Source: Gammaproteobacteria bacterium
GTDB taxonomy: Bacteria > Pseudomonadota > Gammaproteobacteria > Pseudomonadales > Azotimanducaceae
Assembly (NCBI GenBank): GCA_003248125.1
Contig: QJXZ01000169.1
Coordinates: 1-33,513, forward strand
Reading direction: 5' to 3'
Length of the DNA stretch: 33,513 bases
Program-made: the position numbers and the translations under genes
Part shown: in pieces, positions 1-33,513 of the stretch
How positions within the stretch are numbered: position 1 is the stretch's first letter
How the letters are laid out: every line of letters begins with the position of its first letter
The notes under the pieces: model-generated
Told to the model about the DNA's origin: nothing
The model's database searches: none
Seen by the model: the letters and a program-made list of their open reading frames with translations, nothing else

Positions 1-401
1 CCGTCGATACTCCACTGCGGCTGGAAATGCAGCTTGAAGTCGTCGAGTCGCGGCGGCTCGGGGCGCAGTTGCACAATGTCCGAGCCGGCGCGTGGGCGGA
101 CCGAATCGCGCATCGCACGGGCGGTGGCTAGATTCGCCGCACTGAGCAATCGCGCACGTAGTGCCGATACGTCGCTGGTTTCGAGCCTGACGACCGGCAG
201 CATGGTTCGGCTCGAATCGATCGGAGGCGCCGTGTTGCAGAGCAGCAGCACGTCGAATTCGGTGTCTTCGTCACTGAGCAAGTGCGGCACGTCCGCGACA
301 TCGATGCGTCGCCAGGTCGCAACCACGTGATTGAGCAGGTCCACCGGCACGACTGTGTCGGCGACACACGCGAAGGCGACCTTGAGCGCGAGGGGTTTCA
401 T
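1..401 (-). CDS. EAL-domain protein, N-terminal part (cut by window edge)
   Basis: The frame opens at an ATG (401-399) and runs off the left edge after 133 codons without a stop. The first ~115 residues match no family I know and lack a signal peptide. The last visible residues, LHFQPQWSIDG preceded by DDFK, look like the first strand of an EAL cyclic-di-GMP phosphodiesterase domain, which typically begins L-x-[YF]-Q-P-x-x-x-x-x-x-G. The EAL motif itself lies outside the window, so catalytic competence cannot be judged. The gene starts 34 nt after the lhr stop on the same strand and may be co-transcribed. AGGGGG abuts the ATG and AGGTGG lies further upstream, so the ribosome-binding site is not ideal. 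That this is a real gene is fairly sure; the EAL call rests on a short match. Confidence 0.6.
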   Translation of the reverse strand, partial: MKPLALKVAFACVADTVVPVDLLNHVVATWRRIDVADVPHLLSDEDTEFDVLLLCNTAPPIDSSRTMLPVVRLETSDVSALRARLLSAANLATARAMRDSVRPRAGSDIVQLRPEPPRLDDFKLHFQPQWSID

Positions 402-435
402 CCCCCTAAGGTATCCACCTACCGTGCAAATTCTT

Positions 436-3400
436 TTAACGGCGTCCCAATGACAGCGTGAGCTCGATTGCGCGGTGATCGCGGTGCAGCTCGAACCGCT
501 CGGCGAGCGCCGCGAGTCGTGCGCTGGTGGCGGCGGCCGCGCCATCGATCGTGTCGAGGGCGATACGGCGCTCACGCTCGAGCAGATGTGTGAGGAGTGC
601 GGTCGCCGCTTGCCAGCCGGCCGCATCCACATTCGGCGCGAACGTGAGGCGCCTGCCATTGTTCTCGGCGACCAGCACGAGATCGTGACCGACAAATGCC
701 AAGTAGTTACCAGCTCGTCGTTGCGGCAAGTGCAGCTGCGGCCAATCGATGCCGAGCCCGCAGGGCGCGACGGGATCGTGCGCACTCACCCACCAGGCGG
801 TGGCCGGGCCATCGCGTTCGAGGCGGCGCAGGGCACGCGGTAGTGCGAACTGCGGCCCCGACAGCTCGGTAAAAAAGATGCCCACCGTCACCTCGCCGGC
901 GAGTTCCAACAAGCGCAGCGCCTTGAACAGTGCGGCCCAACGAAATTCGCCACCCTCGCGATTGGCGATCTCGCGGCTGACGATGCCATAGCGGTCGAGC
1001 AACATGCGCGCGCGAACCTTGGCGTCCTCCAAGACCGTGAGCGCGTCCGGGTCGCCGCTCGGTGACGCGTTGACGAACCAGTTGCCGGCAAACGACGCCA
1101 TGTTCGCTCGCGCCCTGCGCCGCGACGTGGCGGCCAGACGCGCGGGTGTGACGACCACCTCGAACTTCCGCGCCAGTCCCTGCCGCAGCGGTACTACCGA
1201 ATCGGCACTGATCGATCCCTGCCACACCGCGCTCCAGAACGTGCCGTTGAACTGCCTGAGATCCGTGCCGCTCAAGTCCGCCAGCGCAAGATAGGAATAG
1301 CGGGCCCGCGGGTCCCGGAACGCGCCGCTGAGCCCATCGTCTGGACGCGATGGTGCGAACAGTTCGGCCTCCTCGGCGGCGCAGATGCGGAGCATGCCTT
1401 GGCCGGCACCGAGCCAGACGAAACCATCGCGCAATGCGGCATCGAAATGATGATCCTGAAATTCGACGTGCCGGGCCGCGAGTACGTCGTCGAGCCAAAT
1501 CGCGCACGGTGCCGCGAAGCCGCGCAGCCGCTCGAAGCTGTCGGCGATCGCGGCGGATTCGCTGGGCGCGCCGAGCGCGTGCCAAGCGGCGAGGAACGCG
1601 GGTAGCTGAGTGACCGGCCGGGGTTCCACCGTGGCACGGCGCGCCGCCCGCTGCAGGCGCAGCAGAATTTCGAGGTTCTCAGCATCGCAATACTGCGTCG
1701 CGGGGTCGTCGCGGAGCAGAGGCCCGACGACCAACGCGCCGTCGTCGAGCAAGAGGTCCAGCACCGACTCGTCGATCGCGGGCGGCAACAGCGCGCGCAG
1801 TTCAGCCGCCGTGCGCGGGCCATAGAAGCTCAGGATTTCGCGTGCCAGGTCGGCCGCGTCGCGGCCGTCGGCAACATGGGGCAGGTCGTCGCGTTCGGCG
1901 CCGAACAGCCGCGCGGCTACGTGCCGGGCGTTCTCGTGATGGCAGGCCCAACGGCGATCGCCCGCGGCGAGCCAGATGGGTTCGATGCCGTGATCGTCGA
2001 GTGCATGCCATTCTGCAGCCGCGATCAAGACGCGTTCCTTCAGCCATTCCGCCACGTCCGTGGCGTCGAGCATTTCGTAACCGGGCGCACGGCGTTGGCG
2101 CTTGGATTCGAAGGCTTCGGCAATGGTGTGATCAATGCGCGGCCGCAGACTCTCGTCGTATACAGCGGCGCGGATGAGATCGTCGGACAAAGCGCTCGGG
2201 CCGCTCACTTGCGGGCTGTCGTCCGCATACATGTAGGTGCTCGAGATCTGGCCCCACGCGATGCCGGATGCAAACGGGCTCGGATTTGACGTGTGTGATC
2301 GGCCGACCTCGATTTCACCGCTGCGCAGCTCGTCGAGGCAGCGGCGCAACGCTGGAATGTCGAACTCGTCTTCCAGGCAAGTACGCCAGGTTTCGAGCAG
2401 TATCGGAAAATCCTCGAATCGACTCACCGTGCTCATCAACTTCTTGGCGTTCATGCGCGACAGCCACAAGGGTAGGCGCTGGTTGAACCGCGAACGTGTC
2501 AACAGCAACGCGCGCCCCGCGCACTCGCGGAAGCGCGCGCCAAAGAAGCCGGACGATTCGAGCGCGTTGCGAAGATGGCCGTCGATGGCCGCGGGCAGCA
2601 ACCGATCGAGGATCGACACGATGTCGAGCGGCGCCTCGGTCTGTACCACGATGGCGTCGTCGGTCGCGTGAATTTCGCATGGCATGGACGATTGGTCGTC
2701 GATCGCCGCGCCGATCGCGAGCGCGAGCGGCCGGTTGACGCGGCCTCCCCAATGCGCGTGCAGCACTGTTTGATGCTCGAGCTGGCTCCCTTTGTACCCG
2801 CCCGGTGCCGCGTCGATCTGCTCCACGAGCAAATGATGCGCGTGCGGCAGTGGTGCATGGGTATGCTCGCGCTGTTGCGTCAAGTAGGCGACCAGTTCCG
2901 TTGCCGCGGTTGGCTCGAAGTGATGTCGTTCGGCGAGCCGGACTGCGAGCCCCTCCGAGTCGCTGCGTGCCAGGAACGACTCGGCCTCCTCGAGGAACGC
3001 GCCGATTCGATTCGAGTAATGGAAGCTGCGGTTGGCCGACTCCGAGCGCCAGAACGGCGGCGAGCTACCGCTCACGCGCGCCGACGTGACGAGCACGTCG
3101 TTGTGCGTGATGCGCTGGATCTGCCACTGCTGGCTACCGAACGAGAACAGCTGACCGATTGTCGCTTCCCAGACGAACTCTTCGTCGAGCTCACCGATCT
3201 TGCTACCCGTATCCGCGTGACGGAGCTGGAAGTAGCCGCGATCGGGAATCGTGCCGCCGGATGCATAGAACGCGAGCGCCGCTCCCTTGTTGGCATGGAT
3301 CGAGTCGCCGATCCGGTCGAATGCAATGCGCGGCTTCAAATCGCGCACGCGAGTGCCGGCGTAGCGCCCCGCCAGCATCTCGATGACCAGGTCGAACGAC

Positions 3401-4746
3401 TCTCTCGACAAGCGTCGGAACGGATGGCTGCGCCGCAGCATGTCGTATAGGTCGCCGGTGTGCCAGGTCTCGCTGGTCGTGAAGGCGATCACGAGTTGCG
3501 CGAGTACATCGAGCGGCGCATTCATCGGCTGAGTCGGCTCGATGTCGCGTTCGTCGATGGCACATGCAAGTGCAGCTGCTTCGACGAAGTCCTTGGCATG
3601 GGTCGGATACAGCACACCGCGGCTCACCTCGCCGACCCGATGGCCGGCCCGGCCGATGCGCTGCAGCGTCGATGCAATGGTAGGCGGCGACTGCACGAGC
3701 ACTACTTCGTCGAGATGGCCGATATCGATTCCCATCTCCAGGCTATTGGTGGCGACGATGGCGCGCATCTCGCCGCGCTTCAGCCGCGCTTCCACCTCAG
3801 TGCGAATGTCGCGGGCGAGCGACCCGTGATGCGCATATGCGAGCGGCTCGGTGGCCTCGTCGTTGATGTTGAGGGTGATCTTTTCGGCGAGGCGGCGACT
3901 GTTGGTGAAGAACAGCGTCGATCGATTGTGGGCGATGTGGCTACGGAAGGCATCGGCAAGCGGTAGCCAGACCGGTTCGCCTGCATCGGTGCGCTCGCGT
4001 ACGTCGGCCGGAAATCGAACGATGAAGTGGATTCGTTTCGCAGCGGGGCTGTCGACGATCTCGATTGCTCGCGGCTCGTCGTCGTCGCGGCCCGCAACGA
4101 ATTCGGCGACCGCACCGAGGGGCCGCACGGTGGCGGAGAGCGCAACGCGTTGAAACTCGCCACTGATTTGTGCAAGCCGCTCGAGTGCCGCAGCGAGCAC
4201 GACGCCGCGGCGGTTGTCGACCACCGAGTGAATTTCGTCGATCACGACGGTGGCGACATGCGCGAGCGCCTGCCGCCCGCGCTGTGTCGTGAGCATGAGC
4301 AGCAGGCTTTCTGGTGTGGTGACGAGTATTTCCGGCGGACGTCGCAGCAAGCGCTGGCGCTCGTCGCTCGGCGTGTCTCCCGACCGCGTTGCGACACGGA
4401 CCGCGGGATAGACGTCACCGCGCATGGTAAATGCGCCATGCAACGCAGTGAGAGGTTCGATGAGATTGCGTCGAATGTCGTTATTGAGTGCTTTCAGTGG
4501 CGAGACGTAGAGAACACGCGTTGCCCCAGTTTCGAGTTTGCCGGTTGCAAAGTCGTCGAGTGCGGTGAGAAAAGCGGTGAGTGTCTTACCGCTGCCTGTT
4601 GGGGCCGTGATCAATGCATGGCGGCGCGCACGAATGACTGGCCAACTGCGACGTTGTACATCTGTTGGCGCCGAGTAGGTGGACTCGAACCACTCACGCA
4701 CTCCGGGGTGAAAGTCCGCTAGGACCGCACTGCCAACGTTCGCCAC
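436..4746 (-). CDS. lhr: Lhr-type large ATP-dependent helicase
   Basis: A superfamily 2 3'-to-5' DNA/RNA helicase of the Lhr family, linked to DNA repair. Visible motifs are a Q-motif-like TDVQ near residue 30, Walker A TAPTGSGKT (K54), DEIH (170-173), SAT (204-206), HHGSL (306-310) and QRIGRAGHR (362-370). At 1436 residues it has the long form: helicase core, winged helix and beta-barrel, then a large Lhr C-terminal domain. E. coli Lhr is about 1.5 thousand residues. The start is a GTG at 4746; the Lhr-like N-terminus FHPGVREWFE begins at residue 12, so little could be missing. It diverges from the CoA-transferase gene across only 46 nt, and the EAL gene follows closely downstream. No disruption is seen. 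Confidence 0.95.
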   Translation of the reverse strand: MANVGSAVLADFHPGVREWFESTYSAPTDVQRRSWPVIRARRHALITAPTGSGKTLTAFLTALDDFATGKLETGATRVLYVSPLKALNNDIRRNLIEPLTALHGAFTMRGDVYPAVRVATRSGDTPSDERQRLLRRPPEILVTTPESLLLMLTTQRGRQALAHVATVVIDEIHSVVDNRRGVVLAAALERLAQISGEFQRVALSATVRPLGAVAEFVAGRDDDEPRAIEIVDSPAAKRIHFIVRFPADVRERTDAGEPVWLPLADAFRSHIAHNRSTLFFTNSRRLAEKITLNINDEATEPLAYAHHGSLARDIRTEVEARLKRGEMRAIVATNSLEMGIDIGHLDEVVLVQSPPTIASTLQRIGRAGHRVGEVSRGVLYPTHAKDFVEAAALACAIDERDIEPTQPMNAPLDVLAQLVIAFTTSETWHTGDLYDMLRRSHPFRRLSRESFDLVIEMLAGRYAGTRVRDLKPRIAFDRIGDSIHANKGAALAFYASGGTIPDRGYFQLRHADTGSKIGELDEEFVWEATIGQLFSFGSQQWQIQRITHNDVLVTSARVSGSSPPFWRSESANRSFHYSNRIGAFLEEAESFLARSDSEGLAVRLAERHHFEPTAATELVAYLTQQREHTHAPLPHAHHLLVEQIDAAPGGYKGSQLEHQTVLHAHWGGRVNRPLALAIGAAIDDQSSMPCEIHATDDAIVVQTEAPLDIVSILDRLLPAAIDGHLRNALESSGFFGARFRECAGRALLLTRSRFNQRLPLWLSRMNAKKLMSTVSRFEDFPILLETWRTCLEDEFDIPALRRCLDELRSGEIEVGRSHTSNPSPFASGIAWGQISSTYMYADDSPQVSGPSALSDDLIRAAVYDESLRPRIDHTIAEAFESKRQRRAPGYEMLDATDVAEWLKERVLIAAAEWHALDDHGIEPIWLAAGDRRWACHHENARHVAARLFGAERDDLPHVADGRDAADLAREILSFYGPRTAAELRALLPPAIDESVLDLLLDDGALVVGPLLRDDPATQYCDAENLEILLRLQRAARRATVEPRPVTQLPAFLAAWHALGAPSESAAIADSFERLRGFAAPCAIWLDDVLAARHVEFQDHHFDAALRDGFVWLGAGQGMLRICAAEEAELFAPSRPDDGLSGAFRDPRARYSYLALADLSGTDLRQFNGTFWSAVWQGSISADSVVPLRQGLARKFEVVVTPARLAATSRRRARANMASFAGNWFVNASPSGDPDALTVLEDAKVRARMLLDRYGIVSREIANREGGEFRWAALFKALRLLELAGEVTVGIFFTELSGPQFALPRALRRLERDGPATAWWVSAHDPVAPCGLGIDWPQLHLPQRRAGNYLAFVGHDLVLVAENNGRRLTFAPNVDAAGWQAATALLTHLLERERRIALDTIDGAAAATSARLAALAERFELHRDHRAIELTLSLGRR

Positions 4747-4792
4747 GACAGGCTTCGATTACACTGGGCGGCCGAGTATACCGAGATCGACG

Positions 4793-6037
4793 ATGCGGGA
4801 ATTTGCCGCGACCGATTGGCCCAGGCTGCTGCGGCCCGGAATGCGCGTGTTCGTCACTGGTAGCGGCAACGAGCCGGCCATGCTCGTCGATGCCCTGAAG
4901 GGGGCACCTGAATGTGCCGCCGGCGTGACGTTCGTGCAGTTCCCGCTCGCTGGTGTCAATCAGACCGATTTCTCGGCGTTGCATCCCGATGCGAGCATGG
5001 AAACGTTCTTCGCTACTCCCGCCCTTCGGCAGGGTTTGGCTTCGGGGCGCGTGCGGTTCGTGCCGATGCAGATGCGGGCGATCTACGATCACCTCGCGCG
5101 TACGTCGTTCGATCTGGTGCTCACCCAAGCGGCGTACGATCGAGATGGGGTGCTGCGTATGGGCCCCAACGTCGACTTCGTGGGTGCCGCAATGACGCGC
5201 GCGCGTGCGCTCGTGGTCGAGATCAACGATGCGTTTTTGGCGCCCCGCGGCGCACCACAGCTGCCCGTCGAGCGCATCGAGCATGCCGTTCGCTCGTCGC
5301 GTCCGTTCGCACCGTACGAAACGGCCGTGGTGGACGGCGTTGCGCGTGCGATCGCGCGGCGAGTGGCCGATCTCGTTACCGATGGCGATTGCGTTCAGAC
5401 CGGCATCGGTGCCATTCCGGCGGCGATCTTGGGTGCACTTGCCGAAAAGAACGACCTCGGCATGCATTCCGGATTGATCGACGATGCGGGCATGCGGCTC
5501 ATCGAACGCGGCGTCATGACGTCGGCGCGCAAGCCGGTCGATACCGGCATGCACGTGGCAGGCAGCGTGATCGGCAGCCGCGCCTTGCTGGATACGCTCG
5601 CCGATCGATCGGACGTGGCCCTGCGCGGCGCGAACTATACGCACGAGGTGAGTGTGATCCGCCAGATTCCCAATTTCGTGTCGATCAATTCGGCGGTCGA
5701 GGTCGACCTCCACGGCCAGGTGAATGCGGAGTTTGCAGGCGGCAGGCAGATCTCCGGCACGGGCGGCTCGGTAGACTTCATGCGGGCGGCGAAGGTGTCA
5801 CGGGGCGGCCGTTCCATTGTCGCGATGGCGGCCACTGCCCGTGGCGGCGCGGTTTCGCGGGTCGTGACCAGGGTCGAGCTGGCAACGGCGTTGCGTACGG
5901 ACGTCGACACGGTGGTCACCGAGCATGGCGTGGCCGAGCTACGTGATCTCGACGTTGAGGCCCGTGCGCAAGCCCTGATCGACATCGCGGATCCGGCGTT
6001 CCGCGATGCTCTGCGCGCCGGTTGGCGGGCCCGATAG
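4793..6037 (+). CDS. Acetyl-CoA hydrolase / CoA-transferase family protein
   Basis: A 414-residue member of the acetyl-CoA hydrolase/transferase family that includes 4-hydroxybutyrate and butyrate CoA-transferases, which move CoA between acyl-CoA and carboxylic acids. Family motifs present are GIGAIPAAIL (204-213), INSAVEVDLHGQVNAE (298-313), SGTGGSVDF (321-329) and TEHGVAELR (376-384). At the position where 4-hydroxybutyrate CoA-transferases carry HSE, whose Glu forms the covalent CoA thioester, this protein has HSG (225-227). It may therefore be a non-canonical hydrolase or a divergent subfamily. The ATG at 4793 has only a weak purine-rich stretch upstream. The gene stands alone and diverges from lhr. 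Family assignment is secure; substrate is unknown. Confidence 0.85.
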   Translation: MREFAATDWPRLLRPGMRVFVTGSGNEPAMLVDALKGAPECAAGVTFVQFPLAGVNQTDFSALHPDASMETFFATPALRQGLASGRVRFVPMQMRAIYDHLARTSFDLVLTQAAYDRDGVLRMGPNVDFVGAAMTRARALVVEINDAFLAPRGAPQLPVERIEHAVRSSRPFAPYETAVVDGVARAIARRVADLVTDGDCVQTGIGAIPAAILGALAEKNDLGMHSGLIDDAGMRLIERGVMTSARKPVDTGMHVAGSVIGSRALLDTLADRSDVALRGANYTHEVSVIRQIPNFVSINSAVEVDLHGQVNAEFAGGRQISGTGGSVDFMRAAKVSRGGRSIVAMAATARGGAVSRVVTRVELATALRTDVDTVVTEHGVAELRDLDVEARAQALIDIADPAFRDALRAGWRAR

Positions 6038-6190
6038 CACGACCTACGTCACACTCGGGGGTCGTCGCACACGGGCCACCGACGCCAGCTGGCACGGGAT
6101 TCGCAACCTCCTCGGCGACGCGATTGCGCAATGGTGATTCGGCAAGGAACGCTGACCCATTGCGTCGCAAAACGACGAAGGAGGCCGGTA

Positions 6191-6439
6191 ATGGACTACG
6201 TAGGTTTGGATCCCACGGTCGGGCTCGAATGCACGGCCTGCCGGCACATCGTGCGGCTACCGTACAGCGAGCTTTTGGACAAGGTGCTCGACGAGGTGCC
6301 CATGTGCTGCGACGGCTGCGGTCGCCCCATCCAGCACGACTGGACGACCGTCAACATCGTGCAGAACATCATTCGCCGACGTATGCGTGAGGCTCACCGC
6401 GCCGAGCATGCGCGCTTCGTACCGAGCGTGGTGCGCTGA
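6191..6439 (+). CDS. Small zinc-ribbon-like protein
   Basis: An 82-residue cytoplasmic protein. Two cysteine pairs, CTAC near residue 14 and CDGC near residue 39 (in MCCDGCGRP), are spaced like a zinc ribbon, so it probably binds one Zn. A basic helix with the run RRRMRE follows. The start is the ATG at 6191 because a full AAGGAGG lies at 6178-6184, six bases upstream. A longer frame from 6131 has no such signal and begins with unlikely residues. The gene is about 150 bp past the CoA-transferase gene and probably has its own promoter. No function can be assigned; a regulatory or nucleic-acid-binding role is a guess from the fold only. Confidence 0.75.
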   Translation: MDYVGLDPTVGLECTACRHIVRLPYSELLDKVLDEVPMCCDGCGRPIQHDWTTVNIVQNIIRRRMREAHRAEHARFVPSVVR

Positions 6440-6442
6440 GAA

Positions 6443-6461
6443 ATCGGTGACAGTTACCGAT
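6443..6461. repeat. Short hairpin with GACAGTTACC core
   Basis: ATCGGT and ACCGAT pair as a six-base stem around a seven-base loop, GACAGTT. The element begins four bases after the stop of the zinc-ribbon gene. Its core, GGTGACAGTTACC, is nearly repeated 60 bases downstream as GGGGACAGTTTACC, which suggests an intergenic repeat family rather than a simple terminator. Confidence 0.5.
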
Positions 6462-6493
6462 GCCGTGACCGCCCTGCCGAGATTCGCGATGTC

Positions 6494-6532
6494 GCGAGGG
6501 GAAAGAGGGGACAGTTTACCTATTTCCCTCGC
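6494..6532. repeat. Hairpin repeat with GGGGACAGTTTACC core
   Basis: GCGAGGGGAAA (6494-6504) and TTTCCCTCGC (6523-6532) pair over about ten bases with one bulge. The 18-base loop contains most of the core GGGGACAGTTTACC (6507-6520). It lies between the convergent zinc-ribbon and membrane-protein genes, so it could also end transcription from either side. The partner hairpin is at 6443-6461 in the same orientation. Confidence 0.5.
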
Positions 6533-6583
6533 TGCCGCTGGAGGCGGAAATCCAGGACCCGCTTGGAAAGCTCTCCCCGTTCT

Positions 6584-7147
6584 TCACGGCATCGTCTCGC
6601 CGAGGAAGCGCTTCAACCAATGGGTGGAATTCACCAGCCAGTGCGGGCTCGCGGTGCCGGTGCCCGCGAGGGCAATGGCGGGATGTGATCTGACCGCCTG
6701 GTTCAGAATCGGCTCTTGGCGCGAATCGAGATCGACGAAGAACACGTGCCGCCCCGCGGCCAGCTCCCGTTCGAACCGCTCGAAGTGGGCGTTCGGCTTC
6801 TGAATGCCCCACAACCCCGCTTCCCAGATCAGGAAGCCGAGCACGATCAGCGCGAGGAACACGACGGGTAGCCAACCGGCTTGCGTTTGCGTTCCACCCA
6901 AGGCGTAGGCAATGCCGACCACGAGCAATGCGCCGATGCCGCCGGCGAGCAAGCCCCACCAACCGGCGCGCACCATGTCCTTCTTCATGAGCGCGGCCAC
7001 CTCGTGCAAGTTGCGATGGCGACCGACCGCCGTTTCGTCGAGGCTCAGCACATGGATCTGTTCTTTGTGGATGCCCTTGTCTTCGAGTTCCACCTCGAAG
7101 CGTTCCAAATCGTTCAAATCGTCGCTGGTGAAGAAGTGTCGCTGCAT
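6584..7147 (-). CDS. Two-helix inner-membrane protein of unknown function
   Basis: A 187-residue protein with a soluble N-terminal part (beginning MQRHFFTSDDLNDLERF), two hydrophobic segments near residues 65-110 (GWWGLLAGGIGALLVVGIAY and VVFLALIVLGFLIWEAG) and a soluble C-terminal part. It resembles small proteobacterial membrane proteins sometimes labelled NAD/FAD-utilizing enzyme; I do not trust that functional label. I chose the ATG at 7147 because the similarity begins there and GAGG lies eight bases upstream. A TTG at 7213 would add 22 residues. It lies 136 bp downstream of the oligopeptidase gene on the same strand and may be the last gene of that run. It converges on the zinc-ribbon gene. 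Confidence 0.7.
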   Translation of the reverse strand: MQRHFFTSDDLNDLERFEVELEDKGIHKEQIHVLSLDETAVGRHRNLHEVAALMKKDMVRAGWWGLLAGGIGALLVVGIAYALGGTQTQAGWLPVVFLALIVLGFLIWEAGLWGIQKPNAHFERFERELAAGRHVFFVDLDSRQEPILNQAVRSHPAIALAGTGTASPHWLVNSTHWLKRFLGETMP

Positions 7148-7283
7148 CGGCAATGCCTCGCTCGCGAAATTCGCTACCTCTGCATTCTCGACCGCGTCTG
7201 CGAGACGCGGCAACGTGCGCGTACGAACGTTCTGGTCTAAGCGCGCAACTGCTAATCACACCGCGGCAAGTCTGCGCCGCCCG

Positions 7284-9422
7284 TTACGGTGGGCCGGGCG
7301 CGAGCGTCGTCAGCAGAAAGGCATACTCCTCGGCCACTTCTTCGAGTGCCTCGAAGCGCCCGGACTTGCCGCCGTGGCCGGCGCCCATGTCCACCTTGAG
7401 TAGCAAGGGTTGCGTGTCGGTCTTTACGCTGCGCAGCCTCGCCACGTACTTGGCCGCTTCCCAATAAGGCACACGCGGGTCGTTGAGCCCGGCCGTGACG
7501 AGCATCGGTGGATAGCGCTGCGGGCGGAGCTGATCGTACGGCGACCAACTACGAATGAAGCGAAATGCCGCAGGGTCGTCGATTGGGTTTCCCCATTCGG
7601 GCCACTCGAGTTGCGTGAGCGGCAACTCGGCATCGAGCATCGTGTTCAGCACGTCGACGAATGGCACCTGCGCAATCGCCGCACCCCACAGGGAGGGGGC
7701 ATCGTTGACCGCCGCGCCGACCAACGTACCTCCGGCGCTGCCGCCCATGATCGCGATGCGCTGTTGTCCCGTGTAGCGCTTTGCGATCAGGCCCTTCGCC
7801 ACGTCGATGAAATCGTTGAACGTGTTGGTTCGCTTTTGCAGTTTGCCGTCTTCGTACCAGTGATGCCCCAGCTCGTCACCGCCACGAACGTGTGCAATCG
7901 CGAACGCGAATCCGCGGTCGAGTAGCGACAGTCGTGCCGAGGAGAAGTACGGTGTCATGGCCACGCCGTACGCGCCATAGCCATAGAGCAACAAAGGTGC
8001 CGTGCCGTCGCGTCGGAAGTCGCGGCGGTAGACGATAGAGGCGGGCACGTCGACACCGTCGCGCGCGCGTATGAGCAGGCGCTCCGTCGCATACCGCGAC
8101 GCATCGTAGCCGGTTGGCACGGTGCGTACTTTGCGTGTCTCGAGCCGCTTCTCGCCGATGTGGTAGTCGAAGACGGTTTGTGGAGTCACCATCGACTCGT
8201 AGTCGAGGCGCAACACGTCGGTGACGTACTCGGCGTTCGTGCCCAGGCCGGCATCGTAGGCATCTTCCGGAAACTCGATGCGATGCTCGCCGCCGTCGTA
8301 GTTGCGCACACGAACCTGATCGAGCCCGTCGATCCGTTCTTCGAGCACCAAGAAATCGCGGAAGCAGACGAGCCCGGTCAGGTACACCGCATCGCTGCCG
8401 TCGACGACGGTCTCCCAGTTCGATTCCGAAGGGTCGGCGACCGGGGCACGCGCCAGGCGGAAGTTTTCGTGCCGGTCGTTGGTTCGTATGTAGAAATGCT
8501 CGCCGTGGTGCTCGACGTCGTACTCGTGATTGCTGCGCCGCGGCGCAATGAGCGTTGGGGCTGCGTCGGGGCGGAGTGCGGGAATTACGCGAACTTCGCT
8601 GGTGACGTGGTCGCCAGCACTGATGACGATGTAGGCATCCGATTGCGTCTTGCCGATACCGACGAAGAAGCGGCCGGTTTCTCGGTACACGACACGGTCG
8701 CTGCTGATGGGTTCGCCGAGCCGATGTGACTTGGCGACATATGGCCGCCAATTGTCGGACAACAGCGTATAGAAGATCGTCGAGTCGTCGTTCGACCAGG
8801 CGAGGGAGCCACCGACGTTTGTGATCTCGTCGCTGAGCAGTTGTCCCGATTCGAGATCTTTGATCTTCAGCGTGTATCGCTCGCCGCCGTCGGTATCGGT
8901 TGCGTAGGCGAGGTAGCGGCCCGAAGGGCTGACGGCGAGCGCGCCGAGCCGGAAATACTCGTGACCGGACGCGAGTGCGGGCTCGTCCAACATAGAGGTC
9001 GCCGCAGCCCGTGAGCCGATTGGCCAGCGCGACCAGATGCGATACTCGGCGTCTTCGCCGCCGAACTGCCATTGGTAGAAGTAGTTGCCGTCTTTCCATG
9101 GCACCGCGGCTTCATCGGGTTGTTGGCGCGCCTTGATTTCCGCGTAGAGCGTGTCGATCAGAGGCCGGTGCGGGGCCATCGCCGTTTCGAAATAGTCGTT
9201 CTCGGCGCGCAGGTAGGCGAGGATCTCGGGATCTTCGACGCGCGGGAACGCCGCATCCCGCAACCAGTGATAAGGATCGTCTAGGGTCTCGCCATGGTGA
9301 GTCGCGACGAACGGTTTGCGCGCCGCGATTGGCGGATTTGGTGGCGATGACGGATCCGGTGGCATGGGCGTACAAGCGCTGAGCGCCGCCATCAGCGGCG
9401 GCGCCAGCCAACGATGCAACAT
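7284..9422 (-). CDS. ptrB: Oligopeptidase B-like S9 peptidase, lipoprotein
   Basis: A 712-residue prolyl-oligopeptidase-family serine peptidase. Oligopeptidase B cleaves short peptides after Arg or Lys. The predicted triad is Ser562 (GGSAGG), Asp648 (NDPRVPYWE) and His683 (GAGHGGKSGR); the N-terminal two thirds would form the beta-propeller. The N-terminus has a hydrophobic stretch ending in the lipobox LSAC (Cys17), so it is probably a lipoprotein exposed to the periplasm, whereas E. coli PtrB is cytoplasmic. The gene starts six bases after the acyl-CoA dehydrogenase stop, suggesting translational coupling; there is no clear Shine-Dalgarno. The peptidase family is certain. The Arg/Lys preference is inferred from family similarity. 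Confidence 0.9.
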   Translation of the reverse strand: MLHRWLAPPLMAALSACTPMPPDPSSPPNPPIAARKPFVATHHGETLDDPYHWLRDAAFPRVEDPEILAYLRAENDYFETAMAPHRPLIDTLYAEIKARQQPDEAAVPWKDGNYFYQWQFGGEDAEYRIWSRWPIGSRAAATSMLDEPALASGHEYFRLGALAVSPSGRYLAYATDTDGGERYTLKIKDLESGQLLSDEITNVGGSLAWSNDDSTIFYTLLSDNWRPYVAKSHRLGEPISSDRVVYRETGRFFVGIGKTQSDAYIVISAGDHVTSEVRVIPALRPDAAPTLIAPRRSNHEYDVEHHGEHFYIRTNDRHENFRLARAPVADPSESNWETVVDGSDAVYLTGLVCFRDFLVLEERIDGLDQVRVRNYDGGEHRIEFPEDAYDAGLGTNAEYVTDVLRLDYESMVTPQTVFDYHIGEKRLETRKVRTVPTGYDASRYATERLLIRARDGVDVPASIVYRRDFRRDGTAPLLLYGYGAYGVAMTPYFSSARLSLLDRGFAFAIAHVRGGDELGHHWYEDGKLQKRTNTFNDFIDVAKGLIAKRYTGQQRIAIMGGSAGGTLVGAAVNDAPSLWGAAIAQVPFVDVLNTMLDAELPLTQLEWPEWGNPIDDPAAFRFIRSWSPYDQLRPQRYPPMLVTAGLNDPRVPYWEAAKYVARLRSVKTDTQPLLLKVDMGAGHGGKSGRFEALEEVAEEYAFLLTTLAPGPP

Positions 9423-9428
9423 TTGAAG

Positions 9429-10610
9429 CTAGTCGGGTAGGCCGAGCACGCGTTTGGCGATGATATTGCGCTGAATCTCGTTTGACCCCGAGTAGATCGA
9501 CGCCGCGCGTTCACCCAGCCAATTGCGCGTACCTTCCAATTCGTCGCTGCCGAATCCCGGCCGTGTCCACCCGAGTCCCTTGAATCCGCGGAGCTCGACG
9601 AGCAGCGCGGAACGACCCTGCTGCAACTCGGTGCCATACATCTTGAAGATCGAAGTTGCCGGTCCGGGCGTGCGAGCTTCCGTGGTTTCCTCCACGGTGC
9701 GGCGCTGTGTCAGTCGAAATGCTTGCGAATTCATTTGATGCACGAGCACCTTCTCGCGCATGGCATCGTCGGCGATACGGCCTTTCTTCTGACCCACATA
9801 CTTTCGCGCCGCGTCGACCAAACTCGGGCCGGCATCGCGCGGGCCGCCGCCCATGAGGCTAGTGATGCCCGATCGCTCATGCTGCAGCAGGCGTTTGCCG
9901 ACGGTCCAACCCTTGTTGACCTCGCCGATTACGTCTTCCTTCTTGGCGATGGCGTTGTCGAAGAATGTCTCGCAGAACGGCGAAGTGCCGCTGATCAATC
10001 GGATGGGCTTGACAGTGACACCGGGTTGATTCATCGACAGCAAGAGGAAAGTGATGCCCTCGTGCTTGGGTACGTTTGGATCGGTGCGCACGAGCGCGAA
10101 CATCCAATCGGCGTATTGGGCGCCCGAGGTCCAGATCTTCTGACCGTTGATTACGAAGTGATCGCCGTGGTCCTCCGCGCGCGTACGCAGGCTTGCGAGA
10201 TCGGAACCGGCGGAAGGTTCGCTGTAGCCTTGGCACCAAGCCACTTCGCCGCGCACGATCGGCGGAATGTGCCGGCGCTTCTGATCTTCGGTGCCGAGCT
10301 CGAGAATGGTCGGCCCGATCATGCTGGTACCCATGCCCATGAGCGGCGAGCGGGCGTTGATGCGTCGCATCTCCTCGAGCAGCACCGCGTACTCGTCGCG
10401 GGACAGACCGCCGCCGCCGTATTCCTTCGGCCACATCGGTGCGGTCCAACCCTTCTCGGCCATCCGTTCGAGCCACAATTTGACGTCGGGATGTTCGATC
10501 TTGATCTTCGTGCTGCCCGTCGCGACCTGACCCGGACCTCGCGCACCAGGGGGACAGTTCTGCTCGAGCCACGCTCGTGTTTCTCTGCGAAAAGCTTCGA
10601 GTGCCGCCAT
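9429..10610 (-). CDS. Acyl-CoA dehydrogenase
   Basis: A 393-residue FAD-dependent acyl-CoA dehydrogenase that introduces the 2,3-double bond in acyl-CoA for beta-oxidation. Signatures are CQGYSEPSAGSDLASL (about 126-141) and the C-terminal IYSGSNEIQRNIIAKRVLG. The MCAD-type catalytic Glu (YEGT) is Ser here (Y373-S374), but LLQHERSG carries Glu245 at about the place used as base by isovaleryl- and long-chain acyl-CoA dehydrogenases, so the enzyme is probably active. AAGGGG lies six bases before the ATG. It leads a minus-strand run with the oligopeptidase gene. The substrate cannot be read from sequence; branched-chain, long-chain or steroid side-chain CoA esters are all possible. Confidence 0.93.
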   Translation of the reverse strand: MAALEAFRRETRAWLEQNCPPGARGPGQVATGSTKIKIEHPDVKLWLERMAEKGWTAPMWPKEYGGGGLSRDEYAVLLEEMRRINARSPLMGMGTSMIGPTILELGTEDQKRRHIPPIVRGEVAWCQGYSEPSAGSDLASLRTRAEDHGDHFVINGQKIWTSGAQYADWMFALVRTDPNVPKHEGITFLLLSMNQPGVTVKPIRLISGTSPFCETFFDNAIAKKEDVIGEVNKGWTVGKRLLQHERSGITSLMGGGPRDAGPSLVDAARKYVGQKKGRIADDAMREKVLVHQMNSQAFRLTQRRTVEETTEARTPGPATSIFKMYGTELQQGRSALLVELRGFKGLGWTRPGFGSDELEGTRNWLGERAASIYSGSNEIQRNIIAKRVLGLPD

Positions 10611-10829
10611 CGTCGTCCCCTTCGTTTCAACCGCGCAAGGATCGCGAATGGCCCGTCAAAACTCAATAGCGGTATCATCGAATGCCATCACCGCGAGGAT
10701 TGCGATGGCGCACGTTGAACCGCGCGCGGCGAGCGAAGTGCCTGCGCTTGCGTCCGCTCGCGACGGCGCACACATGGGATTGGCGTGTTCCGTGCGACAT
10801 CTCGACGAGGATGCAGTGGAGATATCGAG

Positions 10830-11132
10830 ATGAAGACCGTCTATCTGGTACTTGCGATCACCGGCGCGGTGGTGCCGTTCGTCTTCTTCTCGTCGTTCGT
10901 CGACGTGCACGGCTTTGGATTCAACGCGTTCATGGCGGCGGTGTTCGAAAACGATGCGGCCGCGGGCGTGTTTGCCGATCTGCAGTTGAGCTCATTCGTG
11001 TTCTGGCTGTACATGTTCTCGCGACCGGCCGCACCGAAACCCTGGCTCTTCATCGCCATCAATCTGCTGATCGGATTGTCGTGTGCGCTGCCGGCGTATC
11101 TGTATGCCGATGCGCGGTCGCGGTCGATTTAG
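10830..11132 (+). CDS. DUF2834 small membrane protein
   Basis: A 100-residue protein with three hydrophobic segments: YLVLAITGAVVPFVFFSSF, SSFVFWLYMF and LFIAINLLIGLSCALPAYLY. The pattern, including a Phe-rich loop and an Ala/Asp-rich stretch before the second helix, matches the DUF2834 family of inner-membrane proteins of unknown function. The start at 10830 is chosen because GTGGAG lies eight bases upstream and the first helix begins immediately; a longer frame from 10785 adds a charged, improbable leader. It is 28 bp upstream of pdxH and likely co-transcribed with it. Confidence 0.8.
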   Translation: MKTVYLVLAITGAVVPFVFFSSFVDVHGFGFNAFMAAVFENDAAAGVFADLQLSSFVFWLYMFSRPAAPKPWLFIAINLLIGLSCALPAYLYADARSRSI

Positions 11133-11160
11133 CCAAACTGGCCTCGGACTAGGAGTCGAT

Positions 11161-11802
11161 ATGCACCTCAGTGACAGCGTCGGCGACCCGGCGCTCGCAG
11201 ATCCCTTACCGGCAGATCCGTTTCCCGTGCTCGCGCAATGGCTTGCCGATGCCAGAGGTGGGCCCTACATCAATCCCGATGCGTTCTGTCTCAGCACGAT
11301 CGGTCCGGACGGCGGCCCGCGTAGCCGCATCGTCCTGTGCCGCGCGATGGACGTCGCACGGGGCAGCCTCACGTTTCACACCAACCGACGCTCGGCCAAG
11401 GGCCACGACATCGCGCGCATGGCGCGCGCATCGGCGGTGTTCTACTGGGATCGCGCCGGCCGCCAAGCGGTGGTCAGCGGCGCAATCGAAATTACGCCCG
11501 AGCCGATCTCCGACGCCTATTGGCGGACCCGGCCGCGCTTGTCACAGCTGACCGCGCGGGCGAGCCAGCAGAGCGAACCCATTGCATCGCGGGCCGCCTT
11601 GCTCGAGGCGATTGCGGCCGAGGCGGCGCGGTTCGGCGGCATCGACGGCAGCGTCGCGATACCGCGGCCGGATCATTGGGGCGGTTACGACTTGGTGGCC
11701 GATCGCGTCGAACTCTGGGTCGGCTCGACGGGTCGCGCCCACGATCGCGCCCAGTGGCGGCGGGGTGCCGACGGCTGGACGGTGGAGCGACTGCAACCCT
11801 AG
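11161..11802 (+). CDS. pdxH: Pyridoxamine 5'-phosphate oxidase family enzyme
   Basis: A 213-residue FMN flavoprotein that would oxidise pyridoxamine- or pyridoxine-5'-phosphate to pyridoxal phosphate, the last step of vitamin B6 synthesis and salvage. Family landmarks are SRIVLCR, FHTNRRSAKGH (FMN phosphate site), TRPRLSQ (substrate phosphate site), HWGGY, RAHDR (the active-site Arg-x-His of RLHDR) and the C-terminal VERLQP. Length equals the usual ~215 residues. It is somewhat divergent: E. coli has LLK and SRK where this has LCR and SAK. The ATG at 11161 follows AGGAG (11151-11155) by five bases; a longer frame overlaps the DUF2834 gene and lacks such a signal. Confidence 0.88.
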   Translation: MHLSDSVGDPALADPLPADPFPVLAQWLADARGGPYINPDAFCLSTIGPDGGPRSRIVLCRAMDVARGSLTFHTNRRSAKGHDIARMARASAVFYWDRAGRQAVVSGAIEITPEPISDAYWRTRPRLSQLTARASQQSEPIASRAALLEAIAAEAARFGGIDGSVAIPRPDHWGGYDLVADRVELWVGSTGRAHDRAQWRRGADGWTVERLQP

Positions 11803-11908
11803 GAAAACAAAGGCGAATCCTCGTTTGCGTGCGGGGTGGATCGATGCGGTGAGTCGAGCTTTCGACGCAGGTAGTGTAAGGTGTGCGGCTGTCTTTCTAG
11901 GAGTTGTC

Positions 11909-12088
11909 ATGAAGAAGAACCCAGCGCCGGTCTCGAACGCGGCGATGCGCGATGAGATCCGCGATCACGTTGCCGCGTATCTGAAGTCCGGCAAAACCAT
12001 TCAGAAGATCCCCACCGGCCAGAGCGGCCAGGATCCGATGGCCGGACGCCGCCACATTCGCCTCGGAAACAAGTCGAAGAAGAAATAA
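11909..12088 (+). CDS. Small basic hypothetical protein
   Basis: A 59-residue, Lys/Arg-rich protein beginning MKKNPAPVSNAAMRDEIRDH and ending GNKSKKK. No signal peptide, membrane helix or cysteine is present. The predicted helix DEIRDHVAAYLKSG followed by a Gly/Pro-rich basic tail suggests nucleic-acid or ribosome contact, but I do not recognise the family. The start is strongly supported by AGGAG (11899-11903) five bases before the ATG. It sits about 106 bp after pdxH, so it may have its own promoter. Confidence 0.65.
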   Translation: MKKNPAPVSNAAMRDEIRDHVAAYLKSGKTIQKIPTGQSGQDPMAGRRHIRLGNKSKKK

Positions 12089-12106
12089 CGGCGCGAAGCT
12101 CGCCGT
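12088..12106. terminator. Possible stem-loop terminator
   Basis: ACGGCG and CGCCGT form a six-base stem with a seven-base loop directly after the stop codon of the 59-residue gene. There is no T-tract, so intrinsic termination is uncertain. It lies between convergent genes. Confidence 0.3.
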
Positions 12107-12182
12107 CCCAACAACTCACCGCCGCGACGCTGCGCTTCCCTGGACAAGCGGGGGCGGGTCGTTGCGCGCGGGTTGCGGAATA

Positions 12183-13085
12183 TCAGTTGGTGAACGGCAC
12201 GAGTGCTTGCCGAACGTTGGCAAGATCGTGGGAAACCACGACGTCGATGTCGGGCGCGGCGTCGAGTGCCGCGAGCCAAGTGCGCAGCTCAGCCGTACGA
12301 CCGGTGTGCTCGGGCACCAGCAGGAAGCTGTAGACGAATCCCTTGCCGCGGTCGTCGCGAATGTCCGCGAGAGAGTTGGTGATGTCTCCGGAAAACAGCA
12401 ACAGTCGGTCGCGCAAACCGACGGCGAACAGCGTCGATCCCGGCGTGTGGCCGCCGAGCGGCGCCATGCCGAGCCCTGGAAAGCGATCGAATGTGGTGAG
12501 ACCGTCGGCGGCAACTTCGAAGCGGGTTAGACAACTCGATCCGACGATTGCAGCGCCTTCGCTGGTATTGAAGTTATGTAGCTCGTGTTGGTAGCGCGTC
12601 TGCAGCAGCGTAGCACCCGAACCTCGCGCAGCGCAGAAGTCGATCAGCCCTTGGGTGTGATCGATGTGCAGGTGCGTGAACCCAACCGCCGCCACGCGCC
12701 GCACTGCATCGCCCAATAGCTCGCTTACGGTGCCATCGACGATTGCGGGGTCGCCGCCGAACATGGTCTGCACCGTCTCGCCGAACGCGGTCGCCGCGTC
12801 GCGGTCCATGCCGGCGTCGATCATGAACAGATCGCCGTCCGGCCACTCGATCAAGATGACGTCGTGACCGAGCGTGCCTTGCGGAGAGGACTGATGCGAG
12901 GTCACCAAGTAGTACACGGCAATCGGACCGCCGACGACGTTCTGCAGCCGGCGTAGGTCCGTAGCTGTAGGCAAGGACGGCGTCACGCCGCGCACCTGGA
13001 CGTGGGCAGGCAGCAGATACGCCAGCAGCGCGCTCAGTGCAATGCCGAGCGCGACACCCAACCCAACCAGAAGCTTACGCACCAT
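12183..13085 (-). CDS. Membrane-anchored metallo-beta-lactamase-fold hydrolase
   Basis: A 300-residue MBL-fold protein. The metal motif THLHIDH gives His138, His140, Asp142 and His143, and GGHTPGST and SGDITN supply later ligands, so a dinuclear zinc (or Fe) site looks intact. A hydrophobic N-terminus (LLVGLGVALGIALSALLAYLLP) would anchor it or act as a signal, placing the enzyme in the periplasm. Substrate is unknown; lactones, thioesters or other esters are typical of such proteins. The ATG at 13085 is preferred over a TTG at 13109 because the basic and hydrophobic anchor begins there; a GTG at 13088 is also possible. It is downstream of the DUF3604 gene on the same strand, 98 bp away. Confidence 0.82.
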   Translation of the reverse strand: MVRKLLVGLGVALGIALSALLAYLLPAHVQVRGVTPSLPTATDLRRLQNVVGGPIAVYYLVTSHQSSPQGTLGHDVILIEWPDGDLFMIDAGMDRDAATAFGETVQTMFGGDPAIVDGTVSELLGDAVRRVAAVGFTHLHIDHTQGLIDFCAARGSGATLLQTRYQHELHNFNTSEGAAIVGSSCLTRFEVAADGLTTFDRFPGLGMAPLGGHTPGSTLFAVGLRDRLLLFSGDITNSLADIRDDRGKGFVYSFLLVPEHTGRTAELRTWLAALDAAPDIDVVVSHDLANVRQALVPFTN

Positions 13086-13183
13086 CGCCACATTCGAGTG
13101 ACACAGCAATGCTGCATTCTAAACGTCGCGGCCGAGATGTGCCGTGCCAGCGTCGCCGACCCTCCGACGCAGTCGCGGCCGCG

Positions 13184-15049
13184 TCACGGTCGGTACCAAA
13201 TGGGTGACGACCACGCCCGCTCTTGAATGGTGGCGTGTAAATCAGGACGTGGCGCGACACCGGCGCGGATGGCATCCCACGTCGACCAGCGACAAGTCGG
13301 ATTCTCCAGCGCGCGGACGTAGTAGAAGGCGCGTTCGCCGGCATCGAACGTCGGGTCCTGCCACAGCACCTTGAGCTCGGCAGCCCCCTTTTCTCGTGTG
13401 ATCGAGCAATCGGTGAGGTCGACGGTAGCGCCATTGTCGGGGCAACGGTGGGTGCCGGGATCGGCCGTGAGCCCGTCGCTGCACGCAACATCGAAGACTT
13501 GCTCTTGCGATTGTCCTTCGCGCATGAAGCCCTTGATTACTTGTACACGCTGCAAGGCAGCGCTGCCCGGATCGGCCGTTGCCCACACGATGAACTTCGG
13601 GATGCTGCCGTTGCGTGCCATTAGATCACCTCCCATAGTCACGCCTTGCGCATAGGCGGTCTTCACCAAGTCGCGTCGATCGAGCAAGTCGGCTTCGAAG
13701 TCGTGGCTGGCGAAGAACCGTACGCGCATGCGCGGTCCGGTAGTGGCAAACGTTTCTTTCCGACGAAACGCATCGAATAGCGATTCGCGCGTGTTCTCTT
13801 CCGCCCACACCCCGGCGAGACCGGACGCGCTCCAGTAGTGGTAATAGCCGGAATCGAAGCGGCTGCCATCGGCATTGGGCTGATCGAGCGGCACGGACCC
13901 ACGCTGTTGGCCAGTGGCGTCGAGCGTTCCCACTTTGCTCCAGTAGTTGTCCTCGTCGAACGAACCGGCGCCGACGTGTGTGTCACTCGAGCCGATCAAG
14001 CCGAATCGGTAGGGGTTGAACCCGTTTGCAGCCTCCATCGCAAGCCCGCGCCCCAACGCTTGGCGAACGTAACTGCCATCCGGTTCGCTGGCGAGCGTGC
14101 TCGCGATGCGAAGGGGCATGATCTCGAAGTCTGCCCACTCGTCGTTTGGCGAGAGGGCCGGGTGCGTATCCGAGGTGCCCTTGACTTGCGTCACTTCCAC
14201 CAGCGGTTCGTTGCGCAGGCGCTGGTCGGCGTAGGCGGCGTCGAGCGCGTTACCTTCGAAGTCGGTAAGCGCGAACATCTGACCGTTGGAACCGTTCGAG
14301 TTGTGCGGAATGGCGAGCGCCTCGAAGCCCGCTTCGCGCTGTGCGTCCATCCAATCCCACAAGTTCTCCGGGTTCATCGAATCGAGCCGACTGAACGGAA
14401 TTGCGGGGGCCGTGTTGCCGCGGTAGATGACGTTGCGGTGCAGGTTCTGCGACTCCGGCCCCGAGGTGTACTCGTAGGCAATGAAGGCGGTGAAGCGGCC
14501 GGGGTCGTTGTGCCGCTCGGCTGCCGCTTGGATGTCTGCCCAGGCCGATTTCACCACGTCGAGATCGAGGATCTCGTTGTGATGCGTGCCGTCGAGGTAG
14601 GGACGAATACCCATGTACGCCGCGCGCCGTTCGGCTACGGTCTTGGCGTCCGCGAATGCTTTCATCACCGGAATTTTCGACACCGGTGAAGCGGGATCGC
14701 TAGCGGCGGCCATCATGCCGAGAAACATCGCGTGATCGGTCACGCCTTGGAAGTCGAGCGGTGCGCGCAGTTGCAGCTCGAATCCAGCGGGGTGGGAGAT
14801 GGCTTCGCCCTTGGCGAATCGATAGGCATCGTCGGGTGTCGCGCGCGTGCCGAAGATGAAGGCGTCGAAGGAGTAACGCGTATGCACGTGCAGATCGCCG
14901 TAGTAGGCATTGCGATCGGGATTCGGTGCAGATCGGGTCGACGCTTGTACCGCGGGTTCGTTGGCTGCTGGTGGCGATGCGGGCGGTTGGGGCTCCGAGC
15001 AGGCTGTGAGCCCTATCAGGAAGAGCGTGAAAAGTGTCAGTTCGCGCAT
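13184..15049 (-). CDS. DUF3604 lipoprotein, PHP-like metalloenzyme
   Basis: A 621-residue protein with a lipobox LTAC (Cys17) followed by a Pro/Ala-rich linker, so probably a periplasmic or outer-membrane lipoprotein. The mature part is DUF3604, related to PHP-type metal-dependent phosphoesterases. Metal-binding-like motifs are YGDLHVHTRYSFDA (His54, His56), VTDHAMFLG, FIAYEYT, IPHNSN and IGSSDTHVGAGS. Three or four cysteines near the C-terminus may form disulfides. The ATG at 15049 has GGAG about ten bases upstream. The true substrate of DUF3604 proteins is unknown to me. A palindrome-rich gap separates it from the thiolase gene. Confidence 0.88.
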   Translation of the reverse strand: MRELTLFTLFLIGLTACSEPQPPASPPAANEPAVQASTRSAPNPDRNAYYGDLHVHTRYSFDAFIFGTRATPDDAYRFAKGEAISHPAGFELQLRAPLDFQGVTDHAMFLGMMAAASDPASPVSKIPVMKAFADAKTVAERRAAYMGIRPYLDGTHHNEILDLDVVKSAWADIQAAAERHNDPGRFTAFIAYEYTSGPESQNLHRNVIYRGNTAPAIPFSRLDSMNPENLWDWMDAQREAGFEALAIPHNSNGSNGQMFALTDFEGNALDAAYADQRLRNEPLVEVTQVKGTSDTHPALSPNDEWADFEIMPLRIASTLASEPDGSYVRQALGRGLAMEAANGFNPYRFGLIGSSDTHVGAGSFDEDNYWSKVGTLDATGQQRGSVPLDQPNADGSRFDSGYYHYWSASGLAGVWAEENTRESLFDAFRRKETFATTGPRMRVRFFASHDFEADLLDRRDLVKTAYAQGVTMGGDLMARNGSIPKFIVWATADPGSAALQRVQVIKGFMREGQSQEQVFDVACSDGLTADPGTHRCPDNGATVDLTDCSITREKGAAELKVLWQDPTFDAGERAFYYVRALENPTCRWSTWDAIRAGVAPRPDLHATIQERAWSSPIWYRP

Positions 15050-15087
15050 GAGTCGGATGCTCCAAATGAAATTCGAACCCGGCCGTT

Positions 15088-15183
15088 CACGCGGAGCGTG
15101 GGGTCGGTTTCCGCTTCTGCGGCCCTCATCTGCGAAGGCACGCCTGCTGGCGTGGGCGCGGCGGAGCCGCGCCTGCGCGCAGG
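15088..15183. repeat. Cluster of GC-rich palindromes
   Basis: Four hairpin-forming palindromes lie within 96 bp of the thiolase-DUF3604 gap: CACGC-gga-GCGTG (15088-15100), CACGCC-tgct-GGCGTG (15139-15154), GGCGCGGC-gga-GCCGCGCC (15155-15173) and CCTGCGCGCAGG (15172-15183). Two have GGA triloops. They may terminate thiolase transcription or belong to an interspersed repeat family. No T-tract is seen on either strand. Confidence 0.5.
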
Positions 15184-15209
15184 AAGTGCGATGTTGCCGG
15201 TCTGAGCGA

Positions 15210-16379
15210 CTACAACCGCTCGACGATCGTCACGTTCGACAGGCCGCCGCCCTCGCACATGGTCTGCAGTCCCCAACGCTTGCCGTGCGTATGCAGGGCA
15301 TGTACCAGCGTCGCCATGAGCTTCGTGCCGGACGCCCCGAGTGGGTGACCCAGCGCAATGGCACCACCGTGGACATTTAGGCGCGCGCGGTCGGCGCCTG
15401 TCTCCTTCAGCCATGCGAGCGGTACCGAAGCGAACGCTTCGTTGACCTCGAACAGATCGATGTCGTCGATCTTCATGCCGGTCTTTTCGAGCGCTTTCAG
15501 CGTGCCCGGAATCGGCGCCTCGAGCATGATGATTGGGTCGCCGCCGACCACGGTCAGATGGTGAATACGCGCGAGCGGTGTGGCACCGAGCGCCTTCAAG
15601 CCGCGCTCGTTGACGATCATCACCGCCGATGCGCCGTCGCAGATTTGCGACGACGTGGCAGCGGTCAACCGACCGCCCTCGGCGAGGATCTTCACTTGAG
15701 AGATTCCCTCGAGGCTGGCGTCGAAGCGAATCCCTTCGTCGACGTTGTGCACATCGGTGCCGTTTTCGGCGCGAATTTCGATTGGCACGATCTCGCGTTC
15801 GAACGCACCCGACTGCGCTGCCTTGACGGCCTTTTGGTGGCTTTCGAGCGCGAAGCGATCGAGTTCGTCCTTCGACAGATCGTACTTCTTGGCCATCATC
15901 TCGGCGCCGGTGAATTGGCTGAACTGAATGCCGGGATAACGTTCGGCCATGGCGGGGCCATACGGCATGCCGAAGCCTTCTTTTGCTGGCAGCGCTGCCG
16001 CGAGGCCCATCGGCACGCGGGTCATGCTCTCGACGCCGGACGCAATCACCACGTCCATCGTGCCGGACATGACCGCTTGTGCCGCGAAGTGCAGCGCTTG
16101 CTGCGACGAACCGCATTGGCGGTCGACGCTCGTCGCGGGCACGCTCTCCGGTAGTTTCGAGGACAACACGGCATTGCGGGCGATGTTGATGGACTGTTCG
16201 CCGACTTGGCCGACGCAGCCCATGATCACGTCCTCGATCAACGCCGGATCCGCCTGCGTACGCTCCATCAGCGCATCCAGCGTCTTGCCCGCCAACGCCG
16301 CGGGGTGCCAATCCTTCAATCGACCGCCTTTGCGGCCACCCGCAGTGCGTACCGCGCCAACGATGAATGCTTCTGCCAT
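15210..16379 (-). CDS. Acetyl-CoA acetyltransferase, FadA5-like thiolase
   Basis: A 389-residue thiolase. Catalytic residues are Cys89 (VDRQCGSSQQAL), His345 (ALGHPLGASG) and Cys375 (TMCEGGG), with the usual NEAF motif in between, so it should cleave 3-ketoacyl-CoA to acetyl-CoA and a shortened acyl-CoA. The wording VDRQCGSSQQA and HFAAQAVMSGT resembles actinobacterial FadA5, the thiolase of cholesterol side-chain degradation, more than E. coli FadA; this resemblance is from memory and does not prove the substrate. The ATG has GGAGAAG upstream. It diverges from the broken aldo/keto reductase gene; other beta-oxidation genes are scattered along the window. Confidence 0.93.
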   Translation of the reverse strand: MAEAFIVGAVRTAGGRKGGRLKDWHPAALAGKTLDALMERTQADPALIEDVIMGCVGQVGEQSINIARNAVLSSKLPESVPATSVDRQCGSSQQALHFAAQAVMSGTMDVVIASGVESMTRVPMGLAAALPAKEGFGMPYGPAMAERYPGIQFSQFTGAEMMAKKYDLSKDELDRFALESHQKAVKAAQSGAFEREIVPIEIRAENGTDVHNVDEGIRFDASLEGISQVKILAEGGRLTAATSSQICDGASAVMIVNERGLKALGATPLARIHHLTVVGGDPIIMLEAPIPGTLKALEKTGMKIDDIDLFEVNEAFASVPLAWLKETGADRARLNVHGGAIALGHPLGASGTKLMATLVHALHTHGKRWGLQTMCEGGGLSNVTIVERL

Positions 16380-16514
16380 CTCTAGTCTTCTCCCTTCTCT
16401 AGGTTGTGGAAGTGAATCGATTGATCAGGGGGCGGGGATTATGGCCAACGCGTCGGTCACGTGCCAACCGCCGGCCGGGGCGCTAAGGTGTGCTTTTCGC
16501 GCAGGAACGATCCG

Positions 16515-17413
16515 ATGCAGCTGCGACGCTTGGGGAACTCGGGACTCAGAGTCAGCGAGGTCGGCTTGGGGTGCAACAACTTCGGCGGCCGCGTCGACGA
16601 AACCGGCGCGAAGGCCGTGGTCGATGCTGCGATCGATGCGGGTATCAACTTTTTCGATACCGCGAATGTCTACGGTCAGAGCCGATCGGAGCAATTCTTG
16701 GGTGCCGCACTCGGCGCGCGCCGGCCAGACGTGGTCGTTGCTACCAAGTTCGGCATGCCGATGGGTGAAGGCGCACACGAGCGAGGCGGATCGCGGCGCC
16801 ACATCATGAGCGCGGTGGAAGGCAGCCTGCGCCGATTGGGGGCCGACTACATCGATCTGTATCAGATACATATGCCCGATGCTGAGACCCCCATCGACGA
16901 GACCTTGCGCGCACTCGACGACGTCGTGACGCAAGGCAAGGTGCGCTACATCGGCTGCTCCAACTACGCCGGCTGGCAGATCGCCGATGCCGCTTGGTGC
17001 GCCCGCAGCACACACCGTACGCCTTTCATCACCGCGCAGAATGCGTACAGCTTGCTCGACCGAAACATAGAAACCGAGGTGCTGCCGGCATGCGAACGCT
17101 TCGGTTTGTCGCTGCTGCCGTACTTCCCGCTCGCGAGCGGCATGCTCACCGGCAAGTACAAACGCGGCGAGCCGCCGCCGCCGAATACCCGGCTCGCCAA
17201 TGTCGGCAGGCGCGCCAAAGCGGCACTGTCGGATATGGCAAGACGTTGCTCGATTTGGCGTTCGGTTGGCTGCTGACCCGTCCCGTCGTCGGCAGCGTGA
17301 TTGCAGGTGCGACAACGCCGGCACAAATCGAAGCGAACGTAACAGCCGGTGCCGCGTGGCGGCTCAGTTGGGACGAGCTGGTGGCGCTCGCGGAGGTGTT
17401 GAAGCGCGCTTAA
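16515..17413 (+). pseudogene. Aldo/keto reductase, broken by an internal out-of-frame deletion
   Basis: The first frame starts at ATG 16515 (AGGAA seven bases upstream) and reads a normal NADPH aldo/keto reductase: NSGLRVSEVGLGC, FDTANVYGQS, TKFG, DLYQIHMPD, IGCSNYAGW. It then ends at 17276 with an unrelated tail after RRAKAALSD. The missing C-terminus continues in the -1 frame from about 17234 (YGKTLLDLAFGWLL, VIAGATTPAQIEAN) to the stop at 17413. Family members usually have about 17-20 more residues between these segments, so a deletion of about 60 bp that is not a multiple of three, rather than a single-base slip, best explains it. The 253-residue product from 16515 would lack the cofactor-binding GATTPAQIEAN region and is probably inactive. 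An assembly error is possible. Confidence 0.85.
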
Positions 17414-17426
17414 CGCTTCCAAGTGT

Positions 17427-18122
17427 ATGTGCGGGCGCATCAACATTCACTCGGGGCCGCTGACACTCTTGTTCATGGACATGCTGGGTGTCGGCTACAC
17501 CGGTGACGATCGGTTCAACGTCGCACCCACCGAATCGCTGCCGATCTTCAGAAACACCAAAGAGGGCGCACTCGAATGTGCGGATGCGCGCTGGTGGCTG
17601 ACGCCGTACTGGTCGAAGGAAGTGTCGACCAAGTACAGCATGTTCAACGCGAAGGCTGAGACGTTGGCCGATAGTCGTGCATTCCGCGAACCGTTTGCGC
17701 GCCGGCGCTGTCTGGTGCCGGTCGCAGGCTTCTACGAATGGGTACGCAAGGGTAGCGTCAAAGAGCCGTATTACATTCGCGCGCGCGACGACGCTGGCTT
17801 GCTGCTTGCCGGCATTTGGGATCGCTGGCGCGGCGACGACCGCACCATCGACAGCTTCGCGGTGGTGACCACGAAGGTGCATCCGAAGCTCGAGTTCGTG
17901 CACAACCGGCAACCGGTCATGTTGTCGCGCGAGGAGGGTCGCCGCTGGCTCGATCCGCATGCCGAGCGAGTGACCCTCGATGACCTGATGGTGAGCCACC
18001 TGCCCGGCGACTTGACGGTCGTGCCGGTCAGCACCTACGTCAACAATGCCCGCAATCAAGGCGAACGTTGCATGGCACCAGTCGGTGCCGAGATTGCCGT
18101 CGACCGCGGCGCGCCGATTTGA
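17427..18122 (+). CDS. yedK: SRAP-family abasic-site processing protein
   Basis: A 231-residue homologue of E. coli YedK and human HMCES. These proteins form a thiazolidine crosslink with abasic sites in single-stranded DNA and so protect stalled forks. All key residues appear: Cys2 (MCGR, exposed after Met removal), Asn74 (MFNAKAET), Glu104 (GFYEW) and His159 (FVHNRQPVML). Because Cys2 must be the N-terminus after processing, the ATG at 17427 is fixed. The gene starts 13 bp after the aldo/keto reductase remnant and ends within the -35 region of the downstream TetR promoter. Confidence 0.94.
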   Translation: MCGRINIHSGPLTLLFMDMLGVGYTGDDRFNVAPTESLPIFRNTKEGALECADARWWLTPYWSKEVSTKYSMFNAKAETLADSRAFREPFARRRCLVPVAGFYEWVRKGSVKEPYYIRARDDAGLLLAGIWDRWRGDDRTIDSFAVVTTKVHPKLEFVHNRQPVMLSREEGRRWLDPHAERVTLDDLMVSHLPGDLTVVPVSTYVNNARNQGERCMAPVGAEIAVDRGAPI

Positions 18123-18146
18123 CAAAATGACCGAATTGGTTAATTT
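18119..18146 (+). promoter_or_regulatory. Predicted promoter of the TetR-export operon
   Basis: A perfect -35 hexamer TTGACA (18119-18124) overlaps the yedK stop. After 16 bases comes a -10-like TAATTT (18141-18146). Transcription would start around 18153-18156, at or just before the ATG of the TetR gene, so the transcript would be leaderless or nearly so. The operator palindrome covers the spacer and -10. Confidence 0.5.
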
Positions 18147-18153
18147 GGTCATT
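18126..18153. promoter_or_regulatory. 28-bp palindromic operator at the TetR start codon
   Basis: The outer half-sites AATGACC and GGTCATT and the inner AATT/AATT blocks are mirror images: 11 of 14 base pairs match across the dyad centred between 18139 and 18140. Size and symmetry suit a TetR-family dimer (or a pair of dimers). It ends two bases before the ATG and overlaps the predicted -10, so binding would repress the whole downstream operon. I noticed no second copy in the window. Confidence 0.75.
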
Positions 18154-18155
18154 CT

Positions 18156-18851
18156 ATGAATGTCGCCGATCTCACCGCCCTCGCCACCCAGCTCGACGCC
18201 TACCTGTGGCCCGAGGAGGACGCGAGACAACGCCGCAAACGAGAATCCATCCTCACAGCGGCAGCCGAGCTGTTCGTTCGTCAGGGCTACCGCAAGACCA
18301 GTGTCGATCAAGTCGCGGCTGCGGCAGGGGTGGCGAAGGGCACGGTTTATCTCTACTACCGCAACAAGGCGGAACTGGTTTGTAGCGCCATCGCGCTGGA
18401 GAAACGCGCCTACGTGCGGCGGCTGACACCGCTGCGTGACGCAACCGTCACTGCGCGCGATCGGCTGCGGCTATTGATCGCGCTCGGCTTGACCTTGAGC
18501 CACGAAATGCCGCTGACGATGAGCCTGACCAGCGGTGACCGGGAAATCGAGCTCGCGTTTCGCGAGCTCGACCAGCAAGCGCTGACCGACATCAACGAAC
18601 TGCAGTTGCGAATGTCGAAGCAGTTGCTCGACGCGGCCACCGACGGAACGCTGCCCGAAGAGGTGTTGCATACCCGCGCGCAAGTGCTCGTCGACCTGCT
18701 GCGCGCGGTCGCCACATCGAGCTTCGTGAACGCCGAGGGATCGAGTTGGGATGCATATGCGCACACCATGGCCAACGTGATCGTCGATGGCGTTTGTGGC
18801 GATGTTCATGGCGTCGACTTGGCCGCCGACCGGCAGCGAGGTGCCGCATGA
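18156..18851 (+). CDS. TetR/AcrR-family transcriptional regulator
   Basis: A 231-residue regulator. After a 25-residue leader containing LDAYLWPEED, the HTH domain reads SILTAAAELFVRQGYRKTSV, DQVAAAAGVAKGTVYLYYRNK (about 31-71), the standard TetR DNA-binding module. The rest is helical and would bind an unknown ligand. No Shine-Dalgarno precedes the ATG at 18156; the palindrome occupies that space, and a leaderless message is likely. Its stop overlaps the next ATG (ATGA), so it is the first gene of the export operon and probably an autorepressor. The ligand may be the exported substrate or an acyl compound, but nothing in the sequence fixes this. Confidence 0.93.
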   Translation: MNVADLTALATQLDAYLWPEEDARQRRKRESILTAAAELFVRQGYRKTSVDQVAAAAGVAKGTVYLYYRNKAELVCSAIALEKRAYVRRLTPLRDATVTARDRLRLLIALGLTLSHEMPLTMSLTSGDREIELAFRELDQQALTDINELQLRMSKQLLDAATDGTLPEEVLHTRAQVLVDLLRAVATSSFVNAEGSSWDAYAHTMANVIVDGVCGDVHGVDLAADRQRGAA

Positions 18852-19609
18852 TGCGGTCGCTAACCACCATCGCCACTTGCTTCGCCTTGACGCTGACCGC
18901 GACCGCACGGGCCAACGACCCACGAGCCGTGACCATCGTCGAGGGTGCCATCGATTTGACGCGCGGAATTTCGTCGTATGCCGAGTTGTCGATGACGATT
19001 CATCGGCCCGATTGGGAGCGCAGCTCGTCGCTCGTCGCCTGGACGCGCGGGCGCGACGATGCGCTGATCCGATTTACTGCGCCTGCGAAGGATGCTGGCA
19101 ACGCAACCCTCAAAGACGGCCCGAAGATGTGGACGTTCACGCCCAAGCTCAATCGCGTCATCCGGCTGCCCTACAGCATGATGGCTCAGGATTGGGCGGG
19201 ATCCGATTTCTCGTACAACGATCTATCGCGTACCGATCAATTGCTCACCGAGTACACCCTCGAGCTCATCGATGAGCAGGTAGTGGACGGTCACGCTCAG
19301 TATCGCATCCGCGCCACACCGCACGACGATGCCCCCGTGGTTTGGGGCAAAGAAGAATTGCTGCTGCGTGACGACTACGTGCTGATCGAGCAAGTCTTCT
19401 ACGATCAGGCGATGCAGCCGCTGAAGCGGCTCGAAGCGCGAGAGATCGGTGAACTCGGCGGCCGTACGTTCGCTACGCGTATGCGCATGATCAAGCTCGA
19501 CGAACCCGACCATTGGACAGAAATGTCGTACACGCAGGCCGCATTCGACATCGACATCGACGATGCGATGTTCACCGTGTTCGCACTACAGTCGGGGCGG
19601 TCGCGGTGA
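18848..19609 (+). CDS. LolA-like outer-membrane lipoprotein-sorting family protein
   Basis: A 253-residue secreted protein. The signal peptide MMRSLTTIATCFALTLTATARA is probably cut before NDPRAV. The mature part matches the periplasmic family annotated as outer membrane lipoprotein-sorting protein (LolA-like half-barrel): Y-A-E-L-S-M-T-I near the start, then ALIRFTAPAKDAGNATLKDG, MWTFTPKLNRVIRLP, SDFSYNDLSRTD and late repeated strands. Such proteins are thought to carry hydrophobic molecules across the periplasm. The start is 18848 or 18851 (ATGATG), both following GAGGTG at 18838-18843. It overlaps the TetR gene by four bases and the next permease gene by four (GTGA). The cargo may be lipid or lipoprotein; it is not canonical LolA. 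Confidence 0.88.
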   Translation: MMRSLTTIATCFALTLTATARANDPRAVTIVEGAIDLTRGISSYAELSMTIHRPDWERSSSLVAWTRGRDDALIRFTAPAKDAGNATLKDGPKMWTFTPKLNRVIRLPYSMMAQDWAGSDFSYNDLSRTDQLLTEYTLELIDEQVVDGHAQYRIRATPHDDAPVVWGKEELLLRDDYVLIEQVFYDQAMQPLKRLEAREIGELGGRTFATRMRMIKLDEPDHWTEMSYTQAAFDIDIDDAMFTVFALQSGRSR

Positions 19610-20910
19610 GCGAACTCGTCGCACCACCCGAGCTCGTCGAGACACCGCGAGGACGACCAGGCATCAGCCTCGCGATAGCGATTGCCTGGCGCAATCTGGG
19701 TCGCAATCGTCGACGCACTTGGCTGACGGCGGGTGGCATCGGATTCGCGATTGCGCTGCTCGCGTTCGCGATCGCGCAACAGGTGGGCAGCTACGCCATG
19801 ATGATCGACAACGCCACTGCGCTGGTGTCGGGCCATATGCAGATCCAGCACGAGGGCTACAGCGACGACCCCAAGATCGAATGGACCGTAACGAACGCGA
19901 CCGCGGTTGCACAGGCGTTGCGCGATCGGCCCGACGTGCGTGCGGCTACCGAGCGCGTCATGGCATTCGTGTTGGTCTCGGCCGGCGAGCGCAGCTTTGC
20001 CGGCCAGGTCGTTGGTGTCGACGCCGAGCACGAGCCAACGGTTTCCAACATCCCACGCATGCTCGTGGCCGGTCGCTTTCTAGATGCTCGAGATGACGAC
20101 CAGGCAGACGCCGATGGCACCGTGCAGGCCGTGATCGGTACGGGGCTCGCGCGCAACCTCAAGGCGGGCCTGGGCGGCGAGATCGTGCTGCTCGGCACCG
20201 ATGCCACCGGCAGCGTTGCGGCAATCGTCGCGCGCGTCGTCGGCATATTCAGCACCGGTCAGACGGAGCTCGATCGCGTGCTGCTCGAGGTGCCCATCGG
20301 TGCCGTCCGCGAGGCGTTCGCGCTCGGCGACGAGGCCCATGCCATCGTCATTCGCGCCAGCGACGTCTCCGCCGTCGCAGAAGTGGGGCGGCGCATTCGT
20401 GCGCGGCTTGCCGAGCCCGAAGTGCTGCTCGAATGGCAGGCGCTCATGCCCGAGCTGGAGCAGGGTATCGAGCTCGATCGCGTCAGCGGCAACTTCTTCT
20501 ACGGACTGCTGGCGCTGATCGTCACTTTCAGCGTGGTCAACACGTTCATCATGTCGGTGTTCGAGCGAACGCACGAATTCGGCATGATCTTGGCGCTCGG
20601 CATGCGGCCGTGGGCGATCATCGGCATGCTGCAGCTCGAGGCATTTTGGTTGTCGTTGTGCGGATTGCTCGGCGGCTTCGCGTTGGCCATACCGCTGATT
20701 GCGTACACCGCGACGGTTGGTATTCCGATGGGCGATGCGAGCGAGTACATGGCCAGATTTCACATGCCGGAGCGAATGTATGCGGGCTTCGCGGTCGAAG
20801 TGTTCGCTCGACCGGCGTTGCTGATGGTGGTTGCATCGCAATTTGCCGCACTGATTCCTGCGCTTCGAATTCGTCGTATCAATCCCGTGGAGGCTTTGCG
20901 TGCCCACTGA
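19606..20910 (+). CDS. FtsX/MacB-type ABC transporter permease 1
   Basis: A 434-residue permease of the LolC/LolE/MacB class. Order: cytosolic N-terminus with AWRNLGRNRRRTWLT (27-41), a transmembrane helix (about 40-58), a periplasmic MacB-like domain, then three C-terminal helices including FFYGLLALIVTFSVVNTFIM with the FtsX-type ERTHEFGMILALGMRP coupling segment, and a final helix followed by RINPVEALR. The first periplasmic segment holds GH-x9-DDP (76-89), shared with both following permeases. The start is a GTG at 19606 overlapping the LolA-like stop (GTGA). It is closest in wording to permease 2, so the two look like a duplicated pair. The ATPase is encoded separately downstream. Confidence 0.9.
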   Translation: MSELVAPPELVETPRGRPGISLAIAIAWRNLGRNRRRTWLTAGGIGFAIALLAFAIAQQVGSYAMMIDNATALVSGHMQIQHEGYSDDPKIEWTVTNATAVAQALRDRPDVRAATERVMAFVLVSAGERSFAGQVVGVDAEHEPTVSNIPRMLVAGRFLDARDDDQADADGTVQAVIGTGLARNLKAGLGGEIVLLGTDATGSVAAIVARVVGIFSTGQTELDRVLLEVPIGAVREAFALGDEAHAIVIRASDVSAVAEVGRRIRARLAEPEVLLEWQALMPELEQGIELDRVSGNFFYGLLALIVTFSVVNTFIMSVFERTHEFGMILALGMRPWAIIGMLQLEAFWLSLCGLLGGFALAIPLIAYTATVGIPMGDASEYMARFHMPERMYAGFAVEVFARPALLMVVASQFAALIPALRIRRINPVEALRAH

Positions 20911-22162
20911 TGCCGTCAGCGTGGGCCACCTGAGCGAGGCTCGCAAATCGCCGCCGTTGCTTGCCGCCATCGCCTGGCGAAATTTGTGGCGCAATACTCG
21001 ACGTACCTGGTTGACGAGCGGAGGTGTGGCATTTGCAGTATTCCTAGTCGTCATTGCGCGCTCGTTTCAGGACGGTAGCTTCGACGTGATGATCGACAAT
21101 GCCACGGGCATGTTGACCGGACACGCTCAGATTCAGAACGTGGCATTTGCCGACGATCCATCGCTGCGCAACACGGTCGCCGATGCTTCACGAATCGCAC
21201 GTCGCATTGCCGGCGATCCGAACGTCGCCGCAGTGGCGCAGCGCGGCCTGGCGTTTGCGCTGGTTTCCGTAGGAGAGCGCAGCTTCGGTGCGCAGGTGAT
21301 GGGCGTGGAACCCGACGCCGAACGAGTGATCTCGACGCTGCCGGCACTGGTACGTGAAGGCACCTATCTCGAAAAGGCCGACGACGTGGTGATTGGCGCC
21401 GCGTTGGCACGCAACTTGGGTGCGCATGTCGGTGACGAAATCGTCGTGCTGGGTACGGCCAAGGACGGATCGATCGCCGCATTCGCGGGCGACATCGCCG
21501 GCATCATCGATACCGGCATCGCGGAGGTCGAGCGTGGCTTGCTGCAGATTCCGCTGCCGCAGTTCCAGGCCGCATTCGGCTTGGGTGACGAAGCGCATGC
21601 CATCGTCGTCCGCGTACACGGGCTCGATGCCGTGGATGCAGTGAACACCGATGGGCTCGGCGACGAGCTCGACTATCTACCGTGGCAGCGTTTGATGCCC
21701 GAGATCGATCAGACTGTCGAGCTCAAGCGTGTCGGTACGAGAGTGATCTTCGGGTTGGTCACGTTGCTCGTCACGTTCAGTGTCTTCAACACTTTCATCA
21801 TGCTGGTCTACGAGCGCGTGCGCGAGTTCGGGATGTTGTTGGCGGTCGGCATGCGGCCGCGTGCCATCGTCGCGATGCTCGAGCTGGAAGCGGTGTGGCT
21901 GGCTGTGGTCGGTGTAGGGCTGGGACTGTTGGTGAGTACGGCACTCGTGTTGGCGGTTGCGCAGGTAGGCATTCCGCTGCCAGACGTCGGCGAAGTGTTG
22001 CGTCAGTATCATCTACCCGACCGCATATTTCCGTCGTTGTCGACGTCCGCCATGGTGGAAGGCGCAGTGCTGATGTGCATCGCCGTACCACTTGCCGGTT
22101 TGTTGCCGGCTCTGCGCATCGTACGGCTCGCGCCGGTGACAGCGCTCCGGAGCGATGCATGA
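20900..22162 (+). CDS. FtsX/MacB-type ABC transporter permease 2
   Basis: A 420-residue permease with the same plan as its neighbour: AWRNLWRNTRRTWLTSGG (25-42), helix, periplasmic domain with GH-x9-DDP (74-87), then C-terminal helices with VTFSVFNTFIMLVYERVREF and MLLAVGMRPRAIVAML, ending RLAPVTALRSDA. Shared phrases with permease 1 (RRTWLT, MIDNAT, GHxQIQ, VxVGERSFxxQVxGV) show common descent, yet they differ enough that a heterodimer is plausible. The GTG start at 20900 is set by GGAGG at 20889-20893, six bases upstream inside permease 1, giving an 11-base overlap. It overlaps permease 3 by four bases. Confidence 0.9.
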   Translation: MPTDAVSVGHLSEARKSPPLLAAIAWRNLWRNTRRTWLTSGGVAFAVFLVVIARSFQDGSFDVMIDNATGMLTGHAQIQNVAFADDPSLRNTVADASRIARRIAGDPNVAAVAQRGLAFALVSVGERSFGAQVMGVEPDAERVISTLPALVREGTYLEKADDVVIGAALARNLGAHVGDEIVVLGTAKDGSIAAFAGDIAGIIDTGIAEVERGLLQIPLPQFQAAFGLGDEAHAIVVRVHGLDAVDAVNTDGLGDELDYLPWQRLMPEIDQTVELKRVGTRVIFGLVTLLVTFSVFNTFIMLVYERVREFGMLLAVGMRPRAIVAMLELEAVWLAVVGVGLGLLVSTALVLAVAQVGIPLPDVGEVLRQYHLPDRIFPSLSTSAMVEGAVLMCIAVPLAGLLPALRIVRLAPVTALRSDA

Positions 22163-23385
22163 AAATGCCGCTGATCCTGCTGTTGCAATTGGGCTGGCGC
22201 AATTTGTGGCGCCAGCGGCGTCGCAATTTCATGCTGCTAGCGGCCATCCTCGTTGCCGTCGGCGGCGTGGTGCTGATCAATTCGCTCATTCGCGGATTTC
22301 AGTACGACATGATGGAGGACGCGGTAGAGAACCTGACCGGTCACGTCAAGGTGTTGGCGCCAGGGTATCGCGACGATCCGTCCATTGTGCAGGGGTTCGA
22401 GCTTGCCGACGGTTGGCAACCCTCGGTACCAACGGCAGAACTCGAGGGCTGGACACGGCGCGTGCGGGTCCCCGCGGTAGTCATGTCGGAGCGCGAGACG
22501 CGAGGTCTAAACCTGGTCGGCATCGATCCGGCCGACGAGCGTGATCTGTCTTTTCTGGGCACGGTGGCCATGTCAGGCGAGCGATTGCGCGATGCCGACG
22601 ATTCCCACATCGTGCTCGGTCGCGAGTTGCTCACACAGCTCGATACCAAGGTTGGACGTCGCGTCGTGGTCATCACGCAAGGCGCCGACGGACTCAATCG
22701 CGAGGCCGGCTTCCGCGTGATCGGCGCCTTCGACGCGGAGGGCACCGCACTCGAAAAGGCATTTGCGTTTACCGGCCGGACTGCGCTGCAGCGGCTGCTC
22801 GATACCGATGCCGTAACTGAAATATCGGTCCGCTTGACCGACGATGCACATTCCGCGGAGGCGAGTGCGGAGCTGGCGCGCGAGCTACCGTCGTTGCAGG
22901 TCATGGATTGGCGGCAACTCGAGCCGCTCGCGGCCGCCATGTTCGAATACTCGGATGCGGCCATCTTCGTCTGGTTCTTGATCGTCATGATCGCGCTCGC
23001 GTTTGGCTTGGTGAATACGCTGATCACGGCGGTGATGGAACGCGTACGCGAGTTCGGCATGCTGCGCGCCATTGGCATGCGGCCGGGTCAGATCGTCCTG
23101 CAAGTGTTGGTCGAGTCGACGCTGGTGATGTTGCTCGGGCTCGGTGGCGGCGTGGTGCTCGGTATGGGATTGGTGGCCTATTTTGCCGACGGCATCGACC
23201 TCTCGGCTTGGGCGCAAGGCGTCGAGATGGCGGGTTTGCGCTCGGTGCTCGTGCCGCGGCTCATGGCCGAAGACGTTGTGCTGGTGACCACGCTCTCGCT
23301 CGTGCTCGGGTTGCTGGGCAGTGCTTACCCGGCGTGGCGTGCGGTGAGCGTCAAACCGCTCGATGCACTGAGAAGGGGAACGTGA
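22159..23385 (+). CDS. FtsX/MacB-type ABC transporter permease 3
   Basis: A 408-residue permease, the most divergent of the three. It begins at ATG 22159 (GGAG six bases upstream, ATGA overlap with permease 2): LGWRNLWRQRRRNFMLLAAI, helix, periplasmic domain with GH-x9-DDP (61-74), then FVWFLIVMIALAFGLVNTLITAVMERVREFGMLRAIGMRP and SVKPLDALRRGT at the end. The C-terminal part, with RVREFGMLRAIGMRPGQIV, is close to LolE/MacB-type coupling segments. Three permeases with one ATPase is one more than the LolCDE plan needs. Alternative pairings (1+2, 1+3, 2+3) or two separate transporters sharing one ATPase are possible. Confidence 0.9.
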   Translation: MKMPLILLLQLGWRNLWRQRRRNFMLLAAILVAVGGVVLINSLIRGFQYDMMEDAVENLTGHVKVLAPGYRDDPSIVQGFELADGWQPSVPTAELEGWTRRVRVPAVVMSERETRGLNLVGIDPADERDLSFLGTVAMSGERLRDADDSHIVLGRELLTQLDTKVGRRVVVITQGADGLNREAGFRVIGAFDAEGTALEKAFAFTGRTALQRLLDTDAVTEISVRLTDDAHSAEASAELARELPSLQVMDWRQLEPLAAAMFEYSDAAIFVWFLIVMIALAFGLVNTLITAVMERVREFGMLRAIGMRPGQIVLQVLVESTLVMLLGLGGGVVLGMGLVAYFADGIDLSAWAQGVEMAGLRSVLVPRLMAEDVVLVTTLSLVLGLLGSAYPAWRAVSVKPLDALRRGT

Positions 23386-24092
23386 TGGCTGATGATGTGG
23401 TCGTGGTGTGCCGGCAACTGAGTCGCATCTACGATGATGACGGCGTACCGGTGAATGCGCTCGACGGTGTCGACTTCGACGTCACGCGCGGTGATTTCGT
23501 CAGTCTCGCTGGTCCCTCGGGTTCCGGCAAGTCGACACTGCTCAACCTCATCGGCGGCTTGGACGAGCCGACATCGGGCAATGTCGTCGTCGACGGTACG
23601 AACCTCGCCGATCTCGATCAATCGCAGCGGTCCGATCTACGCCTCAACAAGATTGGGTTCGTATTTCAGTCTTACAACCTCATTCCCGTGCTGACCGCGC
23701 GTGAGAACGTGGAGTTCATCATGCAGCTGCAAGGCGTGCACGCCGCCGAACGGCATCGGCGCGCGATCGACATGCTGTCGTCGCTGGGTATCGGCGATCT
23801 CGGCGACCGCAGGCCGGGCGAATTGTCCGGTGGTCAGCAGCAGCGCGTGGCGGTCGCACGCGCGATCGTCACTCACCCCGTACTGCTGTTGGCCGATGAG
23901 CCGAGTGCCAACCTAGATTCGAAGACTACCGAGGGTCTGCTCGACCTGTTGCGCACGATCAACCGGGAGCATGGCGTCACGATCATCACGGCTACGCACG
24001 ACCCCATGGTGATGTCCTATGCGCGGCGCAGGGTGCACTTGAAGGACGGGCGAATCGAGTCGGATGAGCGTGCGGGTGCGCTCACGGTTTGA
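23385..24092 (+). CDS. LolD/MacB-type ABC transporter ATPase
   Basis: A 235-residue ABC ATPase. Walker A GPSGSGKST (43-51), Q-loop Gln95 (GFVFQSYNLIP), signature LSGGQQQR (147-154), Walker B LLLADEP (167-173, Glu172) and switch His205 are all present, so it should hydrolyse ATP. NALDGVDFDV and FVFQSYNLIPVLTARENVE are typical of ATPases serving FtsX-type permeases (MacB, LolD). AAGGGG lies a few bases before the ATG, and the start overlaps the permease 3 stop by one base (TGATG). It is the only ATPase in the operon and must serve all three permeases or some of them. Confidence 0.95.
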   Translation: MADDVVVVCRQLSRIYDDDGVPVNALDGVDFDVTRGDFVSLAGPSGSGKSTLLNLIGGLDEPTSGNVVVDGTNLADLDQSQRSDLRLNKIGFVFQSYNLIPVLTARENVEFIMQLQGVHAAERHRRAIDMLSSLGIGDLGDRRPGELSGGQQQRVAVARAIVTHPVLLLADEPSANLDSKTTEGLLDLLRTINREHGVTIITATHDPMVMSYARRRVHLKDGRIESDERAGALTV

Positions 24093-25311
24093 AATACCAC
24101 TGTTGATCTTTGCCTGCGCGGCTGCCCACGGCGCAGAGCTGGATCTTCGTCTGAAGGGCTTTGGCAGCATCGCCTGGTTGCCGGAAGACGATTTGCAGCG
24201 TGCGATCGACGGTTCACCGAGCCGCGATGGCAGTCTCGACCTGCGCAGCATGTTCGAGCACCAGTCTGGGGCTTGGCGTTTGGTGGCCGAGCACGACGCG
24301 ATCTATCAATTCGGCGACTCGCTGACCGCTGCGGCGGCGCCGCAGGGCATGCTCGACCAGACACCGACCGACGACGAGCGGCGCCTCCTCGATCTGACTT
24401 GGACGCTCGGCGATGGCGACGACTATCGCGTCTACCATCGGTTCGATCGCTTGGCGGCCGAGTATCGGCGCAGCGATTGGGGGCTGACGATCGGGCGCCA
24501 GGCGGTGAGCTGGGGCAGTGGACTCGTGTTCCAACCGTTGGATCTCTACTCGCCGTTCGCACCCACCACGGTCGATCGTGACTACAAACCGGGCGACGAC
24601 GTGGTGATATTGGATCGATTGAACGCCGGTGGCAGCGATCTGCAGTTGCTGACGGTTTGGCGTCGCGACGAGCGCGGCCACAGAGACGTCGACGAGTCGT
24701 CACTCGGTGGCAAGTTCCACGTTTTCCACGGCGATCTCGACATCGAAACCATGATTGGACGTCACTACACCGACACCGTGTACGGTGTGAGCCTACGTAT
24801 GCCGCTCGGCACGGCACTCATGCGCACCGATTGGCTGCTGACCGACCTCGATGGGGGCGCTACAAAGTTGTCCGGCATCGTCAATGTCGACTACAGCTTC
24901 GATGCGTTCGGCAAGAGTTGGTACGTGTTTGGTGAGTACTTCCGCAACGGCTTCGGCGTGTCGGGTGAGCCGCTCGACGTCTCCTCGCTGCCGCCGGCGT
25001 TGCTCGTGCGACTTTCGCGCGGGGAAGTCTTCAGTCTGATGAAGGATTACTTTGCGGTTGGTGCGCAGTTGCAGTGGCACCCGCTGATCACCCAGTCAGC
25101 GACGGTGATCATGAATCTTCACGACGGTTCAACCCTGTGGCAGACGACTCTCTCCTACGACGCATCTGACGAAGCCCGGCTGCAGGCCGGCGTTGTGCTA
25201 CCGGTCGGCGACCGCGGCGAGGAATTCGGCGAGATCGAGTTGCCACCCATTGGTCAGTTCACGACCGGCGGTGCGGTTCAGGCATACCTTCGCGCCGTCT
25301 ATTACTTTTGA
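24064..25311 (+). CDS. Porin-like outer-membrane beta-barrel protein
   Basis: A 415-residue protein with a signal peptide (MSVRVRSRFEIPLLIFACAAAHGA) and alternating strands to the end. The last residues AYLRAVYYF form the C-terminal beta-signal with terminal Phe recognised by the Bam complex. Motifs GLTIGRQAVSWGSG and DLYSPFAPT recall porin-like or exporter barrels, but I cannot name a family. It overlaps the ATPase gene by 29 bases; the start at 24064 is favoured because the signal peptide begins there, though in-frame GTGs at 24070 and 24076 are possible. As the last gene of the operon it could be the outer-membrane end of the export route or the insertion point for cargo delivered by the LolA-like protein. 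Barrel nature is likely; role is inferred. Confidence 0.8.
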   Translation: MSVRVRSRFEIPLLIFACAAAHGAELDLRLKGFGSIAWLPEDDLQRAIDGSPSRDGSLDLRSMFEHQSGAWRLVAEHDAIYQFGDSLTAAAAPQGMLDQTPTDDERRLLDLTWTLGDGDDYRVYHRFDRLAAEYRRSDWGLTIGRQAVSWGSGLVFQPLDLYSPFAPTTVDRDYKPGDDVVILDRLNAGGSDLQLLTVWRRDERGHRDVDESSLGGKFHVFHGDLDIETMIGRHYTDTVYGVSLRMPLGTALMRTDWLLTDLDGGATKLSGIVNVDYSFDAFGKSWYVFGEYFRNGFGVSGEPLDVSSLPPALLVRLSRGEVFSLMKDYFAVGAQLQWHPLITQSATVIMNLHDGSTLWQTTLSYDASDEARLQAGVVLPVGDRGEEFGEIELPPIGQFTTGGAVQAYLRAVYYF

Positions 25312-25314
25312 TTC

Positions 25315-25388
25315 GATATCGCGATATCGCGGCCAAGGCCGCTCCCACAGTTTGGCGCGAAGCTGGTGGGAGCGGGCTCGCTCGCGAT
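25315..25388. repeat. Inverted REP pair between convergent genes
   Basis: Two REP-like units face each other. The left (25327-25350) contains the perfect hairpin GCGGCC-aa-GGCCGC and ends CTCCCACAG. The right (25365-25388) begins GGTGGGAGCGG and holds GAGCG-ggct-CGCTC. In the same orientation both read TGGGAGCGG, then a variable loop, then CGCGA, the form of Pseudomonas REP elements. A 14-bp palindrome GATATCGCGATATC (25315-25328) precedes the left unit. It lies in the 91-bp gap between the barrel gene and the convergent SDR gene. Confidence 0.8.
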
Positions 25389-25402
25389 TCCGAGCGTCGA
25401 TC

Positions 25403-26320
25403 TCAATCGATCAAGACCGGTGCGCCTGCCTTCTTCACTGCGACATCGTGCGCGGCCTTGGCTTCGAGCAATTGCGGCATGTAGCGGTCGATCTCGTCGA
25501 GCGTCCATGTGCCGCTCTTCTTCTGAAACGACTTGATCACCGCCGGTTGCTGCATGATGCCCAGCATCCCGCGTGCGGAGTGAACGATCTGGTTCGACAC
25601 GGCGCCGGCTTCCTCGGTGGCGAGCCAGGCGACGATCGGTGCGACGTGTTGCGGCCCACCGGCGTCCAGATCCGATGCCGCTACCTTCTCGCCGCGCCGT
25701 TCCCGCAATGGAATGGTCATGCGCGTGAGCGCTGCGGGCGAGATGGTGTTCACGGTGCAGCCGTATTTGGCGAGTTCCAGAGCAAGCACGCGCGTGAAGC
25801 CGGCGATACCGGCCTTGGCAGCACCATAGTTCGCTTGCCCGAAGTTACCGAATAGCCCCGAGGTGCTCGAGAAGTTGATGATTCGGCAATTGGTGCGGTT
25901 GTTCTCGCGGATGTATGCCGCAAACGGTCGTGCGCAGCAGTAATGGCCCTTCAGGTGCACGGCGATCACGGCGTCCCAATCCGATTCGTCCATGTTGAAG
26001 ATGGTTTTGTCCCGCAAGATACCGGCGTTGTTGACCAGTATGTCGAGCCCGCCGAACGCGTCGATTGCGGTGGCCAGCAGCGACTCGCCGCCCGCGACAG
26101 TCGCGATCGACTCGGTGTGCGACACCGCCTGGCCGCCAGCCTTGTTGATTTCGGCGACCACGTCGTCGGCGATCTTGCCGGTACCCGTGCCATCGGTGTT
26201 GCCGCCGAGGTCGTTGACCACGACCCGCGCGCCTTCCCGTGCCATCAGTTTCGCGATTTCGGCGCCGATGCCCCGTCCGGCACCCGTTACCGCTGCAATG
26301 CGTCCTTCCAACCTGCCCAT
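25403..26320 (-). CDS. HSD17B4-like short-chain dehydrogenase
   Basis: A 305-residue NAD(P)-dependent SDR. The cofactor site is TGAGRGIG (12-19), with VNDLGGN and NNAG (97-100). The catalytic set is Ser152 (NFSSTSG), Tyr165 and Lys169 (YGAAK). VNDLGGN, VNNAGILRDK, FGNFGQANYGAAK and TRMT closely recall the dehydrogenase domain of peroxisomal multifunctional enzyme 2 (HSD17B4), which oxidises (3R)-hydroxyacyl-CoA, so a beta-oxidation role is likely. The ATG at 26320 follows GGGAGGG by about nine bases; upstream in-frame codons lack a signal. It diverges from the histidine phosphatase gene across a region with an inverted repeat. Confidence 0.88.
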   Translation of the reverse strand: MGRLEGRIAAVTGAGRGIGAEIAKLMAREGARVVVNDLGGNTDGTGTGKIADDVVAEINKAGGQAVSHTESIATVAGGESLLATAIDAFGGLDILVNNAGILRDKTIFNMDESDWDAVIAVHLKGHYCCARPFAAYIRENNRTNCRIINFSSTSGLFGNFGQANYGAAKAGIAGFTRVLALELAKYGCTVNTISPAALTRMTIPLRERRGEKVAASDLDAGGPQHVAPIVAWLATEEAGAVSNQIVHSARGMLGIMQQPAVIKSFQKKSGTWTLDEIDRYMPQLLEAKAAHDVAVKKAGAPVLID

Positions 26321-26390
26321 GTCGTCTTTCCCTCCCATCGATGGTCGCCGATCGACGCCGGCGACTTGTCGCCAAGCGAAGGTTCGGGAT

Positions 26391-26410
26391 ACTAATACAC
26401 GCGAATTAGT
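26391..26410. promoter_or_regulatory. Inverted repeat, possible operator
   Basis: ACTAAT and ATTAGT form a dyad with an eight-base centre in the 110-bp region between the divergent SDR and phosphatase genes. It is AT-rich compared with its surroundings. A dimeric regulator, for example a TetR type, could bind here. No regulator gene is adjacent. Confidence 0.4.
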
Positions 26411-26430
26411 CGAGCCATGAGGGCATCTCC

Positions 26431-27099
26431 TTGGTGGAGTTGGGTGGACGCACGCGCGATCTGATCGAATACGCATTCGAGCGCGGCGCGCCTCACGTCG
26501 CCGTTCTGATGCGCCACTCTGCGCGCGAATTCGAACCGGGTCGGCACGACCTCTTGAATCCGCTCACCAACGAAGGCCGGCGACTCGCCGAGTCGTTCGG
26601 ACAGGCATTACCCAAAGAAGCGCTCGTGCGCGGCTATGCGAGTCCGGCCGAACGGTGCATGGAAACGGCGGCATTGGCCTTGGATGGTCACGCCGCGGGC
26701 GGCGGTCGGGTCACGCGTCACCGACCGATCGAGGCACTCGGTGTCTTCTACGTGCTCGATCAAATGCGAATGTACAAAGCGATGACCGCGGCCAGCGGGC
26801 AGGTGCCGTTCTTGCGTCGTTGGTTCGATGGCGGCGTCGCCGCTGACATCATGATGCCGGCGGATCTGGCGGCGCGCATCGTCGGGCGCGTGGTTGGCGA
26901 AAAGGTGAGGCAGAGCGTTGCGCAGCCACAGATCGATCTGTGCGTGTCGCACGACATGACGCTGTATCTGGTGCGCGAGCAGTTGCTCGGCCTCGCGCCG
27001 GAAGAGGAACCCGTCGAGTTTCTCGATGGCATCGTGGTGTTCGAGCGGGATGGACAACTGCTTGCCCTTTCCGCATGCGGCCGCGAGGCGGAGATCTGA
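26431..27099 (+). CDS. Histidine phosphatase family protein
   Basis: A 222-residue member of the histidine phosphatase (phosphoglycerate-mutase-like) superfamily. The phosphohistidine motif is LMRHSARE (Arg28, His29), and CVSHDMTLY near residue 171 supplies the second histidine; NPLTNEGRRLAESFG matches the usual LT-x-x-G-x-x-x-A segment. It has no signal peptide. The start is TTG 26431 or GTG 26434; GAGGG at 26419-26423 fits either. It lies nine bases upstream of the acyl-CoA synthetase gene and is surely co-transcribed with it. Substrate is unknown; the neighbourhood suggests a link to acyl-CoA metabolism. Confidence 0.8.
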   Translation: MVELGGRTRDLIEYAFERGAPHVAVLMRHSAREFEPGRHDLLNPLTNEGRRLAESFGQALPKEALVRGYASPAERCMETAALALDGHAAGGGRVTRHRPIEALGVFYVLDQMRMYKAMTAASGQVPFLRRWFDGGVAADIMMPADLAARIVGRVVGEKVRQSVAQPQIDLCVSHDMTLYLVREQLLGLAPEEEPVEFLDGIVVFERDGQLLALSACGREAEI

Positions 27100-27108
27100 G
27101 GAGCAGGC

Positions 27109-28677
27109 ATGAGCGCAAATTGGCGGGAATCGTTGGAGGAAGCGATCGGTTGCGGAATGGCGTTCGCCCATCATGCCGCACGGCGTGGCGACGCCACGGC
27201 CGTGGTCTCCCCGTACGGCGAGCGAACCTTTGCGGAACTCAACGGCAACGCCAACCGGCTGGCGCGATTGATGCGCGCGAATGGAATCGGCGAAGGCGAT
27301 GCCGTGGCGGTGGTCACCCGCAACCGGCCCGCGTTCGTCGAAACCTACTTGGCGGCGATGCGCAGCGGCGTGCGGTTCACGCCGGTCAACTTCCATCTGA
27401 CTGCGGAGGAGGCCGGCTACATCATCGACAACTGCGAGGCGAAGCTGGTGGTCTTCGACGCCAGCTTGGGATCGGCGAACGAAGCGCTGGGCCATGCGCC
27501 CAGCTGCGGGATTCGGTTGGCCGTCGGCGGCGATGCCGATGGCTTCGACAGCTACGAGACGGCGATCGCAGCTCACGCGGATGCCGATGTCGAAGATCCC
27601 GTCCGCGGCAGCCAGATGCTCTACACGTCGGGTACCACGGGTCGGCCGAAAGGCGTTTACCGGCGTCAACAACCAGTGGCTCGCTCGTCTGCGCAGAGCA
27701 CCGCGGCTTGGAATCCGGAAACCGACATGTGTCTTTGCACAGGTCCTGCCTATCACGCTGCGCCGCTCGCCTTCAACGTGGTATCACCCCTCAATGCGGG
27801 TGTTGGCGTCGTGTTCATGGACAAGTGGGATGCGGAAGAAACGCTCAGGCTCATCGAAGCACATCGCGTCACTCATACGCACATGGTAGCGACCATGTTC
27901 CATCGTCTGCTGGCGTTGCCCGCCGAGACCAAGTCGGCGTACGACATCTCGAGCCTACGCTACCTATTGCACGGCGCCGCGCCATGTCCGGTACCCGAAA
28001 AACAGGCCATGATCGATTGGCTCGGGCCGATCATCTACGAGTACTACGCAGCGACCGAAGGCGGTGGCAACTTCTTCATCGGCCCAGAAGAGTGGTTGGC
28101 GAAGCCGGGTAGTGTCGGCAAGTCGCCGATGCCAGAGAACACCAAGATCGTCGACGATGACGGCAACCCGGTCGCGCAGGGCGAGACCGGCGTCATCTAC
28201 TTCAAGGCGCCGGCGGTGGGTCGTTTCGAGTACTTCAAAGCGCCGGACAAGACCAACGACAGCTATCGCGGCGACTGGTTCACGCTCGGCGACATGGGAT
28301 ATTTGGACGAGGACGGCTATTTGTTCCTCAACGGCCGCAGTGCCGAGACCATCATTTCAGGCGGAGTGAACATCTATCCGCAAGAAATCGACGACAAACT
28401 GCTCGAGCATCCTGCCGTGCTCGACGTGTGCACGATTGGCGTACCGAACGACGAGTGGGGCGAAGAGGTGCGCAGCGTCGTGCTGCCGAAGCCGGAAGCG
28501 ACGCCCGGTTCTGTGCTGGCGGACGAACTGATCGCATTCGCGCGAACGCGCCTACCGGGATTCAAGGTGCCACGAGCGATCGATTTCGTGACCGATTTGC
28601 CGCGCCTGCCGAGCGGCAAGATTCAGCGTCGCTTGGTACGGGCGCCTTACTGGGCGGGGCGTACGAAGCAGATCTGA
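27109..28677 (+). CDS. Acyl-CoA synthetase (AMP-forming)
   Basis: A 522-residue ANL-superfamily enzyme that activates a carboxylic acid with ATP and CoA. Motifs are LYTSGTTGRPKGV (171-183, phosphate loop), YEYYAATEGGG (adenine/acyl region), GDMGYLDEDGYLFLNGR (ribose-binding Asp and hinge) and the catalytic Lys504 in LPSGKIQRR. Wording such as YRRQQP and FIGPEEWLAKPGSVG resembles the FadD family members that act on steroid side chains or medium-chain acids, but this is a resemblance, not a proof. The ATG at 27109 follows GAGGAG by about five bases. It forms a two-gene unit with the histidine phosphatase. Confidence 0.93.
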   Translation: MSANWRESLEEAIGCGMAFAHHAARRGDATAVVSPYGERTFAELNGNANRLARLMRANGIGEGDAVAVVTRNRPAFVETYLAAMRSGVRFTPVNFHLTAEEAGYIIDNCEAKLVVFDASLGSANEALGHAPSCGIRLAVGGDADGFDSYETAIAAHADADVEDPVRGSQMLYTSGTTGRPKGVYRRQQPVARSSAQSTAAWNPETDMCLCTGPAYHAAPLAFNVVSPLNAGVGVVFMDKWDAEETLRLIEAHRVTHTHMVATMFHRLLALPAETKSAYDISSLRYLLHGAAPCPVPEKQAMIDWLGPIIYEYYAATEGGGNFFIGPEEWLAKPGSVGKSPMPENTKIVDDDGNPVAQGETGVIYFKAPAVGRFEYFKAPDKTNDSYRGDWFTLGDMGYLDEDGYLFLNGRSAETIISGGVNIYPQEIDDKLLEHPAVLDVCTIGVPNDEWGEEVRSVVLPKPEATPGSVLADELIAFARTRLPGFKVPRAIDFVTDLPRLPSGKIQRRLVRAPYWAGRTKQI

Positions 28678-29006
28678 TGTACCAATGAGATCCAACTGGG
28701 TCGCCACCTATCGGCAACGCAACTTGCGCCGAAGGCGAGCAATTCCGTTCCGTCAGCCGACGTTGTGGGGTTGTTAGCTCGCGTAGCTACTGCCAGTTGG
28801 CGGACAACCGCCAGTTCGTCCGCAACGGAGTCATTCTGGGTCAATGGGCCTTGCTACGCCTTGCGGTGTATGCTTCCGGGCGGTGATGGCGCGAATTTCT
28901 ATCGGCGTGAGCCGGATGCGGCAACGCCGCTGTGGCGGGGCGTCCGCAACGTGACTACGCTGCCGAACGCACACAGTAGAGTGATTGAGGGGGCTGGGGC
29001 CACCAA
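28678..29006. other. 329-bp gap without a recognisable gene
   Basis: No coding frame here is convincing. The stretch holds several small hairpins: TGGCGG-acaa-CCGCCA (28798-28813), an alternative outer pairing GCGGAC/GTCCGC over the same place, and GCGGC-aac-GCCGC (28918-28930). A short direct repeat CGTCCGCAACG occurs at 28817-28827 and 28941-28951. It probably carries the end of the synthetase transcript and the promoter of the desaturase gene. No transposon ends were recognised. Confidence 0.5.
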
Positions 29007-29798
29007 ATGGTGATCGGCGCGGATTGGTACAACGGCATCTGGAATCCATCTGTCGGGATCGTTGTCGCATACACGCTCGTTCTGACCCATTTGACGATCG
29101 TCTCGGTGACGGTGTATCTGCACCGCTACTCGGCCCATCGCGCGCTCGAACTGCATCCGGTATTGCAACACTCATTCCGATTCTGGCTCTGGCTCACGAC
29201 GGGCATGCTCACCAAGCAATGGACCGCTATACACCGCAAGCATCACGCGACGTGCGAGACGGTCGACGATCCACACAGCCCGCAAACTCGCGGGCTTGCG
29301 ACCGTTCTGTTTGGCGGCGCAGAACTCTACGGCCTCGAGGCGCACAATCCGGAGACGCTCGAGCGTTTTGGCCGCGGCACGCCCGACGATTGGATGGAAC
29401 GCAATGTCTATGGGCGCTACAAGCGCTACGGCATTGCGTTGATGGCGATTGTCGATGTGCTGTTGTTCGGTGTGCTCGGCCTTACGGTGTGGGCCGTGCA
29501 AATGCTGTGGATCCCGTTCTTCGGGGCGGGTGTGGTGAACGGACTTGGCCACTATGCGGGCTATCGCAACTTCGAAACTCCGGATGCGGCGACGAACCTG
29601 CTACCGTGGGGCTTGCTCATCGGTGGCGAGGAACTTCACAACAATCACCACGCCCACCCGAACTCGGCAAAGCTATCGGTCAAGTGGTGGGAATTCGACA
29701 TGGGGTGGTTCTGGATCCGGTTGTTCTCGGTGCTAGGTCTCGCCAAGCCATTGCGGGTTGGTACATCCGTCAATTCACGCGCCACCGGCGAGAACTGA
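29007..29798 (+). CDS. Acyl-CoA/fatty-acid desaturase
   Basis: A 263-residue membrane di-iron desaturase. The histidine boxes are HRYSAH (39-44), HRKHH (76-80) and HNNHH (211-215, in EELHNNHHAHPNSAKLS), plus NGLGHYAGYRNFETPDAATN, as in delta-9 acyl-CoA desaturases. Hydrophobic segments near 14-36, 52-68, 142-162 and 164-180 fit a four-helix enzyme. It would introduce a cis double bond into saturated acyl chains and so adjust membrane fluidity. It is shorter than many homologues, which often exceed 300 residues, but all boxes are present. A run of G (GAGGGGGCTGGGG) lies before the ATG with loose spacing. Confidence 0.92.
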   Translation: MVIGADWYNGIWNPSVGIVVAYTLVLTHLTIVSVTVYLHRYSAHRALELHPVLQHSFRFWLWLTTGMLTKQWTAIHRKHHATCETVDDPHSPQTRGLATVLFGGAELYGLEAHNPETLERFGRGTPDDWMERNVYGRYKRYGIALMAIVDVLLFGVLGLTVWAVQMLWIPFFGAGVVNGLGHYAGYRNFETPDAATNLLPWGLLIGGEELHNNHHAHPNSAKLSVKWWEFDMGWFWIRLFSVLGLAKPLRVGTSVNSRATGEN

Positions 29799-29873
29799 GA
29801 CTGCTCCTGCGCATCTGGTGGGCGCGAGGCAAACGTGGGGTGGTGCCGAACATGCACCTTCCAACTTCTATCA

Positions 29874-30329
29874 CTACTTCCAATCGCGCTGTAGAAGCTG
29901 CACGAACGGCTTCCACATCTGTAGCATCGCTGTCGTCATTTGCCGACCCTCGCTCGCAAGCACGTCGACCACCTGATTGAGTCCTGTAGCTATGTGCGTG
30001 GCGCGCCGGCGCCAGTGATCGGCGCCAACCTCGATCAGTCCGAGCGGCGAGCGAACCTCGAGCAGGGCACGAAAGCTGTCGCGGCCATCCTCGAAGAACA
30101 CGCGGATCTGATCGCGCTGTATGTCGCGCAGGCTGACGATCGCCTCCAAGATGCTGCCGGCGTTCTCGACCGCTTCCTCGGTGGCGATGAAGTTTGCGGC
30201 GACGGTCTCTTCGCGGACGATGCGCGCTTGAGCGCTCAAGTCTTTCGCGAGACGGCGCGAGTCCTCCGACAGGTGACGGACGTCGGCTTCGAGCCTGGCG
30301 AGATCTTCGTTGACTGACTCGATCGACAC
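29874..30329 (-). CDS. Phasin-like coiled-coil protein
   Basis: A 151-residue, mostly helical protein with a charged heptad-like N-terminal half (EDLARLEADVRHLSEDSRRLAKDLSAQ) and a C-terminal part, FRALLEVRSPLGLIEVGADHWRRRATH, that recalls phasins, which coat polyhydroxyalkanoate granules. The match is weak and no PHA gene is nearby. The GTG at 30329 is preferred: GAGAGGTGG precedes it, while the extension to an ATG at 30377 is rich in codons unusual here (AGA, TCA, CCT). The longer form stays possible. It diverges from the enoyl-CoA hydratase-like gene. Confidence 0.6.
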   Translation of the reverse strand: MSIESVNEDLARLEADVRHLSEDSRRLAKDLSAQARIVREETVAANFIATEEAVENAGSILEAIVSLRDIQRDQIRVFFEDGRDSFRALLEVRSPLGLIEVGADHWRRRATHIATGLNQVVDVLASEGRQMTTAMLQMWKPFVQLLQRDWK

Positions 30330-30382
30330 GGCGCCACCTCTCTCTGACTGCAAAGGGGTGCGAGTGTAGTCGACCATCGCTG

Positions 30383-30404
30383 GGGATCCTATCGGTAGAA
30401 TCCC
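30383..30404. promoter_or_regulatory. Inverted repeat between divergent genes, possible operator
   Basis: GGGATCCTA and TAGAATCCC are mirror images in eight of nine bases around a four-base centre, TCGG. The repeat is 26 bp upstream of the enoyl-CoA hydratase-like start and 53 bp upstream of the phasin-like GTG start, a good place for a regulator that controls both. Confidence 0.45.
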
Positions 30405-30429
30405 ATCGACACCAACCGTGGAGAGTGAC

Positions 30430-31260
30430 GTGAACCGCGAACTCTATTCGCCCCGCAAGTCCGTCGAAGGCTACGAGACCCTGGTCGTGCGCAAGGAAGG
30501 TGCAATCGATTGGCTGACGCTCGACAGACCGCGGAGCCTGAACGCCATGAGCCGCACCATGATGCTCGAGCTGCAGCACTATTTTGGTGAGCTGTATACC
30601 GATCACACCGTACGGGTGGTCATCATGACGGGCGCGGGCCGTGGGTTCTGTGCGGGTCTCGACCTCAAGGAGGAGCGCGACGACGACGAGCTCGGCCCCG
30701 TCAACGGCCTACGCGTGCAGCGCCGCGTGAGTGAAATCGTGATGCGCATGCGGCGTGCGCCACAACCGATCGTTGCGCTGATCAATGGCCCTGCGAGTGG
30801 CGGCGGCTTTGCGCTCGCGCTTGCGTCCGACATCCGCATTGCCGCGCCCACTGCGCGCATGAATGCCGCGTTCATTCGCATTGGTCTCACCGCTTGCGAC
30901 GTCGGTGTGTCCTACTTTCTGCCTCGCCTGGTGGGCAGCGCGCTCGCTTCCGAGTTGTTGCTCACCGGTCGTTTCATCGATGCCGAGCGCGCCGCTGCGG
31001 TGGGCTTGGTGTCGCGGGTCGTGCCTGCCGACGATCTCGAGCGCGCGGGGCGCGAAATCGCGACCGAGATATTGGCGAACTCACCCGTCGGCGTTCGACT
31101 CACCAAGGAGTGTCTGAACATGAGCATCGATGCGGGCAGCCTCGAAGCCGTTATCGCGATGGAAGACCGGCAGCAGATACTGGTCGCGCAGAGCGGCGAC
31201 ATGCGTGAGGGCGTCAGTGCGTTCCTCGCCAAGCGCACGCCGGACTACCGTGATTCGTGA
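30430..31260 (+). CDS. Enoyl-CoA hydratase/isomerase (crotonase) family protein
   Basis: A 276-residue crotonase-fold protein. The oxyanion-hole segments CAGLDL (74-79) and GPASGGGFALA (120-130) are present, so it should bind acyl-CoA. The first catalytic Glu of true hydratases (PEI...G in rat crotonase) is replaced by AFIRIG here; the second Glu is kept (Glu175 in ALASELLLTG), and Asp157 in TACDVGVS lies near where dienoyl-CoA isomerase uses an Asp. An isomerase or another crotonase reaction is therefore as likely as hydration. The GTG at 30430 follows GGAGAG by five bases; an upstream GTG at 30418 would overlap that signal. Confidence 0.88.
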   Translation: MNRELYSPRKSVEGYETLVVRKEGAIDWLTLDRPRSLNAMSRTMMLELQHYFGELYTDHTVRVVIMTGAGRGFCAGLDLKEERDDDELGPVNGLRVQRRVSEIVMRMRRAPQPIVALINGPASGGGFALALASDIRIAAPTARMNAAFIRIGLTACDVGVSYFLPRLVGSALASELLLTGRFIDAERAAAVGLVSRVVPADDLERAGREIATEILANSPVGVRLTKECLNMSIDAGSLEAVIAMEDRQQILVAQSGDMREGVSAFLAKRTPDYRDS

Positions 31261-31275
31261 TCACGAGTGGGTCAG

Positions 31276-32154
31276 TCACGGCTCGGTGCCGGTAGTCAGT
31301 GGTAGATTCGGATCGGCCGCCCACTCGCCCATCGAGCCGTCGTACACCGCAACGTCGTCGATGCCGATCAATTTGAGCGCGAAGGCGTCGACCGTTGCGG
31401 AGATGCCGCCGCCGCAGTAGGTGATGATGCGGCGGCCGTCGAGCGCGCGACGCGCATCGAACGCAGCATGCAGCGCAGCACCGTCTTTGAATCGTCCGTC
31501 ATCGAGAATGTCGTCGTACGGCACGTTCAGGCTGGCGGGAATGTGACCCGGCCGACCGTAGCTGATGGCAGACGTGCCTGCGTAGACTTCGGGCGACAGC
31601 GCGTTGATGGTGCAGACGGCGCCGCCTTTGGTCGCCTTCACGACTTCGGCCTTGTCGGCCCACAGCTTCAGATCGAGCGAGACACGGACGTTGCCGCGTT
31701 TTCGCGAGGTCGGTGCGCCCGTTTCGGTCTTGCCGCCGGCCGCCTGCCAGTCGCGCAGCCCGCCATCGAGTACTGCTACGTGTGCGAGGCCGGCGCTGTG
31801 CAGCATCCACCAGACTCGCGTTGCCCACATCACGTGGCCCCGCGAATACAGCACCACGCGGCTGTCGTCGTCGATGCCGGCATCGCGCAGCGCAGCTTCG
31901 AGCTGGGCCGCGCTCGGCAGCGTGAAATTCAACTTGCTCGTTCGGTCGGACAATGGACCGGTGAGATCGAGGAATCCGGCGCCTACGATGTGTCCTTCGC
32001 CGTACGTCGCCGCGCCACTTTCCACGCGGTAGCGCGGCGGGTCGGGCCGCAGATGCACGGTGCAGTCGTATACCAGCCGCGATCGCGGATTTTCATCGAG
32101 CGCCGACTTCAGTGATTCCGCGCTTACCAAGTATTCGGGTCGGGCATGGCTCAT
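31276..32154 (-). CDS. Two-domain thiosulfate/3-mercaptopyruvate sulfurtransferase
   Basis: A 292-residue tandem rhodanese. The N-terminal domain (about 7-135) lacks an active-site Cys. The C-terminal one has TYCGGGISA with Cys247, which would carry the persulfide when sulfur moves from thiosulfate or 3-mercaptopyruvate to cyanide or a thiol. Family landmarks are YDCTVHLRPD, GHIVGAGFLDL, YSRGHVMWATRVWW, LDGGLRDWQAAGG, GRPGHIPASLNVP and YDGSMGEWAADP. Loop CGGGISA differs from both the CRKGVT type of rhodanese and the CGSGVTA type of mercaptopyruvate enzymes, so the donor is undecided. AGGAG lies eight bases before the ATG, and the gene begins 11 bp after the YcaQ-like gene, in one transcription unit. 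Confidence 0.92.
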   Translation of the reverse strand: MSHARPEYLVSAESLKSALDENPRSRLVYDCTVHLRPDPPRYRVESGAATYGEGHIVGAGFLDLTGPLSDRTSKLNFTLPSAAQLEAALRDAGIDDDSRVVLYSRGHVMWATRVWWMLHSAGLAHVAVLDGGLRDWQAAGGKTETGAPTSRKRGNVRVSLDLKLWADKAEVVKATKGGAVCTINALSPEVYAGTSAISYGRPGHIPASLNVPYDDILDDGRFKDGAALHAAFDARRALDGRRIITYCGGGISATVDAFALKLIGIDDVAVYDGSMGEWAADPNLPLTTGTEP

Positions 32155-32165
32155 GAGTGCATCTC

Positions 32166-33356
32166 CTAGAGTTTGTCCAAATGTCGGCGGGCGATCGACT
32201 GCCAAGAGCGCGGTGACGTCCGCCCGATCCGCACCGATTCGCAATCGTTGAAGGCCGCATAATCGGTTAGCCTGTCCGACAACGCGGTGAGGAAGCGTTC
32301 GCGGTCGTCGATGGGTGCTTCGATGTGCAAGTGATGAATTTCGAGTATCCCTTTGTCGCGATGCGCCTTGGCATCCAGCCTCCCCACCAGCCGATCTTCC
32401 CAGAGAATCGGCAGACAGTAGTAGCCGAATTTGCGCTGTTCGGCTTTTACGTAGCATTCGAGTTGGTAGTCGTAGCCGAACAATGCCAGCGTGCGTTCGC
32501 GCTGAATGATGGCGTTGTCGAATGGCGACAATAGCCGCAGATTGCCAACTGGCCGGCGCGGCCGCGCGCTCATGGATTCCGGCACGCCATAGAGCTTCTG
32601 GCCGTCGTCCATCGTGCGAATTTCGAGCAGACCCGCGTCGACCTGGGCGGCGAGGTAGTTCCCTACCGCTTTCCTGAGCGCCGAGCCTTTGCGCCCATAG
32701 GTAAATGACTTTTGCGTGGCATAGCCGTGCGCGCGCAACGTCGAGTCGACGAGATGGCGCGCAAACTCTTCCGCCGTCGGCGTACGCGTGTCGACATGCT
32801 TCGGCAACACACGCTCGGGCAGGTCGTAGACTTTCTCGAATCCTTCTCGGCGGCTGACCATCAGATCGCCTTGAATGTAGAGTTGCTCGAGCGCGCGCTT
32901 CGCGGGCTTCCAGTTCCACCATCCCGTCGACTCGTGATCGTCGGCACTGAAGTCCCTTGCCTTCAGCGGTCCTTCATCGCGGATGCGATCACGCACGGCA
33001 CGCATGAGTTGCGCATCACGACCGCGAATCCAATGCGTCTCGCCAGCTTTGATGGCATGCATGCGTGGCAGCGCGAAACGGTAATGCGCCATCGGCAGAT
33101 ACGCAGCGGCATGCGCCCAATACTCGAAGGCCTCACGCCGCTCCACCAACTTGTCGAGTTGGGCGGGTCGAAACCCAGGAACACGGCTCCACAACACATG
33201 GTGATGCGCGCGTGATACCACCGAAATCGTGTCGATCTGCACGTAGCCGATCGATTCGAGTGCGCGACGTGCGCCGTTCAAACCACGGCCGAACGTCGAG
33301 TTGCGCAACAAGCCTTGCGCGTCCAATGCGACGCGGCGTGCGTGTTTCGGTGTCAT
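32166..33356 (-). CDS. YcaQ-family winged-helix protein, DNA crosslink glycosylase type
   Basis: A 396-residue member of the YcaQ/AlkX (DUF1006) family, three winged-helix domains that unhook interstrand crosslinks and N7-alkylated guanines from DNA. The catalytic Gln-x-Asp is seen in IGYVQIDTISVV (Gln40, Asp42), followed by the family's RAHHHVLWSRV, then FEYWAHAAAYLPMAHYR and LSPFDNAIIQRERTLALFGYDYQLECY. The start is the ATG at 33356 with GGAG about nine bases upstream; a GTG directly before it is also in frame. It diverges from a gene for a secreted protein. Confidence 0.9.
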   Translation of the reverse strand: MTPKHARRVALDAQGLLRNSTFGRGLNGARRALESIGYVQIDTISVVSRAHHHVLWSRVPGFRPAQLDKLVERREAFEYWAHAAAYLPMAHYRFALPRMHAIKAGETHWIRGRDAQLMRAVRDRIRDEGPLKARDFSADDHESTGWWNWKPAKRALEQLYIQGDLMVSRREGFEKVYDLPERVLPKHVDTRTPTAEEFARHLVDSTLRAHGYATQKSFTYGRKGSALRKAVGNYLAAQVDAGLLEIRTMDDGQKLYGVPESMSARPRRPVGNLRLLSPFDNAIIQRERTLALFGYDYQLECYVKAEQRKFGYYCLPILWEDRLVGRLDAKAHRDKGILEIHHLHIEAPIDDRERFLTALSDRLTDYAAFNDCESVRIGRTSPRSWQSIARRHLDKL

Positions 33357-33359
33357 CAC

Positions 33360-33389
33360 TTGCCGCTCCGAAGAGGCATCGGGTTAAAT
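33360..33389 (+). promoter_or_regulatory. Possible promoter of the secreted-protein gene
   Basis: A -35-like TTGCCG (33360-33365) and a -10-like TTAAAT (33384-33389) are 18 bases apart, each matching four of six consensus bases. Transcription would start near 33396, about 20 bases before the ATG at 33416. It is AT-rich relative to its surroundings, but the match is modest. Confidence 0.25.
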
Positions 33390-33415
33390 CGTCGCGGAAC
33401 GAACGAGGGGATCGC

Positions 33416-33513
33416 ATGTATATCACAGCGCGTCGGTTGTTCGGGATTTTGCTGCTGAGCGCCGCGTCTTGGGCGCAAGGGGCAAGCCACGAGGCGGTGT
33501 TCGGCGAGCATGG
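33416..33513 (+). CDS. Secreted protein, N-terminus only (cut by window edge)
   Basis: The frame starts at ATG 33416, five bases after GAGGGG (33405-33410), and is open to the right edge with 32 full codons. It reads a basic N-terminus and a hydrophobic core (MYITARRLFGILLLSAASW), then AQGASHEAVFGEH, a typical Sec signal peptide with cleavage probably after AQGA or SWA. No Cys follows, so it is not a lipoprotein. The function is not visible. Confidence 0.7.
   Translation, partial: MYITARRLFGILLLSAASWAQGASHEAVFGEH

Follow-up and report, generated by a model that had tools for sequence, protein, structure and literature searches.

In the window, meaning the whole analysed stretch of 33,513 nucleotides, seven overlapping genes make up an operon that is real and conserved, and that probably encodes a route dedicated to export across the whole envelope under TetR control. 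The substrate would be a hydrophobic molecule, most probably a lipid or a metabolite resembling one. In our best reading it is the ABC-powered counterpart of systems that combine an RND (MMPL) pump, a LolA-superfamily protein and a DUF1302 barrel; the shuttle and barrel types are shared, the motor is different, and related shuttle and barrel sets with RND motors are already in the literature. Little is known about how lipids and other hydrophobic molecules beyond LPS, lipoproteins and phospholipids get to the outer membrane or through it; here one compact operon supplies motor, carrier and exit barrel, plus a predicted operator.

All seven ORFs lie on the + strand. A TetR-family regulator (18156-18851; Pfam TetR_N PF00440, 5.7e-17) is followed by a LolA-like protein, the presumed periplasmic carrier (18848-19609; LolA_like PF17131, 3.6e-46), and by three FtsX/MacB-type permeases: A (19606-20910, GTG start; PF02687 2.8e-14, PF12704 4e-14), B (20900-22162, GTG start; PF02687 1.7e-14, PF12704 1.9e-09), which is an old duplicate of A, and C (22159-23385; PF02687 2.5e-16, PF12704 1.1e-11), the single constant permease. 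A LolD/MacB-type ABC ATPase (23385-24092; ABC_tran PF00005, 2.4e-35) and a predicted porin-type outer-membrane beta-barrel, assigned by AlphaFold2 model and profile comparison as a distant DUF1302 relative (24064-25311), complete the set. Read in the sequence, successive ORFs overlap by 4, 4, 11, 4, 1, and 29 bases; overlaps and Pfam matches alike confirm the original prediction on these points. Genes of lipid metabolism (thiolase, acyl-CoA dehydrogenase, acyl-CoA ligase, desaturase, and enoyl-CoA hydratase) surround the operon.

The seven genes had been proposed to form one set spanning the envelope, and a co-occurrence check across genomes supports this, as the order LolA–permeases–ATPase–barrel recurs among relatives as well as in further classes of this phylum. 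Loss of conservation did not arise, and because the core is found in the same order in other genomes, the gene set is not a product of chance. Judged from the named relatives, conservation appears to span classes of one phylum, Pseudomonadota. In 78 of 80 named loci, which were fetched through the barrel, a same-strand ATPase gene adjoins the barrel gene. All 66 named operons having LolA and ATPase carry exactly one C-type permease and one to four A/B copies, with two to five permease ORFs per operon; these counts rest on stop-to-stop ORFs, and near relatives allow a clear A/B or C assignment, whereas distant loci do not. Exceptions to the layout were L095 and L150, in which no ATPase stands next to the barrel, L069, where the two genes are about 7.7 kb apart, L130, where other DNA separates LolA from the permeases, and L210, which gave no LolA or permease match. 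The search for related loci kept the best 80 of 425 relatives, and L071-L150 share 18 barrels with L031-L070, which has 40; since barrels are shared between sets and nearly all loci were gathered through the barrel, the locus counts are not independent. Clustering of the flanks gave many ORFs that we took as reverse-strand shadows.

The motor belongs to the type VII (MacB superfamily) ABC transporters: FtsX C-terminal and MacB periplasmic core (MacB_PCD) domains were detected in permeases A, B, and C, together with an ABC ATPase, all above the curated Pfam cut-offs. The third permease had been regarded as an added, defining part of the system, which did not hold, because the number of permease ORFs varies from two to five. 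It is instead an old duplicate; in a midpoint-rooted FastTree phylogeny of the A/B permeases, all 36 copies beyond the first group together in a single clade (local support 0.916). A unit of two permeases fits the data, as each of the 66 operons combines a single C with one to four A/B copies, and two permease domains are fused in a single 838-aa ORF in L068 and L200.

The nearest NCBIfam models for the permeases and the ATPase are LolC/E and LolD, and in sequence searches with permeases A and C the solved chain that comes closest is LolF. The permeases, however, scored 88.8, 93.5, and 119.8 bits with the lolCE model TIGR02212 (cut-off 362.45), and the ATPase scored 215.2 bits with its best model, LolD TIGR02211 (cut-off 307.75). 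The genome's own lolCE pair at C155 gave 390.3 bits, above the lolCE cut-off, and 331.8 bits, below it; separate LolC/E-type genes, LolB, and a LolA fragment are present outside the operon. In the sequence alignment, the Hook hairpin of A, B, and C, as well as of four permeases of two other systems, falls five columns short of that in the presumed LolC of this genome, so named by gene order. The LolC Hook recruits LolA, is essential in E. coli and is predicted to be universal (PMC10865981); as permeases A, B, and C do not have the full LolC Hook, docking of the LolA-like protein must differ from that in Lol.

The LolA-like protein reached 157.6 bits with PF17131, against a curated cut-off of 30 bits, and by eye begins with an N-terminal signal-like segment. 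Its AlphaFold2 model (pLDDT 91.6) had as closest solved folds, among the matches listed, LolA3 9tp6, DUF1329 4z48, 3bk5, and 3buu. Among the 50 matches listed, TM values were 0.74-0.79 for LolA3, DUF1329, NE2245, and 3bk5, while canonical LolA gave 0.38-0.48.

For the last ORF, the prediction of an outer-membrane barrel is well supported, because AlphaFold2 modelled it as a beta-barrel (mean pLDDT 89.9, 19 strand elements) and the model matched porin-type structures. Among the first 41 structure matches (VIA) listed, OprD/Occ porins and AlgE aligned with most of the modelled chain, over 282-335 residues, with Z of 21.6-24.6; barrels of this type have 18 strands. The OprD/Occ uptake porins were at least as close as the exporter AlgE. 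A highly conserved stretch covers residues 144-180, part of which was poorly modelled. In the Pfam scan the window barrel matched no family, including DUF1302 (PF06980), for which the genome as a whole gave 0 matches, as did the control set. Within the barrel family only 5 of 25 members matched DUF1302 at E up to 10 (best 1.6e-5), one member matched Porin_O_P (5.5e-5) and two matched Wzi (best 0.034). Searched against PDB sequences, the barrel profile returned chance-level matches only.

In profile comparison with hhalign, the barrel profile matched seven DUF1302-type barrels of RND loci at 99.5% (E 6e-23), whereas one unrelated FadL-type alignment of three sequences, used as control, gave 4% (E 0.01); the corresponding comparison for the LolA-like protein gave 99.2%. 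An MMPL pump is shown beside six of the seven compared barrels, and both members that were scanned matched PF06980 (6.3e-15, 2.5e-19). Among three barrel ORFs of RND loci scanned, the 669-aa ORF of L219 had no Pfam match. Barrel-like ORFs at C52 and C326 gave 98.7% to the barrels of RND loci and only 68.9% to the window family; the alignment of these ORFs has two rows. A LolA match, an MMPL pump and a barrel match are combined in six loci, one of which has MMPL and LolA_like in a single ORF. At profile level, the barrel is thus a distant, homologous relative of DUF1302 and not an orphan.

A comparable set with an RND motor is AmeABCD of Castellaniella defragrans. According to that report (PMC6394551), a DUF1302 outer-membrane protein and a LolA-superfamily periplasmic protein are encoded with an inner-membrane pump in a conserved cassette tied to hydrophobic compounds, and monoterpene tolerance falls when AmeABCD is deleted. 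AmeABCD has an RND (HAE3) motor and a COG4447 protein, whereas the operon has an ABC motor with at least two permeases and a barrel homologous to DUF1302 at profile level only. The nearest published ABC analogue is Borrelia BBJ23-29 (PMC13078400), whose authors propose a cluster with a type VII ABC ATPase and permease, a LolA-like protein and an outer-membrane barrel and name lipoproteins as a possible ligand. It differs by its Omp85-family barrel, by a single permease that is proposed to act as a homodimer, by two TPR proteins, and by its mostly plasmid-borne location in spirochaetes; the Pfam scan found no Omp85 or TPR family in the seven operon proteins, and the barrel matches are porin-type instead. 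Loci of Porphyromonas and Prevotella, as described in two studies (PMC10434189, PMC10470040), likewise hold TetR, a protein named outer membrane lipoprotein-sorting protein, and hypothetical proteins, and are strongly induced by iron or hemin limitation; they differ in having an MMPL (RND) motor, some with further ABC ATPase genes. Among the matches listed in the open-licence PMC literature, none names a function for the exact gene set, in line with what had been stated at the outset.

The expectation that the operon is neither MacAB-TolC nor canonical LolCDE was borne out by family scans, cut-offs, and the shortened Hook. MacAB-TolC was rejected, as ATPase and permeases are separate ORFs and no MacA adaptor or TolC Pfam family occurs in the seven proteins. 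A tripartite efflux pump resembling MacAB-TolC but built from unusual parts would agree with the MacB_PCD domains of the permeases, but it is highly improbable given the separate genes, the missing adaptor and TolC families, the LolA-like shuttle, and the porin-type barrel model. LolABCDE shares FtsX-type permeases, a LolD-like ATPase and a LolA-superfamily carrier with the operon; the canonical system was nevertheless rejected, since the operon scores below the Lol cut-offs, has a shortened Hook and includes a barrel, its carrier fold is nearer DUF1329/LolA3 than LolA, and Lol genes lie elsewhere in the genome. A specialised route for sorting lipoproteins, additional to Lol, is one rival: certain lipoproteins would be extracted by the permeases and carried by the LolA-like protein, with the barrel serving as receptor or surface translocon. 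This would agree with the closest NCBIfam models, the naming of PF17131 as an outer membrane lipoprotein-sorting protein, LolF as nearest solved chain, and the ligand suggested by the Borrelia authors (PMC13078400). We consider it unlikely: besides the low Lol scores, the shortened Hook and the Lol genes elsewhere, LolA3, the closest solved relative of the carrier, binds its LolB weakly (PMC13103446), and carriers and barrels of these types are also found alongside RND pumps. The cargo had been left as lipid or lipoprotein; a lipid now appears the likelier, and the lipoprotein is disfavoured by the Hook and by the separate Lol genes.

Somewhat less likely again is an uptake or solvent-tolerance module, in which the barrel admits a hydrophobic compound that the LolA-like protein and the ABC unit handle in the periplasm or inner membrane, tied to the nearby lipid degradation genes. 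The DUF1302/DUF1329 genes PP_0765/PP_0766 are required on Tween 20 (PMC10866462), and the LolA-superfamily protein AmeB is needed for growth on monoterpenes (PMC6394551); the OprD-type matches of the barrel and the genes surrounding the operon point the same way. Lipid genes are, however, not constant neighbours: a convergent SDR gene is found no more than 3 kb from the barrel in 34/73 named loci, 12/36 loci of the relatives set, and 0/20 of the wider phylum sample. Moreover, we know of no type VII ABC importer. The outward direction of the favoured route is itself presumed, from the ABC family to which the motor belongs.

In the export route that we favour, permease C and an A/B-type permease would form a pair seated on two copies of the one ATPase, giving a type VII ABC motor that would lift the substrate out of the inner membrane. 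The LolA-like protein may then take the substrate into its cavity, cross the periplasm and dock at the porin-type barrel, where residues 144-180 are a candidate docking or gating element, and through the barrel the substrate would enter the outer membrane or cross it. Where A/B copies are multiplied, A-C and B-C may serve as alternative pumps, and the constant C with multiplied A/B permeases yields a clear prediction on how specificity is set. Because the same shuttle and barrel types occur elsewhere with a different pump, a modular export route that has received little study is pointed to. Tentatively, one could envisage a general export architecture with a swappable motor, in which a LolA-family shuttle and a DUF1302-class barrel are served by an RND or a type VII ABC pump, the ABC version keeping one permease half constant and multiplying the other, up to four copies, thereby widening the substrate range. 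As a type VII ABC pump is here linked to carrier and barrel types run elsewhere by RND pumps, one tested member could help to assign many proteins annotated only as lipoprotein-sorting or DUF1302.

The place of TetR in the set was supported in part. A profile of the window TetR and six TetR genes, these six being among the 54 loci found, placed TetR next to LolA in 54 of 112 loci, or 43 of 95 after reduction to distinct LolA sequences, mostly in near relatives; a single-sequence search had found few such neighbours. With this recurrence, TetR as a chance neighbour was rejected. What did not carry over is its place as first gene, as 41 of the 43 are divergent and TetR adjoins LolA in only 2/18 further relatives and 3/16 loci of the wider phylum sample. 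Upstream of the window TetR, a predicted operator/promoter (18119-18155, + strand) consists of TTGACA followed by the palindrome AATGACCGAATTGGTTAATTTGGTCATT (18126-18153) and ends at the TetR start codon. TetR would bind this palindrome over the promoter and block the operon until a ligand releases it. A consensus promoter scan found no site there, although TTGACA is present, and divergent TetR-LolA junctions had no clear excess of palindromes (arms of at least 10 in 5/38 regions vs. 8.4% of simple shuffles). The window palindrome has 12-nt arms with 11/12 positions complementary; shuffling the 141-bp region 3000 times produced such a repeat in 9 cases, one other place in the window (18546) has one, and the copy at 18126-18153 is the only one within 3 mismatches in the genome. 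In two relatives, L034 and L059, as in the window, TetR is the first operon gene behind a conserved block; the arm scan returned no window-type palindrome in either, the palindrome being less perfect there, and the motifs TTGAC, AATGACC, and TTGGTCA are conserved upstream of both TetR genes.

The overlapping seven-gene operon of the original prediction was borne out from 18156 to 25311 on the forward strand of the window, which is one contig (G000:C295) of a 4.24-Mb genome. Pfam identified a TetR regulator, a LolA_like protein, three FtsX/MacB_PCD permeases and an ABC ATPase; no Pfam family matched the last ORF. This ORF was modelled as a beta-barrel (mean pLDDT 89.9), and structure comparison of the predicted model placed it with the OprD/Occ and AlgE type (Z about 22–25), AlgE being the top Foldseek match. 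Conservation was highest over the 37 residues 144–180 of the barrel (88% mean majority identity vs 62% over residues 25–415), a stretch whose residues 151–170 are among the least confident parts of the model.

Homologues of the barrel were found in 52 of 97 genomes, the window’s own counted. Among 293 genomes from the order, 58 had a match to a barrel profile at E up to 0.001 (42 at 150 bits or more), as did 84 of 398 from the phylum, many of the latter matches being weak. Searching with the barrel led to named relatives that are uncultured Gammaproteobacteria or Proteobacteria, several of them labelled Pseudomonadales or Halieaceae. Gene order was examined in 40 loci of relatives, 80 named loci (the best 80 of 425 relatives) and 20 loci of a wider phylum sample, 18 of the 40 barrels in the first set recurring in the second. 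The refuting outcome named with the original prediction, a gene set not conserved together, was not seen: the order LolA, permeases, ATPase, barrel recurs in all three sets, and LolA and a strong ATPase were both present in 35 of 40, 66 of 80 and 19 of 20 loci, respectively. Where a named locus lacked one or both (14 cases), it began within or near the operon in 13, so that LolA falls beyond the stretch covered; the remaining one (L095) has the barrel alone. One locus of the wider sample (L210) contained ATPase and barrel, with no match for LolA or permease. In all named loci but L095 and L150 (78 of 80), ATPase and barrel are neighbours.

The number of permease ORFs varied among the 66 named operons (two in 38, three in 26, four in one and five in one). 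Each had exactly one permease of the constant C-type, which was the last permease gene to end, while the remainder were of the multiplied A/B-type. A tree was built from 102 A/B proteins, and a single 38-member clade (local support 0.916) takes in every second or later copy, 36 in number, indicating that the duplication is old, with more recent copies present in L106–L109. The other two members of the clade come from L073 and L108 and count as first copies solely through the truncation of their loci. In L106 (2322–9217, forward strand) one operon holds five permease ORFs, four A/B-type and one C-type. In the same kind of operon, L068 (10340–12853, reverse strand) and L200 (10623–13136, reverse strand) each contain an 838-aa ORF with two permease domains. 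One C-type permease beside A/B copies, these fused ORFs and the single ATPase gene are compatible with a two-permease unit, in which A–C and B–C may be alternative pairs.

Of the 112 loci with 1 kb or more of upstream sequence, 54 have a TetR-type gene adjoining LolA. When each distinct LolA was counted once, this was the case for 43 of 95 (41 divergent, 2 on the same strand), namely 38 of 61 in the named loci, 2 of 18 in further relatives and 3 of 16 in the wider sample. The same-strand arrangement of the window was found in L034 and L059, and in all three a conserved block including TTGAC, AATGACC and TTGGTCA precedes the TetR start, despite divergence of the TetR proteins themselves. The window has a palindrome with 12-nt arms and one mismatch, a quality reached by 9 of 3000 shuffles; with up to three mismatches allowed, the genome contains it a single time. 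The palindrome is less perfect in L034 and L059. TetR may bind this operator-like site.

The operon is neither canonical LolCDE nor MacAB-TolC, and the original prediction was upheld in this respect. Canonical Lol was ruled out by sub-cut-off scores, a shortened Hook and separate Lol genes. The permeases scored 88.8–119.8 bits against the lolCE model (cut-off 362.45) and the ATPase 215.2 bits against the LolD model (cut-off 307.75). Elsewhere in the same genome, C155 contains two LolC/E-type permease genes (390.3 and 331.8 bits) flanking a related ATPase ORF, LolB lies at C188 and a LolA fragment at the contig end of C58. In the sequence alignment, all seven permeases had a Hook hairpin that falls five columns short of that of the presumed LolC and is also shorter than that of the presumed LolE; the Hook has been described as essential in E. 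coli and predicted to be universal (PMC10865981). Among the 50 matches listed for the LolA-like model, TM was 0.74–0.79 to P. gingivalis LolA3, a DUF1329 protein, NE2245 and a Vibrio protein, 0.54 to a P. gingivalis LolB and 0.38–0.48 to canonical LolA entries (all by query length). Binding of LolA3 to its LolB is reported to be weak (PMC13103446).

The same shuttle and barrel types also occur with RND pumps. With E values up to 10 allowed, DUF1302 was matched by five of 25 members of the barrel family (best 1.6e-5); Porin_O_P was matched by one (5.5e-5) and Wzi by two (best 0.034). Sixteen regions were fetched, 14 with weak and 2 with strong barrel matches; eight of the 14 weak-match regions (L217, L218, L222–L226 and L229) also had a LolA-profile match next to the barrel. 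All seven large ORFs scanned with Pfam, one per locus, contained MMPL, and six of these loci also had a LolA match (L218, L223, L224, L225, L226 and L229). Of three barrel ORFs scanned, those of L218 and L223 matched DUF1302 and that of L219 nothing. Profile comparison of the window’s barrel family with the barrels of RND loci gave 99.5% (97.7% with the close-family alignment), and that of the two LolA sets 99.2%; an unrelated FadL-type control alignment of three sequences gave 4%. In L229 (1506–4634, reverse strand), pump and LolA_like form a single 1043-aa ORF adjoining the barrel match, and in L226 (1442–4234, forward strand) a pump with a C-terminal cyclic-nucleotide-binding domain lies between LolA and barrel matches. 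L222 (2467–6477, forward strand) has another ABC layout of ATPase, one permease, LolA match and barrel match. DUF1302 and LolA-superfamily proteins accompany an RND pump in AmeABCD (PMC6394551), and a transport system of this kind was proposed for PP_0765/PP_0766 (PMC10866462). In Borrelia BBJ23-29, a type VII ABC pump and a LolA-like protein occur together with an Omp85 barrel (PMC13078400).

All three PF17131 genes found in the window’s genome sit with a barrel-type gene. On C52 (L163:7752–10683, reverse strand), a cluster cut off by the contig end holds, besides a LolA_like gene and a barrel-like ORF, an ABC ATPase that carries a YHS domain at its C-terminus; on C326 (L164:7956–10725, reverse strand), a LolA_like gene is directly followed by a barrel-like ORF. 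The two barrel-like ORFs share 43% identity and gave 98.7% in profile comparison with the barrels of RND loci.

As the original prediction held, none of the open-licence papers listed by the searches (in one case 20 of 78 matches) was found to name a function for the exact set. We propose that a pair of C and A/B permeases would extract a hydrophobic molecule driven by ATP and hand it, through contacts other than a full Hook, to the LolA-like carrier, which would deliver it to the barrel; a ligand would lift TetR repression. As a first guess, the cargo is a lipid or lipid-like metabolite, with lipoprotein ranked second. Lipid metabolism genes surround the operon, and an SDR oxidoreductase gene (25403–26476, reverse strand) is convergent with the barrel. 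The frequency of a convergent SDR within 3 kb downstream of the barrel was 34/73 among the named loci, 12/36 among the loci of relatives and 0/20 in the wider sample; since this neighbour is inconstant, gene context is a hint only. The window also encodes a full-length DUF3604 protein (13184–15049, reverse strand; 1e-234), with no NCBIfam match at 1e-10, and a DesA-family fatty acid desaturase (29007–29798, forward strand; 455.7 bits, above the curated cut-off of 400) in the vicinity of genes for acyl-CoA ligase and enoyl-CoA hydratase.
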